Assembly (NCBI GenBank): GCA_022865305.1
Contig: JALHSP010000062.1
Coordinates: 124,001-188,000 of the forward strand
Length of the DNA: 64,000 bases
Source: Bacteroidales bacterium
GTDB taxonomy: Bacteria > Bacteroidota > Bacteroidia > Bacteroidales > VadinHA17
Reading direction: 5' to 3'
This document shows, piece by piece, positions 1 through 64,000 of this stretch (positions within the stretch are counted from its first letter, which is position 1; every line of letters begins with the position of its first letter). The position numbers and the translations under genes were made by a program. The notes beneath the pieces are model-generated. The model was not told the DNA's origin. It did no database searches and was given only the letters and a program-made list of their open reading frames with translations.

Positions 1-1
1 A

Positions 2-721
2 TGGGAAAAATTACAATTGGAAGAAGATGAGTTCTTTGAAGATAAAATATTGGATTTAAAAGCTTACAAAGGATACTGGATATCACAAAGCGATCTAAAA
101 TCTTTTATAGAAAAGAAGACAAAGTTTTCATGGATGATTGGATATCGAGACATTACAAATATTTCTACCAATCGAAGAACGACCATCTGCACTTTTTTGC
201 CCTTGTTTGGAATGGTAGATCCTTTGCGTTGTATTTATTTTGGAGACAAAAGTATACCTACAGACGCTCTCCTTCTCCTTGCTAATCTGAATTCTTTTGT
301 TTTTGATTATTGTTCACGCCAAAAACTAAGTGGCTCACATTTAGCTATATTTATTTTGAAACAATTACCCATAATCAATAAAAGATTTATCTCAGAAAAG
401 CTTATTACTTTGATAACTAACCATGTTCTCAAATTAACATACACTTCACATTCGTTAGACGCTCTAGCTGAAGATTTGAATATAGTTGCAAAATGTTTTC
501 ATTGGGATGAAAAGCAGAGGATGCTTCTTCAATGCGAGCTTGATGCTATTTATGCCCATCTCTATGGCCTCGAGAAGGATGAGTTAGACTATATACTTGA
601 GACCTTCCCAATTGTAAAACGAAAGGATATTGAAAAGTATGGCAGCTACCGGACAAAGGAGACCATATTGAAGCTTTATGATGAATTTGCCTGGGTAAAG
701 GAAGAGATGAAAGGCAATTAA
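2..721 (+). CDS. C-terminal part of an Eco57I-like N6-adenine DNA methylase (5' end outside window)
   Basis: The reading frame is open to the left edge, so this is the 3' end of a longer gene; the TTG at 17 is only the first start-like codon in the visible part. About 239 codons are seen. The segment reading LLANLNSFVFDYCSRQKLSG followed by ILKQLP, and the end with AELDAIYAHLYGL-like spacing and YGSYRTKE, resemble the specificity/C-terminal region of large N-6 adenine methylases of the Eco57I type. These enzymes occur alone or in defence systems together with DUF1998 helicases. The catalytic NPPY motif would lie upstream and cannot be checked. Family assignment rests on remembered C-terminal patterns. 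Role in DNA modification within the adjacent helicase island is inferred. Confidence 0.7.
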   Translation, partial: WEKLQLEEDEFFEDKILDLKAYKGYWISQSDLKSFIEKKTKFSWMIGYRDITNISTNRRTTICTFLPLFGMVDPLRCIYFGDKSIPTDALLLLANLNSFVFDYCSRQKLSGSHLAIFILKQLPIINKRFISEKLITLITNHVLKLTYTSHSLDALAEDLNIVAKCFHWDEKQRMLLQCELDAIYAHLYGLEKDELDYILETFPIVKRKDIEKYGSYRTKETILKLYDEFAWVKEEMKGN

Positions 722-749
722 GGCGATAAATTAAAATAATCGTGCATTT

Positions 750-849
750 ATAGCATTTATTCAATTATTCGTATTTATATACGATATTATATAATTATCT
801 ATTTTTTTAGCGATAATTGGTGAAATAGATAAAAAATGCTATATCTTTG
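750..849 (+). promoter_or_regulatory. Control region of satD: inverted repeats and -33/-7 promoter candidate
   Basis: The 131-bp gap between the methylase and satD is very AT-rich. It contains a perfect 9-bp inverted repeat (ATAGCATTT at 750-758 and AAATGCTAT at 834-842) and a small perfect hairpin, CGTAT/ATACG, at 770-783. TATCTTTG at 842-849 fits the Bacteroidota -7 element TAnnTTTG, with TTG at 817-819 placed 22 bases upstream as a -33 element. The right arm of the repeat abuts the -7 box, so a bound regulator could block it; SatD itself has an HTH. The -7 box ends only three bases before the satD ATG, implying a very short or absent 5' leader. Confidence 0.45.
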
Positions 850-852
850 GGT

Positions 853-1488
853 ATGATCATTTCAGGTGCTGTTATAACAGCAGACATAGTAAACTCATCA
901 GTCCTTGGCACTATCGCTGTTAACAAGCTGGCAGAGAGACTGAAAGAGCTTATAAACGCAAATCAGGCTAAGTTTCTCTCTTTCTACCGCGGCGACAGCT
1001 TCCAGGGTTATCTCGTCGATCCTTATCCTGCCTATAAACTGGCACTTCAATTAAGAACTGAAACAAAACTGTTTCAGGCCGAAGCGCCCGAAGTAGAAAT
1101 TGACCTCAGAATATCTTTGGGAATAGGAGGTATTGATACCCCTGTAACTCATATAAACAGCGCTATGGGAGGAGCATTTGTTTTGTCGGGTCGCGGATTG
1201 GATGAATTTGAAAAAACAGGAAGAAAGTTTATAATTAAGTCGGAAGATCCGGCTGTAAACATTGCACTGGAGACCATCAGTCTTTTTACCGATTATCTCT
1301 TCAGCGATTTAACAATCAAACAGGCAGAGGTACTACAACATCTTCTGAACAACCGTACACAGATTGAAACTGCAAGAATTTTAAAAAAATCCCAATCTAC
1401 AATTAACAGTCATGTGCAGGCGCTGGGTTGGGCCGAAATGGAACAATTGCTTGATATTTATAATCAGTGCATTCAGAAAATAACCTAA
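853..1488 (+). CDS. SatD family protein: class III cyclase-like domain plus HTH
   Basis: A protein of 211 residues from ATG 853; the upstream TTG at 847 lies inside the putative promoter box and is rejected. The N-terminal ~150 residues follow the pattern of class III nucleotide cyclases: a first strand ending in ADIV (Asp11), a second acidic site YRGDSFQ (Asp48), LRISLGIGG near 85-93, and GGAFVLSGRGLDEF near 106-118. Both metal-binding Asp positions of cyclases are therefore kept. The C-terminal ~60 residues (QAEVLQHLL, then QIETARILKKSQSTINSHVQAL) form a LuxR/sigma-like helix-turn-helix. SatD proteins are usually paired with DUF3307 proteins, as here (4-bp gap). The family has no established biochemical activity; nucleotide cyclase activity is inference. 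Confidence 0.8.
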   Translation: MIISGAVITADIVNSSVLGTIAVNKLAERLKELINANQAKFLSFYRGDSFQGYLVDPYPAYKLALQLRTETKLFQAEAPEVEIDLRISLGIGGIDTPVTHINSAMGGAFVLSGRGLDEFEKTGRKFIIKSEDPAVNIALETISLFTDYLFSDLTIKQAEVLQHLLNNRTQIETARILKKSQSTINSHVQALGWAEMEQLLDIYNQCIQKIT

Positions 1489-1492
1489 CCTA

Positions 1493-2203
1493 ATGGATAA
1501 TGCAATAATCTGGCTCATACGTCTTCTTGCAGCCCACCTTATCACAGACTTCGTTCTTCAACCCGACTCCTGGGTAAAAGCCAAAAGAGAAAAACACCTT
1601 AAAGCAAAGGAGTTCTGGTTCCATATCTTGCTGACTACCCTGGTCGCTATATGGTTTACCTGCTTTGAAGGGTGGTGGTGGATAGCGCTTATGATATTTG
1701 TAACTCACTGGCTGATTGATTGGTGGAAAAGCTATCAGAAAGACTCAATTATCTCGTTTGTCACCGATCAGGTACTGCATTTATTGGTCATATTAATCAT
1801 CTGGAAGATTAAATTTCCACAAGCAACAAATATCACAGGACTGTTCAATACCTGCATTACAGATAAATCGTTCTGGATTGTTTTGATTGCCCTGGTCTTT
1901 TTAACCAAACCGGTGGGTGTAATAATAGGGATGATCACTGCCCCTTTTCGTGAAAAGATAAAAGAGTTAAACGAGAACACTCTTGAGAACGCCGGAACAT
2001 GGATCGGCATTCTTGAAAGGGTAATCATATTTTTCCTTGTGCTTATAAATCAGTGGGAAGCAATTGGTCTACTTGTAGCAGCCAAATCAATTATAAGATT
2101 GAAAGACGGAGATCAGAAAATGAGTGAGTATGTTCTGATCGGTACTCTTATCAGCGTTTCCGTTGCCGTCATCACCGGCTTTATCGTCACAAAACTAATT
2201 TAA
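1493..2203 (+). CDS. DUF3307 membrane protein (SatE-like)
   Basis: A predicted integral membrane protein of 236 residues. Hydrophobic segments lie at about 5-22, 44-62, 64-75, 90-105, 125-150, 170-190 and 212-234. The start (LIRLLAAHLITDFVLQPDSW) carries the conserved AAHLxxDFxLQ motif of DUF3307, and a histidine-containing segment, FVTHWLIDWWKS, follows near residue 70. It begins 4 bp after satD and ends 5 bp before the helicase gene, so the three are probably one transcript. In streptococci satD and satE are neighbours in an acid-tolerance operon; a molecular function is not known. The pairing with a cyclase-like protein suggests a membrane effector or sensor, which is inference. Confidence 0.8.
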   Translation: MDNAIIWLIRLLAAHLITDFVLQPDSWVKAKREKHLKAKEFWFHILLTTLVAIWFTCFEGWWWIALMIFVTHWLIDWWKSYQKDSIISFVTDQVLHLLVILIIWKIKFPQATNITGLFNTCITDKSFWIVLIALVFLTKPVGVIIGMITAPFREKIKELNENTLENAGTWIGILERVIIFFLVLINQWEAIGLLVAAKSIIRLKDGDQKMSEYVLIGTLISVSVAVITGFIVTKLI

Positions 2204-2208
2204 ATATT

Positions 2209-5200
2209 ATGGATCCGTTCAGGGTTTATGATGAGGTAAAACATCAGTATTATTCTTTCATAAAAACTTTCCAGGTTTTTAAGAAAAAGGAGATAGAAGA
2301 CTATGTAGCAAATGCCGTTACTAAAAGGCAGATGCTATGGCAGGAGCCTATCATACAGATTACCAAAAGGTTTAAATCGGGTAAGTCTCTAATAGAAATG
2401 ATCAGGGGAAAAATCCTGCACCCTCAAATCGAACAATTTTTTCCTTTAGATCCATATTATCATCAGCAGAAAGCGATCGAAATTGCAGTCGGAAAAAAAC
2501 AAAATCTTGTTGTTACTACCGGAACAGGATCAGGTAAATCTCTATGCTTTGAAGTACCTGCAATTAATTATTGCCTTAGTGCAAAAGAAAAAGGTCTTCC
2601 GGGAATAAAAGCCATTATGATTTACCCCATGAATGCCCTGGCCAATTCGCAGTACCAGGAATTGTCGGTTATGCTTGAAAACAGTGGCATCACAATTGGT
2701 CTATATACTGGCGATACTGAAACAACCGGCTCCGCTGCCCTGGCTGCCTATAAAGAGATCTTCGGGGACGAGGCTGAACCAAAAAAATGCGAGATAATCG
2801 ACAGGGAGCAGTTAAGAAGAACACCTCCTGATATCCTGATTACCAACTATGCACAATTAGAGTTATTACTTACAAGAAACGATGATGCAGCTTTATTCAG
2901 GGACGGAATAAAAGAAAATCTCCAATTCCTTATTCTTGATGAGATTCATACTTACACCGGCAAGCAGGGTGCAGATGTAGCATTCCTGGTAAGAAGGTTA
3001 AAACAAAAAACTAATACAAAAGGGAAACTTATCTGCATAGGAACATCCGCAACAATGGTCAGCGATAAGGCTGATGATAAATCGAATGAAGCTGTTGCCG
3101 GATTTGCTTCAAGACTATTTGGTGAAGAGTTCCTGCCTGAAAATGTCGTCACTGAGGAGCAAGACAAGACAATATGGTTTGAAGGCAATATTTTAAACCC
3201 CGGTGTATCTGTTACAGGGGAGATGCTCGATGCATTTAATTTAAACGACCTGCAGAGCGCCATACCGCTCCTTGAAGCAATCATGGGTTACAAATATTCC
3301 GGAAATCCTGATAGAATCTCACTAGGTAATGAATTGAAAAAATCATTATTGCTTTCCTTCCTCGAAAAATCATTAAAAGAGGTAAAAAGTTTTGGGGATC
3401 TGGTAAGCGAATATAAAGCTCTCCATCGAAAAAATGAAAATGAAGACTCGTGCAGGCTTGAGATTCATGCCGGTCTATTACTCGGAATGTCGGGTACAGT
3501 GATCTCCGGTATGGGTAAGGAGGTGCCAAGGTTTGTTCCCAAAATACACGCTTTTTACAATCAAGGGGCTGAACTAAAAGGATGCTTAGTTGACGGTTGC
3601 GGCTATTTAAGTGATACCGGTGAAACTACATGTCCCAGGTGTCAGGAAAATGATCGTCCCAGAGCAACTTTATATCCATTACATTTTTGCCGGACCTGTG
3701 GTCAGGAATATTATGGAGTTAGTTATGATCCGGACAATAACAAGGCGGAACCGTGGACATTTAACGAGGACAAAACCTCTGGAATTTGTGGATATTACAC
3801 ACCGGAATTCAAGGAAACCCTGGCAGAAGTTCCGGAGCATTGGCTTACACCCAAGAAAAGAGAGTTAAAAAGTAAATATAAGGAGAGAAAGCCAATCCTT
3901 GGCAAGCTCAACACCGAGGACAACACCTTTACCGAATATTTTGATGATGAAGTAGATATAGGTACTCTGATGCCTCAACCTCTGCCTTATTGTCTGAACT
4001 GCAGAACATACCATTCAGGTTCCTCGACAGAGTTTTCCAAGATATTCTTACTGAACTCGGTGGGCAGGGCAACAGGGACTGATGTGATAGTTGCCGCATC
4101 AATAAATGCTTCGCCCGGTGCTGAAAAAAAAGTAATAGGATTTACCGATAACCGCCAGGATGCTGCCTTTCAAGCCGGACATATGGATCAATGGTATAAT
4201 CAAATCTATTTCAGGCGTGCATTATATAACATCCTGAAAGAGCAAAAGGGTTTTGTACCTGTGAATGAACTTCCAAAGTTGTTATATCCGCTGATAATTA
4301 ATGATGAGTCAAAAATTCCTTTTGTTCAACGTAGGATTTTTAAGAACAAATTCCTCGAGTATCTTGAAACATACCTCTATGTTGAGATAAGAGGAACAAA
4401 AAGATTTCTTTCAATCAATCTTGAGGATGTAGGACTTCTTGAAGTTGGCTATGAACAACTTCAAGAGGCGTTGCAACAACCCTCATTGCAAAGATTTGAA
4501 TTTCTGAGAAATATCGAAAAGCTCTTACTTAATGATTACGTCAAAGGATTTCTTGAGATTTTCAGACGAGAGATGGCTATCGGACATCCTAATCTGATTG
4601 ATAAAGCTACCTTTAAACAACAGACAATTAACCTGATTCAGAACTACGCTCCGGAGAAAAGAATTTTTGAAGCGGTTGAGGACACGAATGTGGGTATTTT
4701 CACTAATGGCAACAAAGAACTTTTTAAATATTCTGATTTTACTTTTCATGCACTGGATGGATCAAGAGCTCTTAACAGTTGGATAAAAAAGTGCTTTGAT
4801 ATTGCAACGACAGATGGTATTGTTGAATTAATAAAGGAGAGCGTCGCCTTTCTATGTGAAATTGGGTTTATCACTTCACAGAAGTTTAAGGGTAGCGATA
4901 TTTATTATCTTCAACCTGAAGTATTATTGGTTAGAGCTCCTGCAAAGGAATTTAGACAGGAGTGCAGAAAATGTGGTTCAAAATACAATTGGAATCAGAT
5001 GAACTATTGTTTGAGAGCCACATGCAAAGGAGAACTTGAATTACCGGTACATACCGATAACTTCTATTTTTATCAATATACTTTACCATTTATCGGAGCT
5101 GAGAACATCGTTTCAGAAGATCATTCAGGACAGGTGTCCGGCCAGTTAAGAAAAGAGAGAGAAAATAAATTTAAAAAAACTCCTCCTGATATTCAGTTTT

Positions 5201-7365
5201 TGATGGCTACTCCCACAATGGAACTGGGTATTGATATAGGTACTTTGTCGTCAGTATATCTGCGGAATGTACCACCAAACCCAAGCAATTACGCTCAAAG
5301 GGCCGGAAGAGCAGGCCGAAGCGGACAGGGCTCAATTGTACAAACTTTCTGTGGCAGTGGTCCGGGAAGAGGTGCCCACGACCAGTACTATTACAGAAAT
5401 CCTGTTGAGATTGTATCAGGTAAAATTGCTGTTCCTCGTTTTAACCTTACTAATCCGACATTGTTTGCAGCACATATTAACTCACTGATAATTCAGGTAG
5501 TATCAAAAAAGATCGAAACCAAACCATATGTATTTATTGATTTTTCAAACTATAACGAGCTTCCAATTCTATCAAGCTACCTTGATGAACTCCTTACCCT
5601 GACCCAAACTAACAGACAAAAAATCGTTGATAATATTAAGGAGGCATTTGGCAAAGAGATAGAAGAGTCGGAAGGTCATATTTCATGGCAGGAGGTTTAT
5701 GAGCAGGTTGATCAGTTTGTTTACAACTTCGATGTAGCATTCAATAAAATGAGAGATGACTACAGGGAATCGCTTAAAGAAGTTTTAGAGATAAACAGGA
5801 TGAGACTTGAAGACAGAGCACATGATTTTGTTCTTTCAAGCCGGCGGGAAGCACTTGAAAAAAGAAATGAAAACCTGAAAAACGGGAAAGAAGAGTTTTA
5901 TGTTTATCGTTATCTGAGCCAGGTCGGCTTTCTGCCGAATTATGCATTCCCACAGAAAATCACATCAATTAAATTCCTCCATCAGAAAGAAGAAGAGGAA
6001 CTGGTCAGGGACCAAAGTATTGCAATTAGAGAATTCGCTCCGCATAATACAATCTATTACGGCGGGCAAAAGTATGCCATTAAAGCCTTAAGCAAAGAGA
6101 CAGACCCGAATAACATAATTTCAATTGCAGTCTGCCCTGATTGTGAACACATTGAAATTCTTTCAGCTTCGTCGGGACTCCCAAATAATTGTCCTAATTG
6201 TGGGTCAGTCTGGGAATCAAACCGGGCAATACCCTCACTTAAATTCCCCCGGATGAGAGCTGTTAGACAGACAAGAATCACCGCTGATGAGGAAGAGAGA
6301 CTGAAGGGAGGTTATAAGGTGATTAACAGTTACAAACCTACCTCTAAAGCAATTGTAAAAGAAGCAAAAACAAATGAGAGGACATTTTGTAAAATAGCCT
6401 TTGAAAGAAGCGCAAAGCTCTGTCATCTGAACTTGGGGCAGATGGTAGATTACAACGAACAGAGATATGGCTTCAATCTTGATCCTGTCAATTTTAATTG
6501 GGTACCACATTTAAAAATAGAAGAATATTGCATTGAGAAAAAGATAGCTCAAAATCAGTTAAGAAAAGGAATCTCACTATTAACGGAATCAAGAAATGAT
6601 GTAATTACTATACAGTTAACTGAGCCGTTTAAGGGTGATGAAGAAGTTTTTGCAAAGACATTAATAAATGCCTTAATTCAAAGTATTTGTACAATATTAA
6701 ATCTCGATGATGATGAAATAAATGGACTCTACCAACCTATAGTAGGGCAAAATGGAAAGATGGTAATTTTTGAAACATCAGAAGGAGGGACAGGTACATT
6801 ATCATCCATTATCGGCGACACTGAATTATTAAGAAGAATTGCAGCTAAATCCCTGAGCATTCTTCACTTCGACATATCCGGTAATGACCTTGTAGGAGCT
6901 TGTCTGAAATCCTGTTATTCATGTATCTGTAATTTCTACAACCAGCGCGATCACAAATTCTTTGACCGAAACACCGTAAAAGAGTTTCTGATTCAATTAA
7001 TGAGCATTGATACATTACATTCTTCAATTGATGATAATGTTCAGTTTGATGCTTTTATGAAAATGAACCTGACAACTTTGGAAACTGAAGTTTTGAAAAG
7101 ACTCAGGGAACAAAAAGCAAGAATCCCTTCGGAAATTCACAAGGTAATCTCAAAGGATGCCGAACCAATTGCTGAAGCAGATTTCTACTATGATCCAAAG
7201 ATTTGTGTTTTTATTGATGGCCCGGATCATGACAAAGAACATATTAAGATAGATGATGCTAAAAAGAGAGCAAAATTAAAAAGTCTTGGATATAAAGTAA
7301 TGGTTGTTTCATATAAAGGAGTCAGTAATGGGATTGATGAATTAATTAAAAGTATTCAGCCGTAA
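2209..7365 (+). CDS. Giant DEAD/DEAH helicase with DUF1998-type region and C-terminal nuclease-like domain (DruE/DISARM-like)
   Basis: A protein of 1718 residues. Superfamily 2 motifs are clear: Walker A GTGSGKS (105-111), DEIH (244-247), GTSATM near 281, and QRAGRAGR (1030-1037) after LMATPTMELGIDIG. Several CxxC zinc-binding pairs lie near 465-505 and 910-940 and around 1305-1330. A DUF1998-like region ends in the cysteine cluster C1565-x3-C-x2-C-x-C. The last ~80 residues contain EADFYYDP (Asp1658), VFIDGPDHD (Asp1670) and LKSLGYKVMVV, the layout of Vsr/DUF559-like nuclease folds. Size and layout resemble DruE of Druantia and the DrmA/DrmB helicases of DISARM, but the exact system is not recognised. 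It lies 5 bp behind the DUF3307 gene, which implies co-expression and possibly co-function. Confidence 0.85.
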   Translation: MDPFRVYDEVKHQYYSFIKTFQVFKKKEIEDYVANAVTKRQMLWQEPIIQITKRFKSGKSLIEMIRGKILHPQIEQFFPLDPYYHQQKAIEIAVGKKQNLVVTTGTGSGKSLCFEVPAINYCLSAKEKGLPGIKAIMIYPMNALANSQYQELSVMLENSGITIGLYTGDTETTGSAALAAYKEIFGDEAEPKKCEIIDREQLRRTPPDILITNYAQLELLLTRNDDAALFRDGIKENLQFLILDEIHTYTGKQGADVAFLVRRLKQKTNTKGKLICIGTSATMVSDKADDKSNEAVAGFASRLFGEEFLPENVVTEEQDKTIWFEGNILNPGVSVTGEMLDAFNLNDLQSAIPLLEAIMGYKYSGNPDRISLGNELKKSLLLSFLEKSLKEVKSFGDLVSEYKALHRKNENEDSCRLEIHAGLLLGMSGTVISGMGKEVPRFVPKIHAFYNQGAELKGCLVDGCGYLSDTGETTCPRCQENDRPRATLYPLHFCRTCGQEYYGVSYDPDNNKAEPWTFNEDKTSGICGYYTPEFKETLAEVPEHWLTPKKRELKSKYKERKPILGKLNTEDNTFTEYFDDEVDIGTLMPQPLPYCLNCRTYHSGSSTEFSKIFLLNSVGRATGTDVIVAASINASPGAEKKVIGFTDNRQDAAFQAGHMDQWYNQIYFRRALYNILKEQKGFVPVNELPKLLYPLIINDESKIPFVQRRIFKNKFLEYLETYLYVEIRGTKRFLSINLEDVGLLEVGYEQLQEALQQPSLQRFEFLRNIEKLLLNDYVKGFLEIFRREMAIGHPNLIDKATFKQQTINLIQNYAPEKRIFEAVEDTNVGIFTNGNKELFKYSDFTFHALDGSRALNSWIKKCFDIATTDGIVELIKESVAFLCEIGFITSQKFKGSDIYYLQPEVLLVRAPAKEFRQECRKCGSKYNWNQMNYCLRATCKGELELPVHTDNFYFYQYTLPFIGAENIVSEDHSGQVSGQLRKERENKFKKTPPDIQFLMATPTMELGIDIGTLSSVYLRNVPPNPSNYAQRAGRAGRSGQGSIVQTFCGSGPGRGAHDQYYYRNPVEIVSGKIAVPRFNLTNPTLFAAHINSLIIQVVSKKIETKPYVFIDFSNYNELPILSSYLDELLTLTQTNRQKIVDNIKEAFGKEIEESEGHISWQEVYEQVDQFVYNFDVAFNKMRDDYRESLKEVLEINRMRLEDRAHDFVLSSRREALEKRNENLKNGKEEFYVYRYLSQVGFLPNYAFPQKITSIKFLHQKEEEELVRDQSIAIREFAPHNTIYYGGQKYAIKALSKETDPNNIISIAVCPDCEHIEILSASSGLPNNCPNCGSVWESNRAIPSLKFPRMRAVRQTRITADEEERLKGGYKVINSYKPTSKAIVKEAKTNERTFCKIAFERSAKLCHLNLGQMVDYNEQRYGFNLDPVNFNWVPHLKIEEYCIEKKIAQNQLRKGISLLTESRNDVITIQLTEPFKGDEEVFAKTLINALIQSICTILNLDDDEINGLYQPIVGQNGKMVIFETSEGGTGTLSSIIGDTELLRRIAAKSLSILHFDISGNDLVGACLKSCYSCICNFYNQRDHKFFDRNTVKEFLIQLMSIDTLHSSIDDNVQFDAFMKMNLTTLETEVLKRLREQKARIPSEIHKVISKDAEPIAEADFYYDPKICVFIDGPDHDKEHIKIDDAKKRAKLKSLGYKVMVVSYKGVSNGIDELIKSIQP

Positions 7366-7380
7366 CAATATAGGTACTAA

Positions 7381-7641
7381 GTTGGGACTAAGCTGGCACC
7401 AAGTTGGCACCAGGTTGAAACGCTGCTTGATTACTGTGAAGAACCCAGGATGATTCAGGAAATGATGTTCCGGATGGAATGGAAAGATCGAATTAAGTTC
7501 CGGAAAAAATATATTTCTCCTCTTATCGAAGGAGGCATTCTTAGTATGACATATCCCGAAAACCCAACAAGTCCCAAACAACAATATTATTTAACAGACA
7601 AGGGGAGAATATTCCTTCAAAAAATTCGAAAGCAGGATTAA
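7381..7641 (+). pseudogene. 3' remnant of an AlbA_2/Fic-type winged-helix DNA-binding protein
   Basis: An open frame of 86 codons without a plausible start at its 5' end; an in-frame stop lies at 7378 and the first ATG (7450) is mid-domain. It reads VGTKLAPSWHQVE, then LLDYCEEPR, MEWKDRIKFRKKYISPLIE, MTYPENPTSPKQQYYLTDKG. This is the conserved C-terminal winged helix of large Bacteroidota ATP-binding (AlbA_2) or Fic-family proteins, where LGTKLGxSWxQV repeats precede the WKDRTKFRNKF motif. Everything upstream is missing, as the helicase gene ends only 15 bases earlier. Family naming is from memory of this motif; the truncation itself is visible. Confidence 0.6.
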
Positions 7642-7646
7642 CAGAT

Positions 7647-7996
7647 ATGATAAGTCGTTTTTCATCAAGAGTAAACAATCTTGGAAAGACATTCTTTAAA
7701 AATGCACTCCGGAATACAGTATAGGATCGTGTCCATAACTTCTTGCATCAAGGTTAAAGAATATACGGGATCTTTTTGGGCAAATACCTGATACGCTTGA
7801 ATATGTTTGGGTAGAGGTTGCTTTGAACAGGATAGAGGAAGCCGAAAAGCGCATCTCCGATTTTTCTGAGAACGACACCCATCCATTCTACAACAAATAC
7901 CAGAACCAGGCCAATACTAAGCCCATTAAATGGGAAGACTGTGCAATTGTTTTAGACAGATATGAAAAGAGGAAATATCTTATGGAAGGATGGTAA
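7647..7996 (+). pseudogene. Probable internal-deletion scar of an unidentified gene
   Basis: Two short coding-like pieces lie in different frames. The first starts at ATG 7647 and runs 25 codons to a stop at 7722-7724, ending KTFFKNALRNTV. The second is open from 7739 to a TAA at 7994-7996, with no in-frame start at its 5' end; it contains LFGQIPDTLEYVWVEVAL and ends YEKRKYLMEGW. Both have ordinary coding composition. The arrangement suggests the start and the end of one gene brought together with a frame change by a deletion, or two separate fragments. The beginning vaguely resembles the N-terminus of phospholipase D-type helicase partners, but this is too short to claim. Confidence 0.35.
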
Positions 7997-8120
7997 ACCA
8001 TAAACATAAGACAAAATTTAAAAACAAAAAATAATCTAAATACAAACAAAAAAATACTCAGTAAATAAGTCATCATGAATAATAAATAAAGAGAGAAGAA
8101 TTTGTTTTTATAAAATAAAT

Positions 8121-8138
8121 GTGGTAATTTCATACCAC
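8121..8138. promoter_or_regulatory. Perfect palindrome, candidate XRE operator
   Basis: GTGGTA (8121-8126) and TACCAC (8133-8138) form a perfect 6-bp inverted repeat with a 6-bp spacer, centred 26 bases upstream of the ATG of the XRE gene. Size and place fit an autoregulatory operator for a dimeric lambda-type HTH protein. The 157 bp before it (7997-8120) is AT-rich and contains no gene that I can see. Confidence 0.45.
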
Positions 8139-8155
8139 AAAACCTGAAATGAACT

Positions 8156-8530
8156 ATGAAAACATCATTTGCCAATTTCATTCGTGAAAAAAGGATTGCC
8201 GCAGGATTGACCCTGAGGGAATTTTGCAGACTCTCCGGATTTGATGCCAGCAACTGGAGCAAAGTGGAAAGAGGACTTTTATCCCCACCCCAGAGCAAAA
8301 AGGTACTTAATAAAATAGCAGCCGTCCTAAAAATAAAGGAAGGAAGCCAGGAATATAAAGAGATGATTGACCTGGCTGCTTTATCGACTATACCGGAAGG
8401 TCTTATCGAATCTGAAATACTTGAACAGTTGCCGGTTTTCTTCCGGACTGTCAGGGGAGAAAACCCCACTGAGGAAGAACTTAAAACTCTGCTAAATAAA
8501 ATTAAATCTGCATGGACTTCCGAAAAATAA
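8156..8530 (+). CDS. XRE-family transcriptional regulator
   Basis: A protein of 124 residues. The N-terminal ~65 residues form a lambda/Cro-type HTH: IREKRIAAGLTLREFCRLSG, then DASNWSKVERGLLSPP, with the recognition helix around SNWSKVERG. The C-terminal half is acidic and helical and has no recognised motif. Regulators of this size and type often precede an ImmA/IrrE-like peptidase or a toxin. Here the downstream partner is reduced to a 25-codon stub that overlaps the 3' end. The likely target is its own promoter through the palindrome at 8121-8138, which is inference from position. Confidence 0.8.
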   Translation: MKTSFANFIREKRIAAGLTLREFCRLSGFDASNWSKVERGLLSPPQSKKVLNKIAAVLKIKEGSQEYKEMIDLAALSTIPEGLIESEILEQLPVFFRTVRGENPTEEELKTLLNKIKSAWTSEK

Positions 8531-8589
8531 TTCCGGCACAACTGACCATTAAGCAATTATGGGATGATATCGAGACTTTTCGCAATTAA
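8512..8589 (+). pseudogene. 25-codon stub overlapping the XRE gene, possible remnant of its partner
   Basis: An ATG within the last codons of the XRE gene opens a frame of 25 residues, from MDFRKIIPAQL to DDIETFRN, and then stops. Overlap with an upstream antitoxin-type regulator is the usual arrangement for a co-translated partner, and the sequence is loosely like the first residues of ImmA/IrrE peptidases. The next gene starts 30 bp later and is unrelated. It may equally be a genuine short peptide or chance. Confidence 0.25.
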
Positions 8590-8619
8590 CAGAATCTTTA
8601 AGGACAAGTATAGAATACT

Positions 8620-10317
8620 ATGAAGATACCACTAAGCAATTTCGAGCAATACATCGACGAGACCATTCTTAAACGCGGGCTGGATTATTTTAAAAGAGGC
8701 CATGTTGCCAGTTTCGATGAGATAACCCCGGGCGAATTTGAGGCGGTTGTTGAGGGGAATGAACAATATACCGTCAGGCTAAAAGTCAGAAACAACACTG
8801 TCATCGAAAATTCATGCACCTGCCCGTATGATTACGGTTCTGTATGCAAACATGTGGCAGCGGTACTTTTTTATATGCAGCAGGAAGAGCTCGGACTGAA
8901 ACTGCCTGTAAATAAGAAAGGAGCAAAAAACAAACCTGCCACTAAAAGAAAAACCGTTTCGGAACAGGTTGACGAACTGCTCGATTCGCTTTCGCACGAC
9001 GATTTAAAAAAATTTATAAAAGAGCAAAGCCTCACCGATGCTGTGTTCCGCCGGTCGTTCCTTTTCGGTTTTGCACATAAATTTTCGGGTGAATCACCGG
9101 CAATGTACCGCCAGCAGGTAAAAAACATTTTAAGGAGCGCCATGGGGCGCGACAGGTTTATTGGCTGGTCAAATGCCGGGATGGTAGGCAAGGCTGTATT
9201 TGGTTTGCTCGGTATGGCAATGAAGCATGTTGAATCCGGGAACTATATGAGCGCCATTTTTATCTGCCTTCCCGTTGCGGAAGAGATGGTTAAAGCACTC
9301 GACTTTGCAGATGATAGCAACGGCGATATAGGCAGCAATATTGAAACAGCTTTTGAGATACTCAATAAAATTGCATCAGAAGAGATCCCCGAAGATGTTC
9401 GTCTCTATTTTTTTAAACAATGCTTAGACCTTCACAGAAAAGGTGTTTTCAGTGGGTGGGACTGGCATTTAACTATTTTACATTTAGCATCTCTCCTGGC
9501 TGAATCAGACAGCGAGGCAGAATCAGTATTTTTGCTTCTCGATAATCCCGGTCTTTCAGAATATCAGAAAGAAGAAGCGGAGGATATAAAATACGAGCTT
9601 CTCAAAAAAATGAAGGGAGACACTGAAGCAGAGAAGTTTATGGAACAAAATATAGACAATCCGGAACTCAGACGCAAAGCCATCGATAAAGCGCTTAAGG
9701 GAGAAAAATATGATATGGCAATCTCTCTTGCCCGTGATGGTATAAGTCTGGATTCAAAAGACAAACCCGGACTGGCAAAGGAATGGTACGACTGGCTGTT
9801 GCGGGTTGTAATTGCTCAGAAAGACAAGCCCCGGATAATTGAATATGCACATTTTCTGTTTGTGGACGGTTTTCGTCAAGATCAGGATTATTACAGTATT
9901 CTTAAGCAACATATTGAACCGGCTGAATGGGCCGGTTATGTTGCAGGACTCGTTAATGAGATAAGAAGTAAAGACAGGTGGTCGAAATTTGGAGTTATCG
10001 GTAAGATTTACATAACCGAAAAATGGTGGGAGAGACTTCTAGAACTAGTCAGTGAAACGAAGCATCTGCCTTATATACAGCATTATGAGCAGTATCTGGC
10101 TGATAAATATCCCACTGAACTGGCAGATCTTTATGAGTTGGGAATTATTGATTATCTAAAAAGATCTGTTGGCAGAAACCATTATAAAGAAGCCTGCCGC
10201 TACATGCGCCGGATGATCAAACTGGGTGCCAGCGACCGGGTAAACAAGCTGGTGGCAAACCTCCGTAAAGAATACCCGCTGCGAACCGCGTTAATAGATG
10301 AATTGAACAAGCTCTAG
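8620..10317 (+). CDS. SWIM zinc-finger protein
   Basis: A protein of 565 residues. Near the N-terminus, C66-x-C68-x7-C76-x-H78 (CTCPYDYGSVCKH) is a canonical SWIM zinc finger, a module for DNA or protein binding found with SNF2 helicases and in stand-alone proteins. A basic linker follows at about 92-108. The remaining ~450 residues are helical and repeat-like (motifs such as YDMAISLARDGI and EYAHFLFVDGF), resembling tandem helical hairpins used as protein-interaction scaffolds. No catalytic motif was found. In Bacteroidota the gene often neighbours an SNF2 helicase; none is here. The 50-bp gap from the stub before it is short, so it may share a transcript with the XRE gene. Confidence 0.8.
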   Translation: MKIPLSNFEQYIDETILKRGLDYFKRGHVASFDEITPGEFEAVVEGNEQYTVRLKVRNNTVIENSCTCPYDYGSVCKHVAAVLFYMQQEELGLKLPVNKKGAKNKPATKRKTVSEQVDELLDSLSHDDLKKFIKEQSLTDAVFRRSFLFGFAHKFSGESPAMYRQQVKNILRSAMGRDRFIGWSNAGMVGKAVFGLLGMAMKHVESGNYMSAIFICLPVAEEMVKALDFADDSNGDIGSNIETAFEILNKIASEEIPEDVRLYFFKQCLDLHRKGVFSGWDWHLTILHLASLLAESDSEAESVFLLLDNPGLSEYQKEEAEDIKYELLKKMKGDTEAEKFMEQNIDNPELRRKAIDKALKGEKYDMAISLARDGISLDSKDKPGLAKEWYDWLLRVVIAQKDKPRIIEYAHFLFVDGFRQDQDYYSILKQHIEPAEWAGYVAGLVNEIRSKDRWSKFGVIGKIYITEKWWERLLELVSETKHLPYIQHYEQYLADKYPTELADLYELGIIDYLKRSVGRNHYKEACRYMRRMIKLGASDRVNKLVANLRKEYPLRTALIDELNKL

Positions 10318-10350
10318 AATATAAAAGTTGCCTTCTGAACAATCAGAATC

Positions 10351-10411
10351 ACCTGCTCCCTGCTCCACGCTCCCTGCTCCACGCCCCATACTCCATGCCC
10401 CATGCTCTGTG
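10351..10411. repeat. Degenerate CTGCTCCACGC/CCATGCCCC tandem repeat
   Basis: The spacer between the convergent SWIM and GH5 genes contains a run of related 9-12-bp pyrimidine-rich units (CTGCTCCCTGCTCCACGCTC, then ACTCCATGCCCCATGC). It looks like replication-slippage material. No coding or terminator signature is evident. Confidence 0.6.
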
Positions 10412-11578
10412 CTAATATTTTTTCAGTAATTCCAACAACCTGCTATCCAGCTTATGCCCAAACCAGCCGGTATATTCTATATCGGAGCGTCTTGAATCGA
10501 GGATACCGAAATCACCTCTGAAATTCCATAATGCATAACCTATACCATTCTGAGTAAGGATATCAATTACATCCCCGAACCAGGAGAGAAAGACATTATG
10601 CGGAGTTTTATTATAACAGCCACACTCCCCGCAATGTACCCCGACACCCTGATCCTTCAGAGCTATCCATGGCTTGTAAAATTCCTCAAGCTGTTCCCTT
10701 CCATAATATTTGCCATCAATGGTACCTGGCCATACCGGCGTGGGAGCCTGAGAGGGATCTTTCCAAACCCAGGAAGCCTGGTAGTGAGAAACCAAGCCAG
10801 GGTAATATCCACGGCAGCTTTGTGCAATATTCAGATCGGTAAGCTCAGGTATAATATTATTGCCACCACTGTTTCCGTCAGCAACTATCATACGGTCGGG
10901 ATTTGCCGAACGAATAGCCTTTGCTGCTCCTTCAGCCACCTTGCGGTAAGTTTCCCCCGGAACCGGACCTTTTTTGGCATACTGATCATTCATATCCTCT
11001 ATGAAGGCGGGTTCATTAAGAAGATCAAAGCTCAATTTTCCGGGACTTATGTTTTTATAACGCTCTGCCCACATTCCCCAATGTGCATTGAAAGCATCCT
11101 GCGCTTCTTTATCTTTCCAAAGATTAAAGGGCTCATGGAAACCGGCATTGATACAATAACCGGGTCCCCTGTGAAGGTTAAGACTCACATGAAGATTGTA
11201 CTTATGGGCCATAAATATAAGCTGATCAATCTCTTCCAGTACCCTGGGATCAAATTTACTGATCTCTTCTTTTGTAATATCTTTCGACCGGTCAAAAGAA
11301 AGATATCGGGGATAGGCCATGGGTATCCTGACAAAATCGAAGCCCCAGTCAGACATCCATTTGAGATCCTCTTCAGTAGTCCGGTTACCACCTCCGGGAT
11401 TCCTTGGTGGTGTCGGTGAAAAAAAATCAAGCAGGTTGAAACCTTTCCACCGGGGTAGCTTATTCCCGGGATTTAAGGATAATGCCGGAATTACGGAATT
11501 CCCGGTTAGTGTCAGTCCCGCTGCTGCAACAGTAGTATTCTTAAGGAATACACGACGGTTGATTTTTTTATAGTTCAT
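10412..11578 (-). CDS. GH5-family glycoside hydrolase with Tat signal
   Basis: A protein of 388 residues. The start NRRVFLKNTTVAAAGLTL is a twin-arginine export signal. The mature part is a TIM-barrel of cellulase family GH5: GFNLLDFF, then DLKWMSDWGFDFVRIPMAYP, and HVSLNLHRGPGY on strand 3. The acid/base is Glu189 in LLNEP and the nucleophile is Glu318 in HCGECG. WNFRGDFGILDS near the end is the usual strand-8 segment. GH5 covers many endo-beta-glycanase and beta-mannanase activities, and the substrate cannot be read from the sequence. It is the last gene of the leftward glycanase series, and Tat export suggests folding in the cytoplasm before secretion. The context suggests action on a pectic or hemicellulosic backbone or side chain. 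Confidence 0.88.
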   Translation of the reverse strand: MNYKKINRRVFLKNTTVAAAGLTLTGNSVIPALSLNPGNKLPRWKGFNLLDFFSPTPPRNPGGGNRTTEEDLKWMSDWGFDFVRIPMAYPRYLSFDRSKDITKEEISKFDPRVLEEIDQLIFMAHKYNLHVSLNLHRGPGYCINAGFHEPFNLWKDKEAQDAFNAHWGMWAERYKNISPGKLSFDLLNEPAFIEDMNDQYAKKGPVPGETYRKVAEGAAKAIRSANPDRMIVADGNSGGNNIIPELTDLNIAQSCRGYYPGLVSHYQASWVWKDPSQAPTPVWPGTIDGKYYGREQLEEFYKPWIALKDQGVGVHCGECGCYNKTPHNVFLSWFGDVIDILTQNGIGYALWNFRGDFGILDSRRSDIEYTGWFGHKLDSRLLELLKKY

Positions 11579-11635
11579 TTTTAAGACAGAATTAAGTTAT
11601 CGAATTTGTATTCAATTTTTATTGATGTTTATTTA

Positions 11636-11772
11636 TTGCATTGTCATTGCGGGTGTAGCGAAGCAATCTTTTTGTTTACCAAGGAGTTGCCTCTTGTCTC
11701 TCAGTCTCTCAGTCTCTCAGTTTCTAACTGTCTCATCTCCACCTCTCCCCATCACCCTCTCACCCCGTCACA
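11636..11772. repeat. Degenerate interspersed repeat and CT-rich tandem tract
   Basis: The gap of 11579-11772 contains CATTGCGGGTGTAGCGAAGC at 11640-11660, which resembles the widespread CATTGCGAG..GCGAAGCAATCT interspersed repeat. It is followed by a CT-rich tract with four to five TCTCAGTCTC repeats (11696-11727) and a CTCACCCC-rich run reaching the stop codon of the GH106 gene. No gene is seen here. Confidence 0.5.
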
Positions 11773-14604
11773 CTATCTCACCTTCTTAACTGGTGTAATT
11801 GTCACCGGCCCGATCAGCCCCGACTCCCTTGGCTCCCATGATGATGCGTCGAAAATTCCGTTTTTGGTATTCTGCTTCATTCTCGCGGCCATGTTGATAT
11901 TATAGAATTTCTTCCATTCAATATTATTTCTGTCCATATATGCAATCCGGTTAGCCATTAAGTTCGAGACATTTACCTCAATTGTATTTTTTGCCTTTAA
12001 AGCCTTTCTGCCAACTGTTACCTGAAAATCAGGCCCAATAAGGATTCCAGCTTCCTTCCCATTAAGTATTATCCGGGCACTTTCGCATACTTTTCCGAAG
12101 TTTATGGTCCAGGCATCAGCTTTACCGGAAGGTTTATTGAAATTAATTGTATATCTGGCTGTTCCTGAGAAATTTTTAACTTCATCACCTCTGAACTCAG
12201 TCCAGGAAATAAGTTTTGTTGTATTTCTGATTGCAGGCAAAACCGGCCCGCCTTCCACAAAATCGACTTTCCAGGTCCCGGTTATCTCTTTTGGTACAGC
12301 AAGAGGATCATAATAGAGATATGGCTTACCTGATACCCGGCTGTTATATGTTGAAATAATTAATGATTCACCGGGGAACAACCTGGTATAAATCTCGAAT
12401 ATTCCATCAATTGTTTGCCGGCTTTTTGCGATACCGAATTTATCAGTAGCAGGATTGAAAATAGCTGCAGATGAAGCTTTTACATGTAAAGGGAGCCAGC
12501 CGTCAAATGCTTTCTCTCCCTGGTTTGAGATAAAATAATAACACCCGGTCCTGCTTTCACGCCTTGTAAACTTTAAATGACTGTCAGCCATCGTTTCACG
12601 TCTTATTCCTGTAAAAGCCAAAAGATCATTCAGATCATCACCCATTATAACAGTTCCTTTTCCTACTGTAGCCTTGACGACCTTCTTATTGTCAGTTTCA
12701 CTGAATTTCAGTCCCTCTTTCATCAGACCAAAGGCATTATTCCTGTCTTCAAGGTCAGCCCATCCGGAAATACTTTCAGGTAATTTTCCGTACACTATAA
12801 TAGAGGCCCCTTCATAAGCCAGATACATTATCTGTGAATAGGTTTCGAGTGGAATATATTTGCATCCGGGCAGGATCAGTGTTTTATAAGTATTCCCTTC
12901 AGTTTGTAATAAACCATCATACACTTCAGTGTTTTTAATCTGAAGGTCAGAAATATAATCAAAAGCAAATCCCTTTTCAAGCATGGTTTCTGCTCCTGTT
13001 TTGAATGGAGTTCCGTTGTACGCAGGGCTTATTGCGTCAAAATGTTCGAGCATTCCCCTCTCGTAATCCGCATAACGGTCAAATATCGGAAAATAGAGAA
13101 GTACGTCATTATCAGGCCTTCCCTGTTGTAAAAATGATTGAACGCGGGCAACATATCTGTTCAATCCCTGGAAATCGTTCCAGAAGCTGTTCGAAGGATT
13201 AAACTCCACAGCAGCATAGAAGTGGAATCCCGGCCATGGTTCATTTACCGGGGAGAAACAGGTGCCATGGTAAAAAACATGGTTAATTCCTCCAAGAAAG
13301 AAAAGATCAACAGCTTTTTTAACATCAGCGAGGGTAGAGGAGAAATGTTCATTAAGCCATGTAGCAGCCTCACACGATACCAAAGGTTTACCTGTCACAT
13401 TTGCAGCAGAGGCAGCAAATTTAAGTTTTGTGATTTCTGAGCCCTCAGTTTCAGGAATATCGCTTGCTGCATAAAGGTCAAGAATATTTCCGGGGGAGCC
13501 ATGCGCCTGATTACGGGTTGTTTTACCCTGCTTATGAGCCCATTCAGTCCACCGGGTTGTAAATTTCTCAAGGATCAGTTCAGAAATAGTCTGGCGGTAA
13601 TCAGACAATATCCTTGCATTTTTCTCAGGAATATCTTTCTGAAATAGTGCAGGTAGATTTTCACCCAGGTCATATCCTCTCCTGATATAAAATTCATAGA
13701 ACAGGTTATTTGTCCAGTTGGCTTGCCCTGATGCATCATCAACCTCATAAGAATCATTGAAATAGCCGCGCAGGGATTTAATGTCGTAATCTTTAAAGAT
13801 AGTATCAAAGTGCTTCAGGTAATTACTGATAGCCTCTCCTGAGAAATGATCTATCACATCTCCTTCACCTCCGGGACCTGCCCTTTCAGCCTGTTTGCCA
13901 TGCCATCCTTCAAAAAGTGCATAGAGGGTCCAGTTACCGGAAGGAGCTGTCCAGTCAAGGTCTCTTTTTGAGGTTACATTGCCGGTAAGATTTAACACCT
14001 GTCCCGAGTCGGAATAAGCGATCAGAGTATAAAGAGGAAGCGGCTTCTCGAAACGTATCTGGTCAAGAGCATAAAGCTGAAGGTCTTTATTTTTGCTGAT
14101 AGGATCGATAAGCTTATTGATATCAGGTTTCTGACCTACCGGTCTGACAAGCGGCATCTGGGTGAACTCAATTTTCTCTTCGAGCTTCTGGCCACCTTTG
14201 AGGGTGTAAGTCTTGTAGTTGATATTCTTGCAGGCATCAGCAGGATTGACCCATGGTCCTCCGAAAGGCCAGCCTGAAGCATTAGCCAGTTCGATGCCAA
14301 GATCAAGACGTTCTCCTTCCTTAAGAGTATAAGTGAACATGTCCATCCATTCAGGAGACAGGTAATTGATGAACTTATCTTCCTGTCCCTTAACGCCATA
14401 GATTACGGCAATTTCCATTCCTCCAAGGCCGGCATCCCGGTATTTTTCCATGTTAGCAGTGATATCGGCAGGTGTAACAATGCTGCCCGGCCACCACCAG
14501 CGCGTCCATGGCTTATTTGTCCGTGTAATCTCAGGCCAGGAGAGCTGCTGGGCAGCAAGGGGTTGGGCGAAAAGTAAAATAAGTATCAGAAATCTCTTAG
14601 TCAT
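11773..14604 (-). CDS. GH106 alpha-L-rhamnosidase-like secreted glycosidase
   Basis: A protein of 943 residues with a Sec signal peptide (hydrophobic stretch 5-14, ending LAAQQ). The start of the mature protein, KPWTRWWWPGSIVTPADI followed by GLGGMEIAVIYG, is the signature of the GH106 rhamnosidase family. NASGWPFGGPWV and LRGYFNDSYEVD belong to the barrel. The C-terminal ~170 residues (WTINFGKVCESARIILNGK, GPVTITP) form a GH2-like beta-sandwich. GH106 enzymes remove alpha-L-rhamnose from rhamnogalacturonan and arabinogalactan glycans. The neighbouring GH105 and CE12 genes support such a substrate, and the exact linkage is unknown. It is 143 bp downstream of the GH2 gene, with a palindromic element between. 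Confidence 0.88.
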   Translation of the reverse strand: MTKRFLILILLFAQPLAAQQLSWPEITRTNKPWTRWWWPGSIVTPADITANMEKYRDAGLGGMEIAVIYGVKGQEDKFINYLSPEWMDMFTYTLKEGERLDLGIELANASGWPFGGPWVNPADACKNINYKTYTLKGGQKLEEKIEFTQMPLVRPVGQKPDINKLIDPISKNKDLQLYALDQIRFEKPLPLYTLIAYSDSGQVLNLTGNVTSKRDLDWTAPSGNWTLYALFEGWHGKQAERAGPGGEGDVIDHFSGEAISNYLKHFDTIFKDYDIKSLRGYFNDSYEVDDASGQANWTNNLFYEFYIRRGYDLGENLPALFQKDIPEKNARILSDYRQTISELILEKFTTRWTEWAHKQGKTTRNQAHGSPGNILDLYAASDIPETEGSEITKLKFAASAANVTGKPLVSCEAATWLNEHFSSTLADVKKAVDLFFLGGINHVFYHGTCFSPVNEPWPGFHFYAAVEFNPSNSFWNDFQGLNRYVARVQSFLQQGRPDNDVLLYFPIFDRYADYERGMLEHFDAISPAYNGTPFKTGAETMLEKGFAFDYISDLQIKNTEVYDGLLQTEGNTYKTLILPGCKYIPLETYSQIMYLAYEGASIIVYGKLPESISGWADLEDRNNAFGLMKEGLKFSETDNKKVVKATVGKGTVIMGDDLNDLLAFTGIRRETMADSHLKFTRRESRTGCYYFISNQGEKAFDGWLPLHVKASSAAIFNPATDKFGIAKSRQTIDGIFEIYTRLFPGESLIISTYNSRVSGKPYLYYDPLAVPKEITGTWKVDFVEGGPVLPAIRNTTKLISWTEFRGDEVKNFSGTARYTINFNKPSGKADAWTINFGKVCESARIILNGKEAGILIGPDFQVTVGRKALKAKNTIEVNVSNLMANRIAYMDRNNIEWKKFYNINMAARMKQNTKNGIFDASSWEPRESGLIGPVTITPVKKVR

Positions 14605-14633
14605 AATTTAATTTTTTACTCACTTGAGGTACA

Positions 14634-14720
14634 CCCCCCAACCCCCCTGAAGGGGGGCTAATACCTACTCCAATGTTAATTTATTCTTCGAATTAACCCC
14701 CCTTTAGGGGGGTAGGGGGG
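14634..14720. repeat. Two-hairpin CCCCCC palindromic element
   Basis: Two C6/G6 hairpins separated by an AT-rich spacer: CCCCCCAACCCCCCTGAAGG.. at 14634-14657, and CCCCCCTTTAGGGGGG at 14697-14712 followed by TAGGGGGG. Both halves are inverted copies of each other, so the whole 87 bp can also fold as one long hairpin. The same design occurs at 33994, 37477 and 59744. It lies between the GH2 and GH106 genes and may act as a transcript-end structure. Confidence 0.75.
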
Positions 14721-14747
14721 TAAAACAAAGATTGACACAGAGTTATT

Positions 14748-17555
14748 TTAATCAGGTACTCCGAAATAAAACCATAATTTATGTTTTTTCGCACCACTCA
14801 TTTCGGTCAGTTTTCCGGCAGGGCCATAAACAGATGCATCGGTTGTCAGTCCGGTAGCCAGCTTAGAACCCAGTGCCGGAATGCAATCGAGGAATGAAAT
14901 GTCTCCCGTCGGCAATTCAGGATAGGATTTGGGTCCGGTAATTCCATAGAAATCATATAACCTGAGATATAATCCTTTATCCTCTGTTGCCATAAATATC
15001 TTACCCTGGGCAGTACTCAGCTCCATCCATGTAAAGTTGGAAAAATACCCTTTGAATTCAGGATAGAAGAAAGGGTAGGCTCCTGTCTGGGTGTTATTGT
15101 AGATCTTGCTCCATACATTATAATTAACACCCTGCAGCCTGTTTTTCCAGACACGCGATGGTCCATCTCCGAGCCATTTTGCGCGGGCAACATAATTCTC
15201 TGGGAATGAGAAGCTTATGCCTGCAAACTGGTGAGGACCATTCAATTCATATTGATAATCAAGGCTTAACCAGCCAGAGTTACACATTTTCCACCTTACC
15301 ATATTGAGGTTTCCTTCATATCTGGCTTCAACAACAGCTCCGTCATTTTCAGAAAACGATCTGATCTCTGTCAGTTTATAATTTCCACTGGTCAGAACAG
15401 GACCGTTTGTGAACATAAGATTTGTACGGTTATTGTAAATCACTCTCAAAATTTTACCGGTCCTTTTACTGAAAGTCACTGATGTACCATTTGCCCTTAA
15501 AGTGACTGTTGTATCGGCATCAACTATTTCAGCTTTATTTTCACCTGCCAGCGTAACAAATCCTCCTACTATATTATAATTGTTTTTAATCTGCCATGTC
15601 CAGCTGTAAATTTCATTCTTATAAGGATCGCTGGCAGTAAGGACCAAGGCATCAAAGCTTTTCCAGTCGCCGGGAAGATTGATTTTGATCTCTCCTTTCT
15701 TACCCGGATTAATATCAGGAGACTGAACACTTATTTCAGCAACCTCAGAATATCCGGGAAGCCAGTCGGCAGGCTTATAGAAGTTTACGAGTTTATAGCT
15801 GAGGGAACATTTCTTAAGATTTAAAAAGTGGTACCTGTTTTCAACTGGGATAATGCCTGTAAAATCCGGAGAAAGTTCATTCATCGGGATATGAACAGGA
15901 GAGAATATTTCCCTTATTGCATGGAAGCTGCCCTCTTTTTCGCGGTGAGGTCCCATGACACCATCGGGAGCATTAACACCATCTGTATCGATAAATCCGT
16001 TCATATCAGTTCTTGCAAGCCCTTCATCGACAAGAGCCCAGAGGAAGCCGCCTGCTGATCTTTCCGAGTACCACATCAGTTCCCAGTAATCATAGAGACC
16101 TGATCCGCCGCCGCCGTCATCCTGGCAATGCAGGAACTCAGTTGTCATATAGATAAGTGAATCCTTCAGGATATTCTGAACACTTGCATATGGCTCATAA
16201 TGGTTACAATCGATGCCATTGAAATGGTTCCCCGGCCTGTGATGAGCATGAATGACATCCCTTTTTGAAGGATCATAGATCAGGAATTCCTTATCGAGCT
16301 CTTTGTTTGTACCTCCCTCATTTCCATTATCCCAGAAAATAACGGAAGGATGGTTTACGTCACGTAAAACGGTCTCTTTTACGATCTTCCTGCCAACCGG
16401 TGTATCGTACCACCTCTGCCAGCCGGCAATCTCATCAAGAACATAAAGTCCAAGCGAGTCGCAGATATCCAGGAACTCAGCATCAGGAGGATAATGCGAG
16501 CACCTTACTGCATTCATATTCATCTCCCTGATAAGCTGCACATCTTTCAGGCAAATCTCATAGTTGATGGTACGCCCGCTTTCAGGCCAGAAGGAATGAC
16601 GGTTAATCCCCTTCATTTTTATTTTTGTCCCGTTGAGATAAATGCCGTCACCATGACGGACCTCGATGGTGCGGAAACCGAATTTCTCTGATCCTGAAAA
16701 GAGCACTTTTTTGCCTGATTCCAGGAGGTATCTGACCCTGTAAAGGTTTGGTGTTTCGCTTGTCCAGAGAAGTGGATTATTTACAATGCATTTTACAGTT
16801 AGAACTGAATCATCAGGCTGTAACAAAACTGTAGTGCTTCCAACAATAGCCCCAACAGCATCAATGATCTCAGCGGAAAAGCTACGTTGCGTTGAAATAT
16901 TTTCCGGAAAGATATCCATTGCAAAAGACCCATCTGCTCTTGCATTGATAGCAACTCTTTCGATGTATTCTTTCGGGGCTATTTCCAGAAATACAGGCCT
17001 GAAAATACCGCCGAAATTCCAGTAATCGCCATACCTTTCCGCACGATTGACAGACTCATCAGCAGAGAGCTTGCTTACAGTTACTTCAAGCAGGTTGGAT
17101 GTTCCATATACAAGCTTATCGGTTATATTATATTTAAACCGGTAAAAGGCTCCCTGGTGAACCTCGCCGGCGGTTTGTCCGTTTATTTTTACTTCGGTAT
17201 CTGTTATTGATCCGTCAAAGACAATATTTACGACTTTCCCTTTCCAAGAAGCAGGTACCTGGAAATTGTGTTTATACATACCTTTCTCATCCGCATATTT
17301 GTATTTTGGACCGAATGAATAGCTGTTCCGGCCATATTCGTAATTGCCAAATCCCTGTTGTTCCCAGCATGACGGGACTTCGATTTTTGTCCAGTAACCG
17401 CTGTTCCTTCCGCCTGTGCAGAAGAATTCCCATGTTTTTGTATCATTATATCCTTTTCCCGAAAGGTAAACTACCTGTTTCTGGTTTTCGGCAGCGCTAT
17501 TAGCAAACAGTGATGTGAAAAGGAAAATGCTGATTGTAAGTAATTTATATTTCAT
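14748..17555 (-). CDS. GH2-family beta-galactosidase-type glycosidase (left-arm copy)
   Basis: A protein of 935 residues with a Sec signal peptide (about 1-20). GH2 architecture: an N-terminal sugar-binding beta-sandwich (VPSCWEQQGFGNYEYGRNSY, FDGSITDTEVKINGQ), an immunoglobulin-like domain, then the TIM-barrel with RCSHYPPDAEFLDICDSLG. The acid/base is Glu413 in NGNEGG and the nucleophile is Glu473 in TTEFLH. The ~300 residues after the barrel are a beta-sandwich of the Bgal_small_N type. GH2 exo-enzymes release beta-galactose, beta-glucuronate or beta-mannose; the RCSHYPP and barrel features fit beta-galactosidases best, though this is not decisive. It is clearly paralogous to the rightward GH2 at 21902. 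It probably trims galactan side chains in the periplasm. Confidence 0.88.
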   Translation of the reverse strand: MKYKLLTISIFLFTSLFANSAAENQKQVVYLSGKGYNDTKTWEFFCTGGRNSGYWTKIEVPSCWEQQGFGNYEYGRNSYSFGPKYKYADEKGMYKHNFQVPASWKGKVVNIVFDGSITDTEVKINGQTAGEVHQGAFYRFKYNITDKLVYGTSNLLEVTVSKLSADESVNRAERYGDYWNFGGIFRPVFLEIAPKEYIERVAINARADGSFAMDIFPENISTQRSFSAEIIDAVGAIVGSTTVLLQPDDSVLTVKCIVNNPLLWTSETPNLYRVRYLLESGKKVLFSGSEKFGFRTIEVRHGDGIYLNGTKIKMKGINRHSFWPESGRTINYEICLKDVQLIREMNMNAVRCSHYPPDAEFLDICDSLGLYVLDEIAGWQRWYDTPVGRKIVKETVLRDVNHPSVIFWDNGNEGGTNKELDKEFLIYDPSKRDVIHAHHRPGNHFNGIDCNHYEPYASVQNILKDSLIYMTTEFLHCQDDGGGGSGLYDYWELMWYSERSAGGFLWALVDEGLARTDMNGFIDTDGVNAPDGVMGPHREKEGSFHAIREIFSPVHIPMNELSPDFTGIIPVENRYHFLNLKKCSLSYKLVNFYKPADWLPGYSEVAEISVQSPDINPGKKGEIKINLPGDWKSFDALVLTASDPYKNEIYSWTWQIKNNYNIVGGFVTLAGENKAEIVDADTTVTLRANGTSVTFSKRTGKILRVIYNNRTNLMFTNGPVLTSGNYKLTEIRSFSENDGAVVEARYEGNLNMVRWKMCNSGWLSLDYQYELNGPHQFAGISFSFPENYVARAKWLGDGPSRVWKNRLQGVNYNVWSKIYNNTQTGAYPFFYPEFKGYFSNFTWMELSTAQGKIFMATEDKGLYLRLYDFYGITGPKSYPELPTGDISFLDCIPALGSKLATGLTTDASVYGPAGKLTEMSGAKKHKLWFYFGVPD

Positions 17556-17626
17556 ATCTTATTATTAATAAGTTTTCCAAATATTCCCTGTTTACTTTTG
17601 TTTTCGCATCCCCATGCCTTCTTTCA

Positions 17627-17658
17627 CCCCCCAACCCCCCTTTAGGGGGGCAGGGGGG
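17627..17658. repeat. Single-hairpin CCCCCC element
   Basis: CCCCCCAACCCCCC at 17627-17640, a TTTA loop, then GGGGGGCAGGGGGG. It forms an almost perfect 14-bp stem. It lies just beyond the stop codon of the SGNH esterase on the minus strand. It is half of the two-hairpin element found elsewhere in the window. Confidence 0.75.
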
Positions 17659-17662
17659 TATT

Positions 17663-18988
17663 TCAAGGATTTAGGGGTGTAACAACTACCGGTGAATGAG
17701 GGCTCAATGGTAAGCTGAACTCCTCAAACGGATCAGGTTTTGCAGGATTGAATGACGGTAATCCTTTAATCAAATACTTCTTTAAGCCAAGGTTATTTTC
17801 CCTTATTCCTTCAATAACGCATTTTGCCAGCTCATATGCTCCGTAAGAATTGAAATGTGTATTGTCATTCAAAGCTTTTGGTTCCCCGGGAAATGAGTTT
17901 GCCGGATAGATCACAAATAATCTCTTTGAGTTTTCCTGTCCCAGTTGCTCGTATAATGTTTTTGTCATGCCATTGAGATCGATAAAGGGAACATCCAGCT
18001 CCTTAGCGACCTGTCTTGCAGCTTCAGGATAATCGCCAAGGGAATTTGTGATTTTGCCATCCTCGCCGAAAGAACGACGGTTAGCAGGTGAGACGATCAC
18101 CGGGATTCCTCCTTTATTTCTGAATTCATTAACGAAAAGGCGCATCCTTTCTGAATATGATTTGAAAGCGCCGTCATCAGGACCTTTTTCTTTCTGGTCA
18201 TTGTGGCCGAATTCAATGAACAGGTAATCACCTGGTCTCATCATGTCAAGCACTTTTTTTAACCTGTTTGAAGAGAGAAAGCTGCCGAACGAAAGTCCCG
18301 ATTCTGCCTGGTTCGAAACAGCAGCTCCCTGTTTCAGGAACCTTGGGAATATCTGTCCCCATGAGGCCCATGGATCATCATCCTGGTCGACAACAGTGGA
18401 GTTCCCGGCCAGGAAAATTGTTACAACATCATAAACTCTCGATATTTCAAGTGCACATATGCAGGGCCTTTTATCGGAGAATTCAAAAGTCAGCTTGTTA
18501 TCCCAGTTAAGCTTGTTTTGCTCCCTGGGTTTTCTATTAACTTCTTCGCCTGTATTGCCAATGGCCGGCACGCGGATATTGACCGTGGTTGTAAGATTCT
18601 TAAATTTGCCGGGCTCCGTTTTTATTTTTTCGAAGATCAGCCTTCGCGATTCGACCCTGACAGTAGTCTGTGAAGCCTCTTTAATGTCGCCAACAGTTAT
18701 CTTTATATTATAATTGCCTTCAGGGAGATTTACCGAGAAGAAGAAAGGCCTGTCGCTGGTGATAAATCCGCTGGTAAGCGGTTTTTTCCCTCCCCTGTCA
18801 ACGGCAAACGGGATTGTGCCAAAGTCGAATCCATAGCTGGTTTCAGATGAATATTTCTGTGACGGACCGACCTTGATATAACCGGGTACCTCTTTTGCAG
18901 GCCCGAAGGAAAACTTGTAGCTGGTTATCTGCTGGGCAGATATAACCTGCGAAAACAGTAAAATAAGAATAGTCAGTTTTTTTATCAT
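17663..18988 (-). CDS. SGNH/GDSL esterase, rhamnogalacturonan acetylesterase-like (CE12)
   Basis: A protein of 441 residues with a Sec signal ending VISAQQ. Residues ~20-190 form an all-beta domain (YKFSFGPAKEVPGYIKVGPS) of the galactose-binding kind that often precedes rhamnogalacturonan acetylesterases. The catalytic SGNH hydrolase domain carries block I FLAGNSTVVD with Ser197, block III EFGHNDQ with Asn263, and block V with Asp375 and His378 (DNTHF). The wording of these blocks is that of the CE12 family, which deacetylates rhamnogalacturonan I. GH105 and GH106 neighbours support that role. The last ~15 residues are rich in proline, serine and valine and run into the adjacent palindromic element, suggesting the 3' end was remodelled by it. 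Confidence 0.87.
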   Translation of the reverse strand: MIKKLTILILLFSQVISAQQITSYKFSFGPAKEVPGYIKVGPSQKYSSETSYGFDFGTIPFAVDRGGKKPLTSGFITSDRPFFFSVNLPEGNYNIKITVGDIKEASQTTVRVESRRLIFEKIKTEPGKFKNLTTTVNIRVPAIGNTGEEVNRKPREQNKLNWDNKLTFEFSDKRPCICALEISRVYDVVTIFLAGNSTVVDQDDDPWASWGQIFPRFLKQGAAVSNQAESGLSFGSFLSSNRLKKVLDMMRPGDYLFIEFGHNDQKEKGPDDGAFKSYSERMRLFVNEFRNKGGIPVIVSPANRRSFGEDGKITNSLGDYPEAARQVAKELDVPFIDLNGMTKTLYEQLGQENSKRLFVIYPANSFPGEPKALNDNTHFNSYGAYELAKCVIEGIRENNLGLKKYLIKGLPSFNPAKPDPFEEFSLPLSPHSPVVVTPLNP

Positions 18989-19020
18989 AGCATTAATTTT
19001 CTTTGTGTCACTGATTCTTC

Positions 19021-19142
19021 ATGTACTCACCCCCTTCTTTTACCCCTCTCTGCTGTCGCAAAGAGGTGGAAGATATTAATTTATAGTGGTTTAGCTCCCC
19101 CTTCTTTGCGGTGCAGAGAAGGGGGCTGGGGGGATGAGTACA
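19021..19142. repeat. MITE-like element with TGTACTCA terminal inverted repeats
   Basis: The 122-bp element is bounded by TGTACTCA (19022-19029) and TGAGTACA (19135-19142), a perfect 8-bp inverted pair extended by C5/G6 runs. Inside is a hairpin of the type CCCCCTTCT..AGAAGGGGG. The same ends, in a 13-bp perfect pair, bound the element at 45732-45849. It fills the gap between the CE12-like and GH105 genes and contains no ORF. Confidence 0.65.
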
Positions 19143-19148
19143 GTTCCT

Positions 19149-20522
19149 CTATCTGTTATTTCTCCAGTCAGTTCCGGGCTTGTAAAACATTACCGCTGAA
19201 TCGTTAATCACTATCTGGTAGTTTTTTATAAGTTTCAGTATTTCGGCACCGGCTATAATAACCGGGCCATAGCCATGAGCAGCAGCCACATTAACAGGAC
19301 GGTTATAATAAAATGCCGGATCAAATGCCATTCCTGTTCCAACACAGGTTCCTTCGACTTCTCCTTTATTATTTACTTTAGTCTGAACTGCATTCCATGC
19401 AAGTATAGCCATCGGGCCATGTGCCTGAGCATCGATCCATCCTTTGTTTATAGCATGTGCGATGCAATAAGTAAAAATTGCGGTTGCTGATGTTTCATAG
19501 TAGGAATCATTCCTGTCGATCAGCTGATGCCAGAAACCTGTTCCTGACTGAAAAGGGGCAAGTCCCCTGATATGAGAACGCAACAGGTCGAGAATTGCAT
19601 TCCTTGAAGGATGATCATCAGGCAGGACATCGAGCAGTTCACTCATAGCCAGCAATGCCCAACCATTACAGCGTGCCCAGTAAAACTCCGGATGCGGATT
19701 CATATCCTGTATCCAGCCATGCATGAATAGCCCCTGGTTTTTATTAAACATACGCTGTGAAAACTGCAGGATCTGTTTACAGGCATCATCAAAATATTTC
19801 CTCTCACCGGTAAGCGCTCCAATTTGTGCCAGGGCAGGAACACTCATATAGAGATCATCAAGCCATAATGCATTGGGTAACGGGCGGTTTCTGGCAAGAG
19901 TACCGTCAGTTAACCTGAATTGTTTGTTTGAAATATAATCTACGTAATTATCAATAAACGGTCTCAGACTCTGGTTTTTGTTTACAGTGAATGTTTTAAT
20001 CATTGCAGCGCACATTGATCCGGCATCATCGAGAGCACGCGGATCAAGTACAGAACGTACCGGATTATTCCCCTGGGGAGTACCTGATACAGTCCTATAA
20101 TATTGAGCCACAGATGCTATGAGATTCATTCTTTTTGTAGTATAATCTATAAATTTTGTATCACCGGTTGTTTCTCCTGCCAGCAGCATGGCACCGTAAG
20201 CTACGCCCCATTCGTAACTGATAAGCCTGAATACTCCGGGTTCAAATGTAGCTCCGGGTGTAAGTTTGGTCAGATCGGTGATTTCTGCTTTTGTCTGACG
20301 GTCAATTATCCTGGCAGGCGTTGAAACATCCAGGAAAGAATAGATACGGTTCAGAACTGCAGAAACATCTTCAGCCTTAACAGGACCGTAAGGTACCGGG
20401 TAGTCTGGCTGCATTGCATGCAACGCAGTGTTTGAGTCAGTGACTTTCATCTGTGTTGTCTGGGATAACACCGGAATGGATACTCCGGCCAGGAGCATAA
20501 GGATTAATATTTTTGTCTTCAT
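19149..20522 (-). CDS. GH105 unsaturated rhamnogalacturonyl hydrolase
   Basis: A protein of 457 residues from ATG 20522 (a TTG two codons upstream is less likely), with a signal peptide ending VLSQ. The (alpha/alpha)6-barrel of GH88/GH105 enzymes is recognisable by YEWGVAYGAMLLAGE, LDDAGSMCAAMIKTF, LWLDDLYMSVPALAQIG, HGWIQDMNPHPEFYWARCNG and WLALL-like WALLAMSELLDVLP. The conserved Asp in DDAGSM corresponds in position to the catalytic Asp of YteR-type enzymes. These enzymes hydrate and cleave the unsaturated galacturonate left by rhamnogalacturonan lyases. No polysaccharide lyase is in the window, so the lyase must be encoded elsewhere, or the enzyme is used on other unsaturated or uronate oligosaccharides. 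Confidence 0.88.
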   Translation of the reverse strand: MKTKILILMLLAGVSIPVLSQTTQMKVTDSNTALHAMQPDYPVPYGPVKAEDVSAVLNRIYSFLDVSTPARIIDRQTKAEITDLTKLTPGATFEPGVFRLISYEWGVAYGAMLLAGETTGDTKFIDYTTKRMNLIASVAQYYRTVSGTPQGNNPVRSVLDPRALDDAGSMCAAMIKTFTVNKNQSLRPFIDNYVDYISNKQFRLTDGTLARNRPLPNALWLDDLYMSVPALAQIGALTGERKYFDDACKQILQFSQRMFNKNQGLFMHGWIQDMNPHPEFYWARCNGWALLAMSELLDVLPDDHPSRNAILDLLRSHIRGLAPFQSGTGFWHQLIDRNDSYYETSATAIFTYCIAHAINKGWIDAQAHGPMAILAWNAVQTKVNNKGEVEGTCVGTGMAFDPAFYYNRPVNVAAAHGYGPVIIAGAEILKLIKNYQIVINDSAVMFYKPGTDWRNNR

Positions 20523-20558
20523 TGTCAATTATTTTTTCTTTGATCTTTTGTCTTAAAA

Positions 20559-20592
20559 AAACCCACCCCTTGCCCCTCCCGGGAGGGGATCT
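20559..20592. repeat. Short CCCCTCCCGGGAGGGG palindrome
   Basis: A core CCCCTCCCGGGAGGGG palindrome (20575-20590), preceded by AACCCACCCCTTG. An equivalent, AACCCACCCCTGACCCCTCC plus AAGGAGGGG, occurs at 62174-62204; both are preceded by a TCTTTTGTCTT tract. It follows the stop codon of the CBM9-PKD gene closely. Confidence 0.65.
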
Positions 20593-20597
20593 TATGA

Positions 20598-21710
20598 TTA
20601 GTTTGATTTAACCTGGTCCAGCGCTGATTTCACTGCCACATCCCACACTTTTGCCCTTCGTGATTTTCCGTCAGGTCCTTCAATATACAGAGTAACAATG
20701 TAACGTCCTGATTTTGCGTACGTGTGTGATGGATGCTGTTCTGAAGATGTTGTGCCATCGCCAAAATCCCATTTCCATGATGTTACTTTCCCGACTGACT
20801 GATCCTGAAAAGCGACCAGCCTGCGATCCATATCAAGGATTTTGAATGACCACTGTGCATCAATTTTTTTCAGGAATTGCGGTTCCATTGGCATAAGCCT
20901 GAATGTTCTCAGTTGTGAGGCATTACCGTACATGGTATGATGTCTGGAGAGATTCCAGAACCCGTTATTACCCCTTGCATTGACATCATCGAAATCTATT
21001 ATTGCCCAGCATAATCCGATGTTTTTGCCTTCCTTCAGAATTGATTCAACTGCCCTGGCAGGGCCCTCCGGTCCCGCATAGTCGAAAGGAGTGATCCAGA
21101 ATTCCAGAATAAGTTTTCCCGGTTCTCCTGGTTTAAAAGTATATGAATACGCAGCATTTGAATAAGGCAGTTCCTTGATCCATGGCTGGCTTCCCCATGC
21201 CAGGCACCAGTCCTGTCCTTCTGCCGGTGTGTATATATGATAATTCTGTGCATGGACTCCATGGTAATTGAAATATGCTTCCCATGAATTATTAAGCAGG
21301 GGATTTGGATGGAACTGTTCAATAAGCGGACCACCTGACTGATCGCCGTCAACCACTATTTCAAATATGTCATGATGAAGATCGGTACGTGAGAAATCCC
21401 AGTAGTCATCATAAGCTTCGTAAAGAAAATAGAGCTTGTTCATCCCTTTTACCCAGCCAACACGCACCTTTACCTCCAGATTTTTTGGATCAGGAGCAGA
21501 GTGTTTCTTTTCGTCATCTTTCAGCTGGTCATTCCCGATAATATAGATGGCAGGTACAAATGACCAGTCATCAGTGTTTCCATCAATTCTCGGGATCTTG
21601 TCCGCCGGGAACTGGAAAATTTTAAAAGTGGTGTCAGCTTGCGGGAAAGACTTGATACATAAACAAAAAAGCAAACCGGAGATTAGTAAATAGCTTTCTA
21701 TTTTTCTCAT
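20598..21710 (-). CDS. Secreted CBM9-like / PKD domain carbohydrate-binding protein
   Basis: A protein of 370 residues with a Sec signal (hydrophobic segment 7-19). Residues ~35-265 resemble the CBM9-like fold: DKIPRIDGNTDDWSFVPAI, KVRVGWVKGMNKLYFLYEAYDDYWDF, and FEIVVDGDQSGG. Residues ~280-365 are a PKD domain (AFQDQSVGKVTSWKWDFGDG, HPSHTYAKSGRYIVTLYIEG). No catalytic residues were seen, so it is likely a glycan-binding or surface-displaying accessory protein. It is the first gene of the leftward glycanase series and has a well-formed promoter just upstream at 21736-21766. Confidence 0.8.
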   Translation of the reverse strand: MRKIESYLLISGLLFCLCIKSFPQADTTFKIFQFPADKIPRIDGNTDDWSFVPAIYIIGNDQLKDDEKKHSAPDPKNLEVKVRVGWVKGMNKLYFLYEAYDDYWDFSRTDLHHDIFEIVVDGDQSGGPLIEQFHPNPLLNNSWEAYFNYHGVHAQNYHIYTPAEGQDWCLAWGSQPWIKELPYSNAAYSYTFKPGEPGKLILEFWITPFDYAGPEGPARAVESILKEGKNIGLCWAIIDFDDVNARGNNGFWNLSRHHTMYGNASQLRTFRLMPMEPQFLKKIDAQWSFKILDMDRRLVAFQDQSVGKVTSWKWDFGDGTTSSEQHPSHTYAKSGRYIVTLYIEGPDGKSRRAKVWDVAVKSALDQVKSN

Positions 21711-21735
21711 GATTTTTAAACAAAACAGTGAAAAA

Positions 21736-21766
21736 CAAATATATTATTTTCTTTATAATAGTCAAA
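21736..21766 (-). promoter_or_regulatory. Promoter of the leftward glycanase operon
   Basis: On the minus strand, TTTG (complement of 21763-21766), a 19-base spacer, then TATATTTG (complement of 21736-21743). This is an exact fit to the Bacteroidota -33 TTTG / -7 TAnnTTTG consensus. The predicted start is about 18 bases before the ATG at 21710. It serves the CBM9-PKD gene and probably the genes after it. Confidence 0.6.
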
Positions 21767-21901
21767 TACTCTAAAGGATCAGCAGGTTATTTGTCAGTAG
21801 TTGTAAATCAATCAGATACTTATTATTAGAGTTATTTAACAGTAAAGATCATCTTAATTGAATTCTTTTTGCAAAATTGCATTTTATTAAAGACAATTAT
21901 T

Positions 21902-24649
21902 ATGAATAAAATATTCTTTTCAGCATTCATTATTCTCATCTGCCTTTCAGCCGAAGCTCAAAAGACTGAAATTTTGTACCTGTCAGGCACCGATAAGGAT
22001 CATACCGTTCAGTGGGATTTTTTATGCACCAATGGCCGCAACAGCGGCAGCTGGAGCAAGATTGAAGTCCCCTCGTGCTGGGAGCTCCAGGGATTCGGAT
22101 CTTACCTTTACGGAAATACAAACCTTAAAGCGAATGAAAAGGGGTTGTATAAATATGAATTTGCCGTTCCAGCCAGATGGGCTTTGAAAAAAATATTCAT
22201 TGTCTTTGAGGGCTCGATGACCGATACCGAAGTCAGGATCAACGGGAAGCCTGCCGGACCAGCGCATCAGGGCTCTTTCTATCGTTTTAAGTACGATATC
22301 TCTGAGCTTCTGAGTTATGAAAAAAAGAATCTTCTTGAGGTCACTGTAAGTAAAGAATCAGCAAATGAAAGTGTAAACAGGGCTGAGCGTATTTCAGACT
22401 ACTGGGTGTTCGGGGGAATTTTTCGTCCGGTCTACCTCGAAGCTGTTCCGGTTCAGTATATTGACCGGGTAGCAATAGATGCGAAAGCCGATGGCTCATT
22501 TTATTTGGATGTTTTTACTGAAGGAAAAGGTAAAGCAAATAGTATCAAAGCCCAAGTGCAGACACTGAACGGGAAACCTTTTGGAAAGACTCTCACTGCT
22601 GTAATTGATGCTTCCGGAAAAACCACCTTAAAAGGTTTATTTCCGGATCCTCAATTGTGGAATCCTGAATTTCCAAACAGGTACCAGGTTGTGGTGAGTA
22701 TTAATGCAGGTAAGAAATCCGTTCACCGGGTAACACAGAAATTCGGATTCCGGACTGTTGAAGTCAAACAGGGGGATGGGATTTATGTAAATGGGAAGAA
22801 GATCATGTTCAGGGGGATTTGCCGTCATACATTCTGGCCATCATCAGGTCGTACAAGCAGCAAACACCTTGCCATTGATGACATAAACCTGATGAAGGAT
22901 ATGAACATGAATGCAGTAAGGATGAGTCATTACCCTCCCGATCCGTATTTCCTTGATGTATGCGATTCAATGGGAATGTTTGTCCTCGACGAATTGGCCG
23001 GGTGGCAGAAATATTATGATACGCCAACTGCAAAACGTCTGATAAAACAGATGGTTGAGCGTGATGTAAATCATCCATCTGTTGTCCTGTGGGATAACGG
23101 AAACGAAGGTGGTTTTAATAAAGATGTACGTGACGATTATGCGCTTTATGATCCTCAAAAAAGGACAGTCATTGAACCATGGTCAATAATAAATGGTACA
23201 AATACAAAACATTACCCCGGGTACAAGTATGTTGAAAATGCCCTCACCGCAGGGAAGGAAATTTTTTTCCCAACTGAGTTCCTTCACGGGCTTTATGATG
23301 GTGGCCATGGTGCGGGACTTGATGATCAGTGGAATCTGATGCTCTCCAGCCCGGTATCAGCTGGCGCATTTCTCTGGGTCTTTGCCGATGAAGGAGTTGA
23401 GCGCAGAGATCTCAATGACTCGATTGACACCGATGGGAACAGGGGCCCTGACGGTATTCTTGGGCCATATCATGAAAAGGAGGGCAGTTTCTATACAATC
23501 AAAGAGATATGGTCTCCAGTTCAGTTTAAAGAGACATCCCTCGATGATAATTTCAATGGGAGCTTTACAGTAACAAACAGGTATTTCTATACCAATCTGA
23601 AGCTTTGCAAGTACATTTTTGAGCTTCTGAAATACGAAAAGAGCTTCCCCGGTGTTGAAATACAACAACAATTGGGACTCGTCAGGGCACCTGATATTGA
23701 ACCCGGCATGAGCGGAGTGTTGACCCTTGCGCTTCCTTCGGACTGGAAGAGTTTTGATGTACTTTATATCACGGCTATTGATCAGTATGGAAGAATCATC
23801 AATACATGGTCGTGGAATATTACAAAACCAGCCGACTTCGTTACAAGGATTATCAGAGCAAATCCGGATAAAATTGCTACCTCGGAACATGACAGCATTC
23901 TGGTAATTTCATCGGGGAACACAGAGATAATCCTAAATATGAATTCCGGTTTAATCACAGGTGTTAAAAGTTATGGCACACCGATATCACTAAGTGGCGG
24001 ACCTGTTTTTACAGGATTCAAGGCTGGATTGACATCGATGAAACATTTCTACAAGGATGAATCCTATGTTGTTGAATTACTGTACGATAATAATTGTCAT
24101 ATCACTCTGGCCATGTTAAGGGGAGGCTGGTTGAAAATTGATTATGATTACATTCTGGACGGGTCATATGATTTTTCAGGGATAACCTTTTCATATCCTG
24201 AAAACCTGGTAACGGGAGCCAGCCTGATGGCCAACGGCCCGTATCATGTCTGGAAGAACAGGTTAAAGGGAACAAATTTCGGTGTATATGATAAGCAATA
24301 TAACAATACAATTACCGGTGAAAGCTGGGAATACCCTGAGTTCAAAGGTTATTATTCAAACTTCTATGCAGTTGAGTTGAAAACAAAGGAATTGCCGGTA
24401 ACTGTAGTTTCTGCCACCGATAATCTTTTCCTTCATCTGTTTACTCCGGGCGAGGCGAAATACTCCAAAGCAGGAGTCAGAGGGGAAGTAAATCCACCTT
24501 TCCCTTCTGGTAGTATTTCTTTTCTCCATACGATAAGTCCGATCGGCACCAAGTTTACCAGGGCTGATGCAGAAGGTCCCCAGAGTCAGAAGAACATATT
24601 CAATGAAGAGATTCTGAAGGGAACTCTGTACTTCAGGTTCGGGGAGTGA
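21902..24649 (+). CDS. GH2-family beta-galactosidase-type glycosidase (right-arm copy)
   Basis: A protein of 915 residues from ATG 21902, whose MNKIFFSAFIILICLSAEAQ is a good signal peptide; an upstream TTG at 21869 would spoil it. Domain order matches the GH2 at 14748: beta-sandwich (VPSCWELQGFGSYLYGNTN), Ig-like, TIM-barrel with SHYPPDPYFLDVCDSMG, acid/base Glu402 in NGNEGG, nucleophile Glu459 in PTEFLHG, and a C-terminal beta-sandwich. The two copies share long identical motif stretches but differ throughout, so they are old paralogues or co-inherited relatives. Their nucleophile loops differ (HCQDDGGGG in the left copy, HGLYDGGHG here), which may reflect different linkages. The TGA stop lies inside the terminal repeat of the next element. 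Confidence 0.88.
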   Translation: MNKIFFSAFIILICLSAEAQKTEILYLSGTDKDHTVQWDFLCTNGRNSGSWSKIEVPSCWELQGFGSYLYGNTNLKANEKGLYKYEFAVPARWALKKIFIVFEGSMTDTEVRINGKPAGPAHQGSFYRFKYDISELLSYEKKNLLEVTVSKESANESVNRAERISDYWVFGGIFRPVYLEAVPVQYIDRVAIDAKADGSFYLDVFTEGKGKANSIKAQVQTLNGKPFGKTLTAVIDASGKTTLKGLFPDPQLWNPEFPNRYQVVVSINAGKKSVHRVTQKFGFRTVEVKQGDGIYVNGKKIMFRGICRHTFWPSSGRTSSKHLAIDDINLMKDMNMNAVRMSHYPPDPYFLDVCDSMGMFVLDELAGWQKYYDTPTAKRLIKQMVERDVNHPSVVLWDNGNEGGFNKDVRDDYALYDPQKRTVIEPWSIINGTNTKHYPGYKYVENALTAGKEIFFPTEFLHGLYDGGHGAGLDDQWNLMLSSPVSAGAFLWVFADEGVERRDLNDSIDTDGNRGPDGILGPYHEKEGSFYTIKEIWSPVQFKETSLDDNFNGSFTVTNRYFYTNLKLCKYIFELLKYEKSFPGVEIQQQLGLVRAPDIEPGMSGVLTLALPSDWKSFDVLYITAIDQYGRIINTWSWNITKPADFVTRIIRANPDKIATSEHDSILVISSGNTEIILNMNSGLITGVKSYGTPISLSGGPVFTGFKAGLTSMKHFYKDESYVVELLYDNNCHITLAMLRGGWLKIDYDYILDGSYDFSGITFSYPENLVTGASLMANGPYHVWKNRLKGTNFGVYDKQYNNTITGESWEYPEFKGYYSNFYAVELKTKELPVTVVSATDNLFLHLFTPGEAKYSKAGVRGEVNPPFPSGSISFLHTISPIGTKFTRADAEGPQSQKNIFNEEILKGTLYFRFGE

Positions 24650-24740
24650 CCTCTCCCCACCCCTCGGCGTTGCCCCTCCCCCAGGAGGGAGGGACTTCCC
24701 CCTCTCTCCCGGGAGAGGGGGATAAGAGGGGGTGAGGTCA
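24647..24740. repeat. MITE-like element with TGACCTC terminal inverted repeats
   Basis: TGACCTC at 24647-24653 and GAGGTCA at 24734-24740 are perfect inverted ends of a 94-bp C/G-rich element. Inner hairpins include CCCCTCTCTCCCGGGAGAGGGG. The first three bases of the left end are the TGA stop codon of the GH2 gene. Confidence 0.65.
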
Positions 24741-24938
24741 AACCCTCAAAAAGATTTTCTTCTTATAAAGTATATACAAAAATACCCAACCGACTGCAGT
24801 TATTCCTATCACATTAACTAGAGGAATCCATGTCATGGTACATGTTCGAGCTGTTTTACCCACCATTTTCAGGTATAAATGAATTATAATAATGGTTAAA
24901 AACTGTAAAACTGCAAAATAATTTGAAACATTACACAA
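24738..24938 (-). CDS. Possible small membrane protein
   Basis: An ORF of 66 codons with two hydrophobic stretches (about 7-22 and 38-57) and a basic C-terminus (YKKKIFLRV). It has no recognised family. An internal ATG at 24866 would give a 42-residue single-span protein. It lies between the GH2 element and the phosphatase gene, opposite to both. The region is AT-rich, so a chance ORF is quite possible; the rest of the 24650-25007 gap shows nothing else. Confidence 0.25.
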   Translation of the reverse strand: MCNVSNYFAVLQFLTIIIIHLYLKMVGKTARTCTMTWIPLVNVIGITAVGWVFLYILYKKKIFLRV

Positions 24939-25007
24939 CGGAAATTATATTCATTTTTATACTTTAGCAGAGCAGGGTAACTTTTATAAACATTTTAATT
25001 ATTGAGG

Positions 25008-26306
25008 ATGATTATTTACAGATTAATACGGATGTTACCGGTTCCGTTATTGTTCCTGTTTATTTTCGCAGGAAAAACTTCTGATGTAAAAAACATTTCC
25101 CTTCCAGGACAACCAGAGATGATACATCTCAGCCTCACTGAGAAAAAATCAGATAAAGCTGCTCCATCCATGACGATCACCTGGTGTTCGGCAGTAATAA
25201 ATGGCAGTCAGTTTGTAAAATATGGCATAACTCCTGACTTAGACAAGATTTCAAGAGCAGAAAAGAAAGAGTTCAATGAGGAGATAATCTTGACTTCCGT
25301 CCTTAAAAATCTGAAGCACAATACAAAATACTTCTATAAGTGCGGATCGGATGACGCAGGATGGAGTCCGCTCTATTCTTTTGTTACCGAACCCGAAAAT
25401 GACAGCAGTACTTCTTTCAGAGTAGGGATATTCGGTGATACACAGAATAATACTTTTAATGAAGAGTTCCAGAAGACAAGGTACATTTCAGCATTGATTC
25501 AGAATTACTCTCCGGGTTTTACTCTTCATATGGGCGATATTGTAGATAATGGTTCAGTGACATCAAACTGGAAAGGATTCCTTTCTGTCACACAGGAGCT
25601 GAATGCAACCGCTCCGCTGATGCCTGTTCTGGGTAATCATGATGTCGAAAATAAATCCGGTGAACAGTTCCAGTCTCCCTTTACTGATTTTTACAACCTC
25701 TTTAACCTTCCCGGAGACGAGATTAATTATTCTTTCACATATAAGAATGTCCGGTTTATCAGCCTCTTTTCAGGATGTGCCGAAGCAGCAGCCAGAATTG
25801 ACCAGGTGAAATACAAGACCGGTTCACCGGAGTATATATGGCTGGATGAGGTACTTTCTCAGGCAGAAAATGATAAAAACATTTTGTGGATAGTAGTATA
25901 TATGCATTATCCGGTATATTCATTCGGATGGAGCAACATAGCAAAATGGAAGGCGGCTGTATTACCATTGCTTGAGAAACACAGGGTTGATCTTTGCCTG
26001 GCCGGCCATCGGCACGTTTATGAACGTCATTCCCAACTGGAAAATGGTATCCCGGTAAAGAATATTTCAGGAACAACTTTTCCCGCAGGAAAGGGAACCA
26101 TTTTTATAACAAACGGTACAGCAGGAGGTAATCCGACAGGAACCGGAGGGAAAGATCTGCCGACAATGATATTTACTCCTGATGATAAAATCTATAGTTT
26201 CGCAATCATGGACATCAGTGATGAATCAATCACATACCGTGTTTTTGATCAGGATAATATTTTGATAGACTGGTTTACTATAGAAAAGGAAAATCAAAAA
26301 AACTGA
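25008..26306 (+). CDS. Purple acid phosphatase-like metallophosphoesterase
   Basis: A protein of 432 residues from ATG 25008, preferred to the TTG at 25002, with a signal peptide-like start. Residues ~30-125 form a fibronectin-III-like domain of purple acid phosphatases (SMTITWCSAVINGSQFVKYG, LKHNTKYFYKCG). The metallophosphatase domain shows the five metal-binding blocks: GIFGDTQ, HMGDIVDNG, LGNHDVE, VYMHYPVYS and LAGHRHVYERH. These ligate a dinuclear metal centre. The enzyme should hydrolyse phosphate esters in the periplasm or outside the cell; its substrate is unknown. Its place before susC may be incidental or may reflect a phosphorylated glycan. Confidence 0.87.
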   Translation: MIIYRLIRMLPVPLLFLFIFAGKTSDVKNISLPGQPEMIHLSLTEKKSDKAAPSMTITWCSAVINGSQFVKYGITPDLDKISRAEKKEFNEEIILTSVLKNLKHNTKYFYKCGSDDAGWSPLYSFVTEPENDSSTSFRVGIFGDTQNNTFNEEFQKTRYISALIQNYSPGFTLHMGDIVDNGSVTSNWKGFLSVTQELNATAPLMPVLGNHDVENKSGEQFQSPFTDFYNLFNLPGDEINYSFTYKNVRFISLFSGCAEAAARIDQVKYKTGSPEYIWLDEVLSQAENDKNILWIVVYMHYPVYSFGWSNIAKWKAAVLPLLEKHRVDLCLAGHRHVYERHSQLENGIPVKNISGTTFPAGKGTIFITNGTAGGNPTGTGGKDLPTMIFTPDDKIYSFAIMDISDESITYRVFDQDNILIDWFTIEKENQKN

Positions 26307-26488
26307 ATCGGAAATTGGAACAGTAAGGCTCTCTGATTTTAATTTTCCAGGATTTTATTTTCAGGATCTGGTCAGAATAGTTAAATTATGTTAATCATCA
26401 TGGTATTTGTTTTTAATAATATTTTTTTTTTATTTTTATGCCATTCTAAATCAACTAACCTTAATCACTAACTAATCTTGAATACTCT

Positions 26489-29400
26489 ATGAAAAAAATT
26501 CTATTTTTTCTGCTATTCCTGACATCAACAGCAGTTTATGCACAGAGAATAACAGTTACCGGAACAGTATCTGATGAAAAGGGAGCCCCTCTTCCCGGAG
26601 CAACTGTTCAGGTAAAAGGAACCAGCATTGGGACACTTACTGATTTTAACGGAAAGTATTCTCTGGAAGTGCCCGGTCAGGATGCCATCCTGGTATACTC
26701 GTTCGTCGGATATACCTCAAGGGAAGTGCCTGTCGGAAATCTGACAACAATCAATACTGCTCTCAGGGAAGATATACAGGGGCTGCAGGAGGTTGTAGTT
26801 GTCGGGTATAGCACTCAGAAGAAAGCAAACCTTACAGGAGCAGTCGACCAGGTGACCAGTTCCTCTCTGGAAAACCGCTCAATGTCAAACCTCACCCAGG
26901 GTTTGAAAGGAATGGTCCCGAACCTCAATATCAGATTACTGGATGGAAAGCCAAATCAGGCTCCCAGTTATAATATCAGGGGTTTAACCTCTGTCGGACA
27001 AGGAGGTAGTGCTCTTGTCCTGATTGATGGCGTAGAAGGAGATCCGAGTATGGTAAATCCGAACGATATCGAAAATATATCAGTACTTAAAGATGCAGCA
27101 TCAGCATCAATCTATGGAGCAAGAGGAGCATTCGGGGTAGTATTGATCACAACCAAGAATCCGTCAAAAGGGGAAACGAGTATTACTTACTCCACAAATT
27201 TTGCAATCAGGAAACCCATTGCGGTTCCAGACCTCGTTACTGACGGTTATACTTTTGCCAAAATGTTTGCTGAGTCGTATTACAACTGGGAGAATACTTT
27301 TCCTGCAGCTGTAAATAAGACATTGAAATTTTCACAGGCATATCTCGATGAACTGGAAAGGAGGGCTACAAGCCCGTTGCCTACTGATAAGGAGGTTGAA
27401 ATTGATCCGGTGACAGGGGAATATGTATATTATGCAAGCCATGATAAATACAAAGAGCTTTACAAGGATTATACAACTGGGATGGAACAGAATCTAGCTA
27501 TTTCCGGCAGCACTGAAACAGCGAGTTTCTTATTGACCGGGAGGTTGCTTGATGAGCCCGGGATATTCCGGTATAATTCTGATGATTATAAAATGCACAA
27601 TATCAGGACTAAGGGAGCTATACAATTATTCCCATGGCTGAGATTCGAAAACAATTCAGAATATTCTGACAGGAGTTATCATAATCCTCTGAACGTGGGA
27701 GAAGGATCCGGAATCTGGAGAAACATCGGTGATGAAGGCCATGTTCTTGCTCCAATGTTTAATCCCGACGGTTCACTTACAATGTCGGCTGCTTATAATG
27801 TCGGAGATTTCTGGTATGGGAAAAACGGATATGATATGAAAGACAGGATTTTCAGAAGTACGACAGGATTTGTTGCTCAGTTCCTTAACGACAAACTCAG
27901 ATTTAAAGGTGATTTTACTTTCAGGAACACTGATGATAATGAGTCACGCAGGCAAGTACCTGTTCCCTACAGTAATAAGCCCGGAGTCATTTCATATGTT
28001 GGTACTACCACAAATGATTTAAGAGAAACAAACGATAGAACTCAATACATTGCAACAAACTTATATTCTGAATATGAAAATACTTTCAACAGCACACATT
28101 ATTTAAAAGTGCTGGTAGGATACAATTATGAACAATCAACCTGGCAAAGAACACGTGTTCAGAGAAACGGACTTATATTTGAGGATGCCTCGGATCTGAA
28201 TCTTGCTCTCGGACAATCGATATCAACATCCGGAGGGTGGGACAAATGGAACTTCCTTGGTAACTTTGGAAGAATAAACTATTCTTTCAGAGACAGATAC
28301 CTGATTGAAATCAATGGACGTTATGATGGCTCCTCGAAATTCCCTGGAGATCAAAGGTATGCATTTTTCCCATCTTATTCTGCCGGCTGGAGAATCTCCA
28401 ATGAATCTTTCTGGAATGTGTCAGATAAAATAATTTCTGATCTTAAGCTTCGTGCATCCTACGGCTCACTAGGCAATGGAAATATAGCTGCATATACCTA
28501 TCAGGAAAAGCTTTCAATTAGTCAGTCAGGAAGGGTTCTTGCCGGAGTAAAACCACAGTATACACGTAATCCAAGTGTTATCCCTCTTAATCTTACATGG
28601 GAAACAGCTACCACAATAAACGTCGGATTGGACCTGACTGCGATATCTGACAGGTTGAGGTTTGTTGGCGATGCTTACATCAGGAATACTACTGATATGT
28701 ATATACCCGGGATGACTCTGCCTGCAGTCTTTGGAGCAGGTGCTCCGAGAGGGAATTATGGGGACTTAAAAACTACAGGATGGGAAGCCAGCCTCTCGTG
28801 GAGAGGCAGATTTTCCGTAAGTGCCAGGCCATTTAATTATGATATACGCTTTACCATGGCTGACAGTAAATCTGAAATAACCAAATATAATAATCCGGAA
28901 ATGGTGTTAACTGATTATTATGTAGGCCAGGTTATTGGAGAAATATGGGGTTTCGAAACAGAAGGATTTTTTGTTGATGCAGAAGATATTGCCGGTCATG
29001 CTGATCAGAGTTTGTTTAAAAGTAATTCAGCGGGTACAATTGCCCCCGGAGATATTAAATTAAAAGATCTTGATCCGGACGGGGATGGTCCGCTTCTTCC
29101 TGACAGGAAGGTTGACTATGGTACAAACAGAATTGGTAATACAGGTGACAAGAGAATAATCGGTAATAGTGCCGCACATTATACTTATACTATAAACCTG
29201 AATGCTGACTGGAACAACATTTTCTTATCAGCATTTTTCCAGGGAGTAGGCAAACAACAGTGGTGGCCAAGTACAGAAGCCAGCCTTTTCTGGGGGCAGT
29301 ATAACAGGCCATACAATCCACTACCGAAGTGGCATCTGGGAAATTACTGGACTCCTGACCATACCGATGCTTATTTCCCCAGGTATGTGTCACGTCTGGC

Positions 29401-29719
29401 AAACAGATCCGGATCCATGTTTGTGACAGGACCACAAACGAAATACCTTCAGAACATTGCATATCTGAGGTTAAAGAATATCCAGATCGGATACAATCTG
29501 CCTGTTAGTCTGATTTCAAAAATCAAAGCGTCAAATGTGAAAGTATATTTTTCAGGTGAAAACCTCTGGACAATGTCTCCACTATATAAACTGACAAGAG
29601 ACCTGGATGTTGAAAACACCGGACCATCAGATCAGCTGTTTACTTCCGGTAATTCCGGAGATGGATATAATTACCCGATGCTGAAAAATATAACATTCGG
29701 TTTGTCTGTAACATTCTAA
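26489..29719 (+). CDS. susC: SusC/RagA-family TonB-dependent outer-membrane transporter
   Basis: A protein of 1076 residues. Signal peptide to YAQ (residue 19), then a carboxypeptidase regulatory-like domain (~20-105: ITVTGTVSDEKGAPLPGATV, YSFVGYTSREV). A TonB-box-like segment, QEVVVVGYSTQKK, follows, then the plug domain (~115-230) with PSYNIRGLTSVGQGGSALVL and SVLKDAASASIYGARGAFGV, and a 22-stranded barrel ending in an aromatic F. It imports oligosaccharides together with the SusD partner 16-22 bp downstream. A large untranslated, T-rich leader (26310-26488) precedes it. Specificity cannot be read directly; the neighbouring glycosidases point to a rhamnose/galactose-containing glycan. Confidence 0.95.
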   Translation: MKKILFFLLFLTSTAVYAQRITVTGTVSDEKGAPLPGATVQVKGTSIGTLTDFNGKYSLEVPGQDAILVYSFVGYTSREVPVGNLTTINTALREDIQGLQEVVVVGYSTQKKANLTGAVDQVTSSSLENRSMSNLTQGLKGMVPNLNIRLLDGKPNQAPSYNIRGLTSVGQGGSALVLIDGVEGDPSMVNPNDIENISVLKDAASASIYGARGAFGVVLITTKNPSKGETSITYSTNFAIRKPIAVPDLVTDGYTFAKMFAESYYNWENTFPAAVNKTLKFSQAYLDELERRATSPLPTDKEVEIDPVTGEYVYYASHDKYKELYKDYTTGMEQNLAISGSTETASFLLTGRLLDEPGIFRYNSDDYKMHNIRTKGAIQLFPWLRFENNSEYSDRSYHNPLNVGEGSGIWRNIGDEGHVLAPMFNPDGSLTMSAAYNVGDFWYGKNGYDMKDRIFRSTTGFVAQFLNDKLRFKGDFTFRNTDDNESRRQVPVPYSNKPGVISYVGTTTNDLRETNDRTQYIATNLYSEYENTFNSTHYLKVLVGYNYEQSTWQRTRVQRNGLIFEDASDLNLALGQSISTSGGWDKWNFLGNFGRINYSFRDRYLIEINGRYDGSSKFPGDQRYAFFPSYSAGWRISNESFWNVSDKIISDLKLRASYGSLGNGNIAAYTYQEKLSISQSGRVLAGVKPQYTRNPSVIPLNLTWETATTINVGLDLTAISDRLRFVGDAYIRNTTDMYIPGMTLPAVFGAGAPRGNYGDLKTTGWEASLSWRGRFSVSARPFNYDIRFTMADSKSEITKYNNPEMVLTDYYVGQVIGEIWGFETEGFFVDAEDIAGHADQSLFKSNSAGTIAPGDIKLKDLDPDGDGPLLPDRKVDYGTNRIGNTGDKRIIGNSAAHYTYTINLNADWNNIFLSAFFQGVGKQQWWPSTEASLFWGQYNRPYNPLPKWHLGNYWTPDHTDAYFPRYVSRLANRSGSMFVTGPQTKYLQNIAYLRLKNIQIGYNLPVSLISKIKASNVKVYFSGENLWTMSPLYKLTRDLDVENTGPSDQLFTSGNSGDGYNYPMLKNITFGLSVTF

Positions 29720-29741
29720 ACTATTCTTAAAATTATTGGTT

Positions 29742-31580
29742 ATGAAAAATAAATATTGGATACTTATACTGATCTCTGCCCTTTTAGGTGGATGCGAACT
29801 GGAACAACTACCCCAGGATACAGCCTCAAAAGAATCAGTATTTGGCAGTGAAAAGGGTCTGGAATTATACGCTTATTCATTTTATAATATGCTTCCTAGC
29901 GGTAGTGGAGTATACCGTGCGGATTGTATTACTGACTATGCTGCCAGAAGAGATGCTCCGGCATTTTTAGTAGCAGGTTCATATACACCAACCTCTACAG
30001 ATAATACCAACGAATCAGCTTATGCTTCGGTAGCTTTCGGGGGTGATGCCAACTGGGTCTGGACATCATTGAGAAATATCAATTATTTCATTGTGAACTG
30101 CAGTGATCCCGGATTAACGGCAAAAATACCGGCTGATGTCCGCAAACATTATCTTGGTCTGGCAAAGTTCTTCAGAGCCTGGTTCTATTTTGAAAAAGTG
30201 AAAAGATACGGTGATGTTCCGTGGATAAATAAGCCACTTGATGTTAGTGATGCTGATTTAACCAAACCCCGCGATCCCAGAGCACTCGTTATGGATTCTG
30301 TCCTGGCAGATCTTAATTATGCCTGTCAGAATATAAAAACCACAAGCGATGGAACACGTAGCCTGGTTACAAAATATGTTGCCTATGCCTTTAAATCAAG
30401 AGTATGTCTGTTTGAGGGTACATTCAGAAAATACCATACCGAATTAGGCCTTTCTGCTTCTGCAAATACATGGCTTACCGAAGCTGCAAATGCTGCAAAA
30501 GTGGTCATGGACTTGCCAGCTGAATCAGGTTTTAAAGTTTATGAAGGTGCAGGAACAAGCGGATCCTACCGGAAAATATTTACTAATACCTCTCCGGTCG
30601 CTGATGAAATAATGATGGCAAACATAATGGATCTGTCATTAAGTGTTCTTCATACCGCAAACTGGATTTTCACAAGCTCGACCACCGGTATCAGGTTTAA
30701 TTTTATCCGGACATTCATAAACACTTATCTCAAAATCGACGGAACACCATTCACTGATACACCAGGATATCAAACCATGCTGTTCGCAAATGAGGTCAAG
30801 GACAGGGATAAGAGGTTGCAGCAAACAATCAGGATGGGGGATTATAAGAGACTGAACGCCGGTGTACTGGTATCCACACCACCCAGTTTTGCTTATACAT
30901 ATACCGGCTACCAGCCTATTAAATGGTGTCTCGATGATGTTTACTATGATACAAGAGACCTTAATATAAATTCTGTATCACTCTTCCGGTATGGTGAGGT
31001 TCTACTGAATTATGCGGAAGCTCAGGCTGAACTCGGGAATCTTACAGATGCTGACTGGGCACTGACTATCGGAAAACTGCGTACAAGAGCCGGTATTACA
31101 GGGGGACTTACGACTAAACCGACAGTAGCTGATCCTTACCTTACAACTAATTATTTCCCTGACATTGCCGATCCTGTTATTCTTGAGATCCGCAGGGAAA
31201 GAGGCATTGAGTTATGTATGGAAGGATTCCGTTTCTATGATCTTATGAGGTGGAAACATGGTGAATTGTTGACAATGGAATGGAACGGCATATATGTGCC
31301 TGAACTTGATACTCCTCAGGATTTAAATGAAGATGGTGTACTTGATGTTGCCTTCTATCAGGTTATGCCCTCACCTAAAGTTTCCGGAGTTACATATATT
31401 AATGTAGCAGCATTAAGCGGTACCAAACCAAATCCACAGAGACTTAAGAATGATATATCTGGTGAATTAACCTGGATGAATACTATACCGAGGTCATGGA
31501 CAGATAAAATGTACTATTATCCTATTCCTGAAGCAGACAGACTAATGAATACAAATCTGATTCAGAATCCTGGCTGGTAG
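29742..31580 (+). CDS. susD: SusD/RagB-family surface glycan-binding lipoprotein
   Basis: A protein of 612 residues from ATG 29742; a TTG at 29736 is rejected because the lipoprotein signal starts properly with MKNKYW. The lipobox LLGGC puts the lipidated Cys at residue 18. TPR-like helical SusD architecture is seen: LRNINYFIVNC, LAKFFRAWFYFEKVKRYGDVPWI, FRYGEVLLNYAEAQAELG, and the C-terminal EIRRERGIELCMEGFRFYDLMRWKHG. It binds glycan at the cell surface and closes the SusC barrel. It is co-transcribed with susC and ends at a strong terminator 28 bp downstream. Confidence 0.95.
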   Translation: MKNKYWILILISALLGGCELEQLPQDTASKESVFGSEKGLELYAYSFYNMLPSGSGVYRADCITDYAARRDAPAFLVAGSYTPTSTDNTNESAYASVAFGGDANWVWTSLRNINYFIVNCSDPGLTAKIPADVRKHYLGLAKFFRAWFYFEKVKRYGDVPWINKPLDVSDADLTKPRDPRALVMDSVLADLNYACQNIKTTSDGTRSLVTKYVAYAFKSRVCLFEGTFRKYHTELGLSASANTWLTEAANAAKVVMDLPAESGFKVYEGAGTSGSYRKIFTNTSPVADEIMMANIMDLSLSVLHTANWIFTSSTTGIRFNFIRTFINTYLKIDGTPFTDTPGYQTMLFANEVKDRDKRLQQTIRMGDYKRLNAGVLVSTPPSFAYTYTGYQPIKWCLDDVYYDTRDLNINSVSLFRYGEVLLNYAEAQAELGNLTDADWALTIGKLRTRAGITGGLTTKPTVADPYLTTNYFPDIADPVILEIRRERGIELCMEGFRFYDLMRWKHGELLTMEWNGIYVPELDTPQDLNEDGVLDVAFYQVMPSPKVSGVTYINVAALSGTKPNPQRLKNDISGELTWMNTIPRSWTDKMYYYPIPEADRLMNTNLIQNPGW

Positions 31581-31608
31581 AATAAATTTATATTCTTATC
31601 GGATTTTT

Positions 31609-31647
31609 AAAGCTCCTTTTATTTATAGTCAGATAAAAGGAGCTTTT
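31609..31647 (+). terminator. Rho-independent terminator of susCD
   Basis: A perfect 14-bp stem, AAAGCTCCTTTTAT (31609-31622) with ATAAAAGGAGCTTT (31633-31646), a 10-base loop, and a short T run. It starts 28 bp after the susD stop. Confidence 0.75.
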
Positions 31648-31723
31648 CAATTTCTGCCCATGAATTAACACGTTTGTGCCCGTTATTAATCTGCTGCCAT
31701 TCTTGCCGGTCTGACTTGCATGA

Positions 31724-33874
31724 CTATTCAGTCATAAACTTCCAGGTCACAGTACCGACATTATCCGGTTTCCCTTTTTCTGCTTTTGAAATGGTTCCGG
31801 TTAGCTTTCCTTTTTTATCAGGGGTAACCTTTATTTCACGCCATGAATAGATGCCTTTTTCATAATCAAACGTCTCGCCATCGTCATCATAAAGTCGATA
31901 ATACCCTTGTTTAGACCCGTAATATCTTATCTCCAGATCGAATTTCTGACCGGATGCCGGTGCATGGAGCATAGGTTGCATCATCGGGATTATACCTCCA
32001 TCCTTAACATAAACAGGAATTTTATCCAGGCCTGGTGTTACCTTTATTACTTCTCCGTCTCCGGCATATTCCCCAGTGTAAAAGTCATACCATTTTCCTT
32101 CCGGTAAAATAACTTCGCGTGTGGTTTGACCTGAGAATAACGGAGCTACCAGCAGATATTCCCCTGTCATGTACTGGTCTTTTATCTCTTTCATAACAGC
32201 CTCTGCATAGGGATTTTCATCAAGATTTTTATTCTTTAGCTCAGCTTTTGACTTTATTGAAAATCCTGGTTCAAGATTCATTCCCCTGAAAGGAGGGATG
32301 CCCTCAAAATGATATCTCGCAAATTCCGTATAGAGGTATGGCATCAGTTGCATTCGAAGCAATGCAATTTCTCTGACTTCTTTTTCGACATCAGGAAACG
32401 ACCATGGTTTGGTTCCACTCGACCAGGCATTTATCATAGCCATAGGTGAGAAAATTACTGTCTGCATTCTTCGCAACCACTCCTCGCTGGTTTTGGAACT
32501 GCGAACTTCAGGTGTCCATAATACTCCGCTGTAACCGCTGTTGATCAGAGCCGTAATAAAATCTTCGTGACTGTAGTAATCATTGTAGATGACATATGGG
32601 AAAGAAGAACCACCACCGTTTGATGCACGAACGAGGCCATAAGTTCTCGTATTTTTCTGCCTGTACAGATCAGTCGTCATTTTCTGCAGAAGCAAACCAT
32701 AAGTCTGACGGATCTGCTCGGCACTGTTCTCTGAAGGAAATTTCGCAACATCAGGCCATAACCAATGATCATATCCGTCACATTCATCAATTTTATAACC
32801 GCTTATTCCGATATTAATCTGATTATTAAGTAGTTGTTCCGATAATATTTCCCGGGCTTCAGCAATGGTCAGGTCAGGGACGACTCCGCCCCAGACGGTA
32901 TGAGAACTTGTATATGGCAATATCTTATTATAAATCGGTGAGAATGACGAAACATAGGGATTGGTCCATAAGTTGAGTCTTATACCCATTTCTTTCATCT
33001 TTTTAACGAATGAAGGAGGATCGGGGAATCTGGTACTGTCCCATTCAAAGGTGCACGGGTATGATCGGCTTTGCCAGCCCGGTTCGAGCCCGATAAAATC
33101 GAGGGGGAAACCGCGTTCTGCAAATGATCTGGCTTCCTGTTCAACCTGTTCTGCTCTGTACAATGTTGGAACACGTTGTGTAAAGCCGAGCCCCCATCTC
33201 GGAGGTAGGCAACCGCCCCCAGAATAGAGATTATATCTTCTGACAGCATCAAGTGCCGTCGGACCGGCAAAAACAAATATTTCAACTCCGGTTGCAGGCA
33301 CAAGGATTTCTACCGCGTCGGAATAAGGTCTTGAAGTCCATTGCTTATCTGTATTTCTGTCCCGCTCTTCCGGTGCATCAGGGCTATCTTTCCTTACTCC
33401 GGAACCTGCATAAACAGTTAGGTACCTGGAGCTGTTTATAAAAACCCCGTAACCCATGTCAGATACATAGAACGGGACAGGAGCATGAGTCCTGCCGTTA
33501 TCAGTCCCGCCATAGTGGTCGACATGTAACTGAAGGATCTTCCCACGCTGGTAAACTGTTTTGAAGTTAAGTCCGAATCCAAAGATCTGCTCATCTTTTA
33601 CAAGCGGGAATCTTAAATAAGTCTTACCGTTGATAACTTCTGCAACGATATTTTTTTCAGGCAGTGGAAATTCGGCTGACGCAATTCGTGAAAGTGCATC
33701 AATGGCTGGTTTTATACCTGCAGAGTTAAAGAGATCTGTTTTATCAGGATTGCCAATAACACTTTTCCATACACCGGGAGCTACCTCACTCCAGCCTGAT
33801 GTTTGTGCACAAAGCGAATCATTTATTAAAAGCAGTGCTGAAATTCCAAAGTAGAGCAGTATTGATTTTTTCAT
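31724..33874 (-). CDS. GH31-family alpha-glycosidase
   Basis: A protein of 716 residues from ATG 33874, which gives a clean signal peptide ending SLCAQ; the upstream ATG at 33913 adds 13 residues before it. GH31 features: IFGFGLNFKTVYQRGK, VPFYVSDMGYGVFINSS, GLGFTQRVPTLYR, PLDFIGLEPGWQ and RLNLWTNPYVS. The nucleophile is Asp363 in GYKIDECDGYD. The usual acid/base region (R-G-QRY-WSGD in alpha-glucosidases) is replaced by GGGSSFPYVIYNDYYSHEDF, so the substrate probably differs from simple alpha-glucosides. The C-terminus holds the DUF5110-like beta domain (LRYYGSKQGYYRLYDDDGET). GH31 includes alpha-xylosidases, alpha-glucosidases and alpha-galactosidases. It is convergent with susCD. Confidence 0.87.
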   Translation of the reverse strand: MKKSILLYFGISALLLINDSLCAQTSGWSEVAPGVWKSVIGNPDKTDLFNSAGIKPAIDALSRIASAEFPLPEKNIVAEVINGKTYLRFPLVKDEQIFGFGLNFKTVYQRGKILQLHVDHYGGTDNGRTHAPVPFYVSDMGYGVFINSSRYLTVYAGSGVRKDSPDAPEERDRNTDKQWTSRPYSDAVEILVPATGVEIFVFAGPTALDAVRRYNLYSGGGCLPPRWGLGFTQRVPTLYRAEQVEQEARSFAERGFPLDFIGLEPGWQSRSYPCTFEWDSTRFPDPPSFVKKMKEMGIRLNLWTNPYVSSFSPIYNKILPYTSSHTVWGGVVPDLTIAEAREILSEQLLNNQINIGISGYKIDECDGYDHWLWPDVAKFPSENSAEQIRQTYGLLLQKMTTDLYRQKNTRTYGLVRASNGGGSSFPYVIYNDYYSHEDFITALINSGYSGVLWTPEVRSSKTSEEWLRRMQTVIFSPMAMINAWSSGTKPWSFPDVEKEVREIALLRMQLMPYLYTEFARYHFEGIPPFRGMNLEPGFSIKSKAELKNKNLDENPYAEAVMKEIKDQYMTGEYLLVAPLFSGQTTREVILPEGKWYDFYTGEYAGDGEVIKVTPGLDKIPVYVKDGGIIPMMQPMLHAPASGQKFDLEIRYYGSKQGYYRLYDDDGETFDYEKGIYSWREIKVTPDKKGKLTGTISKAEKGKPDNVGTVTWKFMTE

Positions 33875-33993
33875 TACCTGAACTGATTTTTTAAGAAATT
33901 TTAAGACATGCAAATTAAAAAAAGCATAGCAATTGTTGCTGTATGAAATCTAATTAAATTATTTTTACCAGATCAATCCCTCACCTTTTTTCA

Positions 33994-34063
33994 CCCCCCA
34001 ACCCCCCTATAGGGGGGCTTATTAAGGAGCAGGTTTTGATCCCCCTGAAGGGGGGATGGGGGG
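33994..34063. repeat. Two-hairpin CCCCCC palindromic element
   Basis: A 70-bp copy: CCCCCCAACCCCCCTATAGGGGGG at the left, CCCCCTGAAGGGGGG and ATGGGGGG at the right, with a spacer (CTTATTAAGGAGCAGGTTTT) nearly matching that of the copy at 59744 (CTAATTAAGGTGTAGTTTTT). It sits between the divergent GH31 and oxidoreductase genes. Confidence 0.75.
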
Positions 34064-34123
34064 TAGAAGAATTATGGTAAAAAAATATAACCATTAATAT
34101 TAAGTATTTAACTAAATTACATT

Positions 34124-35455
34124 ATGACAACCCGCAGAGAATTTGTTCAGAAAGCAGCACTTGGGGCAGCAGGTCTGACTCTTGGTGCAAAAAGCTATTC
34201 GCGCATCCCTGGTGCAAACGACAGGGTCCGTGTTGGTATTGTTGGTTATTCAGACCGTTTCAGACAATCGTTATTTCCGGCATTTACAGGCCTGGCAAAG
34301 GAACTGAATTTTGAATTCACTGCTTTATCCGATCTCTGGAGCCTCAGAAGGGATGAAGCTGATAAATTTTTTAAAGCAAAGGGGATAAGCCTCAGGCTGG
34401 CACGTAATAATGATGAGCTTTACAGCGGAAAAGACACTGACGCTGTAATCGTCAGTACTGCAGATTTCCAGCATGCCATGTTATGCGCTGAAGCCGTTGA
34501 GGCAGGCCGTGATGCTTATGTTGAAAAGCCTTTTGCCGAGACAATGGCCGATGCCCGCACGGCCCGCAGCGCCGTTGAAAAGACAGGCAAGATCGTTCAG
34601 ATCGGATCACAGCGCCGCAGCGCTCCAAATTATATAGCTGCAAATGAGTATATTAATTCAGGTAAATTTGGCAAAATAGTAATGGTTGAAATGACATGGA
34701 ATGTTAACCAGCCCGGCAGGTGGAGAAGACCAAACGTGGTTCCGCTTTTAAAAGAAACCGATACCGACTGGAAACGATACCAGATGAATCGTCCTCAGGC
34801 TGCATTTGATGCAAGGAAATACCTTGAATTCAGGCTATTCTGGCCATACTCCTCCGGGATCCCGGGTCAGTGGATGGCACACCAGATCGATACTGTTCAC
34901 TGGTTCACAAAGCTTGCTCACCCGCGCAGCGTGGCAGCAAACGGTGGTATATACCTGTGGAAAGACGGCCGCACAAACTTCGATACAATGACTGCTGTTA
35001 TGGATTACGGCGATCCTGCAAATCCTGATATGGGCTTCCAGGTAGTCTACACATCAAGATTCACCAATTCAGCCGGCGGAACAAAAGAGCTTTACTATTC
35101 CAACGGAGGTATGCTAAACCTTGATACAAATAAGGTAACTTCTGAAGGAGGACTTAACGAAAGAGAAGCGAAAGCTATGAATATGAAGGCAAACCTTCTC
35201 GAACCTTTTGAACTACCTGGTATGAGAATCGAAACAGCAGCCGATACAGGAGGAGATCCGATGACTACTGCTCATATGAGAAACTGGATGGAGTGTGTCA
35301 GGGATCGTAAAAAACCGCATGCCGATATCGTTGCTGGATATAACCATTCTATCGCCAACATTATGTGTACGGCAGCCCTCAGAACAGGCGAAAAAGCCTC
35401 ATTTGATGAAACAAAACAGGAAGTGCTTGCCGGTGGAAAAGTATTCCAGTATTAA
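34124..35455 (+). CDS. Tat-exported Gfo/Idh/MocA-family oxidoreductase
   Basis: A protein of 443 residues. TTRREFVQKAALGAAGLTLG is a twin-arginine signal, common in Bacteroidota members of this family, which load NAD(P) before export. The Rossmann start VRVGIVGYSDR is a modified GxGxxG, and EKPFAETMADA holds the family's catalytic EKP lysine. GIPGQWMAHQIDTVHWF supplies the usual conserved aspartate and histidine. It probably oxidises or reduces a sugar or hydrolyses glycosides by an oxidative mechanism in the periplasm, as some Tat-exported members do; the substrate is unknown. It is followed by a DUF6807 gene at 32 bp, so they form an operon. Confidence 0.87.
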   Translation: MTTRREFVQKAALGAAGLTLGAKSYSRIPGANDRVRVGIVGYSDRFRQSLFPAFTGLAKELNFEFTALSDLWSLRRDEADKFFKAKGISLRLARNNDELYSGKDTDAVIVSTADFQHAMLCAEAVEAGRDAYVEKPFAETMADARTARSAVEKTGKIVQIGSQRRSAPNYIAANEYINSGKFGKIVMVEMTWNVNQPGRWRRPNVVPLLKETDTDWKRYQMNRPQAAFDARKYLEFRLFWPYSSGIPGQWMAHQIDTVHWFTKLAHPRSVAANGGIYLWKDGRTNFDTMTAVMDYGDPANPDMGFQVVYTSRFTNSAGGTKELYYSNGGMLNLDTNKVTSEGGLNEREAKAMNMKANLLEPFELPGMRIETAADTGGDPMTTAHMRNWMECVRDRKKPHADIVAGYNHSIANIMCTAALRTGEKASFDETKQEVLAGGKVFQY

Positions 35456-35487
35456 TCTTTTAAAATCTTGAAAATAAATTTAATACA

Positions 35488-36534
35488 ATGAAAAAAATAT
35501 CAATATTCTTTCTGACACTGATTTTCATGGTTACATCAGGCACTGTTATAAATGCACAGACTTCCAAAGTAAAGCTGGTAAGGGCTGATGATAAACATAA
35601 AGTCGATGTGCTGGTCGGTGGTAAATTATTTACATCATATCAGTACCCTCAAAACCTTGAAAAACCATTCCTTTTCCCGGTTTATGCGCCTAATGGATCG
35701 GTAATTACACGAGGTTTTCCGATAGAGTCCAGGAAAGGTGAACGTGTTGATCACCCTCACCATATAGGAATTTGGTTCAATCACGGCAATGTCAATGATC
35801 TGGATTTCTGGAATAACTCTTCAGCAATTCCGGCCAGCAGAAAAGATTCCTATGGTCATATTGTGGTTAAGCAGATTGTCAAAGCAAAAGGAGGTAAAAA
35901 GGGAGTTCTTAATGTGATTGCGAACTGGGATGATAATAAAGGAAATACACTTCTTACAGAAAATACAAAATACATATTTTCCGGCGATAAGACTTCGAGG
36001 ACTATTGACCATATTACCACTCTTACAGCAGTCAACGGCACTGTAACAATCACCGACAATAAGGAGGGATTGTTTGCAATCAGGGTAGACCGGGCGTTTG
36101 AAATGCCATCCAATGAATCATTGATCTTCACTGATGATAAAGGGAATCCGACTACTGTGAAAGCTACGGATAATACCGGAGTTACAGGAATGTATACATC
36201 CAGTACCGGCTTAAAAGGCGATAAGGTATGGGGCACACGGAACGACTGGGTTATTCTTTCGGGCACCAGAGATAATGTTCTGACAACATTCGGCATCTTT
36301 GATCATCCTAAAAATCCTGGTTATCCGGCTTATGCTCATGCACGCGGATACGGACTTTTTTCTGTGAATAACCTGGGTCAGAATGCATACGATCCAACGC
36401 AGGAAAAGAAAGTATATACACTGGAAAAAGGACAATCAATGATATTGTATCACAGGTTTTTTGTTCAGTCGGGTTCCGAGCTGACACCTGAAGGTGCAAA
36501 TAAGATCTTCCAGGAGTTTTCGAAGATGTACTAG
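35488..36534 (+). CDS. DUF6807 / PmoA-like secreted protein
   Basis: A protein of 348 residues with a signal peptide ending INAQ. The motif DHPHHIGIWFNHGNVNDLDFW, and NYP-like YAHARGYGLFSVNNLGQNAYDP near the C-terminus, are typical of the DUF6807 family, annotated as PmoA-like for a weak similarity to methane monooxygenase subunits that does not imply methane oxidation. These proteins are frequent in Bacteroidota and Planctomycetota glycan loci beside Gfo/Idh/MocA oxidoreductases, as here. The His-rich motif suggests metal or sugar binding. No activity is established that I can name. Confidence 0.75.
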   Translation: MKKISIFFLTLIFMVTSGTVINAQTSKVKLVRADDKHKVDVLVGGKLFTSYQYPQNLEKPFLFPVYAPNGSVITRGFPIESRKGERVDHPHHIGIWFNHGNVNDLDFWNNSSAIPASRKDSYGHIVVKQIVKAKGGKKGVLNVIANWDDNKGNTLLTENTKYIFSGDKTSRTIDHITTLTAVNGTVTITDNKEGLFAIRVDRAFEMPSNESLIFTDDKGNPTTVKATDNTGVTGMYTSSTGLKGDKVWGTRNDWVILSGTRDNVLTTFGIFDHPKNPGYPAYAHARGYGLFSVNNLGQNAYDPTQEKKVYTLEKGQSMILYHRFFVQSGSELTPEGANKIFQEFSKMY

Positions 36535-36567
36535 AATTTTAAAGGACTCACCAACCTAGTGCCGATC

Positions 36568-36642
36568 GACCTCATCCCCCCAACCCTCCCGAACTTGTTC
36601 GGGAGGGTTGGGGAGAGGTTGTTAAAAGGAGGGGGTGAGGCC
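36568..36642. repeat. Palindromic element with perfect 17-bp stem
   Basis: CCCCAACCCTCCCGAAC at 36578-36594 pairs perfectly with 36597-36613 across a TT loop. Outer GACCTCA and TGAGGCC ends resemble those of the element at 24647 with one mismatch. It lies between the DUF6807 and NIPSNAP genes. Confidence 0.7.
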
Positions 36643-36683
36643 GTTGTATTATAACATAAACTTAAAATCAAACCAAACAGATT

Positions 36684-37469
36684 ATGAAAAAAACATTATT
36701 AGCAATCCTGATCCTCTGTTTATTCTCAGCCCCGGCTTTCCTTTACGGAAAAGCTCCTGCAAAACAGATGTACTATGAAATAAAAATTTACCGGTTAACA
36801 GATCCCGGAAAAGCTGCAGTTACTGACAAGTACCTGAAAGATGCTTTTATTCCTGCAATGCACCGGGCAGGAATAGCCACTATAGGTGTTTTCAAACCGG
36901 TTGAGACTGATACGGCATACGGCAAAATGATTTATGTCTTTATCCCGTATAAGACAGTGGATCAATATATTAAAGTTTCCACAGTACTTGAGAAAGATCC
37001 TATGTACCAGCAGGCAGGGAAGGATTTTCTTGATGCTCCGTATAACGATCCTCCGTTTACAAGATATGAGAGCGTATTTATGAAGGCCTTTTCATTTATG
37101 CCACAGTTCAGGGTGCCTTCATTTACTACTCCTCCAGCAGAAAGGATTTATGAGTTAAGGAGTTATGAGAGTTGGACAGAGGCAAAAGCCACAAAGAAAA
37201 TCCATATGTTCAATGAGGGGGGAGAGATGGCTATTTTTGAAAAAATCGGAGCAAATGCAGTATTTTATGGTCAGGTATTATTTGGTAACCAGAAGCCAAG
37301 GCTTATGTATATGACTACTTATTCGGATATGAAATCACAGAAGGAGCATTGGGCTGCTTTCAGCGCTCATCCCGACTGGAAGACGCTTCGGGCAAAAGAA
37401 GAATATGCAAATACGGTTATAAAACCGAAAGCGTACCTTCTCCATCCGACAGAGTATTCGGACTTTTAA
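36684..37469 (+). CDS. Secreted NIPSNAP-family protein
   Basis: A protein of 261 residues with a signal peptide (1-22). Two ferredoxin-like alpha/beta repeats are seen: residues ~27-120 (YYEIKIYRLTDPGKAA, FIPAMHRAGIATIGVFKP) and ~152-255 (RIYELRSYESWTEAKA, FYGQVLFGNQKPRLMYMTTY, AFSAHPDWKTL). This is the NIPSNAP dimeric alpha-beta barrel layout. Members often accompany Gfo/Idh/MocA and DUF6807 genes in glycan loci. No enzymatic function is established; small-molecule binding is likely from the fold. Confidence 0.8.
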   Translation: MKKTLLAILILCLFSAPAFLYGKAPAKQMYYEIKIYRLTDPGKAAVTDKYLKDAFIPAMHRAGIATIGVFKPVETDTAYGKMIYVFIPYKTVDQYIKVSTVLEKDPMYQQAGKDFLDAPYNDPPFTRYESVFMKAFSFMPQFRVPSFTTPPAERIYELRSYESWTEAKATKKIHMFNEGGEMAIFEKIGANAVFYGQVLFGNQKPRLMYMTTYSDMKSQKEHWAAFSAHPDWKTLRAKEEYANTVIKPKAYLLHPTEYSDF

Positions 37470-37476
37470 TATACTG

Positions 37477-37551
37477 CCCCCCAACCCCCCTGAAGGGGGG
37501 CTAATTCTCTATATAATTAAATATTAACCCCCCTTCAGGGGGGATGGGGGG
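37477..37551. repeat. Two-hairpin CCCCCC palindromic element
   Basis: A 75-bp copy: CCCCCCAACCCCCCTGAAGG (from 37477) with G6, an AT-rich spacer, then CCCCCCTTCAGGGGGGATGG with four more G. The halves are near-exact reverse complements. It is placed between the convergent NIPSNAP and trpB2 genes, 8 bp from each stop. Confidence 0.8.
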
Positions 37552-37558
37552 TGGAATT

Positions 37559-38920
37559 TCAGACCGGTAATTCTATCTTTGAAATCGCCTCATCTACTTC
37601 GGCTTGAGTAAGTTCGTGATCGGGAAGGTTGTTCTCGAAATACTTTTCATAAGCAGAAATGTCGAAATGACCATGGCCGCTAAGGTTGAAAAGTATCGTC
37701 CTTGAGACTCCTTCCAGGTCAGCCTTTCTTGCTTCATCAAGCGCACCTGCAATGGCATAGTTGGATTCAGGAGCAGGAAGAATGCCTTCCGTCCTTGCGA
37801 AAAGCACGCCACCTTCAAAGCATTCTCTTTGCATCTTTGCCTTTGCCTCGATAAATCCGTCTTTGAGGAGCTGGCTTACAAGCACTCCCGCACCGTGGTA
37901 GCGTAAACCGCCTGCATGTATCTTTTCGGGTATAAAATTATGTCCGAGAGTGTACATTGGAAGGAGAGGGGTCATCCCTGCGGAATCTCCAAAATCGTAC
38001 ATGAATTTCCCTTTCGTAAGTTTTGGACATGATGAAGGTTCTACTGTCAGAAGTCTTGTCTTCTTTCCTTTCTGCAGGTTTTCACGAAGGAACGGGAACG
38101 CAATACCCGAGAAATTCGATCCACCTCCAAAGCATCCGATCACAACATCGGGATAATCGCCTGCCTTTTCCATTTGAATCAGCGCTTCCTGTCCTATGAT
38201 GGTCTGATGAAGTACTACATGGTTAAGTACACTGCCCAGGGAATATTTGGTGTAGGGATCCTGTACTGCCACCTCCATAGCTTCTGAAATTGCGATCCCC
38301 AGACTTCCCGGAGATTCCGGATCCAATTCAAGTATTTTCCTGCCGGCTGCTGTCATAGTGCTTGGTGAAGGAATTACCTTTGCACCATAGGTATTCATTA
38401 AAAGCTTGCGACCAGGTTTCTGATCGAAGCTGACCTTTACCATAAAAACCAATAGTTCAAGTCCGAAGTGATGGCAGGCGTAACTCATAGCACTGCCCCA
38501 TTGTCCGGCACCTGTTTCTGTAGTTATCCTTTTAATACCCTCCTTCTTGTTATAATAAGCCTGGGCAATGGCAGTATTAGCTTTATGAGAGCCTGAGTAA
38601 TTGCCTCCCTCATACTTATAGTAGATTTTGCTTTTTGTGCCCAGAGCTTTTTCAAGGTTAACAGCCCTGAACAGAGGAGAAGGACGATAGATCTTGTACA
38701 GGTCAAGAACCTCATCGGGTATATCAATATACCTTTCTGTTGATACTTCCTGTTTAATAAGCTCCATAGGGAAAACGGCAGCAAGAGCATCCGGTCCTAT
38801 AGGTTCGCGGGTTAACGGGTGAAGCGGCGGCATTGGCTTATTTGGCATATCGGCTACGATATTATACCATTGACGCGGCATTTCTTTTTCGCTCAGTAAA
38901 ATTTTTGTGATCTTTTTCAT
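37559..38920 (-). CDS. trpB2: Tryptophan synthase beta chain, TrpB2 type
   Basis: A protein of 453 residues, about 50 longer than TrpB1 and typical for the TrpB2 (TrpB-like PLP enzyme) group. GNYSGSHKANTA carries the PLP lysine (Lys113), CFGGGSNFSG binds the phosphate, and TTETGAGQWG corresponds to the catalytic Glu region. It condenses indole with serine or phosphoserine to tryptophan; TrpB2 enzymes often work without TrpA and may salvage indole. It stands alone here, away from other trp genes. The upstream leader peptide with two Trp codons and a terminator imply tryptophan-dependent attenuation, which supports a real biosynthetic role. Confidence 0.92.
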   Translation of the reverse strand: MKKITKILLSEKEMPRQWYNIVADMPNKPMPPLHPLTREPIGPDALAAVFPMELIKQEVSTERYIDIPDEVLDLYKIYRPSPLFRAVNLEKALGTKSKIYYKYEGGNYSGSHKANTAIAQAYYNKKEGIKRITTETGAGQWGSAMSYACHHFGLELLVFMVKVSFDQKPGRKLLMNTYGAKVIPSPSTMTAAGRKILELDPESPGSLGIAISEAMEVAVQDPYTKYSLGSVLNHVVLHQTIIGQEALIQMEKAGDYPDVVIGCFGGGSNFSGIAFPFLRENLQKGKKTRLLTVEPSSCPKLTKGKFMYDFGDSAGMTPLLPMYTLGHNFIPEKIHAGGLRYHGAGVLVSQLLKDGFIEAKAKMQRECFEGGVLFARTEGILPAPESNYAIAGALDEARKADLEGVSRTILFNLSGHGHFDISAYEKYFENNLPDHELTQAEVDEAISKIELPV

Positions 38921-38952
38921 AGTTTTAATTATTAAGTGTTAATTGAATTTTT

Positions 38953-38988
38953 AAAATAAAATAGGCACGCTGTGAACAGCGTGCCTAT
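38953..38988 (-). terminator. Attenuator terminator upstream of trpB2
   Basis: On the minus strand ATAGGCACGCTG, a 4-base loop TTCA, then CAGCGTGCCTAT (38961-38988): a perfect 12-bp stem followed by TTTATTTT. It lies between trpL and the trpB2 start, so it must be read through for expression. CACGCT just after the trpL stop (39018-39023) repeats the left arm and could compete for the right arm. Confidence 0.8.
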
Positions 38989-39023
38989 ATAAAAATATCT
39001 TTTAAGGATTAAATCATAGCGTG

Positions 39024-39083
39024 TTACACAGCATCATTTTTTGAGCTGCGCCACGACCAGATAATTATCCTCCTCGTTTTCAT
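39024..39083 (-). CDS. trpL: Trp leader peptide
   Basis: A reading frame of 19 codons and a stop: MKTRRIIIWSWRSSKNDAV. Two tryptophans at positions 9 and 11 (TGG TCG TGG) in a short peptide, 36 bp before a strong terminator and 100 bp before trpB2, are the classical form of a trp attenuator. Ribosome stalling at the Trp codons under starvation would favour antitermination. The ATG is about 5 bases after a TAnnTTTG -7 element, so the mRNA may be leaderless or nearly so. Confidence 0.8.
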   Translation of the reverse strand: MKTRRIIIWSWRSSKNDAV

Positions 39084-39088
39084 GTATG

Positions 39089-39120
39089 CAAAACTAAACA
39101 AAAATTTCATTTAAGCGCAA
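39089..39120 (-). promoter_or_regulatory. Promoter candidate of trpL-trpB2
   Basis: On the minus strand TTG (39118-39120), 21 bases, then TAGTTTTG (39089-39096), fitting the Bacteroidota TAnnTTTG -7 element. The region upstream to 39300 is AT-rich without a visible gene. Confidence 0.5.
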
Positions 39121-39306
39121 AAAAATGTAAAATTTTTAAAATTTATATTGATTTTAAATAAAATTATTTGGATTTCAGGTTTGATTATTAATGATTTAAA
39201 TAAAATGTGCAGTTTTGTTTGATTTTCATTTTTATAGGATTCCTTATCAAAATCCTCTTAACTCCTTTCTATTAATTTTAGATGGCCTGGGAGGATTTAA
39301 ATAGTT

Positions 39307-39374
39307 AGAGCCACGAATATGGCTATATATGAATAACCCCCGGTTGGCAACGGGGATTATTCACATTTGGCTCT
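39307..39374. repeat. REP-like palindrome with nested hairpin
   Basis: Outer arms AGAGCCA (39307-39313) and TGGCTCT (39368-39374) are perfect inverted repeats. Inside, GAATAACCCC (39331-39340) pairs with GGGGATTATTC (39352-39362) around GGTTGGCAAC. The nested layout resembles REP/BIME units mobilised by REP-associated tyrosine transposases; none is encoded here. It lies in the 39101-39496 spacer. Confidence 0.6.
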
Positions 39375-39448
39375 TTCAGAGCCGGTTAAAGCAATTTGGT
39401 AAACCTTTCGTCGCTCATTTAATTGAAGGAGCTAGCCTAAAGTTCAGA

Positions 39449-39489
39449 TCTCCTTCCCCCACGTGGGGGAAGGTTGGGATAGGGGTAAT
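39449..39489. repeat. CTTCCCCCACGTGGGGGAAG palindrome
   Basis: A perfect 10-bp-arm palindrome, followed by GTTGGGATAGGGGT, 8 bp beyond the aroA stop codon. Probably a member of the same intergenic palindrome class as the other C/G-rich elements. Confidence 0.65.
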
Positions 39490-39496
39490 TTAAAAG

Positions 39497-40747
39497 TCAT
39501 TCATAAACTCTTGCCCCCATATTCCTGAGATCATCAAAAAATCCGGGATATGATTTTGCGACACATTGAGAATCCTGAATAAGCACTTTTTCAGAAGCTC
39601 CGAGAGCAGCCACTGCTGCTGCCATAGCAATACGATGATCATTATGAGGATCAATCGTTGCACCTGTTATTTGTCCTCCGGTAATGGTCATGAAATCATC
39701 TTTTATTTCCACGTCGATGTTCATTTTGCCGAATTCCTCTTTAAGAGCAATTGCACGGTTACTCTCTTTATAAACAAGCCGTGATACCCCCTTTATTTTT
39801 GTCTTTCCTTTACAATAGGATGCAAGCGCAACCAGCGGGGGAAACAGATCAGGGGACTCTGATGCATCAAAATTGAATGATTTAAATTGATACCTCGATA
39901 TAGCAATTTCGTAATCCCTTATAATTACCCTGGCGCCTGCCTTCTGAAGTGCCTGAATGACAGCAACATCACTCTGTTTACTGCTGGACCGGAGTCCGTT
40001 TACCTGTATATTGCCATTTATGGCACCAGCGACAAGAAGGAAAGCTCCGCCGCTCCAGTCACCCTCAATAATGAAATTCCGGGCATGATATTTTTGATTT
40101 CCGGGAACAAGGAAATGGCTGTAATTGTTGTTAATAACCTTTATGCCAAATTCCTCCAGTACCTGGATTGTCATATCAATATATGGCTTGCTTTTAAGAT
40201 TAAGAACTTCTATTTCCGAGTCTCCGGCAGCAAGAGGAAGTGCCATCAGTAATCCTGTAAGCAGTTGTGAGCTTACGGAACCGTCTGTCACACAATGACC
40301 ATTTTTAATTGGCCCGTGAATAGTAAGGGGAAGAAAACCTCCTTCGGTTTTACATCTGACGCCAAGCTGAGTCAGCGCTTCTTCGATCATCGTCATGGGT
40401 CTCTTTTTCAGAGAATCCGCTCCGGTCATTTTAATTTCTGCAGGATACAGAGCAGCAACAGGAGAGAACATTCGGATTGCAAGGCCTGATTCGCGGCAAT
40501 TTAAATTTGTCTCTTTTAATTCACGTGAACCGGTAATTTTCAATTCACTCCCGGATGAGATAACCTTTGCTCCCAGTCCTTCCGCAATACTTATTGCTGC
40601 GAGTGAATCATCACAATATGATGGATTAATAATAGTGCTTTGTCCGTCAGCAAGCAAAGCAGCAGCTATTGCACGCTGTGTCATACTCTTTGATGGCGGA
40701 GCTTTAATAGTGCCTCGAACCTGTGATGGTTCTACTATTATATCCAT
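39497..40747 (-). CDS. aroA: 3-phosphoshikimate 1-carboxyvinyltransferase (EPSP synthase)
   Basis: A protein of 416 residues that joins shikimate-3-phosphate and PEP in the shikimate pathway. PPSKSMTQRAIAAALLADG holds the phosphate-binding Lys/Ser/Arg residues. CRESGLAIRMFSPVAALYP is the Bacteroidota variant of the NAGTAxRP motif, followed by DGSVSSQLLTGLLMALPLA and DHRIAMAAAVAAL near the C-terminus. The altered first active-site loop is characteristic of its subgroup and not a defect. It is the last gene of the pheA-tyrA-aroF operon, 8 bp after the DAHP synthase gene, so it shares Phe/Tyr-leader control. Confidence 0.93.
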   Translation of the reverse strand: MDIIVEPSQVRGTIKAPPSKSMTQRAIAAALLADGQSTIINPSYCDDSLAAISIAEGLGAKVISSGSELKITGSRELKETNLNCRESGLAIRMFSPVAALYPAEIKMTGADSLKKRPMTMIEEALTQLGVRCKTEGGFLPLTIHGPIKNGHCVTDGSVSSQLLTGLLMALPLAAGDSEIEVLNLKSKPYIDMTIQVLEEFGIKVINNNYSHFLVPGNQKYHARNFIIEGDWSGGAFLLVAGAINGNIQVNGLRSSSKQSDVAVIQALQKAGARVIIRDYEIAISRYQFKSFNFDASESPDLFPPLVALASYCKGKTKIKGVSRLVYKESNRAIALKEEFGKMNIDVEIKDDFMTITGGQITGATIDPHNDHRIAMAAAVAALGASEKVLIQDSQCVAKSYPGFFDDLRNMGARVYE

Positions 40748-40755
40748 GTATTATA

Positions 40756-41868
40756 CTATTCGTTTGTCTGATTTGTTATTCCATTGTTCATGACCTTCAT
40801 CTGGTGGTTGATCGATTCCTGGTGAATTGCCTTGAACATGGTATCTATCATTTCAGCACTAAGTCCTTTAGCCTGACCTTTAGCCATTACACGTTTTACT
40901 ATTTCATCCCAGCGTGTGCTCTGTAAGATAGTGATATTATTTTCTTTCTTGTACCGGCCTATTGTCTCCGCAACTTTCATCCGCTGTTCCATTAAATCGA
41001 GAAGGTGATCATCATACACATCGATCTGCTGTCTTAACTCCCCAAGAACATCGAGTAATTTTGGATCTGATGTTGAAGGATTTCTCATTATAAGTCTGCT
41101 CAGCAGCTCTTTAAGATCGTTGGGGGTCAGCTGTTGGGATGAATCGCTCAACGCCTTTTCAGGATTAATATGCGATTCAATCATTAATCCGTCAAAGTTC
41201 AGGTCCATTGCCTTCTGTGATATCTCATGAAGGAATTCTCTTGCACCTGCTATGTGACTTGGATCGCATATGATGGGAAGATCAGGAATCCTTCTGCGAA
41301 GCTCGATAGGCAGCTGCCAGTTGGGCTGATTACGGTAAGAGGTCTTTTCATAAGATGAAAATCCACGGTGTATTGCTCCAAGGCGTGTAATTCCCGCTTT
41401 TGCAATGCGCTCGATTGCTCCTATCCATAATTCGATATCAGGATTAATTGGATTCTTTACTAGGACCATAACATCGACTCCCTTAAGGGCATCAGATATC
41501 TCCTGTACTGTGAAAGGATTAACAGATGTCCTTGCACCTATCCAAAGGATGTCAATCCCGTATTTCAGCGCTTCATATACATGTTTTTCATTTGCCACCT
41601 CTGTGCTGACAAGAAGCCCGGTTTCCTTTTTGACGTTTCTAAGCCACTTCAGACCTTCAATTCCGACGCCTTCGAAAGAGCTGGGACGTGTACGCGGTTT
41701 CCATATGCCTGCCCGGAATGCACTAACCTCTTTTATCATGGCCAGTTGCTTTGCTGTCTCCATTACCTGTTCCTCGGTTTCCGCGCTGCAAGGGCCGGAA
41801 ATCAGGAAAGGCCTGCCTTTGTAACCCATCCAGTCTTTAATCAGGGAAGTCTCAAGTTTTACTACCAT
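40756..41868 (-). CDS. Bifunctional DAHP synthase / chorismate mutase
   Basis: A protein of 370 residues. Residues ~1-260 are the DAHP synthase barrel (LISGPCSAETEEQV, RAGIWKPRTRPSSFEG, IWIGARTSVNPF, PIICDPSHIAGAREF), which condenses PEP and erythrose-4-phosphate. Residues ~275-360 form an AroQ-type chorismate mutase helical domain (LGELRQQIDVYDDHLLDLMEQRMKVAETIGRYK). The fusion with the mutase at the C-terminus is typical of Bacteroidota and lets prephenate inhibit the first step. It lies between tyrA and aroA in the Phe/Tyr operon, 14 bp after tyrA. This is the only first-step enzyme of the pathway in the window. Confidence 0.93.
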   Translation of the reverse strand: MVVKLETSLIKDWMGYKGRPFLISGPCSAETEEQVMETAKQLAMIKEVSAFRAGIWKPRTRPSSFEGVGIEGLKWLRNVKKETGLLVSTEVANEKHVYEALKYGIDILWIGARTSVNPFTVQEISDALKGVDVMVLVKNPINPDIELWIGAIERIAKAGITRLGAIHRGFSSYEKTSYRNQPNWQLPIELRRRIPDLPIICDPSHIAGAREFLHEISQKAMDLNFDGLMIESHINPEKALSDSSQQLTPNDLKELLSRLIMRNPSTSDPKLLDVLGELRQQIDVYDDHLLDLMEQRMKVAETIGRYKKENNITILQSTRWDEIVKRVMAKGQAKGLSAEMIDTMFKAIHQESINHQMKVMNNGITNQTNE

Positions 41869-41882
41869 CTGTCAATGAATAT

Positions 41883-42728
41883 TTAATTTAAAATCTTTCT
41901 GATCTTGTTTGCCTCTTCCATTAAGGCCTTCAATCCGACAGTATCTTTAGCAGATATCATCATCCGGAATATGTTCATCTTTTCTATATAAGTATCTATA
42001 GCTTCAATTATAAATTCAGCATTTTCAGTAAAAATCGGAGCCCAGGTATCTCCGTTGCTTTTCGCCAGACGGACGGTGCTTTCGAATCCTCCTCCGGCAA
42101 GCGTAAGAATGTTCTGTTGTTCCTGCTCCTTCTCGAGGACACTCAGGGCAAGGGAGAAAGAACTTATATGTGATATATGTGAGACATATGCCACGTGTAC
42201 ATCATGGACTGCGGAGTTCATATAGACTATGTGCATATTCAGCACATTAAACATCTTTTCAACAAAACCGAGAGCATCGGGATCGCTGAGTTCAGGATCG
42301 CAAATTATGGCTGGCTTATAGTCAAACAGCTTTCCGATTGCCGCAAGAGGCCCCGAAAATTCGGTTCCTGCCATGGGATGTGCAGCTACATATCTTCCCC
42401 GGCAGGGATGATCTTTTGATATCTCCGCAATACTGGCTTTTGTTGACCCCATGTCTGTAATCACTTTTGAGGTTCCGGCCATTCTGTCCAGAATACCGGG
42501 CAGCATCCTGCAATTTGTATCAACAGGGGTGCACAGTAAAATAAGATCGCTTCTGTCGACGGCATTTTCAAGAGTATCGGTCTCATCGATAAGTCCGCAA
42601 AGCTTTGCAATGTTCTGATGCTGCAAACTTGTATCAACGCCAATTATTTTATCTGCAAATTTGCGTTTGCGAAGGTCTATCATCAGCGACCCTCCTATTA
42701 GCCCGATCCCAACAACAGCAACTGTCAT
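41883..42728 (-). CDS. tyrA: Prephenate dehydrogenase
   Basis: A protein of 281 residues. VAVVGIGLIGGSLMIDLR is the NAD-binding Rossmann start. Further motifs are LILLCTPVDTN, DMGSTKASI, and the substrate-binding HPMAGTEFSG with VAYVSHISHISSFSLAL. It oxidatively decarboxylates prephenate to 4-hydroxyphenylpyruvate for tyrosine. It has no mutase or ACT domain, as those functions are fused to the neighbours. It lies 15 bp downstream of the aminotransferase gene within the operon. Confidence 0.93.
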   Translation of the reverse strand: MTVAVVGIGLIGGSLMIDLRKRKFADKIIGVDTSLQHQNIAKLCGLIDETDTLENAVDRSDLILLCTPVDTNCRMLPGILDRMAGTSKVITDMGSTKASIAEISKDHPCRGRYVAAHPMAGTEFSGPLAAIGKLFDYKPAIICDPELSDPDALGFVEKMFNVLNMHIVYMNSAVHDVHVAYVSHISHISSFSLALSVLEKEQEQQNILTLAGGGFESTVRLAKSNGDTWAPIFTENAEFIIEAIDTYIEKMNIFRMMISAKDTVGLKALMEEANKIRKILN

Positions 42729-42743
42729 TATTAAAACTGGTTA

Positions 42744-43922
42744 TTAAGTTTTTGAATTATTAGTAAGATAAGATACTATTCTTTTCCTGGCTTCCAGCAA
42801 TTTAGTCTCATCGGCGCATAAAGAAATTCTTATGTAACGGTCTCCCTTTCTTCCGAAGATAAATCCCGGTGTTATGAACACATGAGCCCTTGTAAGTATT
42901 TCTTCAATATATATTTCACAACTGATTATTTCTTCAGGAATGCGTCCCCAGACAAATAAACCTGACTGGTTTTTATCAAATCTGCACCTGAGGATATTCA
43001 TGATTTCTTCAACTATTTTACGACGTTTAATATAAACACTGTTCACCTTATCGTACCATGAAGGAGGATTATTAAGTGCTTCGACAGCAGCTGACTGCAA
43101 TGCCAGAAACATTCCTGAATCCATATTGCTTTTTACCTTCAGGATACTTTTTATGTATTCACTATGACCAGCTACCATTCCGATACGCCAGCCGGCCATA
43201 TTATGCGACTTGCTCAGCGAATTGAGCTCCAATGCAATATCTTTGGCACCATCAACAGACAGGAGGCTGTAATACTCTTTATTTAAAATGAAGCTGTAAG
43301 GATTATCATTACAGAGAAGAAAATCATGTTTAAGAGCAAATGCAACCAGATTTTCAAACAGTTTGAGAGATCCTTTGGTTCCGGTTGGCATATGAGGGTA
43401 GTTGATCCACATTATTTTCACCCTGCTGAGATCACTGCGTCCCAGTTCCATTAAATCGGGAAGCCATCCATTTTTTTCATCCAGCTCGTAATACCTGATT
43501 TTCCCGCCAGTAAGGTTTGTTGCCGACGAATAAGTCGGGTATCCAGGATCAGGAACAAGAACTTCATCACCAGGATTTATAAAAGCCATACTGATATGCA
43601 TTATACCTTCCTTGCTTCCCATTAATGGAAGAATTTCATTATCAGGATTAAGCTCAACATTAAAATATGTTTTATACCAGTCAGCAAATGCCTTCCGCAG
43701 TGCAGGAATTCCAGCATAACTCTGGTAACCGTGTGAGGTTGGCTTCGCGGCCTCTTCTTTGAGACGGTTTATCGTACTTTCCGAAGGTGGCTGATCAGGG
43801 CTTCCAATACCCAGGTTGATGACGTCAGCGCCTGCACTGCGCATCTGCTCAATCTGCCTGAGTTTTTGTGAAAAATAATATTCCTGGACGCTACCAGTGC
43901 GGTCCGCCGGATTAACTTTCAT
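42744..43922 (-). CDS. Class I aminotransferase, probably aromatic/prephenate
   Basis: A protein of 392 residues of fold-type I. INLGIGSPDQPP is at the N-terminus, YAGIPALRKAFADWY binds substrate, LVPDPGYPTYSSATN stacks the ring, NYPHMPTGT gives the conserved Asn, and SLSKSHNMAGWRIGM contains the PLP lysine. It resembles LL-DAP/aspartate aminotransferases. In this operon between pheA and tyrA it probably makes phenylalanine and tyrosine from their keto acids. Its start overlaps the pheA stop by 11 bp. Confidence 0.87.
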   Translation of the reverse strand: MKVNPADRTGSVQEYYFSQKLRQIEQMRSAGADVINLGIGSPDQPPSESTINRLKEEAAKPTSHGYQSYAGIPALRKAFADWYKTYFNVELNPDNEILPLMGSKEGIMHISMAFINPGDEVLVPDPGYPTYSSATNLTGGKIRYYELDEKNGWLPDLMELGRSDLSRVKIMWINYPHMPTGTKGSLKLFENLVAFALKHDFLLCNDNPYSFILNKEYYSLLSVDGAKDIALELNSLSKSHNMAGWRIGMVAGHSEYIKSILKVKSNMDSGMFLALQSAAVEALNNPPSWYDKVNSVYIKRRKIVEEIMNILRCRFDKNQSGLFVWGRIPEEIISCEIYIEEILTRAHVFITPGFIFGRKGDRYIRISLCADETKLLEARKRIVSYLTNNSKT

Positions 43923-44742
43923 ATAACATTTCTCCTTTATTATAAACCCCCAGAACCTCTAAATTTGAAGTATAATTAGCAAGTACATTTTTTATCAGAT
44001 CAATATCATGGTCTTCATTCAGCTCCAGGTCGAGATAAAACAAATATTCCCACTCTCCGTTAAGTCTTGGTACTGACTGGATCTTGGACAGGTTGATATC
44101 CAGTTCAGCGAGCCTGACAAGTACTGCGGCAAGCGATCCGGGTTTATGACCTGTTGAGAAGCATATTGATACTTTATTACCATCCTTTCTGATATTTTTT
44201 TCATTGCCCAGAACCAGGAATCGTGTATAATTTTTCTTGTAGGTTTCTATTCCTGCTGCAAGTATTTCAAGGCCATATATCTCAGCTGCGCTTGTTGAAG
44301 CAATAGCAGCAATCCCTTTCAGGTCATTATCACGGATTATTCTTGCGCTGCCAGCGGTATCATCACTCTCTACAAATGTTACTCCGCGCAAATGATTAAG
44401 ATAGGTCATACATTGAGCCAGGGCAATCGGATGAGATCTGATTTCCCTTATTGAGGCAATTGGCTGGCCTGGTAAAGCCATAAGATTCTGTTTGATCCTA
44501 AGATTATGCTCTCCAAGTATTTTCATTCCTGATTCCCTGATCAGGGTGTAGTTATATAATATGCTTCCGGACCTGGCATTTTCGATAGCCATGATTGCAA
44601 AATCCGCCAGGTTATCCTTGACTGCCATTAAAGTCAGATCGAATGTTGTACACGGTACTATATCAATATTATCATTGCTGAAGTATTGTCTTGCGGCAAC
44701 TTCATGAAAGCATCCTTTTTCTCCCTGTACTGCTATTTTCAT
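43912..44742 (-). CDS. pheA: Prephenate dehydratase with ACT domain
   Basis: A protein of 276 residues. The dehydratase domain (~1-180) shows AVQGEKGCFHEVAARQYF, IENARSGSILYNYTLI and the catalytic-type TRFLVLG segment. The ACT domain (~190-270: CFSTGHKPGSLAAVLVRLAE, LSKIQSVPRLNGEWEYLFY) binds phenylalanine for feedback inhibition; ESRP in other enzymes corresponds to QSVPR here. It converts prephenate to phenylpyruvate. It is the first gene of the operon, preceded by a Phe/Tyr leader peptide and attenuator. Confidence 0.93.
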   Translation of the reverse strand: MKIAVQGEKGCFHEVAARQYFSNDNIDIVPCTTFDLTLMAVKDNLADFAIMAIENARSGSILYNYTLIRESGMKILGEHNLRIKQNLMALPGQPIASIREIRSHPIALAQCMTYLNHLRGVTFVESDDTAGSARIIRDNDLKGIAAIASTSAAEIYGLEILAAGIETYKKNYTRFLVLGNEKNIRKDGNKVSICFSTGHKPGSLAAVLVRLAELDINLSKIQSVPRLNGEWEYLFYLDLELNEDHDIDLIKNVLANYTSNLEVLGVYNKGEMLYES

Positions 44743-44757
44743 CTTCAGTGCTATTTT

Positions 44758-44785
44758 AAAAAAAAAGCCCCCTTTCCGGGGACCT
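44758..44785 (-). terminator. Attenuator terminator upstream of pheA
   Basis: On the minus strand AAGGTCCCC, loop GGAAA overlapping the arms, GGGGGC and nine T residues, placed 16 bp before the pheA ATG. It lies downstream of the pheL stop by 38 bp, the usual attenuator geometry. Confidence 0.8.
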
Positions 44786-44823
44786 TGCTTATTTAAATCT
44801 GTTTTCTATACACAATAATCCCC

Positions 44824-44889
44824 TTATCTCTTTTTAAAATAAAAGCCGAAGTAGAAATAAGAAGTAAAATAGTTGTGTATAATATTCAT
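44824..44889 (-). CDS. pheL: Phe/Tyr leader peptide
   Basis: A reading frame of 21 codons, starting MNIIHNYFTS and continuing YFYFGFYFKKR. It contains five Phe and four Tyr, nine of the eleven residues from 7 to 18 that are neither T, S nor G. This composition, followed by a rho-independent terminator and pheA, marks ribosome-mediated attenuation that senses phenylalanine and tyrosine together. That matches the operon, which serves both end products. Confidence 0.85.
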   Translation of the reverse strand: MNIIHNYFTSYFYFGFYFKKR

Positions 44890-44909
44890 TTTGTCGCTGT
44901 ATTGGCTCA

Positions 44910-44939
44910 CAAAAGTAAGCTATTTTTTAAAAATCCAAA
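44910..44939 (-). promoter_or_regulatory. Promoter of pheL-pheA operon
   Basis: On the minus strand TTTG (44936-44939), 18 bases, TACTTTTG (44910-44917): a match to the Bacteroidota -33/-7 consensus, about 20 bases before the pheL ATG. Confidence 0.65.
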
Positions 44940-45023
44940 GAAAAAGATATATTTTCTTTCAATATTATTAATTTTTTAAAGAGCTCATGAGGGTGTATTA
45001 AAAGTCGTCCCAACCACCCCTTC

Positions 45024-45059
45024 ATGAACATTTGTTCATCCGTTGGCTGAAGCCAACGG
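45024..45059. repeat. Double palindrome at the hisIE 3' end
   Basis: ATGAACA/TGTTCAT (45024-45039) and CCGTTGGCT/AGCCAACGG (45040-45059, 9-bp perfect stem, GA loop) lie side by side. The second encodes the last residues of HisIE (PLASANG), and the first contains the TGA stop. A T-run is absent, so terminator function is uncertain. Confidence 0.65.
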
Positions 45060-45647
45060 TAAGTGACGTCTAAGCAAACATTCTTCAATATCAGTTAAGC
45101 TGACGCCCTTTGCTTTTAATAAAATCAGTAAGTGATAAAGCAGGTCAGCAGCTTCGTTTTTGAAAAGGTCGATATTATCATCTTTTGCTTCTATGATTAA
45201 TTCGACAGTTTCCTCACCGACTTTCTGAGCGGCTTTGTTTATTCCCTGCCGGAAGATTTTGTTAGTATATGAATCCGGAACATTATCCTCAATTCTTTGA
45301 TTTATTACCTGTTCGAGCTTATAAATAAATCCCTTCGATATCGTCTCATTAAAGCATGAGTTGGTACCAGTATGGCATACTGGTCCTTCAGGATTTACTT
45401 TGACAAGTAACGAATCATTGTCACAATCCGGCTTAATCTCAACGACATTCAGATAATTGCCTGATGTCTCACCTTTTGTCCACAGACGGTTTTTATTCCT
45501 GCTGAAAAATGTCACTTTTCCTTCATTCAATGTCTTTGCCAGCGCTTCTTCATTCATAAAGCCTACCATCAGCACGTGCAGGGTTGTATTATCCTGTATT
45601 ACAACAGGTACCAGGCCGTTGCCTTTACTAAAATTGATTTGGTTCAT
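45036..45647 (-). CDS. hisIE: Bifunctional phosphoribosyl-AMP cyclohydrolase / phosphoribosyl-ATP pyrophosphatase
   Basis: A protein of 203 residues. The HisI domain (~1-105) has MVGFMNEEAL, TFFSRNKNRLWTKGETSGN, and zinc ligands in DCDNDSLL and CHTGTNSCF. The HisE domain (~110-195) has SYTNKIFRQGINKAAQKVGEETVELIIEAKD and LYHLLILLKAKG. It does steps 2 and 3 of histidine synthesis. It is the last gene of the his operon, separated from hisF by 218 bp that hold a MITE-like element. Its last seven or so residues are encoded by a palindromic repeat. Confidence 0.94.
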   Translation of the reverse strand: MNQINFSKGNGLVPVVIQDNTTLHVLMVGFMNEEALAKTLNEGKVTFFSRNKNRLWTKGETSGNYLNVVEIKPDCDNDSLLVKVNPEGPVCHTGTNSCFNETISKGFIYKLEQVINQRIEDNVPDSYTNKIFRQGINKAAQKVGEETVELIIEAKDDNIDLFKNEAADLLYHLLILLKAKGVSLTDIEECLLRRHLPLASANG

Positions 45648-45731
45648 ATTATCTAACTATTTAAATTTTAAATTTGGTTTTTCCTCTTATTTTATCATGA
45701 ACTCATCCCCCAACCCCCTTCTACTATTCTT

Positions 45732-45849
45732 ATGTACTCACCCCCAACCCCCTCTTTTACGAAGTAGAGAGGGGGTTAAGATACAGTTTATGAGAGCATT
45801 CCCCCTCTTTGCAATAGCAGAGAGGGGGAAAACAAAGGGGTGAGTACAT
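45732..45849. repeat. MITE-like element with perfect 13-bp terminal inverted repeats
   Basis: ATGTACTCACCCC at 45732-45744 and its exact reverse complement at 45837-45849 bound a 118-bp element. It contains two hairpins with CCCCCTCT/AGAGGGGG stems. It has no ORF. It interrupts the his operon between hisF and hisIE. The relative at 19021 has the same ends. Confidence 0.75.
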
Positions 45850-45865
45850 GTACAATAAAGAGGAG

Positions 45866-46621
45866 TCAGCTCCTAATTGCAATTCCTTCATTAATAAGGT
45901 ATCTCTTAAGTTCTCTTATGTCAATTTCCCCGTAATGGAAAATACTTGCCGCTAAGGCGGCGCTGCATCCGGTTTCAGTAAAGACTTCTTTGAAGTGTTC
46001 CATTTTTCCTGCTCCGCCTGATGCAATAACAGGAATATTCAATATTCTTGTCACCTCCCTGGTTATTTCAACAGAAAATCCTGATTTTGTCCCGTCAGTA
46101 TTCATTGAGGTCAGCAATATTTCACCGGCACCCATTTTCTCGGCACAGGTTGCCCAGTCGATGGTTTTCAGGGATGTGGCTGTCCGTCCTCCGTCAACAA
46201 ATACACTCCAAACATTACTGACAAACATAGTGTCAATTGCAATAACAACGCATTGACTTCCAAATTGATCGGCGATTTCCGCAATTAACCGGTGATTCCT
46301 GACTGCCGCTGAATTTATGCTCACCTTATCTGCACCGGCTTTAATCAGATCTGAAACATCATCCAGAGTATTAATTCCGCCACCTGCTGTGAACGGAATA
46401 TTGATCTCCCCTGCAATTCTTTCCACAAGTCCTGCAAGAGCTTTACGGTTTTCAATGGTAGCGGTGATATCCAGAAACACCAGTTCGTCAGCACCCTGCC
46501 GAACGTAGGATTTTGCAAGCTCAACAGGATCACCGGCATCTTTGATGTTAACAAAATTAATACCCTTGACAGTGCGTCCTTCCCGTATGTCGAGACATGG
46601 AATAATTCGTTTCTTTAACAT
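45866..46621 (-). CDS. hisF: Imidazole glycerol phosphate synthase cyclase subunit
   Basis: A protein of 251 residues, a (beta/alpha)8 barrel. [16 protein letters not shown] holds the N-terminal catalytic Asp, [12 protein letters not shown] and [11 protein letters not shown] bind phosphate, and VIAIDTMFV has the second catalytic Asp near residue 130. With HisH it forms imidazole glycerol phosphate and AICAR from PRFAR. It overlaps hisA by 7 bp. Confidence 0.95.
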
Positions 46622-47328
46622 AACCTGCTTAAATCTTTTAAGGTTAGCTTCCCTTCATATATTGCTTTCCCGATAATTGTACCTTCACACCCGATTTTAT
46701 CCATTTCTTCTATATCCTCAACTGATGAGATCCCGCCACTGGAAATAAGCTTTATACCCGGTATTTTAAGGATTTCTTTATAAAGACCAGTCGAAGGACC
46801 CCGGAGCATGCCATCTTTGTCTATATCAGTACAAATTGTATATTTTACTCCTTTCGCCCGGTAATCAGCTATAAAGCTCATAATTTCTTTATCAGAGCCT
46901 TCTGTCCATCCGCTGGTTGATACCTTGCGTTTCCTGACATCTGCACCAAGGATAATCTTTTCCTGACCGAATTCCGCCAGCCATTTCAGAAAAAGCTGGG
47001 GATCTAAGACAGCTATACTTCCGAGAGTTACCTGAGATGCGCCGCAATTAAAAGCAGCCTGAAGATCCTCTAGAGATCTGACTCCTCCTCCAAAGTCAAT
47101 CTTCAGTCTTGTTTTACCTGAGATCTTTTCCAGGATTTTATAATTGACGGTCTTTTTATTTTTTGCACCATCAAGATCAACAAGGTGGAGATATTCAATA
47201 CCATTGCATTCGATTTCCTTTGCAACTTCAAGAGGATTCTCATTATAGACTTTTACTTTATTGTAGTCCCCTTTTATCAGGCGCACACATTTCCCGTTAA
47301 GTATATCGAGAGCAACTATTATTCTCAT
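46615..47328 (-). CDS. hisA: Phosphoribosylformimino-5-aminoimidazole carboxamide ribotide isomerase
   Basis: A protein of 237 residues, homologous in fold to His[21 protein letters not shown] carries the catalytic Asp, [23 protein letters not shown] and [13 protein letters not shown] complete the phosphate sites. It catalyses the Amadori rearrangement of ProFAR to PRFAR. It overlaps hisH by 4 bp. Confidence 0.95.
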
Positions 47329-47903
47329 AGCTGTAAAAAATTATTCAGTATCCTGGCCCCAGTTTCAGCTGATTTCTCAGGATGAAACTGGGTTCCGAAA
47401 AAATTACCATTCTGCATTGCTGCGCTGAATGGCAGTATATAATTGCAAACCGCAGTAGTCTGAGATGATATTTCAGCATAATAGCTATGAACATAATAAA
47501 CGTCCTCTTCAATGCTGATGCCATTGAAAAGATCTCCTTTCACTGAAGAAAAATTATTCCATCCCATATGAGGCACTTTATCAGTTTGTGGAAACATCCT
47601 CACTACAGTGTCAAAAATTTTCAGACCGCCTGTATTACCTTCCTCTGAATAACTGCACATCAGCTGCAGTCCAAGGCAGATGCCCAGCACAGGCTGCTTC
47701 AAAGATGCTATCAGATGGTCAAGCTCTCTTTCTTTCAGATAATTCATTGCTGAGCTTGCTTCACCGACCCCGGGGAAAATTACTTTATCGGCTTTAAGGA
47801 TTTCATTTTTGTCATCAGTTATGACAGACTTATGCCCAAGCCTTGACACCCCGTTTTGCACGGACCTGATATTGCCTGCATTATATTTTATTATCGCAAT
47901 CAT
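47325..47903 (-). CDS. hisH: Imidazole glycerol phosphate synthase glutaminase subunit
   Basis: A protein of 192 residues, class I glutamine amidotransferase. It starts [34 protein letters not shown] contains the nucleophilic Cys, and [10 protein letters not shown] the His/Glu pair. It feeds ammonia to HisF. It overlaps hisB by 4 bp, so translation is probably coupled. Confidence 0.95.
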
Positions 47904-48988
47904 ATTTCCCCCTTTGTAGATGGGCGTTCAAAATTATCTGATTGTTTTACGGCCATTTTAAGTGCTCTGGCAACTGCTTTAAAAACTGCTTCGATCTTAT
48001 GATGGTCATTACTTCCTTCTGCATGGATGTTCAGATTGCATTTAGCATTATCGCTGAACGACTTAAAGAAATGACTGAACATTTCTGTCGGCATTTCCCC
48101 AAGTTTTGTACTTGTGAATTCAACATGCCAGACAAGCCATGATCTCCCTCCGAGATCAAGGGCAACCTGTGCAAGGCAATCGTCCATTGGCAGGACAAAA
48201 CTATATCTTTCAATTCCCTTTTTGCTTCCAAGTGCCTTCAGAAAAGCTTCACCCAGGCAGATTGCCAGATCCTCAATCAGGTGATGGCTGTCAACTCCGG
48301 TATCACCTCTGGCATCTATATTCAGGTCGAAATTACCGTGAACTGCAATCTGGCTGAGCATGTGGTCAAAAAACCCTATACCGGTACTGATTTTACTTTT
48401 TCCGGTTCCATCAATATTAAGCACAATCCGGATATCCGTTTCTTTCGTTTTCCTTTCAACAGAAGATGTTCTGGGTATTGATTTAAGGTACTTATATATT
48501 TCATTCCAGTCAGTTGTGGAAAGAACAGCATCTGCAGAATTCTTTTCATTGAAAAAGATAGCATTATATCCAAGATTCTTTGCAAATTCAATGTCTGTCG
48601 GCCTGTCCCCGATTACGTAAGATCTTTTCAGGTCAATACCTTTCGCCATGTATCTGACAAGCATACCAGTCGCGGGTTTACGGGTGGGTGCATTTTCTTC
48701 CGGGAATGTCCTGTCAATAAAAATCTCGGAGAATTGCACGCCTTCATCTTTAAGTATTTGCAGCATTTTATTGTGTGCCGGCCAGAAGGTCTCTTCAGGA
48801 AAAGATTTCGTTCCGAGCCCATCCTGGTTGGTTACCATTACCATCTCGAAATCTGTTTCCCTGGCAATTTTTGAAAGACCGGTTATTGCCCCCGGGTTGA
48901 ACCTGAACTTTTCAATGCTGTCAACCTGTTCATCTTCAGGCTCGGTAAGAATAGTGCCATCCCTGTCAATAAAGAGTGCCTTCTTCAT
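47900..48988 (-). CDS. hisB: Bifunctional histidinol-phosphatase / imidazoleglycerol-phosphate dehydratase
   Basis: A protein of 362 residues. The N-terminal HAD phosphatase (~1-165) has [12 protein letters not shown] with Asp8 and Asp10, and ITNQDGLG-like VTNQDGLGT. The dehydratase (~170-360) has [35 protein letters not shown] and [18 protein letters not shown], the metal-binding His motifs. The fusion matches the gammaproteobacterial and Bacteroidota type. It overlaps hisC by 4 bp. Confidence 0.95.
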
Positions 48989-50016
48989 ATTTCAATTGTT
49001 TTTAGTGCTTTGATAAGTTCATTATCTTCAGTTTTTGTCCCGACAGTAATTCTCAGACAATTATCGATCACGCTGCTGCGATTTCTTACAATTATTCCCC
49101 TGTCAACAAGAGTATTATAGATAAAACCGGCATCTTTAACCTTGACCAGGAGGAAATTGGCATCAGACGGAAAAACCTGTTTAGTAAAAGGTAATTTGTA
49201 TAAAGCTGCCGTAAGCCGTTCTCTTTCTTCCTTAATTTTTCTTACCTGGATTTTATATTCATTGATCTTCCCGAGTTTTTGAAGTACAGCTTTCTGGTTT
49301 ATTGTACTGATATTATAAGGTGGTTTCATCTTGTTGAAATAGTGAATGATATCGGGACTTGTAAAAGCCATTCCGACTCTGACCGAAGCCAGGCCGAATG
49401 CTTTACTGAATGTCTGCATTACAATCAGATTCCGAAAACTTGTTATCCTGTCCAGTAATGAAGGCTTATCAGCGAAATCGATATAAGCTTCATCTACCAG
49501 CACTATCCCGTCAAAATTCACAATAATCTGTTCAAGAACGTGTCGGTCAATGCAGTTTCCGGTTGGATTATTCGGCGAACAGATCAGGATCAGTTTCAGG
49601 GTTACATCTGATAACCATGGTATTACATCATCAAAATTAACCTGGAAGTTTTTATCGAGAGGTATTTTGATAATGTTGACATCGTTTGCTGAAGCGGACA
49701 CTTCATACATCCCGTAAGAGGGGGTAAAGGTAAGTGCCTTATCAGCGCCGGGTTTGCAGAATATCCTGAAGCACAGGTCAATTATCTCATCACTGCCGTT
49801 ACCGAGGAATATCATATCCTCCGGCACTCCTTTAATCATGCTGACAGAAGCTTTCAGCTCTTTCTGGTAAGGATCAGGATACCGGTTCAGGGCACCATAT
49901 GGATTCTCATTGGCATCAAGAAATATTCCATCACCGCCATGATATTCATCCCTTGCACAGGAATAGGGCTTCAAGGCTTTTACATTATCTCTGACAAGCT
50001 TATTAAGATCAAACAT
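48985..50016 (-). CDS. hisC: Histidinol-phosphate aminotransferase
   Basis: A protein of 343 residues, fold-type I PLP enzyme. [18 protein letters not shown] is the family start motif, [15 protein letters not shown] binds PLP phosphate, CSPNNPTGN and LVDEAYIDF are conserved, and [16 protein letters not shown] has the PLP lysine. It transaminates imidazole acetol-phosphate. It overlaps hisD by 8 bp. Confidence 0.95.
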
Positions 50017-51298
50017 TTTTCAAACTTTTTAACCGGATATCTACTGCATTTTTATGACCGGCAAGAAGCTCTGCCTCGGCCATTAATCCAATAACTGGTC
50101 CCAGGTTTACGATACCATTCCTGCTTACTTCCTGGAATGAAATCTTTTTCAGGAAGCTGTCAGTTGATATCCCGCTAAAGCTTCTGGCAAAACCGTTTGT
50201 CGGGAGGGTATGGTTTGTACCCGAGGCATAATCACCTGCACTTTCGCAGCTGTATTCACCCAGGAAAACGGATCCGGCATTTACTACCTTTTCTGCAAAC
50301 TTTTCTGCTCCCGTGGTATTGATAATCAGGTGTTCGGGAGCATAAATATTACTGAAACATATGCAGTCCTCCAGCGAAGAAAGAAGAATGATCATGCTGC
50401 CTTCAAGTGCCTCGCAGGCAATTTTTTTCCTTGGCAGCCTGAGTACCTGTACATCCACTTCGCTCTTTACTTTTTCCAGCATGGCCTTATTATCGGTAAG
50501 GAATATAACCTGGCTGTCGGTACTATGTTCAGCCTGTGAAAGGAGATCAGATGCTATAAACGCGGGATTTGCTGTTATGTCGGCGATGATCAGCAGTTCA
50601 CTCGGACCGGCCGGCATATCAATTGAAATACCTTCCTGCTGAACCATTTCCTTGGCTTTGGTAACAAACTGGTTCCCCGGCCCGAAGATCTTATAAACCA
50701 TGGGTACGCTTTCAGTGCCAAAAGCCATCGCTGCAATTGCCTGGGCTCCTCCGATTTTAAAAATATCAGTTACCCCGGTTAACATGGAAGCATAAAGGAT
50801 CAACGGATTTATTTTGCCGTCCGGACCCGGAGGAGTGCACAGGATAATCTCTTTACAACCTGCAATTTTTGCAGGGATTGCCAGCATCAGAACAGTAGAG
50901 AAAAGCGGGGCACTGCCTCCGGGAATGTAAAGTCCAGCTTTTTCTATTGCGACATTTTTTCTCCAGCAGCTTACACCCTCAGATGTTTCGATGACCTGCT
51001 CCTGGATAAGTTGTGCCCTGTGGAATTTCTCTATGTTGTTTTTAGCGACCTGAATCGCAGCTTTAAGGTTTTCCGGAACAAGATCAACTGATTGCTGAAT
51101 TTCTGCCGGTGATACTTTCAGAGAGGTGAGTTTTATGCCGTCAAATTTTTCTGAATATTCGAAAATCGCTTTGTCACCTTCCGACTTAACCCGCCTGAGG
51201 ATGCTGCTGACAATATCATCAAGTTGTGATTTCTCAATTGCAGGTCGCCTGCAAAGCTCTTCCCAGTTTTCTTTTTTTGGAAATAATATAGTTCTCAT
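50009..51298 (-). CDS. hisD: Histidinol dehydrogenase
   Basis: A protein of 429 residues, close to the family norm. VPGGSAPLFSTVLMLAIPAKIAG-like segments (written here in part), KIGGAQAIAAMAFGTESVP, FGPGNQFVTKAKEMVQQ, DMPAGPSELLIIAD and SQAEHSTDSQVI contain the zinc and substrate residues. It oxidises histidinol to histidine in two NAD-dependent steps. Its start codon overlaps the hisG stop by one base. Confidence 0.95.
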   Translation of the reverse strand: MRTILFPKKENWEELCRRPAIEKSQLDDIVSSILRRVKSEGDKAIFEYSEKFDGIKLTSLKVSPAEIQQSVDLVPENLKAAIQVAKNNIEKFHRAQLIQEQVIETSEGVSCWRKNVAIEKAGLYIPGGSAPLFSTVLMLAIPAKIAGCKEIILCTPPGPDGKINPLILYASMLTGVTDIFKIGGAQAIAAMAFGTESVPMVYKIFGPGNQFVTKAKEMVQQEGISIDMPAGPSELLIIADITANPAFIASDLLSQAEHSTDSQVIFLTDNKAMLEKVKSEVDVQVLRLPRKKIACEALEGSMIILLSSLEDCICFSNIYAPEHLIINTTGAEKFAEKVVNAGSVFLGEYSCESAGDYASGTNHTLPTNGFARSFSGISTDSFLKKISFQEVSRNGIVNLGPVIGLMAEAELLAGHKNAVDIRLKSLKNV

Positions 51299-52155
51299 TA
51301 CAGTACCATTTTCTCGATTGATATTACCAGGATTCCTTCAGCTCCTGCATTTTTCAGCTGGTTTATTCTTTCCCAGAATTCATCCTCTTTTACTACTGAA
51401 TGAAGGCTGCACCAGCCTTTTTTCGCTAACGGAAGTACCGTAGGACTTTTCATCCCGGGTAGGATCTTGCAGATTTCGGGTATAGCCTCCTCCGGTGCAT
51501 TTAAAAGGATATATTTATTCTCCTTCGCATTTTTAACCGCCCTGATCCTGAAAAGCAGCTTATCCAGGATATCCTGTTTTTCAGTACTCAGGTTTTTATT
51601 TGAAATTACTACTGCCTGGCTTTTAAGAATAGTCTCTGCTTCACGTAATCCGTTGGTAAGCAGGGTACTGCCAGAGCTGACTATATCGCATATCGCATCG
51701 GCAAGACCTATACCCGGAGCAATTTCAACACTGCCGCTGATCTCTTCAATTTCTGCTTCGATCTCATTCTTCCTGAAGAAATCTGAAAGAAGCTTCGGGT
51801 AACTTGTTGCCACTTTTTTATTCATGAAATAAGAAAGTCCGGGATAGACTTCGTCTTTCGGGATAGCAAGACTTAACCTGCACTGGGCAAAACCAAGCTG
51901 CTCCACAATCCTGACATCCTTGTCCTTTTCATAAACCATGTTTTCTCCCAGGATTCCAATATCAGCAACCTTTTGTTCAACATACTGAGGGATATCATCA
52001 TCTCTGAGAAACAGGATCTCGACAGGAAAATTTCTGGCTGTCGTTTTAAGGACACCCGGACCGTTAAAGAATTTAATACCACACTCTTCAAGCAACCTGT
52101 GAGAGTTTTCACTCAGTCGTCCGCTCTTTTGAATTGCAATTTTCAGTTCACTCAT
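51298..52155 (-). CDS. hisG: ATP phosphoribosyltransferase, long form
   Basis: A protein of 285 residues. The catalytic part has KIAIQKSGRLSENSHRLLEE, DIGILGENMVYE, and the PRPP loop IVSSGSTLLTNGLREAE. The C-terminal ~75 residues (CKILPGMKSPTVLPLAKKGWCSLHSVV, GAEGILVISIEKM) are the HisG_C regulatory domain of the long form, which binds histidine. It catalyses the first committed step. It is the first gene of the operon, behind the hisL attenuator. Confidence 0.95.
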   Translation of the reverse strand: MSELKIAIQKSGRLSENSHRLLEECGIKFFNGPGVLKTTARNFPVEILFLRDDDIPQYVEQKVADIGILGENMVYEKDKDVRIVEQLGFAQCRLSLAIPKDEVYPGLSYFMNKKVATSYPKLLSDFFRKNEIEAEIEEISGSVEIAPGIGLADAICDIVSSGSTLLTNGLREAETILKSQAVVISNKNLSTEKQDILDKLLFRIRAVKNAKENKYILLNAPEEAIPEICKILPGMKSPTVLPLAKKGWCSLHSVVKEDEFWERINQLKNAGAEGILVISIEKMVL

Positions 52156-52168
52156 TTTTATATAAATT

Positions 52169-52200
52169 AAAAAACCCGCCTTGTTTGTTCAGACGGGTTT
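52169..52200 (-). terminator. Attenuator terminator upstream of hisG
   Basis: On the minus strand AAACCCGTC, an 11-base-scale loop, then GGCGGGTTTTTT (52169-52200). A 9-bp stem with one G-U pair is followed by a T run. It lies 25 bp after the hisL stop and 13 bp before the hisG ATG. An earlier small stem CTTGC/GCGAG inside hisL could serve as the pause hairpin. Confidence 0.8.
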
Positions 52201-52225
52201 ATGATATTCTTAAAGTACATACATA

Positions 52226-52288
52226 TCATTTCATTCTCGCCTGAAAGCAAGTATGAAAATGATGATGGTGTAACATTTTATAAGCCAT
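52226..52288 (-). CDS. hisL: His leader peptide
   Basis: A 20-codon frame starting MAYKML, then HHHHF and H (five His within six codons: CAC CAT CAT CAT TTT CAT), ending TCFQARMK. The His run followed by a rho-independent terminator and hisG is a textbook his attenuator. Stalling at the His codons during starvation would allow read-through. Confidence 0.88.
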   Translation of the reverse strand: MAYKMLHHHHFHTCFQARMK

Positions 52289-52306
52289 TTCTTAAGATTA
52301 TTAATA

Positions 52307-52338
52307 CAAAGATAGTAAAAAATTAACAAATATCAAAA
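52307..52338 (-). promoter_or_regulatory. Promoter of the his operon
   Basis: On the minus strand TTTTG (52334-52338), 19 bases, TATCTTTG (52307-52314): an exact TAnnTTTG -7 element and well-spaced -33. The hisL ATG follows about 18 bases later. Confidence 0.7.
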
Positions 52339-52363
52339 CAAGTCACTAAAATCCTATGTTTTA

Positions 52364-52394
52364 CCCCCCAACCCCCCAAAATGGGGCAGGGGGG
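52364..52394. repeat. Single-hairpin CCCCCC element
   Basis: CCCCCCAACCCCCC, AAAAT, GGGGCAGGGGGG, nearly the copy at 17627 with a shorter right arm. It starts 5 bp beyond the leuB stop codon and separates the leu operon from the his promoter. Confidence 0.75.
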
Positions 52395-52398
52395 CTTC

Positions 52399-53460
52399 TT
52401 ATACTCTTGCAGCAACAAGGTCGCCAACTTCAGTAGTGGAATATCCCATACGGCCTGCTCCCATATCTTTTAATTTGTTGGCTGTCACATCCATGATAGC
52501 AGATTCGACAGCACGGCCAGCCTTTTCTTCACCCAGATGCTCGAGCATCATTGCTCCGCATGAAATGGCGGCAAGAGGATTGATAACATTTTTGCCTGTA
52601 TATTTCGGAGCAGAACCGCCAATTGGTTCAAACATCGAAACACCTTCAGGATTAATATTTCCACCTGCAGCAATGCCCATTCCACCCTGTGTTATTGCTC
52701 CAAGATCAGTTATAATATCCCCAAACATATTGCCGGTAACAATAACATCGAACCATTCAGGATTCTTTATCATCCACATGCATGTTGCATCTACATGATA
52801 ATACTCACGTGTTATATCGGGATAATCGGCTTTGCCAATTTCATGGAATGCTCTCTCCCAGAGATCATAAACATAAGTCAATACATTCGTCTTACCACAA
52901 AGGGCGAGTGTGTTTTTCTTTTTTCTTTTCCTTGTATATTCAAATGCATACCTCAGGCAACGGTCAACCTGCATACGGGTATATACCATATTCTGAATTG
53001 CAACTTCATGAGGAGTGCCTTTAAGGGTAACACCTCCCATACCTGTATAAACATCACCTGTATTTTCCCTGACAACTACATAATCTATATGCTCCGGCCC
53101 TTTATCTTTCAGGGGAGTAGAGACACCCGGGTATAGTTTAACCGGACGAAGATTAATATACTGATCCAGTTCAAAACGAAGCTTCAGGAGAATCCCCTTC
53201 TCAAGAATGCCTGGTTTTACATCAGGATGACCGATGGCACCCAGAAGAATAGAATCAAACTTTCTTAACTGATCTGGCGCTGAATCGGGAAGTACTTCGC
53301 CTGTTCTCAGATAGCGTTCTCCTCCAAAGTCGAATTCTTCAAAATTTAGTTTAAATCCGAATTTTGAAGCAACGGCATTGAGTACTTTTTTACCTTCCCT
53401 GACAACTTCGGGACCTGTACCATCGCCAGGTATAACTGCAATATTATATGATTTGCTCAT
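52399..53460 (-). CDS. leuB: 3-isopropylmalate dehydrogenase
   Basis: A protein of 353 residues. IAVIPGDGTGPEVVREG at the start, VVRENTGDVYTGMGG (substrate contact), YVDATCMWMIKNPEWFDVIV-like segment (DATCMWMI) with the metal Asp, and GGSAPKYTGKNVINPLAAI near the C-terminus identify the NAD-dependent decarboxylating dehydrogenase family. It makes 4-methyl-2-oxopentanoate; with cimA upstream it could also act on 3-methylmalate for isoleucine. It is last in the ilv-leu series, 55 bp after cimA. Confidence 0.92.
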   Translation of the reverse strand: MSKSYNIAVIPGDGTGPEVVREGKKVLNAVASKFGFKLNFEEFDFGGERYLRTGEVLPDSAPDQLRKFDSILLGAIGHPDVKPGILEKGILLKLRFELDQYINLRPVKLYPGVSTPLKDKGPEHIDYVVVRENTGDVYTGMGGVTLKGTPHEVAIQNMVYTRMQVDRCLRYAFEYTRKRKKKNTLALCGKTNVLTYVYDLWERAFHEIGKADYPDITREYYHVDATCMWMIKNPEWFDVIVTGNMFGDIITDLGAITQGGMGIAAGGNINPEGVSMFEPIGGSAPKYTGKNVINPLAAISCGAMMLEHLGEEKAGRAVESAIMDVTANKLKDMGAGRMGYSTTEVGDLVAARV

Positions 53461-53515
53461 GAATATATCGTTGTTTATAGCTTTTCATTTAAAGTATAAT
53501 AATTGTCTATTTGAT

Positions 53516-55060
53516 TCAGACAACAACCTGTCTGATTTCATTGCCATTTAATCCTTCAATAAGATTCAGCATTTTCTCAGTGGCTTTTATAGCTGATTCA
53601 GTCTGATCAGCATCAAGTCCTTTTGTTCTGAATTCCTTATCATGGTAATTCCATGAAATGATAGTTTCAACCAGTGCATCTGTCTTGCCTCCCGGCGGTA
53701 TCGACACCTGGTAGTCAGTGAGCAGAGGGAGCTCCTTGCCAATCCTGTCGTAGATCAGCCGCATCGCTTTCATAAAAGCATCATACTGTCCATCGCCGGA
53801 GGAGGTTTCCTGGTATAAATTACCATCAATTTCTATCTGGACACTTGCGAATGGTTTTAAACCGTACGATAGTGAGAGTGAATAGTTCTTGATAAATATC
53901 TTGTAATTGATATGTTCGTTTCCGAGCACATCTGCTATGATAAAGGGCAGATCTTCTGTTGTTACATTTTCCTTTTTATCGCCAAGCTCAATAACCCGTT
54001 GAGTAACTTTATTGACTGATTCAGGACTAAGGGATAATCCGAATTCTTCAAGATTCTTCCTAATTGTTGCCTTACCTGACTGTTTACCAAGGGCATATTT
54101 TCTTTTCCTGCCAAATCTTTCCGGGAGCAGGTTATTGTAATAAAGGTTGTCTTTTGTATCGCCATCAGCGTGAACACCTGAGGTCTGTGTAAAAACATTC
54201 TCGCCAATAACTGGTTTATTTACAGGAATACGGATTCCGCTGAATGTCTCAACCAATTTACTTGCCTTGGTTATCTCATATTCATTTATACCTGTTTCTG
54301 CATTAAGTTGATCCCGCAGAATACCAATCACGCTGGATAGTGGTGCGTTGCCAGCCCTTTCGCCCAATCCATTTAAAGTAGTATGGATTCCTTTAACTCC
54401 TGCCCTGACTGCAGAAAAAACATTTGCAACAGCCAGGTCATAATCATTATGCGAATGGAAATCAAAATGAAGTGAAGGATACCGGTCAATAACCTTTTTA
54501 CAGAAATTATATGTCTGTTCCGGATTAAGAATGCCAAGAGTGTCGGGTAACATGAATCTTTTTATATTTTCATCTTTCAGCGAATCGAGCATATAGAAGA
54601 CATATTCTTCGGAGTGTATCATTCCGTTTGACCAATCCTCAAGGTAAATATTTACGTGCATATCAAATGATTCAGCTTTCGTGATGATCTCTTTAATATC
54701 ACTCACATGCCTCTCAGGTGTTTTCCGAAGCTGTTTTTCAAGATGCCTGAGCGATCCTTTGCAAAGCAGATTAACGACCTTTCCGCCTGCATCTTTAATC
54801 CAGTTCAGGGAGACATCCCCGTCAACAAATCCAAGCACCTCGACATTCCTGTGGAGGTTGTTATGCCGGGCCCACTCCGTAATCTGCCTTATTGCTTCAA
54901 ATTCACCCTTTGATACACGGGCAGAGGCCACTTCAATACGGTCAACCTTAAGGTCTTTCAACAGAAGTTTGGCAATATGAAGCTTCTCCAGCGGTGAGTA
55001 AGAGACTCCCTGGGTTTGTTCTCCATCTCTCAGGGTGGTATCCATAATTTCTATTCTCAT
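53516..55060 (-). CDS. cimA: Citramalate synthase-type isopropylmalate synthase homologue
   Basis: A protein of 514 residues of the DRE-TIM metallolyase family: [54 protein letters not shown] (metal ligands), and GLGERAGNAPL. Residues ~390-505 form a LeuA regulatory domain. It differs from the LeuA at 57082 throughout the substrate-specificity region (LCKGSLRHLEKQLRKTPERH), as is usual for citramalate synthases, which condense pyruvate with acetyl-CoA to start threonine-independent isoleucine synthesis. Its place between leuD and leuB, which supply the next steps, fits. The alternative is a second isopropylmalate synthase. It overlaps leuD by 4 bp. Confidence 0.75.
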   Translation of the reverse strand: MRIEIMDTTLRDGEQTQGVSYSPLEKLHIAKLLLKDLKVDRIEVASARVSKGEFEAIRQITEWARHNNLHRNVEVLGFVDGDVSLNWIKDAGGKVVNLLCKGSLRHLEKQLRKTPERHVSDIKEIITKAESFDMHVNIYLEDWSNGMIHSEEYVFYMLDSLKDENIKRFMLPDTLGILNPEQTYNFCKKVIDRYPSLHFDFHSHNDYDLAVANVFSAVRAGVKGIHTTLNGLGERAGNAPLSSVIGILRDQLNAETGINEYEITKASKLVETFSGIRIPVNKPVIGENVFTQTSGVHADGDTKDNLYYNNLLPERFGRKRKYALGKQSGKATIRKNLEEFGLSLSPESVNKVTQRVIELGDKKENVTTEDLPFIIADVLGNEHINYKIFIKNYSLSLSYGLKPFASVQIEIDGNLYQETSSGDGQYDAFMKAMRLIYDRIGKELPLLTDYQVSIPPGGKTDALVETIISWNYHDKEFRTKGLDADQTESAIKATEKMLNLIEGLNGNEIRQVVV

Positions 55061-55659
55061 TTCCCAAGGGTATTTCTGAATTCATAAGCTTTAATCAAAT
55101 CCATGATGCTTAAAAGGTAGTCAATATCATCAAGACCTTTCATGAGACACTCTTTTTTATACTGATTAATTTCAAACCTGACAGATTCTCCGGCAGGCAT
55201 AACAGAAAATAATTGTTTCCCGAGATCAATCCTTACCCTGGTATCCGGATCTTTCCCTGTCAGATCAAGCAGGTATTTCAGGAATTTTGCCGGAACCACT
55301 ACAGGAAGAAGCCCGTTATTGAGAGAATTGTTCCGGAAGATATCTGCCAGGTCACTTGACACCACTGCCCTGAAACCATAATCATAAATAGCCCATACAG
55401 CATGCTCACGACTTGATCCGCATCCGAAATTCTTTCCGGTAATGAGGACTTTCCCGCTATACCGCGGATCATTAAGTATGAATTCACTGTTTTTTTCCCC
55501 CGACTTATTATATCTCCAGTCCCGGAAGAGATTATCACCGAAACCTTCGCGTGAGGTTGCGCTCAGGAATCTGGCAGGTATTATCTGATCAGTATCTATA
55601 TTCTCCAGAGGTAACGGGACGCAGGTTGTCTCAAGAATATCAAACTTGACTTTGGGCAT
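55057..55659 (-). CDS. leuD: 3-isopropylmalate dehydratase small subunit
   Basis: A protein of 200 residues from ATG 55659, where MPKVKFDILETTCVPLP matches the usual family start; an upstream ATG at 55689 would add ten residues and overlap leuC by 8 bp. ENIDTDQIIPARFL is the family signature, and FGCGSSREHAVWAIYDYGFRAV and FRNNSLNNGLLPVVV complete it. With LeuC it isomerises 2- to 3-isopropylmalate, and probably citramalate in the branch opened by cimA. Confidence 0.92.
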   Translation of the reverse strand: MPKVKFDILETTCVPLPLENIDTDQIIPARFLSATSREGFGDNLFRDWRYNKSGEKNSEFILNDPRYSGKVLITGKNFGCGSSREHAVWAIYDYGFRAVVSSDLADIFRNNSLNNGLLPVVVPAKFLKYLLDLTGKDPDTRVRIDLGKQLFSVMPAGESVRFEINQYKKECLMKGLDDIDYLLSIMDLIKAYEFRNTLGK

Positions 55660-55681
55660 ATTAATTTGTTTTACAGTGTTA

Positions 55682-57085
55682 CTAATCATTCAGCAGATCT
55701 CTGGGATCTGTAATTTTTCCGGTGACAGCGGCAGCCGCAGCAGTAAGAGGACTTACAAGCAAAGTTCTGGCTCCGGGGCCCTGTCTGCCCTCGAAATTTC
55801 TGTTAGATGTTGATACAGAGAATTTTCCGGCCGGTATCTTATCCTCATTCATAGCAAGACATGAAGAACATCCCGGTTGCCTTAGTTCAAAACCGGCATC
55901 TTTTAAGATTTTATCAAGTCCTTCATTAATTGCCTGTTGCTCAACTCTTTTTGATCCGGGTACAATCAAAGCAGTGACATCAGGAGCTTTTTTCTTTCCC
56001 TTTACAAGCTGAGTAAAAGCCCTTATATCTTCAATCCTTCCGTTGGTACAACTGCCAAGGAACACATAATCGACACGGTGACCAAGTATTTTCATTCCAG
56101 GCTTAAATCCCATATATTCATGCGATTTGATAAATGAAGCTATTCCTGCACTTTTGCTGGTAATCAACGGGATTGTTGCATCCACTGCCATTCCCATGCC
56201 CGGATTTGTTCCATATGTGATCATTGGTTTGATCTCATTTGCATGAAATTCATGTTCGCGGTCGAAGACTGCTCCGGGATCACTTTTTAATTCCTTCCAA
56301 TTTTTCAATAATGAATTAAAGTCAGATCGACCTGAAAGTGAAGGTATCTGGCTCAGGTATTTAATGGTTGTTTCATCAGGGGCTATCAATCCTCCGCGGG
56401 CGCCCATCTCAATGCTCATATTGCAGATTGTCATCCTTCCCTCCATGCTCAGAGCTTTCAGTGCAGATCCGCTATATTCAATAAAATAACCGGTAGCCCC
56501 GTTTGTGGATAACTGCGAAATGATGTGAAGTATTAAATCTTTTGATGTGACCCCTTTCTGAAGCAGTCCGCTGACAGAGATCTTCATCTTTTTCGGTTTC
56601 GACTGAAGGACACATTGTGTGGCCAGCACCATTTCCACTTCACTTGTCCCTATGCCGAAGGCAATTGTTCCGAAAGCTCCATGGGTTGAGGTGTGGCTGT
56701 CGCCGCAGACTATTGTCATCCCCGGAAGGGTATAACCCAGTTCAGGTCCAATTACATGAACAATACCGTTTTTGGGGTGGTTAAGACCGAAGAATTCAAT
56801 ACCGTATTTTTTACAGTTCTCAGCAAGTTTTTCTACCTGGTTGCGAGATAATTCATCTTTAATGGGAAGATGCTGATCTTTTGTCGGAATGTTATGATCA
56901 GCCGTAGCAAGAGTCTTGTCCGGACGAAAAACAGGAATGCCTCTTTCTTTCAGCCCGTTAAAAGCCTGAGGGCTTGTAACCTCATGGATAAAATGCTGAT
57001 CGATATACAGAACATCAGGGCCTTTTTCAACCGAACGGACCACGTGGCTGTCCCATATCTTGTCAAAAAGTGTTTGCGGAGTCAT
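55682..57085 (-). CDS. leuC: 3-isopropylmalate dehydratase large subunit
   Basis: A protein of 467 residues, aconitase family. [12 protein letters not shown] start, [43 protein letters not shown] and [12 protein letters not shown] provide the cysteines for the 4Fe-4S cluster. It is the long bacterial type with a separate LeuD. It overlaps leuA by 4 bp. Confidence 0.95.
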
Positions 57086-58575
57086 TTTATTTTCGAAATA
57101 GCATCAATAAAAGCTTCAACAGATGCTGTTATAATATCAGTATTAACACCAAAACCGTAATAGATTTTACCCTGGTGCTCAACCTGAATATGAACCTTGC
57201 CGACATCGTCGCTGCCTTTTGTGATAGCCTGTATGAGAAACTCTTCCAGATGTACTGTCTTGCTGATCAGGTGTTTAACAGCAGTAAAAGCTGCATCAAT
57301 AGGTCCGTTGCCTGATGCAGTGGAGGTATGAACTTCACCATTGATTTTCACTCCGACAGTCGCAACAGGTATTGCAGTTTTACCGCATGTAACCTGCAGA
57401 AGCTCGAGTTTGAGTGATTTTTCTCCCTTGAAAACTTCACCGGTAAGAATCCTGATGTCTTCATCATTAATCTCTTTCTTTTTGTCAGCAAGGATGAGGA
57501 AGCGATGGTAAATATCATCAAGCTCCTCCTTACCGAATGTGAATCCCAGCAGTTCGAGGCGATGATTGAGGGCAGCCCTGCCGCTGCGGGCAGTCAGGAT
57601 GATGGATGATTCCCGTATGCCAACCTCATTCGGATCGATAATTTCGTAATTCTCCCTTTTCTTAAGCACTCCATCCTGATGGATACCTGATGAATGGGAA
57701 AATGCATTTCGTCCGACGATAGCTTTATTTGGTTGCACCGGCATGCTCATGAGATTTGAAACGAGGCGGCTGGTGCTGAAAATCAGTTTGGAGTTTATAT
57801 CAGTTCTTAGCTTCAGATCATGATGACTCTTGATGATCATTGCCACCTCCTCGAGGGAAGTGTTTCCGGCTCTTTCTCCAATTCCGTTAATTGTCACCTC
57901 CACCTGCCTGGCGCCATTTATTACACCCATCATAGTATTGGCAGTTGCCATCCCAAGGTCATTATGACAATGTGTTGAAACAATTACTTTATCAATGCCG
58001 GCAACATTTTCCTTAAGATATTTTATCTTGGCACCGTACTCCTCGGGTAAGCAATAGCCGGTCGTGTCTGGGATATTTACAACTGTCGCCCCGGCTTTTA
58101 TGACAGCTTCAATAACCTGGGCAAGGTATGCATTGTCGCTTCGTCCGGCATCCTCTGCGTAGAATTCTACATCGTCAACAAATTTTCTTGCATATTTAAC
58201 AGCATCTGCGGCCCTTTTCAGAATCTCTTCAGGTGTTGTTTTAATTTTGTATTTTATATGGAAAGGGGAGGTGCCTATACCTGTGTGTATCCTTTTCTTT
58301 TTTGCATACTGAAGGGCTTCAGCTGCCACTTCAATATCCTTTTTAACTGCCCTGGTCAATGCGCAGATAACGGGATTTGAAATGACTTTCGATATTTCCA
58401 CCACAGAATTGAAATCTCCCGGGCTGGATATCGGAAATCCTGCTTCAATCACATCAACACCAAGAGCTTCAAGAGCCTGGGCAACCTGAATCTTTTCAAT
58501 TGTATTCAGCTGGCATCCGGGCACCTGTTCTCCATCCCTGAGGGTGGTATCGAAAATAATGATTTTTTCGTCCAT
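57082..58575 (-). CDS. leuA: 2-isopropylmalate synthase
   Basis: A protein of 497 residues. [66 protein letters not shown] (metal His pair) and [17 protein letters not shown] show the catalytic barrel. Residues ~380-495 are the leucine-binding regulatory domain ([15 protein letters not shown]). It condenses acetyl-CoA with 2-oxoisovalerate and is inhibited by leucine. It begins 21 bp after the ilvC stop. Confidence 0.94.
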
Positions 58576-58596
58576 GGTATAAATTATTTGTAAAAG

Positions 58597-59646
58597 TTAT
58601 TTTTTCTGCGGTCTCAGTTTTCTTACAGCAGCTCCTGCTCTCCATAATTCAGAATTACCAAGCTCCTTCAGTTCAGCATCAAGTAATTCTTTATAGTTAA
58701 GAGCGCCGGTAGAACTAAGAACCCTCACACACTCTTCACCCGATTTTACTTTTTTATAAAGCTCGGTAAAGACAGGAAGGGTTGCCGCCCTGAATTTCGG
58801 ACGCCAGTCAAGGGCTCCCCTCTGCGCTGTTGCACTGCAATTACTGTACATCCAGTCCATTCCTTTTTCATCAACAAGGCGTATAAGGCTCTGAGTCAGT
58901 TCCTCAACTGTCTCGTTGAATGCTTCGGAAGGAGTATGCCCGTTCTCACGAAGCACCTGGTACTGGGCATCCATTATACCTGCCAGTGCACCCATAAGCA
59001 CTCCGCGCTCTCCGGTAAGATCGCTGAAGACCTCTTTTTCAAAAGTAGTAGGGAAAAGATACCCCGAGCCAATTGCAATACCGAGTGCGAGTGTGCGCTC
59101 TTCTGCTTTTCCGGTAAAATCCTGAAAGATGGAGTAGCTTGAATTAATTCCGGTTCCTGCAAGAAAGTTGCGCCGTACACTTGTACCCGATCCTTTTGGT
59201 GCACAGAGAATAACATCAATATCTGCCGGAGGTATAACCCCGGTATGTTCCTTATAGGTTATTGAAAATCCATGTGAAAAGTAGAGTGTTTTTCCTTTTT
59301 TGAGGCAAGGTTTGATCTTTGGCCATAGAATACGTTGTGCCGCGTCTGAAACCAGGTATTGTATAATAGTACCTTTTTCTGCTGCTTCCTCAACCGGGAA
59401 AAGCGTCTTTCCGGGAACAAAACCATCGGCAACAGCTTTATCCCAGTCAGCTTTAAATTCAGGTGCCTGGCCAATAATAACTCTGATGCCATTATCTTTC
59501 ATATTCATTGCTTGTGCCGGGCCCTGGACTCCGTAGCCGATAACTGCAACAATTTCGTTTTTAAGCACTTCCCGGGCTTTTGAAAGAGGAAATTCTTCCC
59601 TTGTGACCACATTTTCGATAACTCCGCCAAAATCGATTCTTGCCAT
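58597..59646 (-). CDS. ilvC: Ketol-acid reductoisomerase
   Basis: A protein of 349 residues. VAVIGYGVQGPAQAMNMKDNG is the nucleotide-binding motif, LCAPKGSGTSVRRNFLAG and SDLTGERGVLMGALAGIMDAQ provide metal-binding acidic residues, and YSNCSATAQRGALDW is typical of the C-terminal domain. It makes dihydroxy-isovalerate and its isoleucine analogue. It shares the operon with ilvN but is separated from it by 167 bp that hold a two-hairpin element. The residues after IIG in the cofactor loop (QAPEF) do not let me decide between NADH and NADPH. Confidence 0.93.
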   Translation of the reverse strand: MARIDFGGVIENVVTREEFPLSKAREVLKNEIVAVIGYGVQGPAQAMNMKDNGIRVIIGQAPEFKADWDKAVADGFVPGKTLFPVEEAAEKGTIIQYLVSDAAQRILWPKIKPCLKKGKTLYFSHGFSITYKEHTGVIPPADIDVILCAPKGSGTSVRRNFLAGTGINSSYSIFQDFTGKAEERTLALGIAIGSGYLFPTTFEKEVFSDLTGERGVLMGALAGIMDAQYQVLRENGHTPSEAFNETVEELTQSLIRLVDEKGMDWMYSNCSATAQRGALDWRPKFRAATLPVFTELYKKVKSGEECVRVLSSTGALNYKELLDAELKELGNSELWRAGAAVRKLRPQKK

Positions 59647-59743
59647 GATATTAAATTTTAATTATGTGATTAAACTCAATTTGTTTTTTTCTCACTTTTC
59701 ACACTCCACGCATTTTTTACCTTCCAATCCCCCTTTTGTTTTA

Positions 59744-59813
59744 CCCCCCACCCCCCCTGAAGGGGGGCTAATTAAGGTGTAGTTTTTGACCCCCCTTTAG
59801 AGGGGCAAGGGGG
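59744..59813. repeat. Two-hairpin CCCCCC palindromic element
   Basis: A 70-bp copy directly abutting the ilvN stop codon: C6-A-C7-TGAA-G6 at the left, CCCCCCTTTAGAGGGGCAAGG at the right (written in part). The spacer is nearly the same as in the copy at 33994. The remaining spacer to ilvC (59647-59743) is AT-rich. Confidence 0.75.
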
Positions 59814-60380
59814 TCAAATCTTATTATAGACTTCAATTTCTTCCGGTTTTTGCCTGTGAGCTTCATCCAGTTCCCTGAGATAAGCATTCAGCTCTTTGAC
59901 CTGCCTGGTGATAGCTACTCTTCCTGAGCGTACAAACTGGAGTAAACCGTGTGGCTCTAGCTGGGTAAGCAACTCGGATATTTCAGCTTTATGACCGGTT
60001 TTCTCAATTACAATATATTCGGGTGAAACCTCAAGAATCCGGGCATTATAAGTACGGACAATATGATCAATAAGATTACCTGACATCAGCCCCTTGGTTG
60101 AGACTTTGTATAATGCAATCTCCTGATAAATAATCTCATCGGAAGTATGTACAAAAACTTTCAGCACATCAACCAGTTTTTCCATCTGCCGGGCAGTCTT
60201 CCTGACCATGTCGGGGGTTGTTTTTACCACAAGTGTAAGAAGATGAACACCTTTAACAGCAGATTCAGATGCAGTAATACTTTCAATATTGATCTGCCTC
60301 CGGGTCAGAATTATAGTAATCTGGTTTAGTATGCCGATATGATTCTCACTGAATAGTGATATTGTAAATTCCTGTTTCAT
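59814..60380 (-). CDS. ilvN: Acetolactate synthase regulatory subunit
   Basis: A protein of 188 residues with two ACT-like domains. [23 protein letters not shown] opens the first, which binds valine; residues ~85-160 form the second ([22 protein letters not shown]). It restores feedback control and activity of IlvB. It overlaps ilvB by 4 bp (ATGA). The stop TGA runs into the following element. Confidence 0.93.
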
Positions 60381-62131
60381 AATATTTCTGATTTATAATT
60401 TAATGTTACTTCTGATACTGATGCTCCTGGTTCAATCATAGGAAGAACATTGCCTTCTTTTTCAATTGCTATATCAAGAAGATATGGTCCCTCAGTTGTA
60501 AGCATCTCAGACAGAGATTTTTTCAGATCTTCTCTTTTTACAACCTTTTTTGCAGGAATGCTGAATCCTGATGCAATTGTCACAAAATCAGGATTAACAA
60601 GCTCAGTGGAGGCATATCTTTTTTTGAAGAACATGTCCTGCCATTGTCTCACCATTCCAAGAAATCCGTTATTCAGGATAATCAGCTTAACAGGTATTTT
60701 ATAGTGAAGGATTGTTCCAAGCTCCTGGATAGTCATCTGAAATCCTCCGTCGCCGATAAATGCCACAACCTGTTTTTCGGGTTTCCCTATTTTTGCACCG
60801 ACTGATGCTGGAAGCCCGAATCCCATCGTTCCCATTCCACCTGAAGTAACAAGGCTGTTTGGTTCTGTAAATTTGTAATATCTTGCTGCAGTCATCTGGT
60901 TCTGTCCAACATCGGTAACAATTATTGCATCGCCATTTGTCAGCTCCGAGACCTCTCTGACCACTTCACCCATCCTAATTGCACCGGATTCAGGTCTTGT
61001 TTCCGGTTTAATAACTTTCTCATATTCGGTTTTATCACATATTCTGAACTCCCTGATCCAGCTTTCATAAGATTTTTGTTTCACAAGTGGAATAAGATGG
61101 CGGAGAGCTTCCCCAGCATCATTGTGTATCTCAAGATCGACCTGGACATTCTTGTTAATCTCTGCTTCGTCGATTTCGATATGAATGATTCTTGCTTTTT
61201 TTGCATATTTTTTAAGGTTTCCTGTCACCCGGTCATCAAAGCGCATACCTATTGCAATTATCAGGTCAGCTTCATTTGTAAGGAGATTTGGGCCGTAGTT
61301 GCCGTGCATACCAAGAAAACCGGTGTATAACCTGTGTCCGGAAGGAAATGAGGAGAGCCCGAGGAGAGTTACAGCAACAGGAATTCCTGTTTTTTCTGCA
61401 AACTCCCTTAATTCATTTACAGCTCCAGAAATAAGGACCCCGTGTCCGGCAAGAATCAAAGGCCTTTCTGCATGATTGATCATTATAGCGGCCGATTCAA
61501 TTGCCCTTGTATGCAAGGGAATATTAGGGTTATAACTTCGTAGATAATTACATTTTTTGTATCTGAAATTAAGTTTTTCTATCTGTGCATCTTTCGTAAT
61601 ATCGATCAGAACAGGTCCTGGTCTGCCGGTTGTTGCAATATAGAATGCCTTGGCTATAACCTCAGGAATATCCTGTGATTTCTTAATCTGGCAGTTCCAT
61701 TTGGTGACAGGCATGGATACGCCGAGGATATCTGTTTCCTGGAAAGCATCAGTCCCGATAAGCCCGGAGACAACCTGTGCAGTTATGAATATTACCGGAA
61801 CTGAATCAAGATAGGCATTGGCAATTCCGGTTACAAGATTTGTAGCTCCGGGCCCGGATGTTGCAAAACATATCCCGGGTTTCCCCGATACCATGGCATA
61901 GGCCTGTGCAGCATGAGCTGCTCCCTGCTCATGGCGGGTTAATATGTGTCTTAGTTTGTCATTATAATCAAGCAGCTTGTCATACACAGGCATTATAGCT
62001 CCCCCCGGATAGCCAAAAATAGTATCCACTCCTTCCTCGATCAGGCATTTCAAAAGAGCTTCTGCTCCTGAAATGTGTTCCTGCCCGTTGAGTGGTGGAA
62101 GCTCTTGATCTATTTTCTTTTCATCTTTCAT
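60377..62131 (-). CDS. ilvB: Acetolactate synthase catalytic subunit
   Basis: A protein of 584 residues, ThDP-dependent. [20 protein letters not shown] and [16 protein letters not shown] (catalytic Glu), the FAD-region [12 protein letters not shown], and the ThDP motif [20 protein letters not shown] with [12 protein letters not shown] identify biosynthetic AHAS. It makes acetolactate or acetohydroxybutyrate for valine, leucine and isoleucine. It starts 78 bp after the ilvD stop. Confidence 0.95.
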
Positions 62132-62173
62132 ATTTTATCTATTATCTTTTGTCTTTTATCTTTTGTCTTTCTT

Positions 62174-62207
62174 GAACCCACCCCTGACCCCTCCAAGGAG
62201 GGGATCC
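62174..62207. repeat. Short C/G-rich palindrome between ilvD and ilvB
   Basis: AACCCACCCCTGACCCCTCC, then AAGGAGGGGATCC: a CCCCTCC/GGAGGGG stem with AA loop. It directly follows the ilvD stop codon. A pyrimidine-rich TCTTTTGTCTTTTATCTTTT stretch (62146-62165) flanks it on the ilvB side, as in the copy at 20559. Confidence 0.65.
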
Positions 62208-62209
62208 TT

Positions 62210-64000
62210 TCAAATAATCCTTACTGCTCCCTTATCTGCGGAACTTACAGTTGCTGCATATGCCTTTAATGAAGCCGGAATTTCCCTCTCCCTGCCGGCT
62301 GGTTTATATGCCATTGCGCCTTTTGCTTCCTCTTTCTTTTTTCTCTTTTTAAGTTCATTCTCGGAAAGCAGCACATTAATTTCCCTTTTTGAAATATTTA
62401 TTTCTATTAAATCTCCATCTTTAATAAATGCAAGCGTACCTCCTGCAGCGGCTTCAGGTGAGACATGTCCGACCGATAATCCGGATGTTCCGCCTGAGAA
62501 CCTGCCATCGGTTACGAGAGCACATTTTTTACCCAGACCTTTTGATTTCAGATATGATGTGGGGTAGAGCATCTCCTGCATTCCTGGTCCTCCTTTCGGC
62601 CCTTCATACCTTATTATTACAACATCACCCTCTTTGACAGCTTCGTTGAGAATTCCTTCAGCGGCATCCTCCTGCGATTCAAATACCACAGCAGTACCGG
62701 TAAATGAAAACAGGCCAGGATCAACTCCGGCAGTTTTAACAATACAACCTTTTTCTGCAATATTCCCGTAGAGTACTGCAAGTCCCCCATCTCTGCTGTA
62801 AGGATATTTCATACTTCTGATACATCCATTCTCTCTGTCAGTATCAAGCTCATCATAAAGTGTGTTGTGCGAACCCATTTCAATGCTTTTTTTCATCGAA
62901 GGTGCACTTCTGTAAAAATTGTAAGCGGGTCCTTTGGCTTTTCCTCCTGTAATATCCCAGTCAGCTATTGCTTCATGAAGAGTCGGATAGTCCACTCGTT
63001 TTACTGAAGTGTCTATAAGGTTATAACGTTCCAGTTCTCCCATAATTGACATAACTCCGCCAGCACGGTTGACATCCTGAATATGAAAATGGGAACTTGG
63101 TGCTACTTTACAGATATTAGGGATCTTACGGGATAAATCATCTATATCCTTCATGGTAAAATCAACGTTTGCTTCATGAGCCAGTGCAAGAAGATGCAAC
63201 ACTGTATTTGTGGAGCCTCCCATTGCAATATCGAGCGACATGGCATTCATAAAAGCTTTCTTTGTTGCAATCGACCGCGGAAGTACACTTTTGTCACCGT
63301 CAGAATAATATCTGTTAGCAAGCTCGACTATAAGATTTGCGGCTTTATTAAATATCTTCAGACGGTTCTGGTGGGTTGCCAGTACTGTGCCGTTCCCCGG
63401 AAGTGCAAGTCCAAGCGCTTCGTTGAGGCAATTCATGGAGTTTGCAGTGAACATACCTGAACAAGAGCCGCAGGTAGGACAGGCCGATCTTTCGATTTCA
63501 TTCAATGCCTTATTGCTTACTTTATCATCGGCACCATCAACCATAACATCGACCAGGTCAAGGTATCTCTTACCGAGAAGGCCTGCTTCCATCGGGCCGC
63601 CTGATACAAATACCGCAGGAATATTAAGTCTAAATGCTGCCATCAGCATGCCCGGAGTGATCTTGTCACAGTTGCTTATGCAAATCATGGCATCAGCGAG
63701 ATGGGCATTGCAGACATATTCCACACTATCTGCAATGAGCTCCCTGGAAGGCAGGGAGTATAGCATTCCCGTATGACCCATTGCAATTCCGTCATCAATT
63801 GCAATAGTATTGAATTCCGCCGCGAAAAGTCCATGGTTCTCAATCTCCTTCTTAACTATCTGACCAATTTTATGAAGGTGAACATGTCCCGGAACGAACT
63901 GGGAGAATGAATTTACAATGGCGATGACAGGTTTTCCAAAATGCTCTTCCTTCATCCCATTAGCGCGCCAGAGACTCCTGGCTCCTGCCATATTCCTGCC
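62210..64000 (-). CDS. ilvD: Dihydroxy-acid dehydratase (5' end outside window)
   Basis: The frame runs off the right edge; 596 codons are visible, starting within [15 protein letters not shown], which in E. coli-type IlvD begins about 10-12 residues from the start, so little is missing. [40 protein letters not shown] and [19 protein letters not shown] carry the Fe-S ligands, and [19 protein letters not shown] and [20 protein letters not shown] are at the C-terminus. It dehydrates dihydroxyacids in the valine and isoleucine branches. It heads the ilv-leu series in the visible part; any leader is beyond the window. Confidence 0.95.

What the first reader, a model, noticed from the sequence alone, without database searches (positions are those of the whole stretch)
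853..7365. SatD-DUF3307 pair in a tight operon with a giant DUF1998 helicase-nuclease
The three genes are separated by only 4 and 5 bp and follow a promoter-like region. The SatD/DUF3307 pair is known as a stand-alone or acid-tolerance pair. Here it is joined to a 1718-residue helicase of the DruE/DISARM kind and lies behind an Eco57I-like methylase. A cyclase-like protein with DNA-binding HTH, a polytopic membrane protein and a helicase-nuclease could form a sensor-effector defence system. Alternatively the pair may be a passenger.
Basis: partly seen in the sequence, partly recalled or inferred. Interest (0 to 1): 0.75.

Follow-up and report, generated by a model that had tools for sequence, protein, structure and literature searches.

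The report
Self-regulating gene pair inside phage defences
A two-gene unit (a probable sensor that seems to bind DNA in front of its own gene, plus a membrane protein) sits inside an ARMADA-like bacterial anti-phage operon, and the same unit has entered other restriction operons several separate times, which suggests a portable control or guard device for DNA-destroying defences.

Summary
In detail: SatD-like (853-1488), DUF3307 (1493-2203) and a 1718-aa helicase (2209-7365) are co-directional, 4 and 5 bp apart. Left of the window lie a PglX/DrmMI-like methylase and a BrxHII/DrmD-like helicase (broken by a frameshift): an ARMADA Type I-like operon with the pair inserted before YprA. Most YprA loci lack the pair (2 of 80 have it), but the two nearest relatives (77%, 64% identity) have it in the same place. 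The same pair lies inside Type I R-M operons in 7 of 125 other loci (6 separate origins among the 6 placed on the tree) and before a TOTE helicase. hsdM lies within 8.2 kb of 5 of 40 pairs (0.26 expected). SatD leaders carry tandem palindromes 28/29 bp apart (93 of 133 leaders; 10 of 689 controls; the window's repeat falls just under that threshold, but its two sites are the only ones of 11 bits or more in 64 kb). Operator bases covary with SatD recognition-helix residues, so SatD very probably binds them. Best reading: a self-contained, autoregulated sensor-membrane module repeatedly recruited into defence operons. What it senses, and whether it gates or guards the nuclease, is not shown. Structure prediction did not finish.

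The parts
1..721 (+). 3' end of a 1019-aa PglX/DrmMI-like (Eco57I) DNA methylase; gene begins about 2.3 kb left of the window (L001 13662-16721)
   Evidence: PDLC02643 DrmMI 1e-82, PF07669 3e-15
764..789 (.). operator-like palindrome, copy 2 (11.0 bits)
   Evidence: EM motif and scan; 29 bp from copy 1
793..818 (.). operator-like palindrome, copy 1 (16.5 bits)
   Evidence: with copy 2 the only sites of 11 bits or more in the 64,000-base window
842..849 (+). TATCTTTG, fits the Bacteroidota -7 box TAnnTTTG (consensus recalled); the same letters are kept before satD in relative G001
   Evidence: sequence
853..1488 (+). SatD-like protein: N-terminal cyclase/palm-like region (about 1-130, D11 and D48), C-terminal HTH (about 150-205); an in-frame TTG at 847 is also possible
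   Evidence: recognition-helix covariation
1493..2203 (+). DUF3307 membrane protein, six hydropathy peaks, many near-invariant polar residues
   Evidence: PF11750 1e-23
2209..7365 (+). YprA-family (ARMADA/Druantia-like) helicase with C-terminal DUF559/Vsr-like nuclease region

Best explanation
The locus is an ARMADA Type I-like anti-phage operon (BrxHII-like helicase, PglX-like methylase, YprA helicase-nuclease) that carries an embedded, self-contained SatD-DUF3307 module. SatD binds tandem palindromes in front of its own gene through its HTH and so controls an internal promoter; the pair and the YprA gene that follows 5 bp behind it would be expressed under that control. SatD's cyclase-like domain would sense or turn over a nucleotide, and DUF3307 is its membrane partner. 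The same module has entered Type I R-M and TOTE loci separately, usually just before the DNA-translocating effector gene, where it would act as a control/guard unit. Shown by comparison: operon, recurrence, tandem repeats, recognition-helix match. Inferred: binding itself, repression or activation, the ligand, the role of DUF3307, coupling to YprA.
For: ARMADA gene set around the pair (compared with PMC12458937). Pair in the window and both nearest YprA relatives, with conservative change (SatD pN 0.21 vs pS 0.77; DUF3307 0.18 vs 0.78). Inside Type I hsd operons in 7 of 125 loci (L035, L152, L188, L286, L288, L292, L304); the 6 of these usable on the tree need 6 separate changes (one clade rejected). 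hsdM within 8.2 kb of 5 of 40 order-set pairs vs 0.26 expected. Best direct repeat at 28/29 bp: 93 of 133 SatD leaders vs 10 of 689 control leaders. In 41 representatives, half-site base 8 covaries best with residue 183 (rank 1 of 196 columns) and base 7 with 182 and 186 (ranks 1, 2). satD keeps its own leader (median gap to a co-directional upstream gene 140 bp, n=77).
Against: 49 of 120 loci have an opposite-strand gene next downstream, so the pair does not need a downstream target; the median gap to a co-directional downstream gene is 45.5 bp (n=78), only 35% at 20 bp or less. The pair also sits in ordinary operons (by eye nuo and V-ATPase). In the phylum-wide set only 2 of 80 pairs are inside and 1 beside a Type I locus. 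The ARMADA link arose once. The window's BrxHII is frameshifted and its methylase lacks about 290 internal residues present in G001, so this copy may be dead. With the motif model 67 of 123 leaders show no tandem pair; the window's own direct repeat is 15 of 22, under the 16 threshold, L035's is 14 and L069 has one site only; L286, L292 and L229 score low with the motif although they have 29-bp repeats. Base 9 covaries best with residue 99, outside the HTH (186 second), and base 10 with no HTH residue. A profile comparison of SatD with one annotated cyclase gave nothing.
Confidence: 0.5

Rival explanations
1. Guard / toxin-antitoxin-like module: SatD is a nucleotide-making or nucleotide-binding antitoxin-like regulator and DUF3307 a membrane toxin; it fires when the helicase or R-M complex, or its nucleotide, is disturbed, as in Panoptes (mCpol-2TMbeta) or as DarTG2 lodged between hsdS and hsdR.
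For: D11 and D48 in 129 of 129 SatDs; weak PDB matches to cyclases (E 0.0012-0.0042); one of 14 members matches mCpol at 0.0039; regulator first, membrane protein second, often 4-bp overlap; an Abi_2 gene fills the same slot in L070; DarTG2 precedent (PMC12255303, passages).
Against: No toxicity data; DUF3307 has six hydropathy peaks, not two TM helices plus a barrel; at least two genera keep the pair at one chromosomal place, unusual for addiction modules.
Confidence: 0.25
2. Pure passenger: a portable two-gene unit of unrelated (membrane/acid-stress) function that lands in front of co-directional genes; defence operons are just frequently rearranged targets.
For: 113 of the 125 loci show no Type I hsd match within the stretch by my comparison, and one of these 113 is the ARMADA locus of G001; some pairs lie inside what look like nuo, V-ATPase and arginine operons.
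Against: About 19-fold excess of hsdM near the order-set pairs; 0 of 20 displaced control windows matched the reference set; retention through 23-36% divergence of YprA; 3 of 3 over-cut-off pairs in the genus (36 genomes) are in defence operons.
Confidence: 0.2
3. The tandem repeats act as RNA (type III antitoxin-like repeats) rather than as DNA operators.
For: Tandem repeats directly 5' of the first gene, as in type III toxin-antitoxin loci (recalled).
Against: Bases covary with HTH recognition-helix residues; no Rfam match in window 1-8600 at gathering scores; AT-rich symmetric half-sites fit a dimeric DNA-binding protein.
Confidence: 0.05

Closest known systems
ARMADA Type I (Bell et al. 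2025, PMC12458937: abstract, sections 7, 8, 26 and passages)
   Same: [quoted passage not shown] the order with YprA last is described there for many archaea and cyanobacteria
   Different: SatD-DUF3307 between methylase and YprA; neither name occurs in the main text of that paper. Its supplements could not be read here
RptR-controlled Type I R-M island with DarTG2 (PMC12255303, passages)
   Same: tandem palindromic repeats bound by an autoregulator of a Type I R-M locus; a second module lodged between hsdS and hsdR
   Different: RptR is a 79-aa single-domain protein at the head of the operon; SatD is 211 aa with a sensor-like domain, has a membrane partner and sits inside the operon. No direct sequence comparison was made
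BrxR / CapW / CapK-CapS regulators of defence operons (search listing and abstract beginnings only)
   Same: transcription regulators tied to diverse defence systems
   Different: other kinds of protein (WYL domains; a kinase with a repressor); no membrane partner recalled
Panoptes mCpol-2TMbeta (PMC12657230, passages)
   Same: palm-domain enzyme next to a membrane protein
   Different: no HTH or operator array in the passages read; 2TM plus beta-barrel effector; the window proteins show no clear match
Druantia (DruE)
   Same: helicase's best PADLOC matches are DruE models
   Different: no DruH among PADLOC hits of the neighbours scanned; partners are BrxHII/PglX-like

Membership tests
ARMADA Type I | YprA-family helicase | tested here: met
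   MZB 23.7 bits, just under its cut-off
ARMADA Type I | BrxHII/RapA-like helicase gene alongside | tested here: met
   two pieces in different frames match DrmD/BrxHII models; intact 949-aa gene in G001
ARMADA Type I | PglX-like methylase alongside | tested here: met
   (best model DrmMI, PglX weaker); about 290 internal residues shorter than in G001
ARMADA Type I | C-terminal Vsr-type nuclease on YprA | tested here: inconclusive
   DUF559 at 1659-1717, 19.3 bits vs cut-off 20.6
ARMADA Type I | place in the ARMADA I clade of the YprA tree | not tested
   no YprA tree built; nearest loci share the gene set
ARMADA Type I | anti-phage activity | not testable with these tools
   needs experiment
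Druantia III | DruH next to DruE | tested here: not met
   no DruH among the PADLOC hits listed for the upstream genes and the two genes downstream (lists capped at 25)
SatD (PF16264) | profile match | tested here: inconclusive
   window protein no match at E<=0.1; 8 of 14 members match, best 1.2e-12
DUF3307 (PF11750) | profile match | tested here: met
   84.2 bits, cut-off 23
Nucleotide cyclase-like palm | conserved Asp pair | tested here: met
   D11 and D48 in 129 of 129; that they bind metal is inferred
Nucleotide cyclase-like palm | fold | tested here: inconclusive
   PDB profile hits E 0.0012-0.0042; one profile comparison negative; structure job unfinished
Panoptes | mCpol plus 2TMbeta | tested here: not met
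   no mCpol match for the window protein; 1 of 14 members at 0.0039; six hydropathy peaks in DUF3307
Autoregulatory HTH protein | conserved operator at its own gene, specificity tracking the recognition helix | tested here: met
   comparative only, binding itself untested

The most novel reading that the evidence does not exclude
SatD-DUF3307 is a general, portable sensor cassette: SatD makes or reads a nucleotide with its palm domain, switches its own tandem-operator promoter accordingly, and with DUF3307 at the membrane couples that signal to whichever DNA-degrading effector (YprA, HsdR, TOTE helicase) has been captured behind it. It would be a shared nucleotide-signal controller of restriction-type immunity.
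Probability: 0.25. Interest if true: 0.85.

Novelty: new variant of a known kind. Interest (0 to 1): 0.7.

Why it matters
DUF3307 occurs in one paper of the searched library and 'SatD family protein' in one, so the pair looks little studied, although about a quarter of the sampled genomes of the phylum carry DUF3307 (95 of 394). A conserved operator array with a readable residue-to-base code gives SatD a testable activity. Recurrent insertion before R-M, ARMADA and TOTE effectors points to a common way of controlling or guarding dangerous nucleases.

Tried and rejected
Rejected: a new three-gene system (the operon continues to the left as ARMADA-like); Druantia (no DruH partner seen); a known RNA in the leader (no Rfam match); a single origin of the Type I linkage (the AU test used a quick tree without four long rows, and the group was named after the first tree was seen). 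Weak or negative: MZB search of the own genome gave 0 of 1 (the domain scores under the cut-off); profile comparison of SatD with an annotated cyclase; DUF3307 profile against PDB sequences (one match at E 0.36). The first control leaders were contaminated by genes divergent from satD; repeated with these removed. Viral contigs gave only 2 DUF3307 loci. The phylum set was first compared with fewer R-M references; repeated with the full set, the same three loci came out.

Rows dropped: of 95 phylum genomes with DUF3307, 80 were fetched (the window's genome and 14 low-scoring ones left out). Of 61 order genomes over the cut-off, 40 new ones were fetched, 7 were already held and 14 not looked at. 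Of the 120 fetched loci 115 have both SatD and DUF3307 by my profiles (L178, L205, L209, L222, L225 lack one). The tree holds 129 pairs with both ORFs over 150 aa; L287 (cut by a contig end) and L304 (short DUF3307) also fell out. Gene calls are longest ORFs, so starts are approximate. The control set of windows is small (20). Nuo, V-ATPase, purC and proB/arg names are by eye from N-termini, not from a call.
Full report
Observation. DUF3307 is secure (PF11750, 84 bits). The helicase has DEAD and Helicase_C domains and sub-threshold MZB (DUF1998) and DUF559 matches; its best PADLOC models are DruE. The window's SatD-like protein is too diverged for PF16264, but 8 of the 14 aligned members match that family.

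The full operon. The window is G000:C25:124001-188000. To its left (L001) lie, on the same strand, a 201-aa ORF, two overlapping ORFs that together correspond to one BrxHII/DrmD-like SNF2 helicase (430 and 528 aa, different frames), and a 1019-aa PglX/DrmMI-like methylase whose end is the gene at window 2-721. In relative G001 the helicase is one 949-aa gene and the methylase has 1275 aa; the window's helicase is therefore broken by a frameshift (a real lesion or an assembly error) and its methylase lacks about 290 internal residues. BrxHII-PglX-YprA is the reversed-order ARMADA Type I gene set of Bell et al. 2025 (PMC12458937: abstract, sections 7, 8, 26 and passages read). SatD, DUF3307 and 'cyclase' do not occur in that paper's main text.

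Helicase side. SatD and DUF3307 occur in 2 of 80: L071, which is the G001 contig by length and place, and L069 (64% identity; its contig starts just before satD). Some of the other 78 sit on contigs too short to show the slot. L070 (53%) has an Abi_2 gene (PF07751, 1.7e-56) in the same slot between PglX and YprA; two haloarchaeal loci (L072, L073; 35%) have no insert. The commonest order among the 80 was YprA-BrxHII-PglX (38 loci), without the pair. Between window and G001 the changes are conservative (SatD pN 0.21/pS 0.77; DUF3307 0.18/0.78; YprA 0.14/0.82; pS saturated).

Pair side. DUF3307 was found over the cut-off in 6 of 60 relatives (the window's genome included), in 95 of 394 phylum genomes and 61 of 393 order genomes, nearly always once per genome. 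I fetched context for 80 of the 95 and 40 of the order set, plus 5 relatives: 125 loci. In 115 of the 120 phylum and order loci both SatD and DUF3307 are present by my profiles, and most pairs stand in ordinary chromosomal surroundings. Seven of 125 are inside Type I R-M operons: L035 HsdR-SatD-DUF3307-HsdM-HsdS; L152 and L188 HsdM..HsdS..SatD-DUF3307-HsdR; L286 and L292 HsdM-HsdS-SatD-DUF3307-HsdR; L288 HsdR-x-HsdS-SatD-DUF3307-HsdM; L304 the same order with fragmentary genes. Five more lie beside Type I genes or remnants (L205, L273, L281, L282, L299). By set: 2 inside and 1 beside of 80 (phylum), 4 inside and 4 beside of 40 (order), 1 inside of 5 (relatives). In the genus (36 genomes with the window's) 3 have DUF3307 over the cut-off, and all 3 pairs are in defence operons. 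In a viral-collection record that looks like an integrated mobile element (L229) the pair stands 4 bp before a TOTE primase-helicase (PF22548, 9e-98).

Is that more than chance? In the 40 order genomes (160 Mb) I count 64 HsdM_N matches; 5 of 40 pairs have one within 8.2 kb (G640, G724, G644, G619, G608) against 0.26 expected, Poisson P 8e-6. The phylum set was not given this test. None of 20 displaced control windows from order genomes matched my reference set. On trees of 129 pairs the ARMADA pairs form one clade (100), while the 6 in-operon Type I pairs on the tree need 6 separate changes (with four neighbours added, 10 rows need 9); holding the 6 as one clade is rejected (quick tree, group chosen after seeing the first tree). 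Against: the pair also sits in other operons (by eye nuo, V-ATPase, proB/arg), and of 120 loci 66 have a co-directional and 49 an opposite-strand gene next downstream. So the unit is self-contained and does not need a captured target.

The operator array. Leaders of satD carry a palindrome (about AAATATCG..TTAA..CGATATTT) found by EM. With leaders shared with satD removed from the control, scores of 12 bits or more occur in 64 of 124 SatD leaders and 2 of 689 control leaders. Without any motif model, a direct repeat (16 of 22 or better) whose best distance is 28 or 29 bp is seen in 93 of 133 SatD leaders and 10 of 689 controls; plasmid leaders of Vibrio (20 of 22), Pseudoalteromonas (18) and Salinivibrio (17, 16) show it at 28 bp, those of Halorientalis and Sphingomonas do not. 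The window's own repeat is 15 of 22 at 29 bp, just under that threshold, G001's is 16, and L069 has one site only. With the motif model 56 of 123 leaders have a tandem pair at 26-31 bp, against 0 or 1 in ten shuffles. In 2.33 Mb, 95 tandem pairs (8 bits each) fall in SatD leaders and 9 elsewhere, of which 8 are still 5' of satD (over-long ORF starts or a long leader) and 1 lies behind DUF3307 in L036. In the window the only sites of 11 bits or more are 764-789 and 793-818. A TAnnTTTG box (consensus recalled) at 842-849 abuts the start codon and is kept in G001.

SatD as the binder. Among 77 leaders with clear sites, half-site bases 7, 8 and 9 covary most with residues 186, 183 and 186; base 10 with none in the HTH top group. 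In 41 representatives under 55% identity, residue 183 ranks first of 196 columns for base 8 (z 6.5), residues 182 and 186 first and second for base 7, and 186 second for base 9, behind residue 99 in the N-terminal domain. At residue 183, Ser goes with G in 24 of 31, Thr with G in 10 of 13, Ala with A in 15 of 20, Asn with T in 6 of 7. These residues lie where the HTH recognition helix should be. This is comparative evidence, not a binding assay.

What the domains suggest. D11 and D48 are invariant in 129 of 129 SatDs, and DUF3307 keeps H15, D19, Q23, H44, H72, D76, D92, Q93, H96, E175, R176, K198, S199, R202, E212 and Y213 in at least 124 of 129. A SatD profile finds cyclases in the PDB at E 0.0012-0.0042 over residues 3-98 and NarL/RcsB-like HTHs more weakly; one comparison with an annotated cyclase was negative. 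The structure job did not finish, so the fold is a lead only.

How it most likely works. Inside the intact defence operons the pair brings its own leader: satD follows its upstream gene by 76-221 bp, while DUF3307 runs straight into the next gene (-4 to +6 bp). So SatD very probably controls an internal promoter that also feeds the gene behind it, an HsdR, YprA or TOTE gene in 9 of the 11 in-operon cases (7 Type I, the window, G001, L069, L229) and HsdM in the other 2. Whether it represses or activates, which nucleotide or membrane state it reads, and whether DUF3307 is a partner or a killing effector is open. The nearest precedent is the RptR-Type I R-M-DarTG2 island (PMC12255303, passages), which shows both tandem palindromes bound by an autoregulator and a second module lodged between hsdS and hsdR.

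Print search. 'DUF3307' is in 1 paper of the library, a jumbo-phage gene table; 'SatD family protein' in 1 (listing only); 'SatD' with 'hsdR' in 0. Supplements and most subscription journals were not searched.

Noticed in passing
L001 10152-10757 (left of window): 201-aa ORF 77 bp before the BrxHII-like gene, with an RNDVAHH stretch that looks like a HEPN RxxxxH motif by eye; no Pfam match at 0.01.
   Followed up: no
L030 11395-12068 (G001): An 81-aa ORF and a 142-aa retropepsin-like protein (PF00077 5e-6) lie between PglX and SatD in the nearest relative.
   Followed up: no
L070 8984-9982: An Abi_2 gene fills the slot between PglX and YprA that holds SatD-DUF3307 in the window.
   Followed up: partly
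L239, L240; phage RsoM2USA (PMC8504454): Large phages encode short (about 110-134 aa) DUF3307-like membrane proteins; no satD is annotated beside them in the two stretches fetched; a possible decoy or inhibitor.
   Followed up: partly
L236 (Sphingomonas insulae plasmid): SatD-DUF3307 beside a Pycsar-like cyclase/effector set, a TIR protein and an AAA ATPase/helicase pair.
   Followed up: no
L293, L296, L187: The pair lies inside what look by eye like nuo, V-ATPase and proB/arginine operons.
   Followed up: partly
L304 1-2721: A TOTE primase-helicase lies a few genes behind a degraded SatD-DUF3307/Type I R-M locus.
   Followed up: no
window 8156-10317: Just downstream of the helicase: an HTH_31 gene (weak CapH-like match, 2e-4) followed by a 565-aa SWIM protein that matches the PADLOC candidate PDC-S62 at 2e-13.
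   Followed up: partly
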